Positions 1 through 47,617 of a stretch of 47,617 bases of DNA are shown in pieces. The notes below the pieces were generated by a model. The model saw only the letters and a list, made by a program, of their open reading frames with translations. It was not told the DNA's origin and did not search any database. Position numbers and translations under genes: made by a program. The stretch lies in contig CANQNW010000015.1 in NCBI GenBank assembly GCA_947625305.1, positions 1-47,617 on the forward strand. Reading direction: 5' to 3'. The first letter of the stretch is position 1. Every line of letters starts with the position of its first letter. The DNA comes from Candidatus Gastranaerophilales bacterium. Its GTDB lineage: Bacteria; Cyanobacteriota; Vampirovibrionia; Gastranaerophilales; Gastranaerophilaceae.

Positions 1-87
1 TTGATAATTTTAATAATGTTGTACTTACTGTTTCAAATACTATTGCTAAAAATAAATAAAGCCAGCTCATTTTACATCACCTTATTA

Positions 88-414
88 TTAATTTTTACTT
101 TCTATATCCGTTGCTTCGAGTTTAAATATAACGGGGCGAAGTCCGTCATTACAAGAGCATATTGCAATACCCGGGGTTTTTATCCAATCATTAAAATAAA
201 ATGTTGTTTTATCTGTCCCGTGCGCCAGTGCAAAAACATATTGATAAATTGCTTTCCAAGCTTCATCACAAAAACCTTCAGGCTTTGCGTAATCCGCTAA
301 ATAAGTTTGTCCTTCTTTATGAAAAGGGCAAGTTGATAAGCCTTCAACCCCGTATTCACGAGCCAAATCTTCCTGAAATGTTGTTTTTAAAACCGTAATT
401 TTAACTTTTTTCAT
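88..414 (-). CDS. TIGR04076 family protein of unknown function
   Basis: This 108-residue protein has the look of the TIGR04076 family: a short basic N-terminus, a Glu-Tyr-Gly stretch, a CPFHKEGQ segment near residue 29, and later cysteines in an ICSCNDG segment. Family members are small cytosolic proteins without a known reaction, often found near redox or flavin enzymes. The ATG is preceded by GAGG at a usable distance. The gene is convergent with nothing in the window on its left and diverges from the nitroreductase gene on its right. The family assignment comes from recalled pattern and length; the biochemical role is unknown. Confidence 0.7.
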   Translation of the reverse strand: MKKVKITVLKTTFQEDLAREYGVEGLSTCPFHKEGQTYLADYAKPEGFCDEAWKAIYQYVFALAHGTDKTTFYFNDWIKTPGIAICSCNDGLRPVIFKLEATDIESKN

Positions 415-499
415 AAATTTAGCCTCAAACTTGCAAACCCTACTTTTTTAATTTAGCATAAAATAAAGGATTAAAAAATAAATTAAAAGGAGTTTAATT

Positions 500-1006
500 A
501 TGTCATTTTTAGAGTTAGCACGTGAAAGATATTCCTGCAGAAAATTCAGCAATAAAGAAATAGAACAGGATAAAATCGATAAAATTCTTGAAGCGGGCAG
601 AGTTGCTCCGACTGCTGTTAACTATCAACCTCAAAGAATTTTCGTTTTACAAAGCAAAGAGAACCTTGAAAAATTAAAAACGGTTACTCAATATCATTTT
701 AATGCTCCGCTTGCCTTTTTAATTTGCTACGATAACACCGTAAGCTGGAAAAACCCTTTTACTAATTTTGATGAAGGAGTAGTAGATGCAAGTATTGTTG
801 CAACTCATATGATGTTAGAAATTACTGATTTAGGCTTAGGTTCAACTTGGGTCGGGTATTTTGATTCAAAAGCCGCTCAAAAAACTTTTAATTTAGCTGA
901 TAATATTATTCCAGTTGCAATACTACCCGCAGGCTACCCCGATAAAGAACCTTCTCATTTGCACAATACCAGAAATGAATTATCTAAAACGGTTCAATAT
1001 CTATAA
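500..1006 (+). CDS. Nitroreductase family protein
   Basis: The 168-residue protein begins with the classic FMN-binding N-terminus of the nitroreductase fold (ERYSCRKF near residue 9, then AGRVAPTAVNYQPQ near residue 32). The C-terminal part contains the usual GLGSTWVGYF segment. Such enzymes are cytosolic FMN flavoproteins that use NAD(P)H to reduce nitro compounds, quinones or flavins; the true substrate cannot be told from sequence. It is on the short side of the family. The ATG follows AAAAGGAG. It sits 35 bp before another flavin enzyme gene on the same strand, so the two are probably co-transcribed. Confidence 0.9.
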   Translation: MSFLELARERYSCRKFSNKEIEQDKIDKILEAGRVAPTAVNYQPQRIFVLQSKENLEKLKTVTQYHFNAPLAFLICYDNTVSWKNPFTNFDEGVVDASIVATHMMLEITDLGLGSTWVGYFDSKAAQKTFNLADNIIPVAILPAGYPDKEPSHLHNTRNELSKTVQYL

Positions 1007-1041
1007 TTTGAATAAACCGGTAAATATTTAAGGAGCAATAA

Positions 1042-1689
1042 ATGAAAAATATTATTATAGTTAACGGTTCACCGAGGAAAAATTGGAATACGGCAAAAAT
1101 GTGCGAAAGCTTTGCTGATGGAGTAAAAGCATCAGGCGGCGAAGCTGAAATCATTAATCTTTATGATGTAGATTTCAAAGGCTGCAGAAGTTGTTTTGCA
1201 TGCAAATTAAAAGACGGCAAAAACTTTGGCAGATGTGCATACCCTGACGGATTAACCCCTATATTGGATAAAATCTCAAAAGCAGATGGTCTTGTTGTGG
1301 CAAGCCCCATATATTGTTCAGATGTAACAGGGGTTACAAGATGTTTTATTGAACGTCTTACATTTCCCTTTTTTGAATATAAAGAAGGATATCCATCCAT
1401 TGCTCCTAAAAAACTTAAAACGGCTATGATTTATACAATGAATGTGACAGAAGAACTTTCTAATCAAATGTACCCTGATATGTTTGATAAAACAGAATTC
1501 ATGATAACAACCGTATTTGAAAAACCCGTTCGCATTTTTGCCTATGATACTTATCAATTCAGTGACTATGATAAATACGTTGTAGAAACTTTTGACAAAA
1601 ATAAAAAATTAAAACACAAAGAAGAACAATTCCCAAAAGACCTTCAAAATGCATTTGAAGCAGGTAAAAAAATGATTTATAGTATTTAA
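1042..1689 (+). CDS. Flavodoxin-like NAD(P)H-dependent reductase with cysteine motif
   Basis: The N-terminus IIIVNGSPRKNWNTAKM is the FMN-phosphate loop of the NADPH-dependent FMN reductase / iron-sulfur flavoprotein superfamily. A compact run of cysteines follows near residues 48-66 (CRSC, then ACK and GRC), as seen in members that carry an Fe-S cluster or a redox cysteine. The 215-residue length is normal. The start follows AAGGAG. The gene probably forms an operon with the upstream nitroreductase, which suggests a shared role in handling quinones or nitro compounds. Whether a cluster is really bound cannot be read from the sequence. Confidence 0.85.
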   Translation: MKNIIIVNGSPRKNWNTAKMCESFADGVKASGGEAEIINLYDVDFKGCRSCFACKLKDGKNFGRCAYPDGLTPILDKISKADGLVVASPIYCSDVTGVTRCFIERLTFPFFEYKEGYPSIAPKKLKTAMIYTMNVTEELSNQMYPDMFDKTEFMITTVFEKPVRIFAYDTYQFSDYDKYVVETFDKNKKLKHKEEQFPKDLQNAFEAGKKMIYSI

Positions 1690-1730
1690 TTTTAAATTTA
1701 TAGATTAATAAAACAACCATAAATAAACAC

Positions 1731-1753
1731 TTAGTTTTACAAAGCGAATTATT
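1731..1753. repeat. Left copy of a 23-bp inverted repeat
   Basis: Positions 1731-1753 are the exact reverse complement of 3048-3070. The pair encloses the broken deaminase-like gene. No longer match is seen beyond the 23 bp on the inner side, and the outer side of the other copy runs directly into an 11-G tract. Confidence 0.85.
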
Positions 1754-1762
1754 CAAATGCCG

Positions 1763-2916
1763 TTAGATTTTATATTTTTGCTTAAATTTAAATTGCTCCG
1801 GCATGTAATCTTTAATTGTCCTGACATTTATTTTATCTCTATCACATGTTATAACTAAAGTTTCAGGTGTTGCATATTTTGTATTTAACATCCCCAGTGT
1901 TTTAATATTTACAACACCGTCATTATGAATAACTCCGTAATTGTCAGAAAATAAGCTGTTCCCTGCATAACAAATACAATCAATTTTTGTATCATTTCCG
2001 AATTCTTCAATTGCTTTAGAAGCGGCAAATAAAGCAGGCTCTACATACCAGCGCTTTGAAAAGTCTATTTTACCTGCCGTAAAAGTTTTTCCGTTTGCAA
2101 TTATGCTTGCAGCAATATTATGATTTGAAACCTCCGACAAATTATTCAAGTTGTAAATTTGTTGCGTTTCTTCTGCAATTTTAATAATGTCTTGTTTATT
2201 AAATCCCTTTTGTTGTGCCGATATAAGTCCTGATTGAGAAAATTTAATATCAAGTTTATCGTATGGTTTGTCAATAACATTAACTACATCATTTCTGTAA
2301 GGCAGATATTGTTCGATAGAATTTAAATTTAACGTATATTTTCCCGAATTTTCATTTTTTTCCAAAGAAACAATAGTAGTATTATTATCAAAGTACCTTG
2401 ATGTATTAAGCCAGCTTAAGCAGTCAGCGCACGGAGAAGCTGAATTTTTGTCTTCTCCTAAATTTTTATAACTGCTCATAGCTATATATTTAACTTTAAA
2501 ATTAATTGGGTTTGAAACAGAATCTTGTAATGAAGATGTTTTTAATAAATCATTATAAGCCCCGACTATAGCAGCTCTTTCACCGCAAATAGCCGAAATT
2601 TCATTTCTTGTATTGTTAAAATTAGTCGCAAGATGCCACATTCCATTAGTTAAGCCAATGTTAGATGCATAACCGGCTTCGATATATTTCCGTAATTATA
2701 ATTTTTTAATGCCAACTCATGAGCTTCAATTACTTTTTCTATTAATAAAGCTTTTTCTGCGTCTGATATTTTAATATTTTTATCTGAAACAACATTAACT
2801 TCACTTGGATTAATGTTGTATTTTTCCGTTAATTTTGCGGCAGGTTTGGTATTTATACCGCGAAATAAAATACTATTTGGTTTGTAATTATATGAAGTAA
2901 GACTTTGTATTCTCAT
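1763..2916 (-). pseudogene. Cytidine-deaminase-like gene split by a frameshift
   Basis: Two adjacent reading frames look like one gene. The upstream part (start 2916, stop 2650; 88 residues) has an N-terminus with an FRGI segment and a helix typical of the deaminase fold. The downstream part (open from about 2693, first ATG 2641, stop 1763) has the zinc site: CGERAAI and then SPCADC, as in tetrameric cytidine deaminases. The downstream frame stays open upstream of its ATG and overlaps the end of the first part, and its residues there match a deaminase strand, so a +1/-1 shift near 2660-2690 is likely. A second, degenerate deaminase-like half may form the C-terminus. It could be a real pseudogene, a sequencing error or a programmed shift. 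GAGGA precedes the 2916 start. Confidence 0.55.
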
Positions 2917-2986
2917 TTTTATCCTCTAACTCATTAAAAAATTGAAAAAAAATTTTTTGCTAATTATTAAAACGGTCTTTTTTTTA

Positions 2987-2995
2987 CCCCCCCCC
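2987..2995. repeat. C9 homopolymer tract, intergenic
   Basis: Nine consecutive C lie about 70 bp upstream of the start of the broken deaminase-like gene, flanked by T-rich and A-rich runs. In this A+T-rich genome such a tract is conspicuous. Its place is compatible with an effect on promoter spacing, but no clear promoter boxes were identified around it. Confidence 0.8.
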
Positions 2996-3047
2996 AAAAA
3001 AAATAATCAGCTATCGCATACAGGCTCATTGATTTCGCCTTCGGTTC

Positions 3048-3070
3048 AATAATTCGCTTTGTAAAACTAA
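3048..3070. repeat. Right copy of a 23-bp inverted repeat
   Basis: This is the exact reverse complement of 1731-1753. It is directly followed by an 11-G tract. Together with the left copy it bounds a roughly 1.3-kb segment that could be a mobile cassette or an invertible unit. Confidence 0.85.
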
Positions 3071-3081
3071 GGGGGGGGGGG
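3071..3081. repeat. G11 homopolymer tract, intergenic
   Basis: Eleven consecutive G directly abut the right inverted repeat. With the C9 tract at 2987 it could also pair as an 11-bp inverted repeat (the tract plus TA) around a 77-base loop. The rest of 3082-3314 holds no recognisable gene. Confidence 0.8.
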
Positions 3082-3211
3082 TACACTTCAAACACACATC
3101 CGAAATGCAGGCAGGGGAATAGTTTTAATTCAACTTTCCGTAATAATCAAACTAACCGTAAATATCAAATTACTCTTTCCTACTACACTTGCGCTCGAAC
3201 CTATTAGAAAG

Positions 3212-3230
3212 CTTTGCTTTGTGTGGTTCT
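3212..3230 (+). repeat. Dispersed 19-bp intergenic motif, copy 1
   Basis: This 19-bp stretch recurs with one mismatch at 10559-10577, in another intergenic region. No coding frame spans either copy. Confidence 0.5.
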
Positions 3231-3314
3231 TGCAAAAGGACACTTAGTTTGATTATTTGAATAACTTAGGAGCGAGTATTAAGTTTTAGATGCAGATATA
3301 AAAATATTTCAATT

Positions 3315-3329
3315 CGTCAAAATTTGTCG
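3315..3329. promoter_or_regulatory. Probable WYL-regulator operator before the WG-repeat gene
   Basis: The 15-base site CGTCAAAATTTGTCG differs by one base from the perfect palindrome at 5956-5970 beside the WYL regulator gene. A TATAAT box at 3341-3346 lies at exactly the same distance as in the divergent region, and the leader before the ATG (TATAGATTAAAGGA) is also shared with the WYL gene. The site covers the expected -35 area, which suits repression. Confidence 0.65.
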
Positions 3330-3373
3330 CATGGGTTATTTATAATTTTTTATATAGATTAAAGGAGAAAATT

Positions 3374-4126
3374 ATGAATAAAACTCAAAACAAGGTGCAC
3401 AGCGAAGCAAAAGATATTATCCAAAATGCTCAAAATGAAGCTCAAAATATTATAAATCTTGCCCTAAAAAAAGCAAGATTTATACTGAATGAAAGATCGC
3501 TTGTAAATAAAGTTCGAAAAGAAAGCGAATTGATAAAAGAACAAGCCCTAAAAGATTGTTTAAAGATAAGAGAAGAAAATTCTTTAGTCCATTCAATTTA
3601 CGGTTACCACGAAACTCATTACATCGGCTCAAATCGCTGGATTGTGCGAAATATAGAAAGTATGAAATACGGTCTTTTGAATGAAAAAGGGGAGTTTGTT
3701 GTCCCTTGTAAATATGATGATATGAATACAAGCATTGAAGAATTTCTTGAAGGTGAACAGAAGTGTATTAATGTGATTGTTGATGAATACGGATATAGCG
3801 AGGGCGAAACTTGCCGTAATTGTTTGAGCGAAAAGCGAGGGATTATGGATTTAGACGGGAACTTTATAATTGAGCCTAAGTATTCGGATTATATTTATTT
3901 TAGAGAGGGGCTTGCCGCCGTTTGCATAATTGACGAATCTCGAGCGTATGGAGTTAAATACGGCTTTATTGATGAAAATGATAATACAATTATTCCTTTT
4001 ATATATGACTATGCGCAAAATTTTATTAACGGCAAAGCACGGGTGCTGTTAAACAGTGAAGAATATTTTATTAATAAAAACGGTGACAGAATAAGCAAAA
4101 AGCTCAAAAGAGAAATTATAAGATGA
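3374..4126 (+). CDS. WG-repeat-containing protein with N-terminal coiled coil
   Basis: Residues 1-75 are rich in Ala, Glu, Lys and Gln with a heptad-like pattern and probably form a coiled coil. Residues from about 95 onward carry three degenerate WG (beta-propeller/KWG-type) repeats: YGLLNEKGEFVVPCKYDD, RGIMDLDGNFIIEPKYSD and YGFIDENDNTIIPFIYDY. WG-repeat proteins are poorly understood and many are surface or signalling proteins; no signal peptide is seen here. The start is set by AAAGGAGAAAATT just upstream. The gene overlaps the next one by four bases (ATGA). Its promoter holds a copy of the operator found beside the WYL regulator at 4958-5914, so it is probably part of that regulon. Confidence 0.75.
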   Translation: MNKTQNKVHSEAKDIIQNAQNEAQNIINLALKKARFILNERSLVNKVRKESELIKEQALKDCLKIREENSLVHSIYGYHETHYIGSNRWIVRNIESMKYGLLNEKGEFVVPCKYDDMNTSIEEFLEGEQKCINVIVDEYGYSEGETCRNCLSEKRGIMDLDGNFIIEPKYSDYIYFREGLAAVCIIDESRAYGVKYGFIDENDNTIIPFIYDYAQNFINGKARVLLNSEEYFINKNGDRISKKLKREIIR

Positions 4127-4392
4127 AAAAAATAATTTTTGCATTGCCGATATTAATAGTTTTAATTATTTTATTCTATCCCTATTCGCTAAAGAAAGAT
4201 TATAAAAAAGCGCTTAACTTTTGCACACAACAAAACCCCTCGGCAAGAGGGGAATTTGATGGTTGCATGGAAGATTATTTAATACAAAATACGAAAAACT
4301 ATGAGAAATATAGAAGAATAAAAAATTTTTGCGATTTTTTATATGATAGTGAATACGATAAAGAACAATGCGTAGATATAATTATTTTTTAA
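4123..4392 (+). CDS. Small membrane-anchored cysteine-containing protein
   Basis: The 89-residue product begins MKKIIFALPILIVLIILF, a single hydrophobic segment that can act as an uncleaved anchor or signal peptide. It continues with a polar domain holding four cysteines (CTQQ, DGCM, NFCDF, EQCVD) spaced so that two disulfides outside the cytoplasm are possible. It starts inside the stop of the WG-repeat gene and is translationally coupled to it, so the two products probably act together. No family was recognised. The downstream neighbour is convergent and ends ten bases away. Confidence 0.65.
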   Translation: MKKIIFALPILIVLIILFYPYSLKKDYKKALNFCTQQNPSARGEFDGCMEDYLIQNTKNYEKYRRIKNFCDFLYDSEYDKEQCVDIIIF

Positions 4393-4401
4393 TTATTAAA
4401 T

Positions 4402-4956
4402 TTATGAACTTTTCTTTGAATGAACTTCCCTATGAATGCACGCAGGTATATAAATCATATTATCTATTCTATTATCACCCCATCTGTTGATATGGTGTAA
4501 TTCCAAATTACATTCATCACCGCAAAAACAATCTTTATATATTTTCTTTATTTCATTATATTCATCTTTCAACCATGAAGTCTCTTTCATAAAATAATCA
4601 TACACAAGCGCTTCGCCGGCTATACATATACCTTCAAAGTCGGTGTACTTTTTTCTAAATTCATCTGCATTCAAATACCAGTTATCTTTAATCGAACGTT
4701 GAGGAATAACGGGCTTATTTCCCTTGTTTAATCTAATCCTTCCTAAATTGCTTGCAAGATATTTGTTATTGTCTTTAAGTACTTCAAATTCTTCTCCTTG
4801 CAATGTATTATTATCACAGTTTTCTGGAACTTTGTCCTCAAATTCTTTTCCAAGTTCTTCGTTATCAAAGCATTCCACTAATATACCAATCAACTTACCT
4901 TTCTCTTTAGCTATTAAAAGTTCTTTAATTTTTTTTCTTTTTTCTTTTAGTGTCAT
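4402..4956 (-). CDS. HNH endonuclease-like protein
   Basis: The C-terminal 45 residues carry the features of an HNH (beta-beta-alpha metal) nuclease: CFCGDEC, then LELHHINRWGDNRIDNM and ACIHREVH. The histidines and the Asn of the HNH signature and the zinc-ligand cysteines are present. The N-terminal two thirds contain a Lys-rich helix and a middle part that may bind DNA (NLGRIRLNKGNKPVIP resembles NUMOD-type segments). I start it at the ATG at 4956, which has AAAGGAG at ideal distance; an upstream in-frame start at 4995 would overlap the regulator gene. It starts two bases before the WYL gene stop and is surely co-transcribed with it. It could be a defence nuclease or a homing-type remnant. 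Confidence 0.65.
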   Translation of the reverse strand: MTLKEKRKKIKELLIAKEKGKLIGILVECFDNEELGKEFEDKVPENCDNNTLQGEEFEVLKDNNKYLASNLGRIRLNKGNKPVIPQRSIKDNWYLNADEFRKKYTDFEGICIAGEALVYDYFMKETSWLKDEYNEIKKIYKDCFCGDECNLELHHINRWGDNRIDNMIYIPACIHREVHSKKSS

Positions 4957-4957
4957 C

Positions 4958-5914
4958 TTAATTCTCCTTTTTTGTACTATTATACATATTTTCAACCGTT
5001 TTTATATATTCATCTCTTAAGATTTTTGGGCTTATAACCTTTACGGTTTCCCGCCATTTTAAAAGCTCCGTTATAATTTCATAACTTCCGCTTGCCCTTA
5101 GTTTTACTTGAATATTCCCATTTTCAAGAGGTGTTATTTTTTGGCTTTTGTGAAAATGATACTCCAATACATCATCCCTGGCGCTTTTATCAAACTCTAA
5201 AACTACATCCATAGCTTCACCTTGATATATCCCGAAAGATTTATCGCTAAACTCTTGGATATTAAAATTCTCATCTTTTTCAAAATAGTTATTGGTTAAC
5301 TCAATTTTCTTCAATTTTGAAATTCGATATATCCAAATATCATTAAAAAAAGGATTGTATGCCACAAGATAAATCCTCTCGCCATAAATCAGCCCGTAAG
5401 GGTTTATAAGATATTTATTATCAAGCTTAATTTGTTTTTGTGATAAAATCGCTTCATTAATTGTAGTTAAAATATCAATTGATATATCTTCTCTAAACCC
5501 GATATGAGCGCAGTAGGCTTGGTTTAAAAGCAATTCATCAACATCATTTTTTGAATATTTATCAGGATTTATTGCTTTTATTTTCTCTATAATTGCCTTT
5601 ATTTCCTTTTTCTTTACAGGCGACTTTTCAAGATTTTTACAGTACTCCAAAACCGCAAAATCATCTGAACTAAACTTAATTAAAGAATTTAAACTCCCTT
5701 TTTTTAATCTTCTTCGTTTTTTGTTATCGGTTTTATTTTGTACCGTTTCAATATAGGCGCCATATTTTTCAACAATTGCACTCATCATGCGCTCTGCCGT
5801 TCTTTTGGAACATTCAAAATGCTCTGCAATATCGTATGTTGTAAGCCCCCTATAGCTGTTTTGAAGCATAATAATCAACTCTATTATTTCATCAATTTTT
5901 TTATTTGCGCTCAT
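4958..5914 (-). CDS. WYL-domain transcriptional regulator
   Basis: The 318-residue protein has an N-terminal winged helix-turn-helix (residues 8-60, with YDIAEHFECSKRTAERMM as the likely recognition part). A WYL domain covers about residues 140-215 (INPYGLIYGERIYLVAYNP, then IWIYRISKLKKIEL), followed by the usual C-terminal extension (WCX). WYL regulators sense nucleic-acid ligands or metabolites and often control phage-defence genes, as in BrxR and CapW. The gene diverges from the gene at 6015; a perfect 15-bp palindrome lies between them, suggesting autoregulation. The leader before its ATG matches that of the WG-repeat gene. An HNH-like nuclease follows in the same operon. Confidence 0.9.
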   Translation of the reverse strand: MSANKKIDEIIELIIMLQNSYRGLTTYDIAEHFECSKRTAERMMSAIVEKYGAYIETVQNKTDNKKRRRLKKGSLNSLIKFSSDDFAVLEYCKNLEKSPVKKKEIKAIIEKIKAINPDKYSKNDVDELLLNQAYCAHIGFREDISIDILTTINEAILSQKQIKLDNKYLINPYGLIYGERIYLVAYNPFFNDIWIYRISKLKKIELTNNYFEKDENFNIQEFSDKSFGIYQGEAMDVVLEFDKSARDDVLEYHFHKSQKITPLENGNIQVKLRASGSYEIITELLKWRETVKVISPKILRDEYIKTVENMYNSTKKEN

Positions 5915-5955
5915 AATTTTTCCTTTAATCTATATTTTATTTTATAACATAATAG

Positions 5956-5970
5956 CGACAAAATTTGTCG
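5956..5970. promoter_or_regulatory. Palindromic operator in the divergent WYL promoter region
   Basis: CGACAAAATTTGTCG is a palindrome with 7-bp arms and one central base. Rightward, a TATAAT box at 5982-5987 lies at the same spacing as the copy at 3315-3329. Leftward, a TATAAA box lies about nine bases from the site in front of the WYL gene. One dimeric regulator could thus control both directions. Confidence 0.7.
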
Positions 5971-6014
5971 TATTATAATCATATAATTTTTTTGTCAGTT
6001 AAAAGGAGGTAAAT

Positions 6015-6437
6015 ATGAAAATGACAACAAAGGATTTTTTAAACAGGTATGATGAATTTATGAATGAGAAAGATAATTCAAACGAACTTGATACACCTAT
6101 TCTAAACATAGCTAAAGCGGTCAAAAAACCAAGCCTTATTTCAATTGATGAAAAAAAGTTTAAAAATTATTTCAAAAAATCGAAATTTGTTGAATTTGAT
6201 TATACAAAGGTTAAAAATGATGCTTTTGAAATCGTGAAAGCATTAAAAATCTATTCTCTGTGGAATAAAGCGGAATTTACCTGTTTTATAATAAGCCATG
6301 GGGATAAATTCGGCTCAGTTGATGTTGCTGAAATTATACAGGTGTTACAAAAATATTTTAACAATTTTCAAATAGTATCTTTTGAAGATGACAGCTTTAA
6401 CGACGAAATAGGACTCGGCTTTTATAAGGTTTATTAG
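6015..6437 (+). CDS. Hypothetical protein in the WYL regulon
   Basis: This 140-residue soluble protein matches no family that I recognise. It begins with a polar N-terminal helix, has a Lys-rich middle, and ends in an alternating alpha/beta stretch (TCFIISHGDKFGSVDVAE, then a helix, then NFQIVSFEDDSF) that looks like a small globular domain. No signal peptide, membrane segment or catalytic motif stands out. AAAAGGAGG precedes its ATG. It is divergent from the WYL regulator and its promoter carries the palindromic operator, so it is likely a target of that regulator. A role in defence or stress is only an inference from this context. Confidence 0.6.
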   Translation: MKMTTKDFLNRYDEFMNEKDNSNELDTPILNIAKAVKKPSLISIDEKKFKNYFKKSKFVEFDYTKVKNDAFEIVKALKIYSLWNKAEFTCFIISHGDKFGSVDVAEIIQVLQKYFNNFQIVSFEDDSFNDEIGLGFYKVY

Positions 6438-7160
6438 TAAATTTAAAAAACTTTTGATAAAATTTTGTTACTTATAAGTCCCATAAAAGTCCAATTCGAC
6501 CGTTTTGGAATAAAGCTAATCAAATGCCTTCCGACTTGATATGTGTTAGTGTTATTAGGCAAATATGCCAAGTTAATATTACAAAACTTCCGACCAAAAC
6601 GGACTTTAAATATTTTGTCAGTCAATTTAGGATTTTTTATCAATCTCCGCAGGAAGGATTTGAACCGGAAAAACATATTTTTTCTTAATATAACTATATT
6701 TTAGCCAGACAATAATATGTAATCCAAACGAACCCTCGCCCTTTCAGATATTTGATAAAATAACCGAAAGTCCTTATATTTAGCAGTAAATTATAAAATA
6801 ATTTACCTATGTCATATTTTTATTATAACGTGCTAAAACCCTTTTGTAAACCTGTTTTTAGCGATAAAAACAGGACAATTTTCAAACGGGTTCTATCGTA
6901 ACCCCTGCATGAAAAATCTCGATTTTACCAATCGCTGAAACTCAATGTTTTCTGTCCTGAATGAGACAAAGTAAAAAATAATTTGAAAATTTTATTTTAA
7001 TTTACAACAATTTTATAGATAAATTTTACATAATCATATTGTAATATTTATGCAAGAATATCTACAATAAAATATATTATTTCTAATAAAAATTAATGTA
7101 ATTTTATTTCGCAAAAATTTATGATAAACTTGTAATGTAATATTATTCAAGGAGTGTTTT
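6438..7160. other. Gene-free stretch with inverted repeats
   Basis: No convincing gene lies here. An imperfect inverted repeat pairs the area near 6485-6508 with 6594-6610 (AAAGTCC and GTTTTGG halves, one copy with nine extra bases), enclosing a short GGCA/TGCC hairpin near 6560. A weak open frame on the minus strand at 6443-6676 covers this palindrome-rich part and has no ribosome site, so I do not call it. A perfect hairpin is listed separately. The part from 6990 is very A+T-rich and must contain the promoter of the restriction-modification operon. Confidence 0.5.
6851..6874. repeat. Perfect 10-bp hairpin, possible ncRNA or terminator element
   Basis: CCTGTTTTTA and TAAAAACAGG flank a GCGA loop. 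There is no proper U-run after it on either strand, so a simple intrinsic terminator is not clear. It could be part of a small structured RNA or of an operator. Confidence 0.45.
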
Positions 7161-8009
7161 GTGAATCCAGTTCTAAAATACAGAGGAGGTAAATATAGAG
7201 AGATACCTCGGTTTCTGCAATATATTCCTAAAAATTTTGATAGATATATTGAGCCTTTCTTAGGTGGGGGGGCAGTATATTTCTATTTAGAACCGCAAAA
7301 AGCAATAATAAATGATAAGAATCAACGTCTAATCAATTTTTACACTCAGTTACGTGATAATTATCCTGAAATGCGTAAACAACTTGATAAAATTCAAGTT
7401 GTTTATGAGAAAAACCAAAATCTATATAAACAGACTAAACAAATAAATCCTAATGAACATGTAAAGAATTATAATGAAGAATTATATTATAAAATGAGAA
7501 ATTTATTTAATAATTCTAATGGAAATTTTTTAGATGGAGTAATTTATTTTTTTATAAATAAAACAGCTTACTCAGGAATGATAAGATATAATAATAATGG
7601 AGAATATAATGTTCCATTTGGTCGATACCCTAATTTAAATACAAAACTTGTTACCTTGCAACATAGTAATTTGTTGCAGAATGCTGAAATATATAATCTA
7701 GATTATAAAAAAATATTTGATATGGCAAAAGAAGATGATTTTATGTTTTTAGACCCACCGTATGATTGTGTTTTTAATGACTACGGCAATATAGATATGA
7801 TGAATGGATTTGATGAAAATGAACATAGAAGATTGGCAAAAGACTTTAAAGAACTAAAATGTAAAGCACTTATGATTATTGGAAAAACTCCCTTAACAAT
7901 GGAATTATATGGTGATTATGTTTTTGATGAATATTATAAAAATTATTCTGTAAATATTAAAAACAGATTTAATAATGATAAAATGCATATTGTTGTGAAA
8001 AATTACTAA
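7161..8009 (+). CDS. D12-class DNA adenine methyltransferase of a type IIS RM system
   Basis: The 282-residue protein has the D12 (Dam-like) N6-adenine methyltransferase layout: KYRGGKYREI at residue 6, the AdoMet loop PFLGGGAVYF at 32-41, and the catalytic DPPY at 198-201. It would methylate adenine in the recognition site of the downstream nuclease. The GTG start follows AAGGAG. The codons for the glycine loop form a G7 run (7266-7272), so slippage there would truncate the enzyme near residue 40. The gene is 12 bp upstream of an AlwI-type endonuclease gene, and both are strongly A+T-rich, as is common for transferred RM systems. Length is typical for the class. Confidence 0.88.
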   Translation: MNPVLKYRGGKYREIPRFLQYIPKNFDRYIEPFLGGGAVYFYLEPQKAIINDKNQRLINFYTQLRDNYPEMRKQLDKIQVVYEKNQNLYKQTKQINPNEHVKNYNEELYYKMRNLFNNSNGNFLDGVIYFFINKTAYSGMIRYNNNGEYNVPFGRYPNLNTKLVTLQHSNLLQNAEIYNLDYKKIFDMAKEDDFMFLDPPYDCVFNDYGNIDMMNGFDENEHRRLAKDFKELKCKALMIIGKTPLTMELYGDYVFDEYYKNYSVNIKNRFNNDKMHIVVKNY

Positions 8010-8021
8010 TAGGTATTTTGT

Positions 8022-9710
8022 ATGGCAAGATTAGAAAATAAAGCTTTGTTTTTTACCACATCTCCAAGAACACCAATAAAAATGATTCCAGAGATAAAAT
8101 TACTTTGTGAAAATTTTTCAAACACAAAATGGGATAAAGGTACGCAAGTTTCATTTATTGATGTCCTAAAAGAATCAGGTTTTTTTGAAGGTTGTGGTTC
8201 TGATAAATATAAAGATTTTAGTGCTCGAGATAGAATAAATAGAGCTCCTAAATCATTGGGTTTTGTTGATTTATCACCAAAAATCAATTTAACTCCTGCG
8301 GGAAAAGAATTTGTTTATGGAAAAAGACCTCAAGAAATATTTTTAAGACAATTATTAAAATTTCAACTTCCATCACCATATCATAAAGAAAACATTCAAA
8401 TAGAGGGAACTTTTTATATAAAGCCGTATCTTGAAATATTAAGGCTTGTAAGGGATTTACAATATCTTACCTTTGATGAATTAAAAGTTTTTGGATTGAG
8501 ATTAACTGATTTTAGAAATTATGAAACTATAAAAAATAATATTATTAAATTTAGAAATGATAAAAAAAATAATAATATTAATTATAAAAAATTTTTAGAT
8601 GATATTTGGACTAATATTATTTATGAAACATATAACAATAATATTTATTCTGGAGATACAAAAACAAGAGAAACTAAAGATAACAGTATAAAGAAATTTA
8701 TTACAACAAAAAAATCAAATGATAGAGATTATGCCGATGCTTGCTTTAGATATCTTAGATATACAGGATTAGTTTCTATTTCAAATACAAATAGGTCAAT
8801 ATCAATATATGAAGATAAGCTAAATGATGTTGATTTTATTTTGAGTACAATTAATAGAGAACCTGTTTTTATTGAAGATGAAATCAGATACAAAGAATAC
8901 CTTTTTGATTCCAAAATTCCAAGCCTATATACTGATAATAAGCCTAATATTATTGATTATATATTAAAAATTAGTAATTATACAAAACTCCAATTAAGTA
9001 ACAAAGATATCGATGAATTGAAAGATATAAAAGATGAGATTGTCAAACAAAGGAAAGATAACGTAATAAAAAATCAAATTACTGAAATAAAGTCATATTC
9101 ATTATATTCCGAAATTATAGATACCTATAATGAAATAATTGTCAATGGTTATTATGATAATCCTTTAATGTTAGAATACAATACTTGGCGTGCGATGACA
9201 ATGTTAAATGGTGGCACAATAAAGGGAAATTTTAATTTTGATGATTTTGGACAGCCTTTATCAACAGCTGCTGGGAATATGGCAGATATAGAATGTTACT
9301 ATGATGATTTTAATTTAACTGTAGAAGTTACAATGCAACAAGGACAAAGACAATATGAAATGGAAGGAGAACCTGTCGCAAGACATTTTGGACAAATGAA
9401 GAAAAAATCTGGAAAAGATACATATTGTTTATTTATTGCTCCAACTATAAATAATGCTTCATTAGCACATTTTTATGGTTTAAATAAAATAGGCATATCT
9501 TATTATGGCGGAAAAACAAAAATTATCCCATTGGAATTAGATTTATTTATGCATTTGGTTGAAAATGCTTATAACTACAAAGATACACCAAATCCTAATA
9601 ACATTCGTGAATTTTTAGATAATGTTTTAGAGCAAGAAGAATTATCTAATGATGAAAACGACTGGTATAGTCGTATAAATATTTGTGTTGAAAATTGGTT
9701 AATTGCCTAA
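8022..9710 (+). CDS. AlwI-family type IIS restriction endonuclease
   Basis: The 562-residue protein resembles the AlwI/BstNBI/PleI nuclease family from its N-terminus (a winged-helix recognition part with SPRTPIKMIPEI and a later DFSARDRINRAPKSLGF segment) to its C-terminus. The C-terminal third has a PD-(D/E)XK-like core: MADIECYYDDFNLTVEVT, where the Glu-Val-Thr takes the place of the usual E-X-K, then a conserved EGEPVARHF helix. Family members recognise a GATC-containing five-base site and cut outside it; the exact site here cannot be read from sequence. It is co-transcribed with the adenine methyltransferase upstream, and a strong hairpin follows 18 bp after its stop. Confidence 0.85.
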   Translation: MARLENKALFFTTSPRTPIKMIPEIKLLCENFSNTKWDKGTQVSFIDVLKESGFFEGCGSDKYKDFSARDRINRAPKSLGFVDLSPKINLTPAGKEFVYGKRPQEIFLRQLLKFQLPSPYHKENIQIEGTFYIKPYLEILRLVRDLQYLTFDELKVFGLRLTDFRNYETIKNNIIKFRNDKKNNNINYKKFLDDIWTNIIYETYNNNIYSGDTKTRETKDNSIKKFITTKKSNDRDYADACFRYLRYTGLVSISNTNRSISIYEDKLNDVDFILSTINREPVFIEDEIRYKEYLFDSKIPSLYTDNKPNIIDYILKISNYTKLQLSNKDIDELKDIKDEIVKQRKDNVIKNQITEIKSYSLYSEIIDTYNEIIVNGYYDNPLMLEYNTWRAMTMLNGGTIKGNFNFDDFGQPLSTAAGNMADIECYYDDFNLTVEVTMQQGQRQYEMEGEPVARHFGQMKKKSGKDTYCLFIAPTINNASLAHFYGLNKIGISYYGGKTKIIPLELDLFMHLVENAYNYKDTPNPNNIREFLDNVLEQEELSNDENDWYSRINICVENWLIA

Positions 9711-9728
9711 AATATTTATAATTATAAC

Positions 9729-9766
9729 AGCAAAAGTGGGTGTCATTCCTGACACCCACTTTTGCT
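9729..9766. terminator. Long perfect hairpin terminator after the RM operon
   Basis: A 17-bp perfect stem (9729-9745 with 9750-9766) encloses a TTCC loop and is followed on the plus strand by a T-rich run with two interruptions. It ends the restriction gene transcript and, read from the other side, overlaps the stop codon of the small peptide gene, so it may serve both strands. Confidence 0.8.
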
Positions 9767-9846
9767 TATTTCTTACAAATCCATATCCCTATAATTATAA
9801 TAATTAATAGCCATGGATTAACAGAAATATTTATGAAATTTATCAT
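9766..9846 (-). CDS. Small hydrophobic peptide, candidate type I toxin
   Basis: A 26-residue open frame encodes MINFINISVNPW, then LLIIIIIGIWICKK. It is a single strongly hydrophobic segment with Trp at both ends and two terminal lysines, the design of membrane-acting type I toxins such as Fst/Ldr-like peptides. An excellent ribosome site (AGGAGA) lies seven bases before the ATG. A long leader with the inverted repeat GTGG...CCAC and possible -10 box TATAAA near 9930 lies upstream. The stop codon coincides with the base of a 17-bp hairpin. No antitoxin RNA can be proven, but the region above the gene is gene-free and rich in structure. It is new as far as the visible sequence goes; the assignment rests on features only. 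Confidence 0.45.
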   Translation of the reverse strand: MINFINISVNPWLLIIIIIGIWICKK

Positions 9847-10589
9847 TGATATTTCTCCTATCTTTGATAAACTTCACGCCGGCGCAAAGTTTATATACTT
9901 TACGATAGCTCTTATTTAGAGTGGCGTTTATACCACTTGTACAAATATTATGCGCAATTTATTCGTACGCTTCATTCATTTAACACCGTAATATATTTAT
10001 TAACTGTGTTCTTTTTCACATAGGGTGTTAAAGAAATTCACAAGAAATTAGTCTATTATCACTAATTTCTTAGGCCTAATATAACCTTTTGAAAACTTTG
10101 TAGTTGTCCGAGTTTGTCGGGCTACTCCATTCCCCACATTAATATTACTAAAAATGAAATATAATATCAATATTTTTTATCAAGTTCTTAAAATTAATTA
10201 CCAACTTTTTATAAAATTTTACCAAGTTTAAATTTAGCAAAAATTAGTAAAATTTCAAAAAACTTTTTGAAAAAATTTAATAAAAATTTCAAACTACCAA
10301 CTTTTCAGAATAAATCAATATTGCCCGAAATTCTTGAACTGTCTGCAAAATTTTAAATATGCCTGAAACCCTTATACAGTTTGAAAATACAAAAAATTCC
10401 AAAACTGTCTGCAAAAGTGGTATTTTGCACAAGTTCCGGAATTTTAATTCTTGTGAATTTTTCCAAGTTAAAATGCTTGATATAACTGACTTTTGACGAT
10501 AATTTCAAAACTGTCTGCAATTCCGAAACTACCAGAAAAATAATACTTTAAATATACACTTTGCCTTGTGTGGTTCTCGTCCAATAAAA
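9847..10589. other. Gene-free A+T-rich region with hairpins and short repeats
   Basis: The first part (to about 10080) is the likely leader and promoter area of the small peptide gene and contains a perfect hairpin at 10042-10071 (11-bp arms, 8-base loop). The part 10140-10560 has no coding frame. It carries the motif AACTGTCTGCAA three times (near 10337, 10403 and 10508) and several ACCAACTTTT-like words. The copy of the dispersed 19-bp motif is at 10559-10577. Confidence 0.5.
10559..10577 (+). repeat. Dispersed 19-bp intergenic motif, copy 2
   Basis: It matches 3212-3230 in 18 of 19 positions. It lies just downstream of the tRNA-Ile terminator (minus-strand sense). Confidence 0.5.
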
Positions 10590-10612
10590 AAAGAAGTCAT
10601 AATGACTTCTTT
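10590..10612 (-). terminator. Intrinsic terminator of tRNA-Ile
   Basis: An 11-bp perfect stem (AAAGAAGTCAT with ATGACTTCTTT) around one central base is followed on the minus strand by a run of T. It ends the tRNA-Ile transcript. Confidence 0.85.
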
Positions 10613-10618
10613 ATTAAA

Positions 10619-10695
10619 TGGTGGGCCATCCTGGACTCGAACCAGGGACCTTACGCTTATCAGGCGTACGCTCTAACCACCTGAGCTAATAGCCC
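10619..10695 (-). tRNA. tRNA-Ile (anticodon GAT)
   Basis: The minus strand folds as a full cloverleaf: acceptor GGGCTAT paired with ATGGCCC, D-arm AGCTCAGGTGGTTAGAGC, anticodon loop CTGATAA giving GAT, and T-arm GGTTCGAGTCC. The 3' CCA is encoded, unlike the two tRNAs near 17.5 kb. It lies downstream of the pilus operon on the same strand and is followed by its own terminator. Confidence 0.97.
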
Positions 10696-10750
10696 GCAAT
10701 CTCTCTCTATGTTTTATATTTGCACAAACATATTTTAAAATCAAGTATTA

Positions 10751-11044
10751 TTAGTCTTCTTTTACGGGCCTTAGAATTATTATAGAATTTAAATTCAATT
10801 GAAGAAATTCATGAGACTCTGCTTTTCTATTCGGGAACTCTCTATGAGTAACTTCACAATTTTTTATTGCAACAAATCTTTTCGCACCGTTTAAAATATC
10901 GGAAAGTACTCTATCTTTTCTGCCTGTTTTCGGCATAAAAACATTTCCTTTTATTTCATAATCTTTTGTTATTACCAAAACCTTTTCAGACCATACACCG
11001 GTTACGAAACTGTTATTTTCATCTGTAATATTTTCTTTTTTCAT
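10751..11044 (-). CDS. Small conserved protein at the end of the pilus operon
   Basis: The 97-residue soluble protein has an acidic N-terminus and then a beta-rich part (VLVITKDYEIKGNVFMPK, then RFVAIKNCEVTHREF and LNLNSIIILRPVKE). The look is that of a small beta-barrel domain of the kind found in DUF6812 proteins, but I am not sure of the family. It starts 15 bp after the PilC/GspF gene stop with an AAAGG site, so it is the last gene of the pilus/secretion operon. It may help pilus assembly or regulation; the sequence does not show a mechanism. Confidence 0.65.
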   Translation of the reverse strand: MKKENITDENNSFVTGVWSEKVLVITKDYEIKGNVFMPKTGRKDRVLSDILNGAKRFVAIKNCEVTHREFPNRKAESHEFLQLNLNSIIILRPVKED

Positions 11045-11059
11045 AATTTTACACCTTTC

Positions 11060-12259
11060 TTAAACAGTATATGATTGGAATAGAGGTAAATACAAAGATA
11101 ATGCAAGGAAACAAACAAGAAAACCTATAAAAATAAGTAAAATAGGCTCTATTAATTTACCCATCATATCTATAATTACATCCAATTGCTGATCAATATG
11201 TTGTACACTTTGAATCATCAATTCCCCAAGCCTGCCTGATTGCTCACCTGTAGCGACCATAAATAAAATCATCTTAGGAAAAAGATTTGCTGCTTTTAAG
11301 GACTCTGATAAATGTGCACCCGCCTGCATCTTTTTTATCGATACTTTTATGGCATCCTGCATTACATAATTTGAGAATGTCGTTCTTGATAAATATAAAC
11401 ACTCTATAATAGGAATACCTGCATCATAAGCGATTTGTAATACCGTTAAAAAGTTAGAAAATGCTGCCGATTTCACTAAATCGGATATTAAAGGAATATT
11501 TAAAACTAATTCATCTATTCTTCTTCTTGACGGTTCCCATCTTAATAAATACATAAAAGAGCCGACTATTACCCCTATACCAATAGGAATAATCATCCAT
11601 TTGTCTTTTAAAAATTCACCCATATTTATACAGCATTGAGTTATAAACGGTAAAGTTTTACCCTGCTGTTCAAACATATCTTTAAATGCAGGGAATACAA
11701 ACATTAACATAATCAATACAACCGCAATTGCAAGAAGTACAACGAAAATAGGATATGTTAGAGCACCTATTACTTTTCCTTTAATTAGCCCCTGTTTATT
11801 TAAAAGCTGAACTAACCTTTCAAAGGTTTTATCTATTTCCCCCGAATCTTCACCTGCTTTTGCAAGCCCTATATATACCTGACCAAAGATATTAGGATAT
11901 TTAGAAATTGTATCCGATAAAGTGTAACCTGAAATAATTTGCCTCTTTATTTCCTGAGCAAGTAATCTTACTTGTCTTGAGGCTGCATCTTTTTCTATAA
12001 ATATTAAACTTTCAATAATAGGTAAACCTGCTTTATTTAAGGTCAAAAAAGTTTGTGTAAAGTCAATTTTTTCTTTTAATGTTAAAGACTGAAGATGTGC
12101 CGCTCTTATTGTTTGAACCGATCTTATTTCATTAACTTCTAAAACTTTATAGCCCATATTTCTGACACGAACTCTGGCCTCAACAGTCGTCTTCGCATCG
12201 ATATGACCTCTTACTTTTTCACCGTTCCATTTTTCTGCTTCATATTCATATCTGGTCAT
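11060..12259 (-). CDS. Type II secretion / type IV pilus inner-membrane protein (GspF/PilC family)
   Basis: The 399-residue protein has the two repeated GspF domains (about 65-190 and 268-390), three membrane segments (near 170, 220 and 370) and a short N-terminal region (YEAEKWNGEKVRGHIDA) usual for PilC. The motifs GLPIIESL...I and AGEDSGEIDKTFERL in the first repeat, with AGIPIIECL and ATGEQSGRLGEL in the second, are diagnostic. It is the platform protein that couples the cytosolic ATPase to pseudopilin assembly in the inner membrane. GAGGT precedes its ATG. It lies 11 bp after the ATPase gene in a five-gene operon. Confidence 0.95.
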   Translation of the reverse strand: MTRYEYEAEKWNGEKVRGHIDAKTTVEARVRVRNMGYKVLEVNEIRSVQTIRAAHLQSLTLKEKIDFTQTFLTLNKAGLPIIESLIFIEKDAASRQVRLLAQEIKRQIISGYTLSDTISKYPNIFGQVYIGLAKAGEDSGEIDKTFERLVQLLNKQGLIKGKVIGALTYPIFVVLLAIAVVLIMLMFVFPAFKDMFEQQGKTLPFITQCCINMGEFLKDKWMIIPIGIGVIVGSFMYLLRWEPSRRRIDELVLNIPLISDLVKSAAFSNFLTVLQIAYDAGIPIIECLYLSRTTFSNYVMQDAIKVSIKKMQAGAHLSESLKAANLFPKMILFMVATGEQSGRLGELMIQSVQHIDQQLDVIIDMMGKLIEPILLIFIGFLVCFLALSLYLPLFQSYTV

Positions 12260-12270
12260 TTACACTAACC

Positions 12271-14424
12271 TCATTCCTTAACCGGTCCAAGTACACGTAA
12301 AAATTCTTCTATTGTTGTTCTGCCCTCAATAATATGATTCAAGCATACTTGATGTAATGTTTTCATTCCGGCACCTATAGCGGCTTCTTCTATTTCAATA
12401 TCATGTGCACCTTGCGCTATTAATCTTTTTATTTCTTTATTTACGGGCATGATTTCATATACCCCGATACGACCTGAATAACCTTCAAAATTACACTTAT
12501 CACAGCCGTTTGGTCTGTATATAGGTGTTTTCATAAATTGTTGTATTTCTTTTTCACCGCCGTGTACAACCAACTCTGCTTCTTCTCTTGTTGCAAAATA
12601 TTGAGAATGGCAATGCGGGCATAACCTTCTTACAAGACGCTGCGCAACTATACCAACTAATGTTGAAGATACCAAATAATCCTTTGCCCCCATATCTATC
12701 AACCTTGTAATAGTTGAAGCTGCAGAGTTTGTGTGCAGTGTTGATAATACAAGGTGACCAGTTAAAGCAGCAGATATTGCTGTTTCTAAAGTTTCAATAT
12801 CACGAATTTCACCTACCAGTATAACATCCGGGTCCTGTCTTAATATTGCACGCATACAAGATGCAAATGTTATGCCTGCTTTTGGATTAACCTGTGATTG
12901 GTTAATTCCGTCAATTTTAATTTCTATAGGATCCTCAATCGTTGTTATATTTATTTTTTCATCATTAATTGCTTTTAATAATGTATATAATGTTGTTGTT
13001 TTACCTGAACCTGTCGGACCTGTTGTTAAAATTATACCGTTTGGAACACTTTCCATTTTTTTTATTATTTCCATTTCTTCAGGTGATGCACCGTTTAATT
13101 GGAGTTCATCTTTTGATTGAGATAAGGAAACAGCAGGTGCTAAGATTCTTATTACCATCTTTTCTGCATCACCGACAGGAAGCGTATTAATTCTGAAGTC
13201 ATAATCCTGTTCTTTATATGTTATTGAAAATGAACCGTCTTGAGGACGTCTGTGTTCAGCTATATTCATTTTTGATATAACTTTTAAACGGGTTAAAATT
13301 GCCGATTCTGATTTTTCAGGCAATTTTAAAAATTGTCTTAAAATACCGTCTTTTCTGTATCTGACTACGTAACCGTCTAATCTTGGTTCAATATGAATAT
13401 CACTTGCTTTCATATCTATACCGTCAGATATCATTTTATTTACGAATTTTACAACTATATTTGAATCATCTTTTAATTCTCTTTGCGCCTGTTCAAATAA
13501 TGTTTCTTCCTGATCAAAGGCAAGCGACTGCTTTTCTATTTTCTTTATTATCTTTTTTGTCGCTTTTCTTTGTTCATTAAATAAATTTTGAATACACATT
13601 GAAAATTCATAATGTGTAATTATTAATATACTCGGCTTTAATCCTGTTAAAAATATAATATCATTTATTACTTTCTTATCATTCGGATTTACCATACCGA
13701 CAACAAGAACTTTATCATCATAGCTGATAGGAATAACTTTATTTAATTTAATAAAATCTTCAGGCAGCATGGATAAAACATTATCGGAAATTTTTAACTG
13801 ATCTTCCGAAACTGTTTCATAACCCTGCTGTGCGACTAATGCTTTTTTTAATTCGTCAAGTGTAATTATACCTTGTTGAACAAGTATTGTTCCTAAAGGA
13901 ATATGAGATTTTTTCGACTCAACCAATGCATTAAATATTTGTTCATTGGTAACAAAACCCATTTGAACAAGAACTTCACCTATTTTCATTGAAGAATATT
14001 TATCGGAGGAATTAGTACTTCCGCCCGATGCATTATCTATTGGTACTTCATCTTCATCTGCAACATCATCGTATTTTAATTGAATTTGATTATCACCTGT
14101 CTCATTTTCAGGTTCAACTTCAAGATTATCTGACGGTAACTCTATATGTAAGTTAGATTTTACATAATTTAATAAAACACTTATATCTTCACTTTTTACA
14201 TTTATAACTTTAATATTGGAATTATCAGTTATAAATGCAATCATATTGTTTAATTTTTCAGTTAGAGTTGTATTAGAAGATGCAATTAAAACCGTATCTT
14301 TAAAAATACAAACGGGGATAAAAGCATCAGATTCCATATCTTTAATATCAAATTTTGATACCAGAGATAAATCGATTTTTGCCTTTAATTTTTCTATATC
14401 AATTTGTGAAAGTTGGTTTGTCAT
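12271..14424 (-). CDS. Type II secretion / type IV pilus assembly ATPase (GspE/PilB family)
   Basis: The 717-residue protein has an N-terminal linker, an MshEN/GspE-N domain (about 145-225, with GEVLVQMGFVT and LGTILVQQGIIT repeats) and a C-terminal hexameric ATPase. The Walker A GPTGSGKTTTLY begins at residue 469, the Walker B region is ILVGEIRD, and the zinc tetracysteine is CPHC near 602 plus CDKC near 641. It powers pilin or pseudopilin polymerisation at the cytosolic face of the membrane. MshEN domains in other ATPases bind c-di-GMP, and the presence of the repeats suggests possible c-di-GMP control. It is the third gene of the operon, directly upstream of the PilC homologue. Confidence 0.95.
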   Translation of the reverse strand: MTNQLSQIDIEKLKAKIDLSLVSKFDIKDMESDAFIPVCIFKDTVLIASSNTTLTEKLNNMIAFITDNSNIKVINVKSEDISVLLNYVKSNLHIELPSDNLEVEPENETGDNQIQLKYDDVADEDEVPIDNASGGSTNSSDKYSSMKIGEVLVQMGFVTNEQIFNALVESKKSHIPLGTILVQQGIITLDELKKALVAQQGYETVSEDQLKISDNVLSMLPEDFIKLNKVIPISYDDKVLVVGMVNPNDKKVINDIIFLTGLKPSILIITHYEFSMCIQNLFNEQRKATKKIIKKIEKQSLAFDQEETLFEQAQRELKDDSNIVVKFVNKMISDGIDMKASDIHIEPRLDGYVVRYRKDGILRQFLKLPEKSESAILTRLKVISKMNIAEHRRPQDGSFSITYKEQDYDFRINTLPVGDAEKMVIRILAPAVSLSQSKDELQLNGASPEEMEIIKKMESVPNGIILTTGPTGSGKTTTLYTLLKAINDEKINITTIEDPIEIKIDGINQSQVNPKAGITFASCMRAILRQDPDVILVGEIRDIETLETAISAALTGHLVLSTLHTNSAASTITRLIDMGAKDYLVSSTLVGIVAQRLVRRLCPHCHSQYFATREEAELVVHGGEKEIQQFMKTPIYRPNGCDKCNFEGYSGRIGVYEIMPVNKEIKRLIAQGAHDIEIEEAAIGAGMKTLHQVCLNHIIEGRTTIEEFLRVLGPVKE

Positions 14425-14442
14425 TTTTTATTGTACCGTGTA

Positions 14443-16236
14443 TTAAAGTTCTGCTATGTCTTCCGTATCCTTAATTATTCTTGGAGTTAACATAATTAAC
14501 AATTCTGATTTTTCCATTGATTTATGCTGACTTCTGAATAAAGCACCGATAACGGGAATATCACCGAGTAAAGGAATTTTAGTAGTATTATTTGTTTCTG
14601 TTTCTGTTATCATACCGCCTAAAAGCAACGTTTCTTCATCTTTAATTCTTACATTTTTTAAATCAAGATTATGTCTTTGAAGTAAAGTTGCAGCTGTATA
14701 CGGTTCGTTCATATATACATCCGTTATATCACGAAGTACTGAAGAATAATCAGGTTTCATTGTAAGTGATACATACCCGTCAGGACTTATAAAAGGAGTA
14801 ATTTCAACTTTTATACCGTTATCACTTCCGATATTATATGTTTTTTGAACGGAGTTGTTACCGTATTCTCCGCTGCCATAGCTGTTTAAAATTTGTACCG
14901 TCGTAGATTCAATATAATCCTGAGTTAAGTCTATAACGGATTTTTTACCGTTTGTTATAACAATTTTCGGATTTGCAAGTATTCTGCCTTTGTTATTTGA
15001 AATCAAGAACGATATTGTTTGCTGTAATGAATGAACGGCACTTCCGTTGCTTGGCCCATGCCATACAACGGGAGTTGAGGTTTGTGTAGTTCCTGTACCG
15101 CCATTAAAATCAAGATTTAAATGTTTTCCTGTATATTTCCAGCTGTTATTAAAATCTCTGGAACCGGATTCTGTTAATTCAACAATAGAAACCTCTAAAT
15201 ATGCCTGAGGTTGTTTTCTGTCATTTTCTAATATAAAATCATTAACCATTTGAACTTGCTGTTCCGTACCGCCTACCATTGTTAATGTACCGAGTTCAGG
15301 TTGTACATATATTGTTAAAGTAGGTTTTCCCTGGTATGAAGAAATGTTACCGGTTGAAATACCGCTCTTTACCGTACAAGCTATCGTACCACCGCCAAGT
15401 TTCCCATCTTCGGCATAACCGCCTGAACTTTGTATTTTTACTGAGGCATTTAATTTTGATTGATAAGTACCCGTACCTGAGCCTGTTGAAGATGCACTTA
15501 CTGCAGGTATATCAAATAATGTTTCGCATATCATTTTTGCCATTTCAAACGGAGTTGTATGATTTACTCTGTATGTTGTCATAGAAGGTCTTTTATCAAA
15601 TTTCTCTACAATTTTCTTTGCCATTTGATAATCATTTTCTGTTCCGAATATTAAAAGTTCGTTTCTGTCTGAATTAGTTGTTACAATCGGACCATATGAA
15701 AGCCCCGGAGCATTTAATGAAAATATATTAGTATTTAAAAACTGAGCCAAATATGCTGCATCAGCATATTTTACAGGCAATACCGCAATATTATCTTTTG
15801 TTAAGTTAAGAGTTTCTGCCTTTGCCGTTGAAACGACCAAAATTGTTTTATCTTTAATAACATATGTCAGTCCGGTCATTTTCATAACCATTTTAAAGGC
15901 ATCTTCCAAACTTACATCCACTAAGTCTAAAGTTACATTACCTGTTGCAGACTCATGGAATACAATATTCAAACCGGCTTTATCTGCAAACATTCTTAAT
16001 ACCTGTTGAACATCTGTATTTCTAAGGCTCAAGTTAATTTTTTGCCCTGCTGCAGCCTCATTAAAATGAATATCACCTTCTAATCTTATTTTATTTGGTG
16101 TTGATAAATCTGTTCTTACTGAAGGCTGTGACATATCATAAACTAGAGGAGCCGACTCTGACGCATTTAACGCAAGTACAGACACACATCCGGTTACTAA
16201 TAAAAGCCTTGAAATATTTCCTAAACTTCTTTTCAT
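14443..16236 (-). CDS. Secretin of the type IV pilus / type II secretion type (PilQ/GspD-like)
   Basis: The 597-residue protein starts with a hydrophobic export signal (RLLLVTGCVSVLAL; the Cys may be a lipobox cysteine). It has a secretin N0/STN-like domain (VQQVLRMFADKAGLNIVF), N1-like repeats (residues 145-210), a Gly/Ser-rich loop and a C-terminal secretin pore domain with ILANPKIVITNGKK and LLLGGMITETE followed by IPLLGDIPVIG. It forms the outer-membrane channel of the system, which implies a diderm cell. It sits between the PilP/GspC-like gene and the ATPase gene, all in one direction. The middle region shows a large Gly/Thr-rich insertion. Confidence 0.93.
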   Translation of the reverse strand: MKRSLGNISRLLLVTGCVSVLALNASESAPLVYDMSQPSVRTDLSTPNKIRLEGDIHFNEAAAGQKINLSLRNTDVQQVLRMFADKAGLNIVFHESATGNVTLDLVDVSLEDAFKMVMKMTGLTYVIKDKTILVVSTAKAETLNLTKDNIAVLPVKYADAAYLAQFLNTNIFSLNAPGLSYGPIVTTNSDRNELLIFGTENDYQMAKKIVEKFDKRPSMTTYRVNHTTPFEMAKMICETLFDIPAVSASSTGSGTGTYQSKLNASVKIQSSGGYAEDGKLGGGTIACTVKSGISTGNISSYQGKPTLTIYVQPELGTLTMVGGTEQQVQMVNDFILENDRKQPQAYLEVSIVELTESGSRDFNNSWKYTGKHLNLDFNGGTGTTQTSTPVVWHGPSNGSAVHSLQQTISFLISNNKGRILANPKIVITNGKKSVIDLTQDYIESTTVQILNSYGSGEYGNNSVQKTYNIGSDNGIKVEITPFISPDGYVSLTMKPDYSSVLRDITDVYMNEPYTAATLLQRHNLDLKNVRIKDEETLLLGGMITETETNNTTKIPLLGDIPVIGALFRSQHKSMEKSELLIMLTPRIIKDTEDIAEL

Positions 16237-16255
16237 AATATATACTCAAACTCCT

Positions 16256-17263
16256 CTAATTATTATCACTCTTATATCTTCCTGCAAATTTATTTTCAAG
16301 ATTTGCTACAGCTCTTTGTTTATCTAATGAACCTCTAACAAATAATTCACCGACAGAAGCTACATAACTGTTATTTTTATAACTGATTTGAACCTTATCT
16401 TTTGTTATATTTTGTATTTTATAACCTGAAACGGTATCTCCGATTTTTACAAACTGATCAACTCCATTTAGATTAACAATAGCAGAAGGACTTTCTTCAT
16501 CATATAGAATACCTGAAATCTGCGTTTGGAGTAATTTTGTTAAATTATCATCTTCTACGGAAGTAACGGGAGGTTCAATTATTTCAAATCCCGTATTATT
16601 AATTTCCTGATATCTTTCATCGTCTTTTGGATTTAATACCGGTGGTTTAAAAGGATTTTGTCTTGCTGTCGGATTATATGAAACCATGATTGTGTTATTT
16701 GGTTCAGATACACCCAAATCGCTGTTTAATATATCACTATTTGTATTCTCATTATTTGGAATATTTATATTTTCTTCAGGCGCCTCAGATACATTTGCAA
16801 CTATTTCTTCTCCGTTTGCTCCTTGACTTGTTACATTAGCGGAACCATCCTGATTATTAAAATCAACACTTACCATATCCGAATTATTTCCGTTGGCTTG
16901 ATCAAAAAACATATCAGCCATATCATTTGTATTATTTTCGGAAGTACTTTCATTGTTAGGAGGAATTACTTCCTGCTGCTGATTATTTGCAACATTCATG
17001 CCGCCATCACCTTTAGTTTTGGTTAATAAGAAAAACACTCCGGCTCCTATAAGCAGGATTAACAGCAGTAATACAATTAATACTGCGCCGTTATTTTTCT
17101 TTTTAGGCGGATTATACCCATCTGTTTCTTCATCTGAATATTCTTCTTCATAGTTATCATCAGAATATTCTTCCGTTTCATAATTATCGGCATCATTATT
17201 TGTTTGTGCCGTACCATCTTCCGAATATTCTAATTCTTCCCATTGATTTTCGTTATCTACCAT
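16256..17263 (-). CDS. PilP/GspC-like inner-membrane protein with acidic cytosolic tail
   Basis: Residues 1-55 are extremely acidic and Tyr/Asn-rich and probably cytosolic. One membrane helix follows (about 60-82, AVLIVLLLLILLIGAGVFFLL), then a long Asn-rich linker. The C-terminal part (from about 235, with ISGILYDEESPSAIVNLNG and VKIGDTVSGYKIQNI) resembles the HR/PilP domain that contacts a secretin. It is the first gene of the operon, and the secretin follows after 19 bp. The frame could begin at GTG 17272, but the ATG at 17263 is better placed after AGAGTGAG. The role as link between the inner-membrane complex and the secretin is inferred from the layout. Confidence 0.75.
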   Translation of the reverse strand: MVDNENQWEELEYSEDGTAQTNNDADNYETEEYSDDNYEEEYSDEETDGYNPPKKKNNGAVLIVLLLLILLIGAGVFFLLTKTKGDGGMNVANNQQQEVIPPNNESTSENNTNDMADMFFDQANGNNSDMVSVDFNNQDGSANVTSQGANGEEIVANVSEAPEENINIPNNENTNSDILNSDLGVSEPNNTIMVSYNPTARQNPFKPPVLNPKDDERYQEINNTGFEIIEPPVTSVEDDNLTKLLQTQISGILYDEESPSAIVNLNGVDQFVKIGDTVSGYKIQNITKDKVQISYKNNSYVASVGELFVRGSLDKQRAVANLENKFAGRYKSDNN

Positions 17264-17424
17264 ATTTCTCACTCTTTATTAAGGATAAGTTTCTTTTTAT
17301 ATTTTACACGTATTAATAAAAATAGGCAAATCTATTTTTTTATATAAAATATTTTTTAATATTTTATAATATTTTTAATTTGTTTTCGTCAATCGAATGC
17401 AGGAATTTTAAGAAAAAAATTAAA

Positions 17425-17495
17425 AGGCGGCACCCAGATTCGAACTGGGGATAAAAGCTTTGCAGGCTTCTGCCTTACCACTTGGCCATGCCGCC
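17425..17495 (-). tRNA. tRNA-Cys (anticodon GCA)
   Basis: The minus strand gives acceptor GGCGGCA paired with TGCCGCC, D-arm GGCCAAGTGGTAAGGC, anticodon loop CTGCAAA giving GCA, and T-arm CAGTTCGAATCTG. The 3' CCA is not encoded. It lies 13 bases from tRNA-Gly and they are probably one transcript, in the order Gly then Cys. Confidence 0.97.
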
Positions 17496-17508
17496 ACCTT
17501 TAATAGAA

Positions 17509-17581
17509 AGCGGAAGACGGGACTCGGACCCGCGACATTCTGCTTGGAAGGCAGATGCTCTACCAACTGAGCTACTTCCGC
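17509..17581 (-). tRNA. tRNA-Gly (anticodon TCC)
   Basis: The minus strand gives acceptor GCGGAAG paired with CTTCCGC, D-arm AGCTCAGTTGGTAGAGC, anticodon loop CTTCCAA giving TCC, and T-arm GCGGGTCCGAGTCCCGT. The 3' CCA is not encoded. Confidence 0.97.
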
Positions 17582-17647
17582 ACTTGACCTTAAGTGTTTG
17601 TTTCACATGTATACTACAGTAAAAATATTTATTTCGCAATAGCCTTT

Positions 17648-18193
17648 TTATTGTAACAATGTTTTAACAGACAAAATTATTAATAATATTCCGCCTGAAA
17701 TTTCTATGTACTTTGAAGGAAGTTTTTTAAAAATTTCTGCTGTCCAATACCCTGCAAAAGATATGAGTGCCGTTATTATCCCTATAATTACGGAAGGATA
17801 TAAAAAATGCAGTCCTAAAAATTTAAAAGAAATCCCCGCCCCTAAAGCATCAATGCTCGTTGCTATTGATAAACCGAGAACACAATACAAGGAAATACAA
17901 TTTATATCCTGTTCTTTTTTCTTTTCAAATGCATTTATTATGAATTTTATTCCCAAAAGCATAAATATTATAAAAACTACCCAATTTGAATACAATTCCA
18001 ATCTCTTATAAAATACCGAGGAAACATGCCAGCCTATTATAGGCATCAGGAACTGAAAAAACCCGAAAGATACCGATAAAATTAAAGAATTTAATATTCT
18101 GTATTTTTTTAATACAAGGCCGTATGAAAAACATACAAGCATGGCATCTAATGCAAGCGCTAACGATAAAATTATTATTTCTATAAATGACAT
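17648..18193 (-). CDS. mntP: Manganese efflux pump MntP
   Basis: The 181-residue protein has six predicted membrane helices arranged as two repeats. Each repeat bears the conserved Asp of the MntP (former DUF204/YebN) family: LALALDAMLVCFSYG in the first helix and LSIATSIDALGAGISF in the fourth. It would export Mn(II) across the inner membrane. The length is normal for the family. No yybP-ykoY-like manganese riboswitch is visible in the 80-base gap upstream, which instead holds the rpsP terminator. A GGG-containing ribosome site precedes the ATG. Confidence 0.9.
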   Translation of the reverse strand: MSFIEIIILSLALALDAMLVCFSYGLVLKKYRILNSLILSVSFGFFQFLMPIIGWHVSSVFYKRLELYSNWVVFIIFMLLGIKFIINAFEKKKEQDINCISLYCVLGLSIATSIDALGAGISFKFLGLHFLYPSVIIGIITALISFAGYWTAEIFKKLPSKYIEISGGILLIILSVKTLLQ

Positions 18194-18225
18194 ATTTAAC
18201 CCTTTGGTAAAATAATATAAAAAAA

Positions 18226-18245
18226 ACCGCTTTTGTTAAAGCGGT
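18226..18245 (-). terminator. Intrinsic terminator after rpsP
   Basis: On the minus strand ACCGCTTT and AAAGCGGT pair around a four-base loop and are followed by a run of at least seven T. It lies 31 bases past the rpsP stop codon and closes the rpsP transcript before mntP. Confidence 0.92.
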
Positions 18246-18275
18246 AAATAAGTGTTCTCTTTCCCTGTAAAATTT

Positions 18276-18632
18276 TTATTCTGCTTTTTCTTCAGCAGGT
18301 GCTTCAGCTTCTTTTGCTGCTGCTTCTTTTTCTGCTTGAAGTTTAGCTTGTGCTTTTTTAGATAATTTTTCGGTTGTTTTCTTTTCGTAATTTAAAGTAC
18401 CGTCATCATTGCATCTGTCAATTAAGAACTGAACAGTTCTTGTAGGTTGAGCACCTTTTGATACCCAATCCAATGCTGATTTTTTATCTAATTTCATTTC
18501 TTTTGTTTTAGGGTTATAAAATCCTAAATGTTGAATAGGTGCTGTTTCTCTTTTTGTTGTTGAGTTTAATACAACTATTCTGTATACGGGATTCTTTTTA
18601 TATCCTAATCTTCTTAATCTTATTTTAACCAT
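18276..18632 (-). CDS. rpsP: 30S ribosomal protein S16
   Basis: The N-terminal 80 residues are a standard S16 (MVKIRLRRLGYKKNPVYRIV, then GFYNPKTKEM and GAQPTRTVQFL). The last 35 residues are a low-complexity Ala/Glu/Lys tail, as seen in S16 of several phyla. The protein is a small-subunit assembly factor. GGAG precedes its ATG. A 290-base gene-free leader with G-rich repeats lies upstream and its terminator is downstream, so the gene seems to be transcribed alone here, without the rimM/trmD genes that follow it in many bacteria. Confidence 0.97.
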   Translation of the reverse strand: MVKIRLRRLGYKKNPVYRIVVLNSTTKRETAPIQHLGFYNPKTKEMKLDKKSALDWVSKGAQPTRTVQFLIDRCNDDGTLNYEKKTTEKLSKKAQAKLQAEKEAAAKEAEAPAEEKAE

Positions 18633-18882
18633 GTGGTTTTACTCTCCGTTATCTATACTGCTGTTTAATTTTTGGTTTGGCAAACTTTTAAGTATTAATG
18701 TTTAATCATTACGGTTAACTGGCCATTGCGCCCCTCTGCCTTCTGATTTACCGCCCCTGCAGCCGTTGAACTTTTAGTAAGTAGAAAGAGGATTGCTTCT
18801 ATCAAGTTCAATTTAATCAAAACACAAGCAAAATTATAAATCAAGATTTTTTTTTATATTTTTGTAACTTTACTTAAAGAAA
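18633..18882 (-). other. rpsP leader with two similar G-rich segments
   Basis: This gene-free stretch would be the rpsP leader on the minus strand. It holds two adjacent related segments, GGCTGCAGGGGCGGTAA and GGCAGAGGGGCGCAAT, around 18732-18772, in otherwise A+T-rich DNA. Their G+C content and partial mutual similarity suggest a structured RNA, but I cannot match a known riboswitch, 4.5S or 6S pattern. A T-rich run follows towards the promoter of the divergent gene. Confidence 0.35.
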
Positions 18883-18911
18883 TTTACTACAGTATTTTAA
18901 ATTTTATATAA
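18883..18911 (+). promoter_or_regulatory. Promoter of the KdsC-like gene, probably leaderless
   Basis: TTTACT at 18883-18888 and TATAAT at 18906-18911 are 17 bp apart. The ATG is only ten bases after the -10 box and no Shine-Dalgarno site is present, so the mRNA would start at or a few bases before the start codon. Confidence 0.5.
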
Positions 18912-18921
18912 TAAAAATACT

Positions 18922-19401
18922 ATGATTAAGAGTTTGTCTGCTGAAAATATAAAATTAATTGTAAGTGATTTTGACGGGATATTTACGGATGGTATGCTGG
19001 AGGTCTTTTCTGACGGAAGAACTTCTAAAAAAATCAGCTATAGAGATATTATGGCTGTTTCAATAATTATTAAAAAAGGGATTAAATTCGCTATTCTTTC
19101 AGGTGAAAAATCTAGTGCAATTGATATTCTAAAAGAAAAATTCCCTCAGATTGATTCATTTCAAAATGAAAGAAATAAAATTAATATATTAAATTCTTTA
19201 ATAAAAAAATACGGCATTAATATGGAAAATGTCCTTTATATCGGAGATGATATAAATGATATTGAATGTCTTAAAATAGCAGGATTCCCTTATACGGCAT
19301 CAGATGCTCATGAAAAAGTAAAAAATCTTGAAAATATCAACATTACTAATGCAAAAGGCGGGCATGGAGTTTTAAGAGAGATTGCAGATTCTTTATTATG
19401 A
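18922..19401 (+). CDS. HAD-family KdsC-like phosphatase
   Basis: The 159-residue protein has the compact HAD layout of 3-deoxy-D-manno-octulosonate 8-phosphate phosphatase: VSDFDGIFTDG with the catalytic Asp16 and Asp18, a Ser/Gly motif LSGEKS near 60, the lysine region near 85, and IGDDIND at 107-113, ending in GGHGVLRE. KdsC acts in KDO synthesis for lipopolysaccharide; the same family includes nonulosonate-9-phosphate phosphatases, so the substrate could be either. It is slightly shorter than E. coli KdsC. It overlaps the following TPR gene by four bases. Confidence 0.75.
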   Translation: MIKSLSAENIKLIVSDFDGIFTDGMLEVFSDGRTSKKISYRDIMAVSIIIKKGIKFAILSGEKSSAIDILKEKFPQIDSFQNERNKINILNSLIKKYGINMENVLYIGDDINDIECLKIAGFPYTASDAHEKVKNLENINITNAKGGHGVLREIADSLL

Positions 19402-21101
19402 AAAACTTTTTTCTTCAAATATTTAAAAAAATTGAAAAGCTGGATGATTTTACAACTCAATATTTAAAAATTTCAAATAATATTGAAATGCCGTCTTTTG
19501 CTTATACGGATTGGGGTATGCATTTAGCACAGACTAAAGATTTTAAAAGTGCTATTGATAAATTGGAAACAGCTGTTTTAATGTCAAACCAAAATCCGAA
19601 ACCATGCATAAGCTTAGGTATTATTTATGCGAAATTAAAAGAATATGAAAAGGCTGAAACAGCCCTAAAACTTGCAATAAAAAGAGATTCTCAAAATGCT
19701 TATGTCTATTCCTTGTTAAGCAGTGTTCAAACTGCGGTTGGTAATTTTGAAGAATCTGAAATTAATATTAAAAAAGCATTAAAACTTGCATCCAATGATT
19801 CGGAAATATATTTAAATTACGGTATTTTACTTATAAAACAAAAGAAAAAACTTAAAGCAATTGATATCTTAAAAAAGGCTAAGTTTTATAATTCAGCAAA
19901 CCCTAATATTTATTTTCTGCTGGGGGTTATGCTGTTTGAAACAAATAAAATATCTGAAGCTTTTAGTGAATTTAAAGCCCTTGAAGAAATTAATCCGAAT
20001 TATAAAAATTTAAATTATTATCTGGCATTATGCTATAAAAAAGAAAATAATAATATGGCAGTAATGGATTATGCGGGAAAAGCATTGGAAGAATCACCCG
20101 AAAATCCGTCTTTATATATTATGCTTGCACAAAGTTATTTTAATATTGATAAACCTGAAGAAGGTCTTAAGGTTTTTGAACTTGGTGCAAAAAGAGGTAT
20201 AAATGATTATGAATTTTATCTTGCATGGGGAATTTCTTTAATACGAATAAATAAAATCGAATTTGCAAAAGAAAAATTATATAAAGCACTTGAACTAAAA
20301 CCCGAGGAGGATAAAACCATATACAGGCTCGGTCAATGTTTTTTCAAAGAAAACAATATGGAAGAAGCGGAAAAATTATTTAAAGAAGCTATTTCTAAAA
20401 ATTCCGAAAATTATATGGCTATTGCAGATTTAGGGATTTTATACTACAACAAAAACGAATATGAAAAAGCCGTTAAATTATTTTTTAATGCAACAGATAT
20501 ATCCTCTAAAAACACATATTTATATTTTTATATTGCAAACTCATACTACAAAATGCAGAAATTAAAAAAGAGTATTGAATATTATGAAAAAACCGTTGAG
20601 TATCACCCTAACCATATAGAGGCATATATTAATTACACCATAAGCTTACTTGATACAGGGAATATAAAGGAAGCATTAAGAAAAATAAGAACCGCATTTC
20701 AAATTGCAAGGACATCAGAAAAAGTGCTTTTTGTATATGCAATAACCGATTTAAAAGCGGGAATATACTCTGATGCAATAGAAAAGACTGATTTATTATT
20801 AAAAAATTCTCCCGAAAATCAGGAGGCAAAACTAATAAAAGCTCAAGCGCTTATAAATATTAATAAACCTCAAGAGGCTTTAAATATATTATATTCCGTA
20901 AAAGAAGAAGTAAAAAACAGTTCTGTTTATTCATATTTGTCATACTGTGCATATAAAATACTTGTAGATGATAATCCTTCGGATTATAATAAAAAAATGC
21001 TGGATTTATATTTAAAAAAGTTTGAAGTAACCAAGCAGGATATAAATATAAATCCGATAAATACATACATAAGCGAGACATTAAATATAAGTAAAGGGTG
21101 A
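19398..21101 (+). CDS. Tetratricopeptide-repeat protein
   Basis: The 567-residue product is almost wholly TPR repeats of 34 residues (at least eleven, for example AYVYSLLSSVQTAVGNFEES and NYMAIADLGILYYNKNEYEK). Such solenoids act as protein-protein scaffolds. No signal peptide or membrane segment is apparent. It is translationally coupled to the KdsC-like gene (ATGA overlap) and is followed after four bases by lysC, so the three genes form one operon. No specific partner can be named. Confidence 0.88.
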   Translation: MKNFFLQIFKKIEKLDDFTTQYLKISNNIEMPSFAYTDWGMHLAQTKDFKSAIDKLETAVLMSNQNPKPCISLGIIYAKLKEYEKAETALKLAIKRDSQNAYVYSLLSSVQTAVGNFEESEINIKKALKLASNDSEIYLNYGILLIKQKKKLKAIDILKKAKFYNSANPNIYFLLGVMLFETNKISEAFSEFKALEEINPNYKNLNYYLALCYKKENNNMAVMDYAGKALEESPENPSLYIMLAQSYFNIDKPEEGLKVFELGAKRGINDYEFYLAWGISLIRINKIEFAKEKLYKALELKPEEDKTIYRLGQCFFKENNMEEAEKLFKEAISKNSENYMAIADLGILYYNKNEYEKAVKLFFNATDISSKNTYLYFYIANSYYKMQKLKKSIEYYEKTVEYHPNHIEAYINYTISLLDTGNIKEALRKIRTAFQIARTSEKVLFVYAITDLKAGIYSDAIEKTDLLLKNSPENQEAKLIKAQALININKPQEALNILYSVKEEVKNSSVYSYLSYCAYKILVDDNPSDYNKKMLDLYLKKFEVTKQDININPINTYISETLNISKG

Positions 21102-21105
21102 AATT

Positions 21106-22362
21106 GTGGGAATTATAGTTCAAAAATTCGGAGGTACATCGGTTGCGGATCCTGAAAAAATCCATAATGTAGCTAAAGCCGTTATAAAAGAAAAAGAAAA
21201 CGGAAATGATGTAGTTGTAGTAGTTTCTGCAATGGGACATACTACGGATTATCTAATAAAACTCGCAAAAGAAGTAACAAAGAATCCCGATTCAAGAGAA
21301 ATGGACATGCTTTTATCTACGGGAGAACAGGTATCCATAGCATTGCTTGCGATGGCAATACAAGCTCACGGATATAATGCGGTAAGTATGAACGGACAAC
21401 AGGTAGGTATAATAACGGAATGTATTCATTCAAAGGCTCGTATTGTAGATATTAAAACAGAAAAACTTCAAAAACATCTTAAAGAAGGTAAAATTATTGT
21501 AGTAGCAGGTTTCCAAGGAGTTACTCCCGACGGAGAAATAACAACACTAGGAAGAGGAGGAAGTGATACCTCCGCAGTAGCTATTGCAGCCGCTCTTAAT
21601 GCGGAAAGATGCGATATTTATACCGATGTTGAAGGTGTTTATGCAACAGATCCGAGAATTGTTCCCAATATTCAAAAATCAGATATTATTTCTTATGAAG
21701 AAATGCTTGAACTGGCAAGAGTCGGCGCAAATGTATTGCACCCCAGAAGTGTTGAAACCGCTAAACAATTTAATGTCCCTCTAAGAGTTCGAAGTTCTTT
21801 TAAATTAGATAATTTAGGCACTTTAATTATAGGAGTTGAAAATATGGAAATTTATAAACCGGTCGCAGGTGTGGCAGCTGATTCTTCTCAAGTAAGAATT
21901 TTACTATCGGAACTTCCCGATATCCCCGGTACTGCCGCTAAAGTATTCGGTGAACTTGCTAAAAATAACATAAGTGTTGATATGATTATTCAATCTTTAG
22001 CATCAAACGGAACAAACTCTATTGCCTTTACCGTTGACGAAGGTGAAATTGAAAGTGCTATTGAAATTGTTAATAAAGTTAAAAAAGACTTTAATGCAGG
22101 TGAAATATCCGTTGATGAAAATATTTCCAAAGTTTCTATAGTAGGTGCAGGCATGGTGGATAGACCGGGTATTGCAGCTGACATGTTTAAAGCATTAGCG
22201 GAAAATGATATTAATATTAAAATGATTTCAACCAGTGAAATTAAAATCAGCTGTTTAGTTGAAAAGGAAAATGCAAATAAAGCAATAAAGGCTTTATGTA
22301 AAGAATTTGGACTTGAAACAGAAATAGAAGCAGTAGTCAAAGGCGATTTACCAAATTTATAA
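21106..22362 (+). CDS. lysC: Aspartate kinase
   Basis: The 418-residue enzyme starts with the ATP/aspartate motif KFGGTSV (residues 6-12) and has LSTGEQVS, GRGGSDTSA and the Asp-rich YTDVEGVYATDPRIV segment of the amino-acid kinase domain. Two C-terminal ACT domains (about 265-335 and 345-410) suggest feedback control by lysine and/or threonine. It makes aspartyl phosphate, the first step to lysine, threonine and methionine. It starts with GTG after AAAGGGTG. It is the last gene of its operon and shares a terminator with the prophage genes that run towards it. Confidence 0.96.
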   Translation: MGIIVQKFGGTSVADPEKIHNVAKAVIKEKENGNDVVVVVSAMGHTTDYLIKLAKEVTKNPDSREMDMLLSTGEQVSIALLAMAIQAHGYNAVSMNGQQVGIITECIHSKARIVDIKTEKLQKHLKEGKIIVVAGFQGVTPDGEITTLGRGGSDTSAVAIAAALNAERCDIYTDVEGVYATDPRIVPNIQKSDIISYEEMLELARVGANVLHPRSVETAKQFNVPLRVRSSFKLDNLGTLIIGVENMEIYKPVAGVAADSSQVRILLSELPDIPGTAAKVFGELAKNNISVDMIIQSLASNGTNSIAFTVDEGEIESAIEIVNKVKKDFNAGEISVDENISKVSIVGAGMVDRPGIAADMFKALAENDINIKMISTSEIKISCLVEKENANKAIKALCKEFGLETEIEAVVKGDLPNL

Positions 22363-22370
22363 AAAATAAA

Positions 22371-22407
22371 AAAAGGCGGGGAGCGCAAATTGCGCTTCCC
22401 GCCTTTT
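22371..22407. terminator. Strong bidirectional terminator between lysC and the prophage
   Basis: An 18-bp stem with one G-T wobble (22371-22388 with 22390-22407), A-rich on the left and T-rich on the right, works for both strands. Its right arm ends at the first base of the stop codon of the last prophage gene. This is the clear left border of the prophage-like block. Confidence 0.92.
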
Positions 22408-22655
22408 TAATACCAATTTCTTTTTTCAACAAGATACTGTTCTTCAATATTAGTAATTCTATGATGTGCGGATTTTGTACTTTGTTCAACCGCTGCCATT
22501 CTTTCTATCAAATTATTATGTTTATCCTGTTTTGCCTCCAATCTTATAATTTGCTGTTCTATAAATTTTATGCTCATTGCAAGCCCGCCTATAAAAATCC
22601 CTGCAGATATAACATTTATTACAATTAACAAGATAAGTTCGGTTGAAATATTCAT
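22407..22655 (-). CDS. Holin-like or XhlA-like small membrane protein
   Basis: The 82-residue protein has one N-terminal membrane helix (about 8-30) and a polar C-terminal helix with heptads (RMAAVEQSTKSAHHRITNIE) as in XhlA/hemolysin-type phage proteins. It could be a holin, or a spanin-like accessory lysis protein. It is the last gene of the prophage block, one base after the DUF1353 gene. GGTGGA precedes its ATG. Lysis genes at the end of the late operon are common; the identity as a holin is not certain. Confidence 0.55.
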   Translation of the reverse strand: MNISTELILLIVINVISAGIFIGGLAMSIKFIEQQIIRLEAKQDKHNNLIERMAAVEQSTKSAHHRITNIEEQYLVEKRNWY

Positions 22656-23114
22656 TTAATTCCACCGTCCTATAATTTTTTGATAATTATCGACAGAATG
22701 TTTTACAAGCCATCTTTTTAGCGGGCAAACATCAGCGCACTTCATACACCCGATAAGCACCAAGGTTGAAAGATATCTGTCGTTATTTATATATTCATGA
22801 TTTTCACACAATTTATCATGCAGCATAGAGGCAATTTGAAATTCGGGTTCTGTTTTAGAGCCTATTAACCTCCAAAAAAGACGGGGAATTGTAGCCCCGT
22901 CCCATCTGTATCCTTCTTCTATATTGAATTTATACTCCGTATTTTTTCTTTTATCTTTTAATATTACGGATAAATTCTCAAGATTTATAAACGGCTCTTT
23001 TTTTATTAACATTTTTTCTTCCTTTGTCATTGTCGGCAAAGGGATGAGCATTGTGGTTTTTGGAATTTTATCAAATTCTATTTTTATTTTTTTATCTTCA
23101 TACCAAGTCAGCAT
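22656..23114 (-). CDS. DUF1353 phage protein
   Basis: The 152-residue protein carries the DUF1353 core: a beta strand, YRWDGATIPRLFWRLIG, then EFQIASMLHDKLCE. The family is found in tail/lysis regions of many phages and has unknown function; the HD-like pair suggests metal binding or a papain-like fold. It overlaps the upstream gene by 17 bases and its ATG follows AAGGAA. C-terminal cysteines (MKCADVC) are a feature of this copy. Confidence 0.8.
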   Translation of the reverse strand: MLTWYEDKKIKIEFDKIPKTTMLIPLPTMTKEEKMLIKKEPFINLENLSVILKDKRKNTEYKFNIEEGYRWDGATIPRLFWRLIGSKTEPEFQIASMLHDKLCENHEYINNDRYLSTLVLIGCMKCADVCPLKRWLVKHSVDNYQKIIGRWN

Positions 23115-23559
23115 TTTCTGTTCCTTCTTTAACGGGTAATTCTTTATTTAAAAACAAATAATCTAAATCGTCCGAGGTATAGCCTAATTTTGCACCGATT
23201 AAATCAATTAAGGGATTACCTCTAAAATATTCATTTGCATATTCAAATTCAATTAAGGTTTCAGGCTCTGTTATTTGCGTTTTTATCTGCTCGGGGGTTA
23301 TTCCTTTTGCTTTATATAATGCAAGGAAAACCTCTCTCTTTGTCAATGTTAGTAAAGCTATTCGCTCTTTTTCAGCTTGTTTTTTTCTTTCCGTATAATT
23401 TACATCGACAATAGGTTTTCCGTTTTGCATTATTTCATTATCTTCTAATGCATAAATAGCTTCGCCGGTTTCTTCTATTCTCATCAAGCGTTTATGGTTA
23501 TACTTAAATACAAACTCGCTTCTTTCTTTACTTGAAAACGGTTTTCTTTTCTCAAACAT
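23098..23559 (-). CDS. Hypothetical phage protein after the tail fibre
   Basis: The 153-residue protein begins with a basic beta-rich part, has a helical middle (LTKREVFLALYKAKGITPEQ) and an acidic end with LIDLIGAKLGYTSDDLDYLF. I recall similar proteins from phage tail regions but no function. It overlaps the end of the tail fibre gene by eight bases and the start of the DUF1353 gene by 17, which shows tight coupling. It might be a tail-fibre chaperone by position; this is an inference only. Confidence 0.6.
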   Translation of the reverse strand: MFEKRKPFSSKERSEFVFKYNHKRLMRIEETGEAIYALEDNEIMQNGKPIVDVNYTERKKQAEKERIALLTLTKREVFLALYKAKGITPEQIKTQITEPETLIEFEYANEYFRGNPLIDLIGAKLGYTSDDLDYLFLNKELPVKEGTENADLV

Positions 23560-26500
23560 TTATGTACCTCTCTTTTCCTTTTATTTGAAATTCATTCCAA
23601 CAAAATCCCCACCCCGGATTTTCACAATGAAATTTATAATATTTGTAATAATTTTCATTTTCATCGAAAACTATTTGCCAATCAGCACTAACTCTATCCG
23701 GTGAATTTATAACTTTAATCTCTGTATACAGTTCATTATCATTTGAGCCGGATATTACCCAGCGGGTAGGACAGAATCTTTTATCACTGATATGTGTAAT
23801 AATCATTGTTTCTATTTTTAATTCTTTTGGATTATACACAATAATATCCGTTGATTCTCTGCCGGTAGACTGCGCTGAGGTTCCTTTATTTCCGTCAAAT
23901 AAGTGCCAGTCATAATTTCCGTTTGCTCCGCTATCAGGCCAATAAACAGAAAATCTTTCTCCTCCTATTGTTCCCGCATCAGTAATAATAGGATTTGTAA
24001 AATCTTCATATATATAATCTTCATCATCAGGGGGTATTTGATAATAATAATCATCTATATATCCGCTTACCTTCCAGTCAATATATTTCATCTGGGCTAT
24101 TGGGGCAGGAGATACAATATTCATACCCGAAAAACTTTTTTGAGTTATATACGGAGTATAAAAATTTTCTGAGGAATTATAACTATCCGCTCCTTCATAA
24201 GTAAGTCCTACAACATAATCGTAATCTTCTTCATGTTTTTTTTGTTTTAAATTAACTAAAAACCCGATATAAGTAATTCCCGTCTGCGTTCTTAATAATC
24301 GACTCCACTGCTCACAATATCCGTTTGACCATATCCTGTAGCCTGAAATTCCATTTTGATAACTTTCAACTATTACGGGGCTTTCAACAAAATTATGATT
24401 AAAGAAATTATTAACAAGCTTATTTACACTGCCGTTTAATATTTGACATTTGCCGATATGCACCAGTTCATTACATATAGAATAATCACCATCAATTGTT
24501 TCTTTTTTCTTTAGTAAATTAGGATATTTAGATGTATCCGCCCAAATAGTGGAATGAAATCCGCTTTTAAAAGTTAATTGTATTTCAGTTCCAAGCATAT
24601 CAAATGTATATGTTTCCTTGTTAGTTTTATCATCTAAAGCTGAAAATGTCATTGTAAGAGTAATATTTGAATTTGAGGATAATGCACTATTTATCGTCAT
24701 TAACAATTTATCACTGATTAGATTATTTTTGCTGATTGTTAAACTGTTAGCATTTGCAACTTTGATAATCTCAACTTTATCTTCTTTTAATTTAATAGTA
24801 AGGCTTTCTGTTCCTGCGGTAAATGTAAAACTTTCATCTTTGTTATTTCCCGTTACAGTAAATTTTAATTTTAAATCAATTTGTCCTTCAGATATTACGG
24901 CATTTTCAAGTATACATTTGTAATTAGTTCCTCTTAATTCGGTTCTTGTTTCTTTATTAAGAGTATCATTATCAATTATTTCAGCTATTTTTGTACTGTT
25001 TACGGATATATCACCGGTTTCTTCCGAAAAATCACCGGATAAATCTATATATATAGTTTCTTCATCTTGTTCAGAAATATTATATTTTAGCTTATTAAGT
25101 CCGGTAATCTCAGCTGTAAGTCTTTTAAAATCAAGATTAATACTGCCCGAGGCTGCACTTAAAGTCCCCTGCATTAACACTCGAAGTTTATTATTATCAA
25201 ATTGTACGGAATTAACATTCCAAGTATCTCGCAATTGTTTATCAGCTAAATATACATCAATATAATTTTTCGGCTGTTTGTTTGAAACAACAAAATTTTT
25301 AAATACTTCTAATTTCTTTGTAACGATATTTCTAAAAATTTCGTAATTTCCGTCATCTAATTTTGAAACATCATAACTATCCTGAACGTTAATTTTATTT
25401 TTTTTACCTAAAATATCAGTTATTACACAAGGTTCGCAAATAATATTTTTATTTGTATTTTTTTGAATTTTTCCGTAAATTGTTAATTCTCTGATATTTT
25501 CACCTGTATTACTTGCAGTATTTTGAATTAAATGTATTTTATAATAATGATAAAACTTTGCATTATTTGATAAATCAACTGTTATTTTTCCGTCATCGGT
25601 GAAAGTGTCCGTTAAAAATTCCCATGTCATTTTATTATCGGAACCGTATACAATTAATTGTGAAGGATTATATCCTCCGTAAGGATAAGCTATTATATAT
25701 AACCATTCTAATTTAGTAACTTTAAGCGGTTCAGGATTATAAAAAATAAAATCAGCAGGTTTTTGTGTTGCATGCCAGAGTGTGGATTCACTACCATCCA
25801 GTGCATGCCATGCTTCATCTCCGCTTCTTTCTCCATTTGTTTCAACTGCAAATTCATTTCCGCCAGTAACTCCGTTTTTAGTTAATCTCGGTGTAATAAA
25901 ATCTATTTCTCTAATTTTACTTCCTAATAAATGCAGTGTTGCATTATAACCGTTCCTTGTCGTTCCAGAATTAATACTAAACGGTTTATACCCAAGTTCG
26001 TTTGAGGAGATTATTCCTTCTTTATCCACCTGTGTGGTTTTATTATCCGGTTTTATCATTCCTAAAGAATTTTCTTGAGCGGGTTTTATTATATCAAGCG
26101 CATCTTTTACTTTATCCGTAACCGTTTTTGCATCTTCTGCCTGTTTTATTGCATCCTTAGCCGCATTAATTGCATCCTCCGCTTTTTTTGCAGCAAGGTC
26201 CGCAAAATCTTGAGAATTTGCCTGCGCTTTTTCAAGAGCATCCAATATATTATCACCTGTTTCATTATTACTTTCAGGAATTTTTACGGCTTTGGCAATT
26301 TTTCTGCTCATTATTTGTAAAATTCTTACTATATTATCAAAACTCCATTCAACAGCTTCCCAAGACATACTCCCTGAATTTTCAAATTTACTTTCCTGTT
26401 TTATTGGTAACGTCAATTCTAATATAATTTTTTCATTATCACCTAAGATTTTATATTTTGAAGTTTCCAGCGGAAATAAGATATAGCCCCCATTTTTATT

Positions 26501-26677
26501 ACCTATCGAGGATATTGAGTAATCTTTTCCGTTTTTTAATTCTCTTTGTATCCCATATTGATTAATATGTGAAACTTTTAATTCTTCTTCACTTTCTATT
26601 AAAAAATCAAAATCAAATTTTGTAGACGAATTATTCCCCGTATAGGTGTTTACGGGGATTAATGATGATACTGTCAT
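23552..26677 (-). CDS. T7-type tail fibre with two discoidin-like domains
   Basis: Residues 1-150 match the T7 gp17-type N-terminal domain that docks the fibre to the tail (VNTYTGNNSSTKFDFDFL, then SWEAVEWSFDNIVRILQ). An Ala/Lys coiled coil (about 155-215) follows. Residues about 270-400 and 910-1041 each look like an F5/8 type C (discoidin) fold: a WHALDGSESTLWHA start, an aromatic core and a YYKIH end. These bind sugars, so the fibre probably recognises a surface glycan. A middle part has Ig-like/beta-rich repeats. I start it at the ATG at 26677 (1041 residues), which follows GGAAGG; a longer frame to 26713 overlaps the upstream gene. Confidence 0.78.
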   Translation of the reverse strand: MTVSSLIPVNTYTGNNSSTKFDFDFLIESEEELKVSHINQYGIQRELKNGKDYSISSIGNKNGGYILFPLETSKYKILGDNEKIILELTLPIKQESKFENSGSMSWEAVEWSFDNIVRILQIMSRKIAKAVKIPESNNETGDNILDALEKAQANSQDFADLAAKKAEDAINAAKDAIKQAEDAKTVTDKVKDALDIIKPAQENSLGMIKPDNKTTQVDKEGIISSNELGYKPFSINSGTTRNGYNATLHLLGSKIREIDFITPRLTKNGVTGGNEFAVETNGERSGDEAWHALDGSESTLWHATQKPADFIFYNPEPLKVTKLEWLYIIAYPYGGYNPSQLIVYGSDNKMTWEFLTDTFTDDGKITVDLSNNAKFYHYYKIHLIQNTASNTGENIRELTIYGKIQKNTNKNIICEPCVITDILGKKNKINVQDSYDVSKLDDGNYEIFRNIVTKKLEVFKNFVVSNKQPKNYIDVYLADKQLRDTWNVNSVQFDNNKLRVLMQGTLSAASGSINLDFKRLTAEITGLNKLKYNISEQDEETIYIDLSGDFSEETGDISVNSTKIAEIIDNDTLNKETRTELRGTNYKCILENAVISEGQIDLKLKFTVTGNNKDESFTFTAGTESLTIKLKEDKVEIIKVANANSLTISKNNLISDKLLMTINSALSSNSNITLTMTFSALDDKTNKETYTFDMLGTEIQLTFKSGFHSTIWADTSKYPNLLKKKETIDGDYSICNELVHIGKCQILNGSVNKLVNNFFNHNFVESPVIVESYQNGISGYRIWSNGYCEQWSRLLRTQTGITYIGFLVNLKQKKHEEDYDYVVGLTYEGADSYNSSENFYTPYITQKSFSGMNIVSPAPIAQMKYIDWKVSGYIDDYYYQIPPDDEDYIYEDFTNPIITDAGTIGGERFSVYWPDSGANGNYDWHLFDGNKGTSAQSTGRESTDIIVYNPKELKIETMIITHISDKRFCPTRWVISGSNDNELYTEIKVINSPDRVSADWQIVFDENENYYKYYKFHCENPGWGFCWNEFQIKGKERYINV

Positions 26678-26678
26678 T

Positions 26679-28043
26679 TTATTTTCCTTCCTTTTTCTTG
26701 TTATATCTTTCAAGTGCAGATTTTATAATTCGGTTTCCGGATTCTAAGTCGATTTCATTATTATTTTTCTTCCTATCATTTTTTAATGCAGATATTGTAT
26801 ACTTTATAAAATTATAAATTTCCTCTGATTTGGTTACGGAATTATCTGATAATACTTTTGAAATATAATCATAATCCGCAGAAAAATAGATATATTCTTC
26901 TTCAGTCAAATTTTTCAATTCTTCAATTATTTTAAAATCCTCCTCGGATAATACAGCCCTTAAATCAGATATATTTTTAGCCTTAAATTTTTCATAATTT
27001 TCATATAATTCCTTAAACAAATTTATAAACTTTTCTATATCTGTTTTTATATATTTTTGATTTTTTATTTGTTTTATGTATTCTTTTTTACTGTTTTGAC
27101 TCTCTTTAGAAAGCGAAAAATCAATATATAATACTGCTTTATCAGGCTCTGTCTTAAGAATTTCCAATATTTCTTTCCAATTATTTTCATTTTGCTCCTC
27201 AAGTTGCTTTTCTTTAGCTTTTTTTCGTTCTGATTTAAATTCATTTAAGAAATGCCTGATTAAAGGCTCTAATATTTTATTTTTTACCTGAGCTATTTCT
27301 TTTTCATTTTCTTTATCCTGCAGATTATAAGAAAAAAGTTCTTTTGCAAAATTATAAGCAATAATATTATTTTTTAATTCATTAATACAGAATTCAAGGT
27401 TTTCTTTATCATCTTTTGGCAATTTATCTTTATATTTTTCGTAAAATATGGAGGCATTTATATTTTTATCCTCCATAAATGACTTAATTAATGATAAATA
27501 AAAATCAGATTCAAAGGTTTTTATTCTGCTTTCAAATGTTTTATTATCCCATTTTTCTTTATCTGACATAATTTTTATAATATTAATTGCTTTTTTATAT
27601 GAGGAAGAAATTATTTCAGGCTTATATTTGTATAATAAAGCCCTTTCTTTTGCAGAATTAATTGAATTTTCATATACTTCAAATTCCCACTCTTTTAACT
27701 GAGTTTGTTCATATAATTCCATTTTTTCTTTTATATTATTGATTTTTATATTCTTTAGTAAGACAGCCTGCTGACGGGAATTAATATCTTTAAATATTAT
27801 TTTTGAAATTTTTGAATTTATTAATCTTTCTAAATCATTAATAAATTCTTTTGTTTTATTCTCAACACTTTTACCTTTTAAGGTATAAAATCCGTTATCG
27901 GAAAACAGAATTTCTCTTTCCCATTCATCAATAATATTAGACAGTTCTAATATTCTTACATTGTCCAAACTTTCAGAATTGTCAAATTCTGCGAAATCAC
28001 CTTCAATAAAAGGAATTTTCCGCAGTGAAAATTCTTGTGTCAT
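26679..28043 (-). CDS. Coiled-coil internal virion protein, likely gp15/gp16 counterpart
   Basis: The 454-residue protein is Lys/Glu/Asn-rich and almost entirely helical, with long coiled-coil stretches and no signal peptide. It lies exactly where podoviruses encode ejection proteins, between the gp14-like gene and the tail fibre. The length is much below T7 gp15 and gp16, and no transglycosylase motif is seen, so it may be a reduced ejection protein. The ATG follows GAGGA. The assignment is by position and composition; sequence alone does not identify it. Confidence 0.5.
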   Translation of the reverse strand: MTQEFSLRKIPFIEGDFAEFDNSESLDNVRILELSNIIDEWEREILFSDNGFYTLKGKSVENKTKEFINDLERLINSKISKIIFKDINSRQQAVLLKNIKINNIKEKMELYEQTQLKEWEFEVYENSINSAKERALLYKYKPEIISSSYKKAINIIKIMSDKEKWDNKTFESRIKTFESDFYLSLIKSFMEDKNINASIFYEKYKDKLPKDDKENLEFCINELKNNIIAYNFAKELFSYNLQDKENEKEIAQVKNKILEPLIRHFLNEFKSERKKAKEKQLEEQNENNWKEILEILKTEPDKAVLYIDFSLSKESQNSKKEYIKQIKNQKYIKTDIEKFINLFKELYENYEKFKAKNISDLRAVLSEEDFKIIEELKNLTEEEYIYFSADYDYISKVLSDNSVTKSEEIYNFIKYTISALKNDRKKNNNEIDLESGNRIIKSALERYNKKKEGK

Positions 28044-28056
28044 ATTATCCTCTTTT

Positions 28057-28554
28057 CTATTTTATTAAAAATTTTGATATTTTAGAGAAACTACTCTTAT
28101 AAGGAACTGCTGACTCTAATATGCTCTTTGCACCAAGGGAAAAAATTCCCGTTCTGTAATTTCTCTTAGTTTGAAATGAATTTAAAGCCGCATTTTGATA
28201 ATAATTATTAGCGGTTTTTATGTACTGTTCTGCTCTTCTTTCTGTTTTTTTTAAAGTTTCGTCAGCATTTAGGTTTCCCTGCATAATATCATCATTTTCA
28301 AGATTTAATACAGTTTCTGATGACATAGCGAGATTATTTGCCGCAGCATTTGTTTTAGTTTTGGCCATATTTAAAATAGCATTGAGTTTTTGTCTTCTTG
28401 CTGTTTCAATACCCTCCTGCCTTACAATTGCAGCATTATTTTCAGCCTCTTTGCCCTGATTTATAAGCTGTAATGTTCTATACTTTCCTATAGTTTTTTG
28501 CTGATTTAAATTTATAATACCCCCTACGGCATCTGCAATTTCAACTACACACAT
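28057..28554 (-). CDS. Internal virion protein, gp14-like
   Basis: The 165-residue protein starts with a Gly/Ala-rich hydrophobic stretch (VEIADAVGGIINL) and continues with an Ala/Gln/Asn/Arg-rich helix (ETARRQKLNAILNMAKT), as in gp14-type virion core proteins that insert into the host membrane on ejection. It lies between the gp13-like and coiled-coil genes and is separated from them by 1-13 bases. Position and composition support the call; no specific motif does. Confidence 0.6.
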   Translation of the reverse strand: MCVVEIADAVGGIINLNQQKTIGKYRTLQLINQGKEAENNAAIVRQEGIETARRQKLNAILNMAKTKTNAAANNLAMSSETVLNLENDDIMQGNLNADETLKKTERRAEQYIKTANNYYQNAALNSFQTKRNYRTGIFSLGAKSILESAVPYKSSFSKISKFLIK

Positions 28555-28555
28555 T

Positions 28556-29038
28556 TTATTTCCTTTCTTTTTTTAACTTATAAAAAAATTCAAAATCCTT
28601 TTCAATATTCAGTTTTTGCGGATTAGGACATCCAAAATTAAAACCTAATTTGTAAAGCCAGCCTTTTGCGCCCTTATTTGATTTATAAATGTAGTTATAC
28701 ATCAGTTCATATTTTTCTGAGGCTTTATTAATTTGATTTTTCAATTCTTTTATAAATAAAGTTTTATTATTTTTTATATGAATTGTAGATAAAAGCCAAA
28801 CACAGGCAATATTGGAATGTTTTTCAAATAATTCATGAAAACCGCCCATTGCAATCGGAACACACTTATTATTTTCATCTTTTCCGTATACAACAAGGAT
28901 ATTTTTATTTTTAAGATTATCTGATACTTTATTTAACCAATCCTTCTGCCAAAGAGCTCTTAATTCCTCAATATCTTCAACTCTCAGATGATTTAAAATA
29001 TAATTAATATCACTATTATCAGGATTTAATTTAATCAT
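28556..29038 (-). CDS. GNAT-fold DUF2833/gp13-like phage protein
   Basis: The 160-residue protein begins with a DUF2833-like region (LRVEDIEELRAL) and has an acetyltransferase-like strand pattern with a VPIAMGGFHE segment, then VWLLST and a helix, as in internal virion protein A (gp13) of T7-like phages. The catalytic activity of such proteins is unproven. It overlaps the tail tube B gene by eight bases. Its ATG follows GGAG. Confidence 0.65.
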   Translation of the reverse strand: MIKLNPDNSDINYILNHLRVEDIEELRALWQKDWLNKVSDNLKNKNILVVYGKDENNKCVPIAMGGFHELFEKHSNIACVWLLSTIHIKNNKTLFIKELKNQINKASEKYELMYNYIYKSNKGAKGWLYKLGFNFGCPNPQKLNIEKDFEFFYKLKKERK

Positions 29039-31079
29039 TTACATCTCCCAGGGTTATATCCATTGAAATAGAATTTATTGTAAGCGGTAAAGGATACGGC
29101 TGTTTTACATGCACCGTAGCATTCTCCGTAAAATCAGAAAAACAATATACGGAGATACTGCCCGAATACAGATAATTAGAATCATTAATGCTCTTAATAC
29201 TTCTTGAATTTTGGTTAACCGTTCCGTCATTACCGACAATAAAAAAATCTTCTCTTGATTTATCGACCGTAATATCAATAGAATTAATAATTTTAACAAG
29301 TCCTGTTGTATTTTCGCCTTCTAAGTTTAAAGTTTCGAGTTCAAATTCATAAGGTAATCCCGCAATAATTTTAGATGCAGGGCGATTTAACGAAACAGAG
29401 CCGTTTTTAACCGTTAGATTTGTTTCAACTCCGCCATCTGCAAGAACATTAATTGTTTCACCTTCCAGATGTTCAAGCCCTGAAACTTGTTTAACAGGCT
29501 CACCTTCATACTTTAGCGAACAATCCAAAAATATTCCGTCTTCTGTTTTTTCAATAAATCTTGATGTCATTCTTTCAATAAATCTTTTGGTTTGACCATT
29601 TATTTCTCTTTTAACGGTAAAATAAACGACATCTTCAAACCCTTCTCTCACTACCGCAACTGATTCAAATTTACCTTTCGTATCATGCCTGTGCCAGCCT
29701 GAAACCTGCTGTTTTTTATTGTATGTTATAGCATTTAAAGTTCCGTCAGACATAACACACCACAAAATTCTATATGGTTCTTTTGCGTATGCCATATCAA
29801 CTATTTGTTTACCTTCAAAAAGGTGGCTTGCGTAAATAGAGAGTTCTTCGCCGTCATAGCTGTTTGAAATGTAAGTATAACCTAAATCTCTAACAACGGA
29901 GCCTCCGGATTGAACAAATAAAATCATATTACCTGATACAACGGGGGCAACATTTGAACACCCGTAAAAACTTTGAGGTGAGGCAACAAGCGAGGAGGAT
30001 GCGGTAAAAGCACCGTCTGAGCCGTTTAATTTCCATTCACCGCCCGAAGTCAAAATAATTAAGTCATTCATGGCAAGAATATGCCTGATTTCGTTAACTT
30101 CTCTTTCCGATAGTGTTATATTTATCGAATCTGATGCTGATAGGGGTCTTGATATATTAAAATTATTATTTGTAGATGTTTGAGATGCCACTAACTGCTG
30201 AGGACTGTTTTTCAGGCACGCATAAACTTTTCTTTGCTGAAAATAGTTAACGCAGGCGGGGTTGTTATCATTTTCAAAAGGATTTGTAAAAACAGGAGCG
30301 GTCGAAGTTAAATCGGGCTCTATTTTATCATCTTTAAAAGTTGTTTCGGAGGTAGTTCCGATAAATCCGAAGACACCATTTACACTTTTATAAATATTAT
30401 ATTCCGCAGCATTTTCAACTTCATCAAAAGTGATTGTAATATACTCCGCAACTCCCCAATTTGCTTCAATTTCTCCGACTACAGATACAACCTCAGAGCG
30501 GTTGCTTTCTTCATAGGTATCTTTTCTAACTGCCGTAACTACATAACTATATGTTGTTGTATTTTCTGCTCCGCCTTTCCAAGTCGCATTAAGATTTACG
30601 GGCGGTTCTATCATCGGCTTAAATGTAATATCTTTTAATGCCCAATCCGTATGCGAGAGCCTTGAAAGTTCGTAAGGGTTGTATTTATTATTACAAAGTG
30701 TCAAAACATCCGCATTTTGCGCATATTTTATATTAAATAAATCCTCTTGTTTATACGGAGTAGCAATTTCTACGGGAACATCATCATCAGAAAGTATTTG
30801 AGCGCCGTCTTTAATAAACCTTGCATAATTATTTCCCAATTCAATTATATATGTTTGTTCCGTATTAAAAGAAAAAGGAATTAATCTTACGGGATTTGAT
30901 GAATCCTTAACCTCGCAGACAAGTTCCAAGCCTGCTCTGTTACTTACACAGCCTTCCGCTCTGACAAATCCGTTTTTTAAAGTTTTTAATCCTACGGTAT
31001 ATTTAGATAAATCATTTCTTGAATAAAGTGCAGGACTTAACTCCCCGCCTGTGAATGATTTTTGAGTATATCTTACCAT
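29031..31079 (-). CDS. Tail nozzle protein, T7 gp12-like (tail tubular protein B)
   Basis: The 682-residue protein starts with the usual signature of this family (YTQKSFTGGELSPALYSRND, then GCVSNRAGLELV). Beta-propeller-like repeats follow and the C-terminus is beta-rich (fibronectin-like). The protein forms the end of the short tail tube through which DNA passes. The length is near that of family members. It follows the gp11-like gene after 12 bases, with AAGGAA as its ribosome site. Confidence 0.88.
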   Translation of the reverse strand: MVRYTQKSFTGGELSPALYSRNDLSKYTVGLKTLKNGFVRAEGCVSNRAGLELVCEVKDSSNPVRLIPFSFNTEQTYIIELGNNYARFIKDGAQILSDDDVPVEIATPYKQEDLFNIKYAQNADVLTLCNNKYNPYELSRLSHTDWALKDITFKPMIEPPVNLNATWKGGAENTTTYSYVVTAVRKDTYEESNRSEVVSVVGEIEANWGVAEYITITFDEVENAAEYNIYKSVNGVFGFIGTTSETTFKDDKIEPDLTSTAPVFTNPFENDNNPACVNYFQQRKVYACLKNSPQQLVASQTSTNNNFNISRPLSASDSINITLSEREVNEIRHILAMNDLIILTSGGEWKLNGSDGAFTASSSLVASPQSFYGCSNVAPVVSGNMILFVQSGGSVVRDLGYTYISNSYDGEELSIYASHLFEGKQIVDMAYAKEPYRILWCVMSDGTLNAITYNKKQQVSGWHRHDTKGKFESVAVVREGFEDVVYFTVKREINGQTKRFIERMTSRFIEKTEDGIFLDCSLKYEGEPVKQVSGLEHLEGETINVLADGGVETNLTVKNGSVSLNRPASKIIAGLPYEFELETLNLEGENTTGLVKIINSIDITVDKSREDFFIVGNDGTVNQNSRSIKSINDSNYLYSGSISVYCFSDFTENATVHVKQPYPLPLTINSISMDITLGDVND

Positions 31080-31091
31080 TTCATATTTTCC

Positions 31092-31682
31092 TTATCTTTC
31101 ATCAAACCAATTGCAGTTATCAATATGCTTTATATAACCTTCGGAGGCATTTAATGTTTTTGCCTTAGCAAGCATACTTGCATAAATATTCAGGCAGTCA
31201 CTTTGAATACTCCTGCTCCCTGTTATTGACGGAGCGCTTAAAAATGCCAGATACCAGCATAAAGCCATTGTAAATTCAGGGGAATAAAAGGTTTCATTAT
31301 CGATTAATCTTGTATACCTCAATACCGCAGGGGTAAGATTTGTATTTATTACTTTATTTCCCGATTGATTGGAGGCTATTTCAAATTCCACTATGTCATT
31401 ATCTCGAAACGGGATTATTTCTCGGGCAAACATACAGTCATTCGGATAATCATATTCATATAAAAACTTTGGATTTTGAGGAATATTCCCCGTTAAAGTT
31501 AATTCTCTGTATGCACAGGCAAAATTCCAATCAAAATCTTTTAATACCTGTTCTTTTGCACTTTCATAAAATTCATTTAAAATAACGGTATTTTTATCGC
31601 TCTGATTGGTATTCTGAATACTTACACTTACTCTTAAATTCTTTAGTACTATATTAAATATTTTTGCCTTTGTATAATTCAT
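31092..31682 (-). CDS. Tail adaptor, T7 gp11-like (tail tubular protein A)
   Basis: The 196-residue helical protein has the pattern of the gp11/gatekeeper family: an N-terminal helix, the segment VLKDFDWNFACAYREL, then YEYDYPNDCMFAREI. It joins the portal to the tail nozzle. The start follows AAAGGAG. An intrinsic terminator lies just upstream, between it and the cement protein gene, so it may be the first gene of a tail transcript. Confidence 0.8.
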   Translation of the reverse strand: MNYTKAKIFNIVLKNLRVSVSIQNTNQSDKNTVILNEFYESAKEQVLKDFDWNFACAYRELTLTGNIPQNPKFLYEYDYPNDCMFAREIIPFRDNDIVEFEIASNQSGNKVINTNLTPAVLRYTRLIDNETFYSPEFTMALCWYLAFLSAPSITGSRSIQSDCLNIYASMLAKAKTLNASEGYIKHIDNCNWFDER

Positions 31683-31704
31683 TTTTTCTCCTTTTTTAAA
31701 AAAA

Positions 31705-31732
31705 CTGAAATCCGAGCTGCCCCGGATTTCAG
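31705..31732 (-). terminator. Intrinsic terminator between capsid and tail genes
   Basis: On the minus strand CTGAAATCCG pairs with CGGATTTCAG around an eight-base loop and is followed by a run of seven T. It lies just before the tail adaptor gene and after the cement protein gene, and would reduce read-through into the tail module. Confidence 0.88.
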
Positions 31733-31753
31733 AAATAATGTAAAGAAAGTTAC

Positions 31754-32155
31754 TTATATATTATGAAAACTTTCTTCGATACCATCCGCAATACCTGCGG
31801 TAATAGTACCTTTTGTCGGCTTTTCTTCTCCGTTAACCGTATAATTTAAGCGCATATAGCCTAAATTCCCTTTCGGTAAAAATTTAATTGTTGATAATGC
31901 TCCTTTCTTTAATTCAGCTAAAAGCATTGTATGTTCAATTAAATCAACCGGAGCTGAAAATTCTTCATTAAGTGAAGTCTGCACTTTTATTGTTAAACTT
32001 GTAAGATTATCAAAATCTTCAGAAACTTGTATAAATAATTCTATCGGGGTACCGAAAGAAACTTCTCTTTTCCCCATATCCAAAATATTTTCGGAATTAC
32101 AAGTATCAGTTACAGCCTGTTTATTTGAAAATAATCCTTGTTCATCTAATATCAT
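31754..32155 (-). CDS. Bbp16-family capsid cement protein
   Basis: The 133-residue beta protein matches the Bbp16 family (MILDEQGLFSNKQAVT, then GTPIELFIQVSEDF and a closing YMRLNYTVNG). In Bordetella phage BPP-1 the homologue is a jelly-roll protein that sits on the capsid and stabilises it. It directly follows the major capsid gene, as in BPP-1. The ribosome site is AAGGGAGA. This is the strongest link to BPP-1-like podoviruses; no diversity-generating retroelement is visible here. Confidence 0.8.
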   Translation of the reverse strand: MILDEQGLFSNKQAVTDTCNSENILDMGKREVSFGTPIELFIQVSEDFDNLTSLTIKVQTSLNEEFSAPVDLIEHTMLLAELKKGALSTIKFLPKGNLGYMRLNYTVNGEEKPTKGTITAGIADGIEESFHNI

Positions 32156-32175
32156 TTTAATATTCTCCCTTCTTA

Positions 32176-33171
32176 TTAAGATACTTTTTCTTCGTTGAAA
32201 GTAATTTGTTCACATTCACGAATTGGAATATCTTTATAATGAAGAACATTGTCGTTCAGATATTCTTTTATAGTGAAGTTTACATTGGTTTTTGATTTTA
32301 ATTGAGCTTCAAAATGCATAAGAACCGTAGAGTTGCAGTAAATAAATGTTTTACCTGTTTTAGCATATCTTTTGATTTTGTAATATGCCTGATTTAAAAG
32401 AGCCTCTAAATCGGGAGCGCCTTCCGTGCCGAGCGCAGCGAGGCTTATATTTGCTATTCTGCAGGTTGAGCGCCAATCTCTTAATGATAAACCGACATCC
32501 ATTTTAAAGTGATCCTGATATACTTTTCTTTTCCCGCCGGTTGAACTTGTTTCGGTTAATATACCGTCATCTTTATGCTGTACACCGGCTTGTGAGTTTT
32601 GAGGATATATTAATGATGTATGTAAATCACCCCATGTTACAAGCCATATAGATGTGTTATCCGTGCCTGTACCGCCCGCATCAATTATGTTATAACCGAT
32701 TTTTTTAGGGTCATTTGATTTTTTTGAATATCTTATTGCAAGTCCGTCAAAAGCTGCCGCATTTTCTTTTATGTTTCCGTAAAAGATTGTTTCTGATAAT
32801 TTTTGATTCATTGCATCAATAAAAGCCGAAGCTTCCGACATTCTAAATCTTTTCGGACTTTCGGATTTATCAACCAAATCAACATCAACAACTGAATATG
32901 TTTCTAACATGCCAGTTACATCTTTAACCTGTTCGGTTGTTGATTTTGATGTAGGCACATAGCCGTATAAAGTTCTGAATACGGCGGTAGGAAGTCCTGT
33001 TCTTATTGTTGTAATGTGATTTGATCCGTCATTACACTGAAGAGCATTTGCATCTTGAAGAACTTCATTTGTTTCTGACATCATTTCTATAACTTCTGCG
33101 GCAATTTTACCGTTTTCTGTTCTTTTAAATCTGTCAGCGAGTGTTAAATAACTTGAGCCTAAAGTTGCCAT
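32176..33171 (-). CDS. Major capsid protein, BPP-1-like
   Basis: The 331-residue protein starts MATLGSSYLTLADRFKR and continues with an EVLQDANALQCNDGSNH N-arm, then a long alpha/beta HK97-type core. The N-terminus and length fit the BPP-1/T7-like podovirus major capsid group. It sits between the scaffold-like gene and the cement protein gene. AAGG precedes the ATG. Confidence 0.88.
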   Translation of the reverse strand: MATLGSSYLTLADRFKRTENGKIAAEVIEMMSETNEVLQDANALQCNDGSNHITTIRTGLPTAVFRTLYGYVPTSKSTTEQVKDVTGMLETYSVVDVDLVDKSESPKRFRMSEASAFIDAMNQKLSETIFYGNIKENAAAFDGLAIRYSKKSNDPKKIGYNIIDAGGTGTDNTSIWLVTWGDLHTSLIYPQNSQAGVQHKDDGILTETSSTGGKRKVYQDHFKMDVGLSLRDWRSTCRIANISLAALGTEGAPDLEALLNQAYYKIKRYAKTGKTFIYCNSTVLMHFEAQLKSKTNVNFTIKEYLNDNVLHYKDIPIRECEQITFNEEKVS

Positions 33172-33199
33172 TTAAATTTCCTTTCTTGTTTTTTCAATA

Positions 33200-33805
33200 C
33201 TACATATTAGGGTAGAGAATATCTTCCCTGTTTTCTTTTGGTGCTGCCGCAATACCTACACCGTATATAGAGTCATTTTGCATTCTTTTGCCGATGTTAT
33301 AGAACATTTTTACTATTTTAGGATGGCAGTTCAGACCTGTTTCACTTAACAGTGCCTGCACATCACTGTCTGCAAATTGAGTATAGGCAATATTAGCAGT
33401 ATTAAGAGTTCTTTCAAAATTGCATCCGCCGATTTCTCTGTCATAAATTAAGTTCTGCTTGTAATTTTCAATTTTTTGTCTTTGTTGTTCAGCCATAGTT
33501 TTAGAGTAATTAGCACCCATATACTGTGTCAGCTTCACTGCCATAGACATTAGTTCATTAGCACTTTTTTGCGACAGATTGTATTTCCCCGCTAATTCAT
33601 TGAACTCTTTTAATAAATTCTCGTCATAACAATAGTTTTCGGGAAGTTCAACACCCGAATAATCATATTTTTCAGGTTTGCCGTAACAGCTTTCTTCCTG
33701 AGGCACTTTGTTTGAAGAAGTATTATTTTGAACTTCTTCTTTTTTATCAAGTGCATTTTCACCTAAACCAAAAGTTTGTTTTTCATTTAAATTTTCATCA
33801 ATCAT
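33200..33805 (-). CDS. Scaffold-like capsid assembly protein
   Basis: The 201-residue protein is polar and helical, with an Asn/Glu-rich N-terminus, a coiled middle (TMAEQQRQKIENYK) and a small C-terminal part. Gene order portal, this gene, major capsid is that of scaffold genes. The last nine residues are REDILYPNM, which closely match REDILYPTM in the N-terminal domain of the two effector-like proteins at 44.5-47.3 kb. This suggests a common binding site inside the capsid. AAGGAG precedes the ATG. Sequence similarity to known scaffolds is not visible. Confidence 0.6.
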   Translation of the reverse strand: MIDENLNEKQTFGLGENALDKKEEVQNNTSSNKVPQEESCYGKPEKYDYSGVELPENYCYDENLLKEFNELAGKYNLSQKSANELMSMAVKLTQYMGANYSKTMAEQQRQKIENYKQNLIYDREIGGCNFERTLNTANIAYTQFADSDVQALLSETGLNCHPKIVKMFYNIGKRMQNDSIYGVGIAAAPKENREDILYPNM

Positions 33806-33824
33806 GTTTTTCTCCTTCTTTTTT

Positions 33825-35477
33825 TTACATCAAACCAAGTCTTGCCATTAAGTCACTGCCGTAAGAATCAGTACCTGCAATATTTTTAATTATTTCAGAG
33901 CCTTCTTTTAACTGCTCAACAAACTGTTTTTGAACTAAAGCTTCTTCTTCTTTCTTCTTTTTCTTTTCCACGTCCTCCGTCGGAACAATTTGTTCGGGCG
34001 AAATATTTGCATAATCAGCATAATCATCCACTATTTTATTTGCATTAAGCTTATTTCTTAAGGACGGGTCTAAAGCTTGTGCAAGATTTATAGTGAAGGT
34101 AGTGAACCTTTCCATAGCAGATATTTTTACAGCCTTTTGCGCCTGCGCTAAAGTAGAAACAAACTCAATATCCATATCAGCGCCCATAATCTCAACAGGA
34201 GGCTCGGGCAGAATATTTAATTGAATACATTCGTCAAAAACCCAGTCTATTATTTGATTAAGACCGTTATGAATTTGCTGAAGCAAAGGTGATAATAGCA
34301 CCATCTTTTCTTCTTTTAATTCATTTACTTCCGTTGCAGTTCTTGAGCGCTCTGCCGTATTTAAAATCATTGCAAATAAATCATTATAGAAGATTTCTTT
34401 AATCGACTGCTTTAATTTTTCAATAATTGAATCAACCTCCAAAATTCTCGGATTTACTTCATAAATCGGAGTTAATCCTCTTCCGTTTTCATCCTCTTCA
34501 ATAAAGGCTGCAGGCGCATCAATAAGTTTTTTATTTTTAAGACTTGCAGGCCCTTTATATGCGGGACTTATCATTTTTTTTATTGCTTTACCTTCATCAA
34601 CAACCATACTCATAAGCTGTTTGACATCAGGCAGCGCATTTACCCCCGGACACTCACTGGGGTAAACATCTTCTCCGTTTACTTCCGATTCAAATACCGC
34701 ATAAGGAAATTTATCAAATCCGCTTTTAGAGAGGAACTTCTCCTCATTTGAATCGACTTCATAATAAACCGAAACATATTTCTTATCCTCAGCCCAGACA
34801 GAATCAGGCAAAAAGTTCTTATTCGGTTCTACAAAATGCGCTATTTCAAATAATTCCTCGTACCTGTTTGAATGAATTGCATCTAAAACAGTCTTGGAAA
34901 CATTTTCTTCGCCGAATTTATCATAAAGATTTTTAGCCGTTTCCATATACACTCGGCAGATTGTATCAACTTCACCTTTATAATTTTTGGCAATTCTGTA
35001 TGAACCGATAGGCAGAAGCTGACATCTTAATATAGAAGCTTCATCATTTAATAAGCCCAATACGGAAATCCCGAATACTCCGATTTGCTTATATACCGAA
35101 GGAAGAATTCTGTAGAGATTTGAGGAATTAAAAATATCCCTGAACAAATTCTCTACGGAATTACACCAGCTCTTCACTTCGTAACTCACCTCCTGTCCGT
35201 AATTTCTTACTTTTACCTTAAACCAGTTAGTTGCAGGGCTTGTAGCACCTGACATCATACCCGAAGAAAAATTACGAACCGCAAGGAGAGGAGTTGAATC
35301 TTTTATTTTTTTATTTTTTACGGGAGGCTTATTTGCCGTTCTTGCCAAAAATCTGACGGAACGGGGCAAAAAATAATCTGCCAAGTCTTGCCAGTCTTGT
35401 TTTATGGAATTATAAGCCGTTTCAAGTTCTGCTTTTCTTGCATTAAAATATCTTTTTGTATAAGTTTTTTCTTCCAT
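33825..35477 (-). CDS. Portal (head-tail connector) protein, T7/BPP-1-like
   Basis: The 550-residue protein has the head-tail connector pattern (PF12236 type): RYFNARKAELETAYNSIKQD near the start, then SGMMSGATSPATNWF, and FYNDLFAMILNTAERSRTATE in the middle, with a Lys/Glu-rich C-terminus. It forms the dodecameric DNA gate of the capsid. The terminase that should act with it is not seen in the window. GGGGAG precedes the ATG. Confidence 0.88.
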   Translation of the reverse strand: MEEKTYTKRYFNARKAELETAYNSIKQDWQDLADYFLPRSVRFLARTANKPPVKNKKIKDSTPLLAVRNFSSGMMSGATSPATNWFKVKVRNYGQEVSYEVKSWCNSVENLFRDIFNSSNLYRILPSVYKQIGVFGISVLGLLNDEASILRCQLLPIGSYRIAKNYKGEVDTICRVYMETAKNLYDKFGEENVSKTVLDAIHSNRYEELFEIAHFVEPNKNFLPDSVWAEDKKYVSVYYEVDSNEEKFLSKSGFDKFPYAVFESEVNGEDVYPSECPGVNALPDVKQLMSMVVDEGKAIKKMISPAYKGPASLKNKKLIDAPAAFIEEDENGRGLTPIYEVNPRILEVDSIIEKLKQSIKEIFYNDLFAMILNTAERSRTATEVNELKEEKMVLLSPLLQQIHNGLNQIIDWVFDECIQLNILPEPPVEIMGADMDIEFVSTLAQAQKAVKISAMERFTTFTINLAQALDPSLRNKLNANKIVDDYADYANISPEQIVPTEDVEKKKKKEEEALVQKQFVEQLKEGSEIIKNIAGTDSYGSDLMARLGLM

Positions 35478-35478
35478 T

Positions 35479-35679
35479 TTACTCCCCTAGTAATTTTTTC
35501 TTAGATGAATTAACCTCCTCATCAAGCCCGTTATTGGAAGTCCTGATATTTTCGGACACTAAGCCTTTTATGCCTGTTCTGTTAGCAGAGTTTGCTTTTT
35601 GAACCGAGGCATCCGCTTGTGTAGCTTGTTTGATAACTTCCGCCGGTTGATATACCGGCATTTTTGGTGTGGAACACAT
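35479..35679 (-). CDS. Small phage protein before the portal
   Basis: This 66-residue Ala/Ser/Gln/Lys-rich protein has no membrane segment or motif. The N-terminus MCSTPKMPVYQPAEVIKQ and the site just upstream of the portal match small proteins seen in podovirus genomes. Its function is unknown. A good ribosome site (AAAGGAAAAA) precedes the ATG. Confidence 0.6.
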   Translation of the reverse strand: MCSTPKMPVYQPAEVIKQATQADASVQKANSANRTGIKGLVSENIRTSNNGLDEEVNSSKKKLLGE

Positions 35680-35724
35680 AGTTTTTTCCTTTCTTTTTTA
35701 ACTGACATCGCTAAATTTCACCTT

Positions 35725-36201
35725 TTATAGAGATGAAATATAATTTTCTAAATTATTAATTCTGTTCATCCAGCCTTTCAAAAATACTTTTTGAGTAGGA
35801 TTAGCCTGTACGATTTTTTTATATTTTTCTTTTCTTAATTCTAAAAATTTATTAACATTTCCGCCTGACTGCGAATATAACTTTTTTGCACATCCAACCC
35901 CATGGTTAACACTTGAATCAAAAAGCACCAAGGCAAGAGCAAAATCACTGACTTTATCGGCACCGCTTTTGAGCCAATAATCTTCATAGTAAATTTTTAT
36001 AGCCTCGTCTTTTGTAATCTTTTTCACTTCCTGCGGGGGTATTTTTTTGCGTATTCTGAACGAATTATATGAAGCCTGTGTTATTCCGTAATTTGTAGCT
36101 CCGCCTTTATCGTATTTATGGTTAGAATACCCGCCTTCACTTTTAAGCACAAAGCCTACAGCCTTATTAAAATTGGCATCACAAATATAAGAGTTTTCCA
36201 A
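35725..36201 (-). CDS. Glycoside hydrolase 108 endolysin (N-acetylmuramidase)
   Basis: The protein has the GH108 signature: VLKSEGGYSNHKYDKGGATNYGIT (catalytic Glu in EGGY), then YYEDYWLKSGAD, followed by the helical peptidoglycan-binding part with DSSVNHGVG. The enzyme cuts the glycan strand of peptidoglycan for phage release. I place the start at TTG 36201 (158 residues), six bases after GGAG; a longer frame to 36225 (TTG) would swallow that ribosome site. No signal peptide is present, so a holin is required. Confidence 0.85.
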   Translation of the reverse strand: MENSYICDANFNKAVGFVLKSEGGYSNHKYDKGGATNYGITQASYNSFRIRKKIPPQEVKKITKDEAIKIYYEDYWLKSGADKVSDFALALVLFDSSVNHGVGCAKKLYSQSGGNVNKFLELRKEKYKKIVQANPTQKVFLKGWMNRINNLENYISSL

Positions 36202-36250
36202 AGTTAACTCCTTTCTGTTTCTCAATAAATATTAAGCAATTTCTACCGAG

Positions 36251-36280
36251 TTTAAGGATTATAATCATATAATCCTTAAA
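36251..36280. repeat. Perfect 13-bp hairpin downstream of the sugar operon
   Basis: Arms 36251-36263 and 36268-36280 pair around ATCA. It lies between the deacetylase stop and the endolysin gene. There is no U-run on either strand, so it may be an operator, a processing site or a weak terminator. Confidence 0.55.
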
Positions 36281-36332
36281 GGTTTAATTCATAATCAAAA
36301 TTTTAATAATCTTTTAATCCCAAGCTAATATA

Positions 36333-37012
36333 TTACTCAATAATATTTCTTATTAATATAAAATTTTCACTATATTTCAAGCCTGATTTAACCCCGTTAG
36401 TTTTTGCCATTTCTTTGATAAATTGCAATGAACGAGGATGCGGATATTCTCTTAATTCCGATTTATAAATAGCCATTGCTCTAACTTTATCATCAATAAA
36501 ATCAGTGATGTTTACAAAAACATTAGGGATAAAAGCTGTTTCTTTACTGTATGAATTCCACTCTGTAGAAGATGGAACTTCCATTGCATATATAGTTTTA
36601 ACACTTTCGTTTTCCATTGGTCTTGTTGCCGTTAATACAGCTTTATGGGTTAGTTGATGATCTATATTTATATCTCCTATATGATGTGTAAATATAATTT
36701 GCGGATTAACAATATTTTTAACGCGTTCAATTTCTTTTACTATTTTTAACAAAGGAACAGAATCAAAAGCATTATCGGGAAAATCTGCTTGAAAAACCTT
36801 TTTAATCCCAATTGAAGAATTAGCTTCATACATGTTTTTTCTTAAGTCTTCAATTTCATTCGGATCAACTTCTCCGCGAGAAGTTTTACCACCGCTTAAA
36901 ATAAGAGTATATGCTTCCCCCCCCCAGACTTAATTAATTTTGATACCGTACCAAAACACCCAAGAACTTCATCATCAGGATGTGCTGCAACTATTAAAAT
37001 TTTTTTTGTCAT
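36333..37012 (-). CDS. PIG-L family deacetylase, phase-OFF by a G9 tract
   Basis: From ATG 37012 the frame gives MTKKILIVAAHPDDEVLG, with the zinc-binding AHPDDE motif, and then meets a G9 tract (C9 on the plus strand, 36917-36925). With nine G the frame ends after about 35 codons. With seven or ten G it would join the open frame EAYTLILSGGKTSRGE..., continuing to the HHIGDINIDHQLTHKAV zinc site and the end at 36333. The complete product would be a LmbE/PIG-L-type deacetylase acting on N-acetyl sugars. The ATG overlaps the WbqC gene stop by four bases. As sequenced it is OFF; a sequencing miscount is an alternative. Confidence 0.75.
36917..36925. repeat. C9/G9 phase-variation tract in the deacetylase gene
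   Basis: Nine C on the plus strand (G9 in the gene). Full-length reading needs seven or ten, so the present count is out of frame. Confidence 0.85.
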
Positions 37013-37677
37013 AATATTAACTTCCTATTATTCATTGCGTAATCAATAATGCCAAGACAAGGCACAAATTCATCATTCCATAATTGAGGATATTTTTTTG
37101 GCTGATAATTTTGAAATTCAACTTCTACTCCTTCATTTTTAAATTTTTCTACATCAAGATAATTTTTACCCATAATACCTGACAAATATCTGTCAGCACC
37201 TTGTGATTTACATATTTCTAATACTAAATCAGATTTGGAAGAATGTAAATCAAGTGTAGAACTTTTAACAATCGGAGTATTTATATCAAAGAATTTAAGC
37301 CAAACTTGTAAATAATCAAAACAATAATCTGATAAATACTCATATTTTTCAGTATAGAATTTTTCAATTAAAGGCAATACATCATTAAAATAAGGAGCTT
37401 TTTTATAATTCATCCAAATAGTATTAAAATGTTTTTTCTGCCAATCTTGACTATAATCAATTAACATATCAGACATAATTGACGAAATATGATTTTTAAT
37501 TTTTACGGGTACAGTCAGCATTGTAATACCATTGGATGTTTTTACTTTATTTCTGTTTGTATAACTGTTTTTTTCAAATTGTACAGTATCCAAATAAATA
37601 AAGACATCACTTCTTACTATTTTTTCAATATAGCCCAACCAAGGTAAATATGCGGGTTGGTGCGCAGATACTAACAT
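37009..37677 (-). CDS. WbqC family protein
   Basis: The 222-residue protein is a clear WbqC-like protein (HQPAYLPWLGYIEKI, then DTVQFEKNSYTNRNKV). The family is found in O-antigen and surface-polysaccharide clusters; the reaction is not well defined, but a role in amino-sugar acyl transfer has been suggested. It overlaps the aminotransferase gene by seven bases and the deacetylase gene by four. GGAGG precedes the ATG. It has no homopolymer of note. Confidence 0.85.
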   Translation of the reverse strand: MLVSAHQPAYLPWLGYIEKIVRSDVFIYLDTVQFEKNSYTNRNKVKTSNGITMLTVPVKIKNHISSIMSDMLIDYSQDWQKKHFNTIWMNYKKAPYFNDVLPLIEKFYTEKYEYLSDYCFDYLQVWLKFFDINTPIVKSSTLDLHSSKSDLVLEICKSQGADRYLSGIMGKNYLDVEKFKNEGVEVEFQNYQPKKYPQLWNDEFVPCLGIIDYAMNNRKLIL

Positions 37678-38681
37678 ATTTCCTCCAATTTTTCCTTAAT
37701 ATACATTACTTGTTCATCAGTTAAAGCGGGATAACAAGGTATTGATAAACTGTTATTTGCAAGCTTTACTGCATTTGAAGATGGATATAACAATTCTCCC
37801 TCTTCAATGGGAATAATTGATGATATTCCTTTTTGTAAAAGGAGTTTTTTCAATTCATTTTGTTTATTTGTTTTTAAAACTACCCTGTATCTGACAGGTT
37901 TTACAGTTGATATATTAGGTTCAATAAATGTCAATCCTGTTGTTTTATAAATATTGAATATTTTTTCTCTTCTTTTTATAAATTCGGGCAAAAGTTTTAA
38001 TTGCAATCTGCCAAGTGCCGCATTGATATCTGACATATGGAAATTAAATCTTATTTTATTATCATATCTACAATCAAAGTCAATAAAATCACGAACTTTA
38101 TTAATGATTTCTTTTGATTTTGAAACTATTGCTCCGCCTTCACCGGTGGTCATAAGTTTTGTAGCATAAAATGAAAAAATACCTATAGTTCCGTAAGTTC
38201 CTACCATAGTACCTTTATACCCCCCCCCAATTGATTGTGCGCAATCTTCTATGACTGTAATTTCTTTATTAATTTTATCTAAATCAACAGGAATGCCAAA
38301 CATATGAGGTATTATAGCAATATCAGGTTTTATTTTATTCAATTCATTAATATTTATATTTGGGTAATTATGTTCAATATCAATATATTTAATTTTTCCT
38401 TTTGCAAAAGAAACGGCATTTCTTAATGATGAACATACATAAGATGGAACAGCAACCGTTTTCCCTTCTGCATTCAATGCATTTAAAGCAAGATATAACG
38501 CACTGCTTCCCGATGTCGTTACTACAGCATGTCCTTCAGGAAGTCCTAAAAACTTACATAACTCATTTTCAAAACATTTTGATTGTTCACCGTATGAAAC
38601 AAAACCGGATTTTATAACATTAACTATATCAGAACAATCAATATCGGCTAAAAATGGTTTATTGTGAGAAATATTTTGCAT
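37671..38681 (-). CDS. DegT/DnrJ/EryC1/StrS aminotransferase with G9 tract
   Basis: The 336-residue PLP enzyme has VTTSGSSALYLALNAL, the IEDCAQSIGGGYKG segment and SFYATKLMTTGEGG, where Lys is the likely PLP-binding residue. It would aminate a nucleotide-linked keto sugar. The IGGGY codons include a C9/G9 tract (38220-38228), in frame now, so the enzyme is ON; a one-base slip would truncate it at about half length. It is co-transcribed with the acyltransferase upstream (23-base overlap) and the WbqC gene downstream. Confidence 0.88.
   Translation of the reverse strand: MQNISHNKPFLADIDCSDIVNVIKSGFVSYGEQSKCFENELCKFLGLPEGHAVVTTSGSSALYLALNALNAEGKTVAVPSYVCSSLRNAVSFAKGKIKYIDIEHNYPNININELNKIKPDIAIIPHMFGIPVDLDKINKEITVIEDCAQSIGGGYKGTMVGTYGTIGIFSFYATKLMTTGEGGAIVSKSKEIINKVRDFIDFDCRYDNKIRFNFHMSDINAALGRLQLKLLPEFIKRREKIFNIYKTTGLTFIEPNISTVKPVRYRVVLKTNKQNELKKLLLQKGISSIIPIEEGELLYPSSNAVKLANNSLSIPCYPALTDEQVMYIKEKLEEIC
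38220..38228. repeat. C9/G9 phase-variation tract in the aminotransferase gene
   Basis: Nine C on the plus strand (G9 in the gene), read as three glycine codons. The current length is in frame. Confidence 0.85.
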
Positions 38682-39105
38682 AATACCCTTCTTTTACAAT
38701 CATTGGATTTCCTGCGACTAAAGAATACGGAGGAATTTTTACCCCGTCTACAACAGTTCCCGACGCAATTACACTATGATGTCCGATATAAGCACCACCT
38801 TTTATAACAGACATTGTACCAACAAATACATTATTCTCTAATGTAATATCTTTTCTGCATATTTCCTCTGATAAGCCAATACATCTTTTATGACTGTCTG
38901 CACAATTAATTACTACAAAAGATGCTATATCACAATCATCACCAATAAACACTTTTGCATTTTTTGCATTTACTTCACTAAAACTTCCGATATAAACATT
39001 TTTACCGATTATAGGATTTCCGTTTATCATAACCATAGGATGGAATTGGTTATCCTTAAAATTAGTCATTTCAATAAAATTTTGTTTAAACTCTTCTTTA
39101 TTCAC
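38659..39105 (-). CDS. Left-handed beta-helix (hexapeptide) acyltransferase
   Basis: The protein is built of hexapeptide repeats (NPIIGKNVYIGSFSEVN, then VFIGDDCDIAS, IGHHSVIASGTVV), the trimeric acyltransferase fold, with a catalytic-type His in CADSHKRCIG. It probably acetylates the amino group of the sugar made by the aminotransferase. A GTG at 39105 after GAGG is a good start; a longer frame to 39117 is less likely. It overlaps both neighbours, NeuB upstream and the aminotransferase downstream. Confidence 0.78.
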   Translation of the reverse strand: MNKEEFKQNFIEMTNFKDNQFHPMVMINGNPIIGKNVYIGSFSEVNAKNAKVFIGDDCDIASFVVINCADSHKRCIGLSEEICRKDITLENNVFVGTMSVIKGGAYIGHHSVIASGTVVDGVKIPPYSLVAGNPMIVKEGYYAKYFSQ

Positions 39106-40147
39106 AATAATCCTCACTGCCTATCGGTAATCCTGCCGTTATATTATTTAATGCTTTTTTTCCTATTATATTATAATAATTTATTCCTTCAATACCGTGA
39201 CTTGCTCGTTTGAGTATTAAATTATCCTCTGTAAATATTTCACCTTTTTGTATATCTCTTAATGCAACAATTTTCCTTCGTGCTATATTTCGCATTTCAA
39301 TTTCTTCGGTTGTCGGTCTTAGCTGATAATTTCCAAGCATAACGTATGCGTTTCTTATTGTATTCACCCATTCTTTTAATTCTTCAGGATTTGAGGAAAA
39401 CCAATGATCCGGACCTTCTAAATCATGAGACACTGTAAAATGCTTTTCAAATATAACTGCTTCCATTCCCACTGCGACACCGGCTGATAAACTTCCCCGA
39501 GTATGGTCAGAAAACCCTAAAATCAGTTCGGGAAATTCCTTTCGTAGTGTTTTTAATTTATTTAAATTTATATCCTTTAACGGAGTGGGATACTGAGATG
39601 TACATAACAATAAGGCTGCAGGAAAATCAGGATATCCTATTGTTTTAAGTACAAGTTTTATTTCATCATAATCCGCCATCCCGCAAGACATAATTATCGG
39701 TATATTTTTAGTCTTATAATAATTTATTAAAGGAAGATTAATAAAATCATCCGACCCTATTTTTATTGCAGGAATACCTATTTCTATCAACATATCTAAA
39801 TCAGATTTATTTTGAGGAGTTGACATAAAAAGAATATCTTTTTCGTCGCAGTATTGTTTAATTTTAAACCAATCCGAAACAGAAAATTCAACTCGTTTAA
39901 ACATATCATACATTGATTCTGTTACAGTTTTTCCTTGTGAAGTATATGTGTATGTTTGTTGTTTATCACCGCAAAATTCTTCTGCTTTAAAAGTTTGAAA
40001 TTTAATACAATCGACATTGCACTCTTTTGCAATATCAATCATTTTACATGCAGTTTCAAGACTTCCGTTATGATTAATTCCTGCTTCTGCAATAATAAAC
40101 GGCTCCATATTTTTACTAAAGCATTTATTTCCGATTTTAAAATCCAT
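39098..40147 (-). CDS. N-acetylneuraminate/legionaminate-type synthase (NeuB family)
   Basis: The 349-residue enzyme has the NeuB TIM barrel (FIIAEAGINHNGSLETA, then VDCIKFQTF, STPQNKSDLDML, MSCGMADYDEI and LGFSDHT) and a C-terminal SAF/antifreeze-like domain (from about 285). It condenses PEP with a 6-carbon amino sugar to give a nonulosonic acid. The exact sugar (Neu5Ac, legionaminic or pseudaminic acid) cannot be told. The ATG at 40147 follows GAGGAAG; the frame extends to a TTG at 40153. Upstream lies a remnant of an isomerase gene. Confidence 0.88.
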   Translation of the reverse strand: MDFKIGNKCFSKNMEPFIIAEAGINHNGSLETACKMIDIAKECNVDCIKFQTFKAEEFCGDKQQTYTYTSQGKTVTESMYDMFKRVEFSVSDWFKIKQYCDEKDILFMSTPQNKSDLDMLIEIGIPAIKIGSDDFINLPLINYYKTKNIPIIMSCGMADYDEIKLVLKTIGYPDFPAALLLCTSQYPTPLKDINLNKLKTLRKEFPELILGFSDHTRGSLSAGVAVGMEAVIFEKHFTVSHDLEGPDHWFSSNPEELKEWVNTIRNAYVMLGNYQLRPTTEEIEMRNIARRKIVALRDIQKGEIFTEDNLILKRASHGIEGINYYNIIGKKALNNITAGLPIGSEDYCE

Positions 40148-40217
40148 TTTCAAACTTCCTCATAAATTTACAATCCGGAATAAAATTATCAAGGTTTTTC
40201 TTATTATTTTAATCTGT

Positions 40218-40373
40218 TTACAAAGTTATTAAAGCATCGTTTAGCAAAAATGATTTTATCTTTTCAAATTTCAAATAACCTTTGCCCAAATGTTCATGAG
40301 TATCATATTCTTTATTTTTCTTGTCATTTCCAGACAGATGAAACATTTTTGGCTTAAATTTTATATCCTTATG
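40218..40373 (-). pseudogene. Remnant of a sugar-phosphate isomerase/epimerase C-terminus
   Basis: A 51-codon frame without a start reads KPKMFHLSGNDKKNKEYDTHEHLGKGYLKFEKI in its middle, which is like the end of AP-endonuclease-2-fold sugar isomerases/epimerases (His-Ser-Gly-Asn-Asp and Glu-His-Leu-Gly-Lys-Gly). The N-terminal part is missing and a stop precedes it. It overlaps the end of the methyltransferase gene by five bases and is in the frame that the methyltransferase would use with a G9 tract. It appears to be a decayed gene of the same sugar pathway. Confidence 0.55.
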
Positions 40374-41073
40374 TTAATTTTGCAATAAAATTCCAAGAAG
40401 CGAATACCTTATTCCCCCCCCCCGCGAATATATCTCTATCAGTTTTATCTTCATCTTTAGTATAATCCGTATGAACTTTATGTTCCATTTTTATTATTTG
40501 AAAATCTTTAAACAATTCTCTTATATGTTGTTCATCAGAAAAATGGATTGTTCCTAAACCTGTAAAATAACCTTCCGTAAGTATTTTAGTATTTGCGTCT
40601 TTTAAAATTCCTTTAGAATTAAATTCTGAATGGCTTTTTGAAAACCAATCAATACCAATAAAATACCCGTTTTTTACAAGAGACTTTTTTATTGTTTCAA
40701 TTGTATTTTCGATATCTTTAGTATAGTTATGAGTAAGTGAACCTCTGTCTACTATTACATCGAATTTTTCTTCAAAAGGAAAAGATTTTGTAAAATCCCC
40801 GCAAAAAAGATTATCTTTATATTCTTTATAAATTTCTTTAATTTTGTCTACAATTGAAACAGAACCATCAATTCCGTAAAAATCCGCCTCCAACGATTTA
40901 TAAAAAGGAATATTTGCACCTGCACCAAAACCAAGCTCTAATATTTTTGGTCTTTCATTTTTAAGATTGGGTTTAACATACCGCATAAAATACGATACAA
41001 GATCCGTCCACGGCCATAAGCTTAAATGCTGTTGATTTTTATATACTTGTTCCCACTCAGTTGAAAAAGCCAT
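40369..41073 (-). CDS. SAM-dependent methyltransferase with 3' G10 tract
   Basis: The 234-residue protein has a class I AdoMet site (KILELGFGAGANIPFY near 45, then FYGIDGS) and a DRGSLTHNYT segment, like methyltransferases in surface-sugar loci. It probably O-methylates the nonulosonic acid or a linked sugar. Near its end (FAGGGNK) is a C10/G10 tract at 40414-40423. The present length is in frame. A slip by one would alter only about the last 12 residues. It directly follows the cytidylyltransferase gene. AAGGAG precedes the ATG. Confidence 0.8.
   Translation of the reverse strand: MAFSTEWEQVYKNQQHLSLWPWTDLVSYFMRYVKPNLKNERPKILELGFGAGANIPFYKSLEADFYGIDGSVSIVDKIKEIYKEYKDNLFCGDFTKSFPFEEKFDVIVDRGSLTHNYTKDIENTIETIKKSLVKNGYFIGIDWFSKSHSEFNSKGILKDANTKILTEGYFTGLGTIHFSDEQHIRELFKDFQIIKMEHKVHTDYTKDEDKTDRDIFAGGGNKVFASWNFIAKLT
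40414..40423. repeat. C10/G10 tract near the 3' end of the methyltransferase gene
   Basis: Ten C on the plus strand (G10 in the gene). It is the longest of the in-gene tracts and is now in frame. Confidence 0.85.
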
Positions 41074-41772
41074 TTATTTCTCCTTTTTATTTAATATATC
41101 ATATTTAATTTCCGCTATTTCCCAATCTTCTAAATTGTCTATATCTTGAATCTGCAGCTCATTCATTTCATACATAATTGTTTTTTTAGGAAGAAGAGTT
41201 CCAAACTTTAAAAATACTTCTTCTTTAATAAAATAAAACATTCCCGTATCGTGATATGTTGTTTCTAAATCTTGTGAACGTTTCTCCGAATTTTCAGGTT
41301 CTCTATATTTAATAAAATTATTTTTATCGGCTATAAATGCCCTTTGAATAGGAAATGAATATCGTACCACCGGCACCAATGCATCACATTCATTTTTTTT
41401 AAATGTTTCATATGCTTTTCTTATTGTTTCAACAGCTAAAAGAGGAACACAAGGATATATACAGCATATTTCATCAAAAGTTTTTCCTTGTTTTTTATAT
41501 TCCTCAATTACTTCTTTTAAAACATCATCCGTTGCTGCATAATCATTTGCGGTTTTTTCACTGCGCATAAACGGAACCGTTGCCCCGTAGTTCTTTGCAA
41601 TATCTGCAATTTCAATATCATCGGTTGAAACCATTATTTCATCGAAAATCTGCGATTTTATTGCTGTTTCAATTGCGTATGCCAGCATCGGTTTGCCTTT
41701 AAAATCTTTTATATTTTTTCTCGGAATTCTTTTACTTCCGCCTCTTGCGGTAATTATTGCTATAATTTTCAC
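41074..41772 (-). CDS. CMP-nonulosonate cytidylyltransferase (NeuA/PseF family)
   Basis: The 232-residue enzyme has the CMP-sugar synthetase start (IITARGGSKRIPRKNIKDF), then KPMLAYAI, VSTDDIEIADIA and RSQDLETTYHDTGMFYF. The RSQDLE...YHDTG pattern is nearest to PseF-type (pseudaminic acid) enzymes, though this is a loose hint. It activates the nonulosonic acid with CTP. A GTG start follows AAGGAT. It is the first gene of the sugar operon; a 234-base A+T-rich gap upstream with a TATAGT box near 41820 may hold the promoter. Confidence 0.88.
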   Translation of the reverse strand: MKIIAIITARGGSKRIPRKNIKDFKGKPMLAYAIETAIKSQIFDEIMVSTDDIEIADIAKNYGATVPFMRSEKTANDYAATDDVLKEVIEEYKKQGKTFDEICCIYPCVPLLAVETIRKAYETFKKNECDALVPVVRYSFPIQRAFIADKNNFIKYREPENSEKRSQDLETTYHDTGMFYFIKEEVFLKFGTLLPKKTIMYEMNELQIQDIDNLEDWEIAEIKYDILNKKEK

Positions 41773-42006
41773 ATTTATCCTTATTTCATTTTTTTATTAT
41801 CATATTTCAGATTTTACTATAAAAAAATTTTTAATTGAATTTTTTTAAGCAGATTATTTTCATCTCCCGTTCCAATATTTTTTACATTTTAATGTTAGCA
41901 TTTACATTAATATAGTATTTTATTATGTAATTTAAAATATTTATCTTACATTAAATTGCTATAAATATCATTATAAGGTAAATAATTATTAATATTCAGT
42001 ATATGT

Positions 42007-43023
42007 TTAACCAAATAAAAGCATCCTAATAATTACGAAAATAATAACAATTCCAAGCATAAGTATCATATAAATAAAAGATAATATATTAAATACTTTT
42101 TTTATTACTTTTAGTTTTTTTTCATCTCGTATTTTAAATGTTTTTACTGCAAAATTTATCATAGGTGCAATTATTGCAGGTAGTGAATATATAGTTTGAA
42201 TAATTAGGATTGTATATAACGCCTCAAAATCACTTATTTCAGGTAACGGCAATGATATCAATGTATATGTAACAGCAATAAGAAAATACATAAATATATC
42301 ATTTTTTGATATTAATTCTTGTCCTTCTGCCGTTGATTCTTGCGGTTCTTTATCCCTCATATATATTAATGAACGAATTATATAAACAAACAAAATTACA
42401 TAACAAAAATCCAGTAAAATATTTATGAATATAAATTTCATTGTTAATAGTTTTCTTACTGTTGCAATCAACAATATAAATAAAATAAACCATGAATATT
42501 TATATAAATTATTTTTTTTATTTGTATTAAAAGTTATATATGTTAAATAATTAGTAATTGAATAATATATTATTCCCCCAAATAAAATTAATTCAGCAAT
42601 ATAATCATCATATATCTTTAAAGGTTCCAAAAAATTTTGATTATTTTTATATACAATAAAGTATAAAAAACCGCCAATTATATATATTATATTAATCCAT
42701 AGATAAATCAGCTTTTTATTATTAAATATTCTTAGTTCCAAAAATCTTTTAAAATTATTGACTTTAAACATTAGTGTAAATAGTAATACAGAAATTCCAA
42801 ATCCCAACCGGTGAAAGATTAAATTATATTTATAATAATCATAGTTTACAAACATATATTCATAAGCTATTTTGTTATGGTATTCATTATATAGTTTTTC
42901 TAATGTTGCTCTATTTGTATATATATCAGGACAATGAAATTGACACCCGATTAATAATACTATACTTAGTAATATTACAAATAAAGTAAATAATTTTATC
43001 GGATTTTCTATTATTGAACGCAC
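42007..43023 (-). CDS. Polytopic membrane protein, duplicate of 43493-44530
   Basis: The 338-residue protein has about eight membrane helices. Its first 35 residues and a central polar stretch (RDKEPQESTAEGQELISKND) are identical to those of the protein at 43493, and the rest is very similar. The family was not recognised. A GTG start after GAGG is shared by both copies. Tandem duplication beside effector-like genes is the usual picture for immunity genes, so it might protect against the neighbouring effector; this is an inference. Confidence 0.6.
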   Translation of the reverse strand: MRSIIENPIKLFTLFVILLSIVLLIGCQFHCPDIYTNRATLEKLYNEYHNKIAYEYMFVNYDYYKYNLIFHRLGFGISVLLFTLMFKVNNFKRFLELRIFNNKKLIYLWINIIYIIGGFLYFIVYKNNQNFLEPLKIYDDYIAELILFGGIIYYSITNYLTYITFNTNKKNNLYKYSWFILFILLIATVRKLLTMKFIFINILLDFCYVILFVYIIRSLIYMRDKEPQESTAEGQELISKNDIFMYFLIAVTYTLISLPLPEISDFEALYTILIIQTIYSLPAIIAPMINFAVKTFKIRDEKKLKVIKKVFNILSFIYMILMLGIVIIFVIIRMLLFG

Positions 43024-43095
43024 TTTTACCTCGTTTTTAGTGTTTTAAATTTATATTATATATCCTATTAACCATTATCCCAGATCAAAAATTAA

Positions 43096-43401
43096 CTAAA
43101 AATCATCTCTTATATAATAACCTATAACAGCTACAAATCCCATTAATATTAAATATATTACAGTAAAAATATTATATATAATTCTTGTTATTTTTATTCC
43201 CTTTTCATTTTGTATTTTAAATTTTTTTACTGTGAAATTTATTATTAACGCAATTATTGCCGGTAATGCAAAAAATAACTCAAACACTATCGCTCCCATA
43301 AATTCAGCTTTCCACATATATGAAATTACAAGATAAATAAGTGAAATTATTAAATATATTATTATTGTTTTTTTAGATATCACATATTTCCCGTCATTCA
43401 T
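43096..43401 (-). CDS. Short membrane protein related to the C-terminal half of its neighbours
   Basis: This 101-residue protein has three membrane helices. It aligns with the last 100 residues of the two larger membrane proteins (for example SLPAIIAPMINFAVKKFKI against ALPAIIALIINFTVKKFKI). It may be a truncated paralogue or an independent small member. It has a proper ribosome site (AAAAGGAT) and lies between the two large copies. Confidence 0.55.
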   Translation of the reverse strand: MNDGKYVISKKTIIIYLIISLIYLVISYMWKAEFMGAIVFELFFALPAIIALIINFTVKKFKIQNEKGIKITRIIYNIFTVIYLILMGFVAVIGYYIRDDF

Positions 43402-43492
43402 TATTCTTTATCCTTTTGATTTTTTAGTGAGGATTTCATTTCCGCCCTTGGTATTATAACACTTATGAATAAGATATTATTCTTTTATATGT

Positions 43493-44530
43493 TTAACTAA
43501 ATAAAAACATCCTAATAATTACGAAAATAATAACAATTCCAAGCATAAGTATCATATAAATAAAAGATATAATATTAAATACTTTTTTTATAACTTTTAG
43601 TTTTTTTTCATCTCGTATTTTAAATTTCTTTACTGCAAAATTTATCATAGGTGCAATTATTGCAGGTAGTGAATATATAGTTTGAATAATAAGGATTGCA
43701 TATAATGCCTCAAAATCACTTATTTCTGATAACGGCAAAAATATCAATGTATATGTAACAGCAATCAGAAAATACATAAATATATCATTTTTTGATATTA
43801 ATTCTTGTCCTTCCGCCGTTGATTCTTGCGGTTCTTTATCCCTCATATATATTAATGATCGAATTATATAAATAAACAACATTACATAACAAAAATCCAG
43901 TAAAATATTTATGAATAAAAATTTCATTGTTAATGTCCATAGTAATGAAAATACCATTATTAACAAGACAAAATACCAAGAATATTTATATAAATTACTT
44001 TTTATATTTGTATTAAAAGTTATATATGTTAAATAATTAGTAATTGAATAATATATTATTCCTATCAAAAAAATTACTTGGGTAATGTAATTTACATAAT
44101 TATTTATACTGTAAGTATATATATAATAATAATTATTTTTATATACAAAAAAGTATAAAAAAAACCCAATTATATATATTATATTAATCCATAGATAAAT
44201 CAGCTTTTTATTATTAAATATTCTTAGTTCCAAAAATCTTTCAAAATTATTGACTTTAAATATTAGTGCAAATAGTAATACCGAAAGACATAAACCCCAC
44301 TGATGAAAGATTAAATTGTACTTATAATAATCATAATTTATAAAATTTTTTATATCAATAAAGAAGTAAGGTCTTATTCCTTCTATATTTTCATTAACAA
44401 CTTGATGTACTGCTTCCCTATTTAAATATATATCAGGACAATGAAATTGACACCCGATTAATAATACTATACTTAGTAATATTACAAATAAAGTAAATAA
44501 TTTTATCGGATTTTCTATTATTGAACGCAC
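43493..44530 (-). CDS. Polytopic membrane protein, duplicate of 42007-43023
   Basis: The 345-residue protein has about eight membrane helices and is the closer of the two copies to the effector-like gene, starting 20 bases after its stop. The N-terminal 35 residues and the central charged stretch match the downstream copy; the loop between residues 36 and 60 is different. If the effector acts on membranes or the envelope, this could be its immunity protein. The family is unknown. Confidence 0.6.
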   Translation of the reverse strand: MRSIIENPIKLFTLFVILLSIVLLIGCQFHCPDIYLNREAVHQVVNENIEGIRPYFFIDIKNFINYDYYKYNLIFHQWGLCLSVLLFALIFKVNNFERFLELRIFNNKKLIYLWINIIYIIGFFLYFFVYKNNYYYIYTYSINNYVNYITQVIFLIGIIYYSITNYLTYITFNTNIKSNLYKYSWYFVLLIMVFSLLWTLTMKFLFINILLDFCYVMLFIYIIRSLIYMRDKEPQESTAEGQELISKNDIFMYFLIAVTYTLIFLPLSEISDFEALYAILIIQTIYSLPAIIAPMINFAVKKFKIRDEKKLKVIKKVFNIISFIYMILMLGIVIIFVIIRMFLFS

Positions 44531-44550
44531 TTTTACCTCGTTTTCGTATA

Positions 44551-45735
44551 TTACTTTTTATGTTTTTTTATTGCGGATTTCATTTCCGCACTTGGTATTA
44601 TAACACGATATGCATAAAAATACGGAGTTATCTCTCCTTTTTCTTGTCTGTTACGTCCTACTATAACAGGTTTACTTTCTTCTCCTTCATTAAAATCATA
44701 AACATCTGCAATATATAATTCTAAATCTCCGTTTTTATTTATATGCATATCTCTAATATCTGCATTACCTACAGCATGACTCCAATTTGCACCTGTCAAT
44801 GCGATACTGTCATTTACAGACATTTTTAAGTCCATTGCTTTAGTATATTTATTCAACTTTCTAATAAAATTCTTATCTTTTAAAAGATTATGTTTTAAAT
44901 TTTTAGATGGTTCTGATTTTTCATCATAAAAAATTCCTTTCATTGTATCAAGTTTATCAGCACCAACCTGTTGAGGAATTTTCTTATTAAAATAATCCTG
45001 CAGTTCTTTTGGCATTTCTTTGTAATTATTTAAAACTTGATGTTTTCTTGCATAATCTGTATCTAGATATGAATCTGTTTTTGACATATGCAGGTTTTCT
45101 GCTGCTTCCTTGCCCCACCATAAAGAAGCTTTAACTCCAAATTTTGTAATGGGATTATTAATATTATCTACAGCATATTTTTCTAATTTAGCATCATTCT
45201 GCAAATACGTTTCTAATGCTTGTTTTGTTAATTTCCTGACTTCAGGGTTATCTGAATGTTTAGGATATTTAACTACACTAAATTTATAAAATTCTTCTTT
45301 ATGTTCTTTTGGTTTAGTTTTAGTTGTTATCGTATTATCTTTTATTTCATAATCTTTATTATTTAATCCGACTATTTCAAGCATTTTTTTAGTATCCGGC
45401 ACATGAACTTTTTTATTAATAGCTTTTACTCCCGAGTTCTGCTCATTTGGTATATTTTTAATGCGTATTACTTCATCATCATCTATAAGTTTAATTTGTT
45501 GACTTTTTTCATTATTATTTCTTACGATGTCAGCAGCTCCTCCGGTGAAGATACCTTCTTCTTTTTTACTTTTCATTGTCGGATATAAGATATCCTCCCT
45601 TAATTGCTTTATCCCCGGGGCTAATGCTTCTACAAGCTTATTTTTTATAATTTCTTTCGGATCCTCTTTGTCTTTCATTGTCGGGTATAAAATTCTTGCT
45701 CTTCTTTCCCATTTATCTTCTGAGTTGTCAAACAT
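44551..45735 (-). CDS. Effector-like protein with shared N-terminal domain and unknown C-terminus
   Basis: Residues 1-70 are nearly identical to those of the GH24 protein at 46443 and contain ILYPTMK twice (15-21 and 49-55). From residue 71 the protein is unrelated to it: a Lys-rich linker, a middle helical part with ASLWWGKEAAENLHM, and a C-terminal beta-rich domain (ALTGANWSHAVGNADIRDMH, then DLELYIADVYDF). The last part is reminiscent of some bacteriocin-type toxin ends, but I cannot name it. There is no signal peptide. AAAGGAT precedes the ATG, and a divergent leaderless promoter lies behind it. Confidence 0.6.
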   Translation of the reverse strand: MFDNSEDKWERRARILYPTMKDKEDPKEIIKNKLVEALAPGIKQLREDILYPTMKSKKEEGIFTGGAADIVRNNNEKSQQIKLIDDDEVIRIKNIPNEQNSGVKAINKKVHVPDTKKMLEIVGLNNKDYEIKDNTITTKTKPKEHKEEFYKFSVVKYPKHSDNPEVRKLTKQALETYLQNDAKLEKYAVDNINNPITKFGVKASLWWGKEAAENLHMSKTDSYLDTDYARKHQVLNNYKEMPKELQDYFNKKIPQQVGADKLDTMKGIFYDEKSEPSKNLKHNLLKDKNFIRKLNKYTKAMDLKMSVNDSIALTGANWSHAVGNADIRDMHINKNGDLELYIADVYDFNEGEESKPVIVGRNRQEKGEITPYFYAYRVIIPSAEMKSAIKKHKK

Positions 45736-45993
45736 TTTTTATCCTTTCTTTTTTACATTTTCTTGTATATTTAATCATTTTTTAACTTGTTATTGTAATA
45801 TTACTTTTAAATTAAATACATTAATTTGCACTTGTATACATCTTAATTCCATTAAAATTTTATTGTTTTTTTATTTAAAATTGTTATAATTATCATTATG
45901 AAAAAAATTTTTATTACTTTAATCGCATTACTTTTATTAGCAATATCCTTTTCTCTAGGATTTTTTGTGAAAAAATCTGTTGATGATAAAAAA
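45530..45993. repeat. 464-bp direct repeat, copy A
   Basis: This segment is near-identical to 47074-47538. It covers the 5' part of the minus-strand effector gene (about 70 codons), the whole divergent intergenic region, and the first 32 codons of the plus-strand anchored protein gene. It is a natural substrate for homologous recombination. Confidence 0.9.
45863..45890 (+). promoter_or_regulatory. Leaderless promoter of the plus-strand anchored gene, copy A
   Basis: TTGTTT at 45863 and TATAAT at 45885-45890 are 16 bp apart. The ATG is seven bases after the -10 box and has no Shine-Dalgarno site. The same arrangement is repeated in copy B. Confidence 0.6.
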
Positions 45994-46440
45994 TTTTATT
46001 TTTACAATTTGGAACAAGAATATCTTAAAAATAAAATTAATCGTTTTGCGGAAGATAATTACAAACTTTCAAAGTCTGTTAATCATATGAAAAATGAATT
46101 CAATAAAAATTGGTTAGAATTAACGGAAGATATTTATTTGGATAAAAAATCAATAACTATAAATAAATACTCAATTTCCGGCTGGTTTAAAATATTTAAT
46201 TCAGTCGAAAATCCGCTTTATGCGGTAGATGGGGTTCCGCTAAATTATGAATTAATAAAATATGAGGTGGGTTGTAATGTAAATGCTTTATGTCTTTTAC
46301 ATATAAAACAATACGATAAAAATGGTAAATTATTGATTGACGAAATAAATGATTATGGAGTTTGTCCTGATTATTCAGGGGTTATTAATGGAGAAATATA
46401 TTATAATGCTTTATGCAAATTTGAAAAAGACGGAAAGTGA
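45898..46440 (+). CDS. Membrane-anchored extracytoplasmic protein, candidate inhibitor of the GH24 effector
   Basis: The 180-residue protein has an N-terminal hydrophobic anchor (ITLIALLLLAISFSLGFF). The C-terminal part (IYLDKKSITI, then CNVNALCLLHIKQYDKNGK and IYYNALCKFEK) is compact, beta-rich and has four Cys, resembling the surface-adhesin E fold by pattern. The first 32 codons match the start of the gene at 47443; the rest differs. It ends two bases from the GH24 gene stop, convergent with it. In the cassette it would be the partner of that muramidase, possibly its periplasmic immunity protein. This is an inference from layout. Confidence 0.55.
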   Translation: MKKIFITLIALLLLAISFSLGFFVKKSVDDKKFYFYNLEQEYLKNKINRFAEDNYKLSKSVNHMKNEFNKNWLELTEDIYLDKKSITINKYSISGWFKIFNSVENPLYAVDGVPLNYELIKYEVGCNVNALCLLHIKQYDKNGKLLIDEINDYGVCPDYSGVINGEIYYNALCKFEKDGK

Positions 46441-46442
46441 TT

Positions 46443-47279
46443 TTACTTTCCGTCAGGTGTAAGAAATAATCTTTTTTCTTTTGCCCTTCTGTCAATTAAT
46501 CCATTTAAAACTTCATATTTCCCTGTTTTTTTATTTTTTTGATGTATATATTTGTCAAATTCATCTGCAGCACCTTCATAATCTCCTTTATTTAATTTTT
46601 TTAACAAATCAGAGTCTTTAAGTATATTCGGACCAAGATTATATACAAAACTTGCTAATGCTATTTTCTGATTATTTGTTAAAGGAACCTCTACTTGTTT
46701 TAAAGGTGCTGTATGTGTTTCAAAATCTTTTCTGTATAATTCTTCTGCTTTTTCTTCTGTAATCTTCATCCCTAATTTAATTGGTTTACCATCAACTAAA
46801 CCAGTATGTCCGTAGCCTATTGTCAATTTATCATTTGGTGTCGGATAGTATGCATCTTCTCTAAATTTTTCAATACCATGTATAAATTTTCGCGCTCGTT
46901 TTAATTCTTCATCAGAAAATTTCGCATTATTACTACTATCCCACAAAATAGGTGTTTCTTTTGATTCATTATCTAAATATTTTCCAAATTTTGCTAATTG
47001 ATTTCTTTCATATTTTTTAAGAATACTAATTTCTTTAAGATTTTCTATATATTTTTTATTTTCCTTACAAATATCCGCGGCTCCTCCGGTGAAGATACCT
47101 TCTTCTTTTTTACTTTTCATTGTCGGATATAAGATATCCTCCCTTAATTGCTTTATCCCCGGGGCTAATGCTTCTACAAGCTTATTTTTTATAATTTCTT
47201 TCGGATCCTCTTTGTCTTTCATTGTCGGGTATAAAATTCTTGCTCTTCTTTCCCATTTATCTTCAGATTGGTCAAACAT
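46443..47279 (-). CDS. GH24 (T4-type) muramidase fused to the shared N-terminal domain
   Basis: Residues 1-70 are the same domain as in the 44551 protein (ILYPTMK twice), followed by a linker to about 130. The C-terminal part is a GH24 lysozyme: the catalytic Glu137 in HGIEKFREDAYYP, TIGYGHTG at 153-160, and VPLTNNQKIALASFVYNLG later. The enzyme cleaves peptidoglycan. The phage already has a GH108 endolysin, and this one has an extra domain and no signal peptide, so it looks like a delivered effector. AAAGGAT precedes the ATG. Confidence 0.82.
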   Translation of the reverse strand: MFDQSEDKWERRARILYPTMKDKEDPKEIIKNKLVEALAPGIKQLREDILYPTMKSKKEEGIFTGGAADICKENKKYIENLKEISILKKYERNQLAKFGKYLDNESKETPILWDSSNNAKFSDEELKRARKFIHGIEKFREDAYYPTPNDKLTIGYGHTGLVDGKPIKLGMKITEEKAEELYRKDFETHTAPLKQVEVPLTNNQKIALASFVYNLGPNILKDSDLLKKLNKGDYEGAADEFDKYIHQKNKKTGKYEVLNGLIDRRAKEKRLFLTPDGK

Positions 47280-47538
47280 TTTTTATCCTTTCTATTTTTA
47301 CATTTTCTTGTATGTTTAATTATTTTTTAACTTGTTATTGTAATGTTTTTGATAAATTAAATACATTAGTTTGCACTTATATACATTTTAATTCCATTAA
47401 AATTTTATTGTTTTTTTATTTAAAATTGTTATAATTATCATTATGAAAAAGTTATTTATTACTTTAATCGCATTACTTTTATTAGCAATATCCTTTTCTC
47501 TAGGATTTTTTGTAAAAAAATCTATTGATGATAAAAAA
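47074..47538. repeat. 464-bp direct repeat, copy B
   Basis: This is near-identical to 45530-45993, displaced by about 1544 bases. Together they flank a cassette holding the C-terminal halves of the GH24 gene and of its convergent partner. Confidence 0.9.
47408..47435 (+). promoter_or_regulatory. Leaderless promoter of the plus-strand anchored gene, copy B
   Basis: TTGTTT at 47408 and TATAAT at 47430-47435 are spaced and placed as in copy A, again with the ATG seven bases after the -10 box. Confidence 0.6.
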
Positions 47539-47617
47539 ATTATTGGTAACACCCTCCAAGAAGAATATAAACACCCTATTGATATTGAAGAAGAACAATG
47601 TATAAATAATTCAAATA
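47443..47617 (+). CDS. Second membrane-anchored extracytoplasmic protein (cut by the window end)
   Basis: The frame starts MKKLFITLIALLLLAISFSL and keeps the same anchor as the gene at 45898 up to about residue 33. It then differs (IIGNTLQEEYKHPIDIEEEQ, with a Cys after it) and runs off the window at residue 58. It shows that the array continues to the right with another partner having a new C-terminal domain. The promoter is the repeat copy B. Confidence 0.7.
   Translation, partial: MKKLFITLIALLLLAISFSLGFFVKKSIDDKKIIGNTLQEEYKHPIDIEEEQCINNSN

Follow-up and report, generated by a model that had tools for sequence, protein, structure and literature searches.

What does a WYL regulator do when one operator serves its own promoter and that of a divergent gene, and a near copy precedes a third transcript? 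The locus considered here lies in a 47,617-nucleotide stretch of a Gastranaerophilales genome, analyzed as a whole and referred to below as the window, and comprises genes for a WG-repeat protein, a small membrane protein, an HNH-like protein, the WYL regulator and a 140-aa protein (Table 1). An earlier note on this DNA had proposed a CapW/BrxR-type regulator and a possible new defense module. The answer that we favor, with a probability of roughly two in three, is that these genes make up a compact regulon, complete in itself and spreading horizontally, in which a DriD-type WYL activator switches on a WG/membrane protein pair, an HNH-like protein and a division inhibitor that mimics FtsZ.

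Table 1. Operators, promoter elements and genes of the WYL cluster (window positions).
Feature	Positions	Strand	Remarks
Operator copy CGTCAAAATTTGTCG	3315-3329	+	one mismatch to CGACAAAATTTGTCG; precedes WG gene
-10 hexamer TATAAT, WG promoter	3341-3346	+	11 bp past GTCG
WG-repeat protein, N-terminal coiled coil, 250 aa	3374-4126	+	Pfam WG_beta_rep, 1.1e-23
Small single-TM protein, 89 aa, four conserved cysteines	4123-4392	+	start overlaps WG stop
HNH-like protein, NUMOD4-like middle, 184 aa	4402-4956	-	immediately downstream of WYL
WYL regulator, 318 aa, HTH-WYL-WCX, DriD-type	4958-5914	-	domain and PDB matches
-10 hexamer TAAAAT, WYL promoter	5939-5944	-	11 bp past GTCG
Central operator CGACAAAATTTGTCG	5956-5970	.	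perfect 15-bp palindrome CGACAAA-A-TTTGTCG, DriD-type CGAC-N7-GTCG
-10 hexamer TATAAT, promoter of 140-aa FtsZ-half gene	5982-5987	+	11 bp past GTCG
140-aa protein, homologue of FtsZ T7 loop and C-terminal subdomain	6015-6437	+	profiles, hhalign, Foldseek

One operator at three promoters

The palindrome that the earlier note had placed between the WYL gene and the divergent ORF is present and is common to both promoters; its one-mismatch copy precedes the WG gene at the same distance from the -10 hexamer, as claimed, and the leader TATAGATTAAAGGA is indeed common to the WG and WYL transcripts. These two sites are the sole matches to CGACAAAATTTGTCG with at most two mismatches in the window (0.14 expected), and no further copy with 0-1 mismatches occurs anywhere in the 1.97-Mb genome. 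The combined pattern TTTGTCG-N11-TAWAAT has exactly three matches genome-wide, the WG, WYL and FtsZ-half promoters, in line with the proposal that one operator controls three transcripts. A genome-wide regulon is rejected on the same counts, as there is neither an additional 0-1-mismatch site nor an exact promoter pattern elsewhere in the genome.

In order to see how far this arrangement extends one can turn to related clusters. The operator of the WG gene begins with CGTC in genomes G030 and G066, reads CGTCATAGTTTGTCG in G040 and is weaker, starting with CATC, in G122. In most WYL relatives from other genera, with identities of 51-57%, the site reads ACGAC-TCTTTTT-GTCGTA or differs from it only slightly, and its spacing to the -10 box is 11 bp here as well. 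In nearly all of 33 aligned promoters the operator ends at this distance, with a match to TATAAT of 5.42/6 at offset 11 as compared to 3.67 at the next best offset, and the -35 element is missing, the best candidate averaging 1.6/6 over the same 33 promoters. Searching for CGAC-N7-GTCG-N11-TANNNT gave 23 matches in 12 genomes, as against 7 for a reversed control pattern, and because 21 of the 23 adjoin a DriD-like WYL gene we consider the regulon to be local. Repressor-type operators were also considered for WYL paralogues of 37% identity and dropped, since most of these show G[AT]C-N7-G[AT]C 11 bp before TATAAT when A or T is allowed at the third base. That the locus forms one WYL regulon with one operator type and three transcripts, conserved across species and genera, is strongly supported.

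A DriD-like regulator

Among WYL activators that act as homodimers DriD serves as the model, with a regulon that has been worked out in Caulobacter. In the window's protein wHTH, WYL and WCX domains span the full length and residues 5-306 align to DriD. Its PDB matches are DriD chains only (2e-27 as a single sequence, 2e-55 as a profile), no CapW or BrxR chain appearing in this PDB search up to an E value of 10. Since another WYL clade of the same genus (L053) is nearer to DriD, scoring 149.8 bits vs 99.5 for the window's protein, the latter is DriD-like and not DriD itself. As a point against the favored reading, the DriD residues Gly18, Ala20 and Pro125 that contact RNA polymerase are replaced by Asn, Tyr and Asn, and one basic residue is kept from the Arg120-122 contact; the polymerase partners of these positions may have co-evolved.

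The published DriD consensus is ATACGAC(N7)GTCGTAT (PMC12340889), whose GAC-N7-GTC core the window's operator matches, and in Caulobacter the genes switched on by DriD, which has a bidirectional promoter region of its own, include that of the division inhibitor, didA, and that of an endonuclease, bapE (PMC12340889, PMC4211646). Apart from the regulator architecture, the C. crescentus regulon (DriD; didA, bapE, CCNA_03891/01149) shares with the window a CGAC-N7-GTCG site that lies over a missing -35 with constant spacing to the -10 box (PMC12340889, PMC4211646), a bidirectional promoter at the regulator, and targets (here predicted) that include both a division inhibitor and a nuclease. Three printed DriD promoters share one G and, if this is taken as G-14, as we read these sequences, the distance to the -10 box would equal that in the window. 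In contrast to the DriD regulon, the one described here is local (three promoters) and mobile, belongs to Gastranaerophilales, includes no repair genes and neither recJ nor dnaG, and has an in-register -10 box in both directions of its bidirectional promoter; its division gene encodes half of an FtsZ rather than DidA, which works via FtsN. PafBC of mycobacteria, WYL proteins activated by single-stranded DNA, use a -26 element that replaces the normal -35 contact at promoters (PMC11804915), but form a heterodimer that requires RNA polymerase for DNA binding, while the window has a single gene and a full palindrome.

The CapW/BrxR assignment finds no support. These wHTH-WYL-WCX regulators are repressors found beside defense genes, CapW sites overlapping the -10 box and the BrxR site lying downstream of it, and by analogy the operator-bound WYL protein would silence a toxic defense module until a ligand arising in phage infection released it. 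The domain architecture would fit, defense genes adjoin the cluster in both the window and G030, and an operator over the -35 region could obstruct RNA polymerase. However, DriD provides the best and only PDB relatives, the operator neither overlaps nor follows the -10 box but sits 11 bp upstream in constant phase, there is no -35 element to block, and the defense neighbors vary among genomes and have no operator copy. We set aside membership in the CapW/BrxR group on the operator position and the PDB matches, and regard repression of this kind as unlikely. By this comparison, WYL proteins of activator type may be told from those of repressor type by where the operator lies.

The 140-aa protein and its companions

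The earlier note had left the product of the divergent gene as an unknown protein, a view that its relatives and profiles overturn. Single-sequence scans against Pfam, PADLOC, NCBIfam and PHROG gave nothing useful, the window's protein alone having no match to Pfam FtsZ_C; homologues match FtsZ_C at 2.2e-5 and 0.002. When its family is aligned with that of FtsZ using hhalign the probability is 96.6% (E 5.9e-10), and the family profile retrieves FtsZ-type proteins at 2e-9 and 3e-8. The AlphaFold model is weak (pLDDT 60); the best 50 Foldseek matches listed are all FtsZ. Residues 41-140 fall on about 197-315 of FtsZ (VIA-align), the element order T7-H8-S7-H9-S8-H10-S9-S10 of the FtsZ C-terminal part is present, and Asp45, one of four invariant residues, is paired by hhalign with the T7-loop Asp. 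Because the N-terminal GTPase domain is absent we describe the protein as a lower half and not as an FtsZ, and because it resembles that half it may halt cell division. SulA, MciZ and CbtA, likewise small, are proteins that halt division at FtsZ, whereas the 140-aa protein is itself homologous to part of FtsZ, namely the T7 loop plus the C-terminal subdomain. We know of no FtsZ-directed inhibitor that is built from FtsZ, and none derived from it was found in openly accessible papers, which is weak evidence.

Less can be said of the remaining genes. Relatives of the 89-aa membrane protein adjoin DriD-like WYL genes in other genera. The HNH-like protein itself has no Pfam match, and its best Foldseek matches are HNH nucleases, weak ones at E 0.19 at best; H154, H155, N162, D165, N166 and H175 are invariant in 9 relatives, forming an H-H...N...H core, and same-position proteins in other clusters match HNH_3, NUMOD4 and phage HNH families.

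Proposed function and spread

We infer that a WYL dimer binds CGAC-N7-GTCG and would recruit the housekeeping RNA polymerase from this site, which at all three promoters covers the -35 region; each has a good -10 box and no -35. If DriD and PafBC are a guide, single-stranded DNA from DNA damage or phage replication would be the trigger. Three outputs would follow: (i) the FtsZ bottom-half protein, with T7 loop and C-terminal subdomain but no GTPase domain, which would probably block division by docking on FtsZ or capping it; (ii) the HNH-like protein, a putative nuclease co-transcribed with the regulator; and (iii) the coiled-coil/WG-repeat protein with its small cysteine-rich membrane protein. 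The three-promoter set is best read, by analogy, as a counterpart of DriD with DidA and BapE. Against this, a site over the -35 region could also suit a repressor.

A bolder reading, to which we give odds somewhat short of even, is a mobile checkpoint triggered by single-stranded DNA, for DNA damage or anti-phage arrest, in which the T7-loop/C-terminal half of FtsZ would be an on-demand decoy capping FtsZ filaments and the DriD-type activator would be limited to its own three promoters. On the reading favored at the outset, gut Gastranaerophilales would have DriD promoter logic in the form of a cassette that can be transferred, regulons of this kind could be sought by the sequence rule CGAC-N7-GTCG-N11-TATAAT, and the lower half of FtsZ would be indicated as the source of an inhibitor of FtsZ itself.

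An overlapping explanation that differs in purpose alone has phage single-stranded DNA elicit division arrest and HNH nuclease action through the same DriD-type activation, as abortive infection or a growth pause. An anti-phage role is possible, and the patchy, mobile spread would suit it: the WG protein is 92-97% identical in G066, G027 and G122 (95% in the last, from another genus) and 73% in the congener G030, the HNH slot is swapped in G066, and some related clusters contain a retron-like RT and a DnaB-like ATPase. The defense neighbors point the same way. The restriction-modification system seen by the earlier note is real (Dam-type MTase, AlwI-family nuclease), but it has no operator copy and is not kept beside the cluster, G030 having a HEC-05/DUF262 gene there and G040 another protein, a methyltransferase to judge by its sequence. 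Against this explanation, PADLOC has no match for the WG, small membrane, HNH-like or FtsZ-half proteins and copies of the cluster are absent among viral contigs; we lean against it. Viral origin is rejected, there being no WYL, HNH or FtsZ-half relatives among those contigs.

Highly improbable is the idea that the HNH/NUMOD4-like gene encodes a selfish nuclease of the homing type, hitch-hiking with the regulator, the other genes being bystanders: same-position relatives do match HNH_3/NUMOD4 and, weakly, a homing-endonuclease model, but WYL, WG or coiled-coil, small membrane and FtsZ-half genes recur as a set, with the same operator, where the WYL proteins are 51-57% identical, and in related clusters, for example L139, no HNH gene adjoins WYL.

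The gene linkage on which the earlier note had staked its proposal is conserved: the cluster (WG, small membrane, HNH-like, WYL and 140-aa genes) recurs in two other genera and in five further genomes of this genus, although some of the copies are truncated or decayed. The hosts are Gastranaerophilales of the rabbit gut. Within 2600-7160 no clear terminal repeat bounds the cluster; short repeats at other places in relatives match the DNA that precedes the WG promoter.

Operator, promoters and transcription units

Both the palindrome described in the earlier note, between the divergent WYL and 140-aa genes, and its one-mismatch copy before the WG-repeat gene are present in the window, where 0.14 sites would be expected for the 15-mer with up to 2 mismatches and 2 are found. 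The window corresponds to contig C15 of a genome of 1.97 Mb and 97% completeness, and a search of that genome with the 15-mer, allowing 0-1 mismatches, returned no site beyond these two. The genome contains exactly three mismatch-free occurrences of TTTGTCG, eleven bases and TAWAAT, one at each of the three cluster promoters, whose -10 hexamers are TATAAT, TAAAAT and TATAAT. Three predicted transcription units follow from the sequence (see the table), with the WG and HNH units lying tail to tail.

In 33 aligned promoters from the window and its relatives the match to TATAAT at offset 11 averages 5.42/6, the next best offset reaches 3.67 and the best -35 hexamer averages 1.6/6; the set includes orthologous promoters, which are not independent, but the agreement extends over three distinct promoters and two diverged WYL clades. 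A better -10 hexamer lies at another offset in two cases, the L135 and L123 WYL promoters, and for the latter the script took an upstream site while the nearer site, CGACAAAATTTGACG, has TATTAT at offset 11. Several further promoters show a tie between offset 11 and another offset.

The pattern CGAC-N7-GTCG-N11-TANNNT gives 23 matches in 12 genomes versus 7 for the reversed control. All except two (G066:C5 and G030:C1) adjoin a DriD-like WYL gene, namely the cluster copies and a second WYL gene in genome G168, and in the window's genome this strict form is confined to the central operator. Since nearly all matches lie beside DriD-like WYL genes, the regulon, as judged from pattern searches, is local.

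Between a deaminase-like gene and the WG promoter are long C and G homopolymer runs, possible slippage sites. The deaminase-like protein, with weak cytidine deaminase matches, appears split over two reading frames, probably by a frameshift.

Coordinates of the features (window positions unless a related genome or locus is named)
Feature	Position	Strand	Remark
Operator, central copy	5956-5970		palindrome
Operator, WG copy	3315-3329		one mismatch
Unit 1: WG, small membrane protein	3374-4392		genes joined by ATG/TGA overlap
Unit 2: WYL, HNH-like	5914 to 4402	-	HNH start one base past WYL stop
Unit 3: 140-aa gene	6015-6437		divergent
Deaminase-like gene	1763-2916	-	apparent split near 2645
Homopolymer runs	2985-2995, 3070-3082		C and G
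tRNA-3'-end-like stretch	6640-6675		on 140-aa gene side
Retron-like RT loci	L139 10487-12132; L123 5680-7385	-
HEC-05/DUF262 gene, G030	L039 2803-4578
Degenerate FtsZ-like gene	G168:C3 21444-21833 (L147 1468-2241)		257 aa
Contig breaks inside WYL	G030 C15:1 / C1:1; G029 C84:7907		codon 38

A probable DriD-type regulator

A CapW/BrxR-type reading of the regulator is not supported, the closest counterpart of the regulon being that of DriD rather than CapW or BrxR, whose sites lie on or after the -10. PDB sequence matches of the WYL protein are to DriD only. DriD, which is activated by ssDNA, binds ATACGAC(N7)GTCGTAT, covers the -35 at a constant distance from the -10 and acts at promoters with poor -35s (PMC12340889). 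In the three DriD promoters printed there, the only G near the -10 common to all three after GxCGC is at the ninth position; if, as we read it, this is G-14, then the -10 starts ten bases after GxCGC and eleven after GxCG, as in the cluster. The DriD-like match, site and spacing, unlike the CapW/BrxR site position, thus argue that the cluster protein is most likely an activator and not a repressor. DriD's RNAP-contact residues are mostly not kept, and a paralogue WYL clade of the same genus, whose site is G[AT]C-N7-G[AT]C with mostly the same spacing to the -10, is nearer to DriD; we therefore write DriD-type and not DriD.

Another WYL clade (about 33% identity; loci L021-L027) has the same GAC-N7-GTC-like site upstream of WYL, with the best -10-like hexamer ~17 rather than 11 bases downstream in 4/7, perhaps another promoter class.

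An FtsZ half under proposed DriD-type control

The novel component is the FtsZ half, under probable DriD-type control. Single-sequence scans of the 140-aa protein against Pfam, PADLOC, NCBIfam and PHROG gave nothing useful. Two deeper-clade homologues match Pfam FtsZ_C (2.2e-5 and 0.0022), narrowly missing the family cut-off, and a profile of the 140-aa family finds an FtsZ in G101:C1 (E 3e-8) as well as a degenerate FtsZ-like protein in G168:C3 (E 2e-9). An hhalign comparison with the FtsZ proteins of this genome and of two relatives gives 96.6% (E 5.9e-10), placing profile positions 34-140 on FtsZ 206-318. Most PDB matches of the profile are to FtsZ (E 0.001 at best); one better-scoring match, to a subunit of an archaeal RNA polymerase, is short and probably spurious. 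Although its confidence is low (pLDDT 60), the AlphaFold model shows the element order of the FtsZ C-terminal half, and Foldseek matches it to FtsZ from E 1.9e-5. VIA-align scores for FtsZ, TubZ and CetZ reach Z 7.5, and those for chorismate mutases are not far below, so that fold alone would not decide. Asp45, aligned to the FtsZ T7-loop Asp, is invariant in 9/9 sequences.

A complete FtsZ is encoded on contig C5 of the same genome. With a T7 face and no GTPase domain, the 140-aa protein could dock onto FtsZ at its nucleotide face, whereupon filament growth would stop; alternatively, it may stabilise FtsZ or have an unrelated role. The degenerate protein of G168, apparently without the GTP-binding glycine motifs, may represent a stage between FtsZ and the FtsZ half.

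Conservation, movement and neighbors

The relatives in the collection are Candidatus Gastranaerophilales MAGs with isolate names starting 'Lapin', which we read as a rabbit-gut source. Linkage of the cluster genes recurs within the genus and in other genera, and the regulon proposed in the earlier note is real and conserved. In the same genus, G027 carries five of five genes on one 3.1-kb contig, G030 has the cluster split over two contigs with the junction inside the WYL gene, and a contig end of G029 holds the beginning of WYL together with the FtsZ-half gene. In G040, WG has been lost, which brings the WG promoter right up to the small membrane gene, and the 140-aa gene is truncated after residue 27; G024 retains an intact HNH ORF and the rest in fragments. 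In other genera, all five genes are found in G122, while G066 keeps WG, WYL and the 140-aa gene; its HNH gene is a different one, and the original persists as a remnant. The operator between WYL and the 140-aa gene is intact in every genome having that stretch, usually extended by one base pair at both ends (GCGACAAAATTTGTCGC). WG identity is 95% and 92% in G122 and G066 versus 73% in same-genus G030; pieces of the cluster have therefore moved horizontally.

The H-H-N-H residues of the HNH-like protein are kept in nine relatives and lie on two strands and a helix in its model, whose fold matches are weak; elsewhere, the proteins at this position clearly belong to HNH_3/NUMOD4. A single TM segment and four conserved cysteines characterise the small membrane protein.

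WYL proteins of 51-57% identity occur in other genera (G135, G268, G191, G171, G247, G156, G213), beside WG or coiled-coil proteins, NUMOD4/HNH proteins and relatives of the window's small membrane protein, with relatives of the 140-aa protein nearby in three genomes. In most of their WYL and WG/coiled-coil promoters, ACGAC-TCTTTTT-GTCGTA or a variant close to it again stands eleven bases ahead of the -10.

The 140-aa gene side of the cluster lies near tRNA gene 3' ends in three genomes (Arg, Gln, Phe; L040, L043, L118), and the window has a similar stretch there, in which ARAGORN calls no gene; these are hints of integration at tRNA ends. Contigs of G030 and G029 break inside WYL with coverage stopping at the same codon, through either a repeat at that point or variation between strains. 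In G030 the WG promoter adjoins a candidate defence gene of the HEC-05/DUF262 type (PADLOC E 3.7e-219). At related WYL clusters a retron-like reverse transcriptase (PADLOC RT_II-A, E about 1e-50) shares an operon with a DnaB-like ATPase, possibly a retron-type defence operon tied to the DriD-like cluster.
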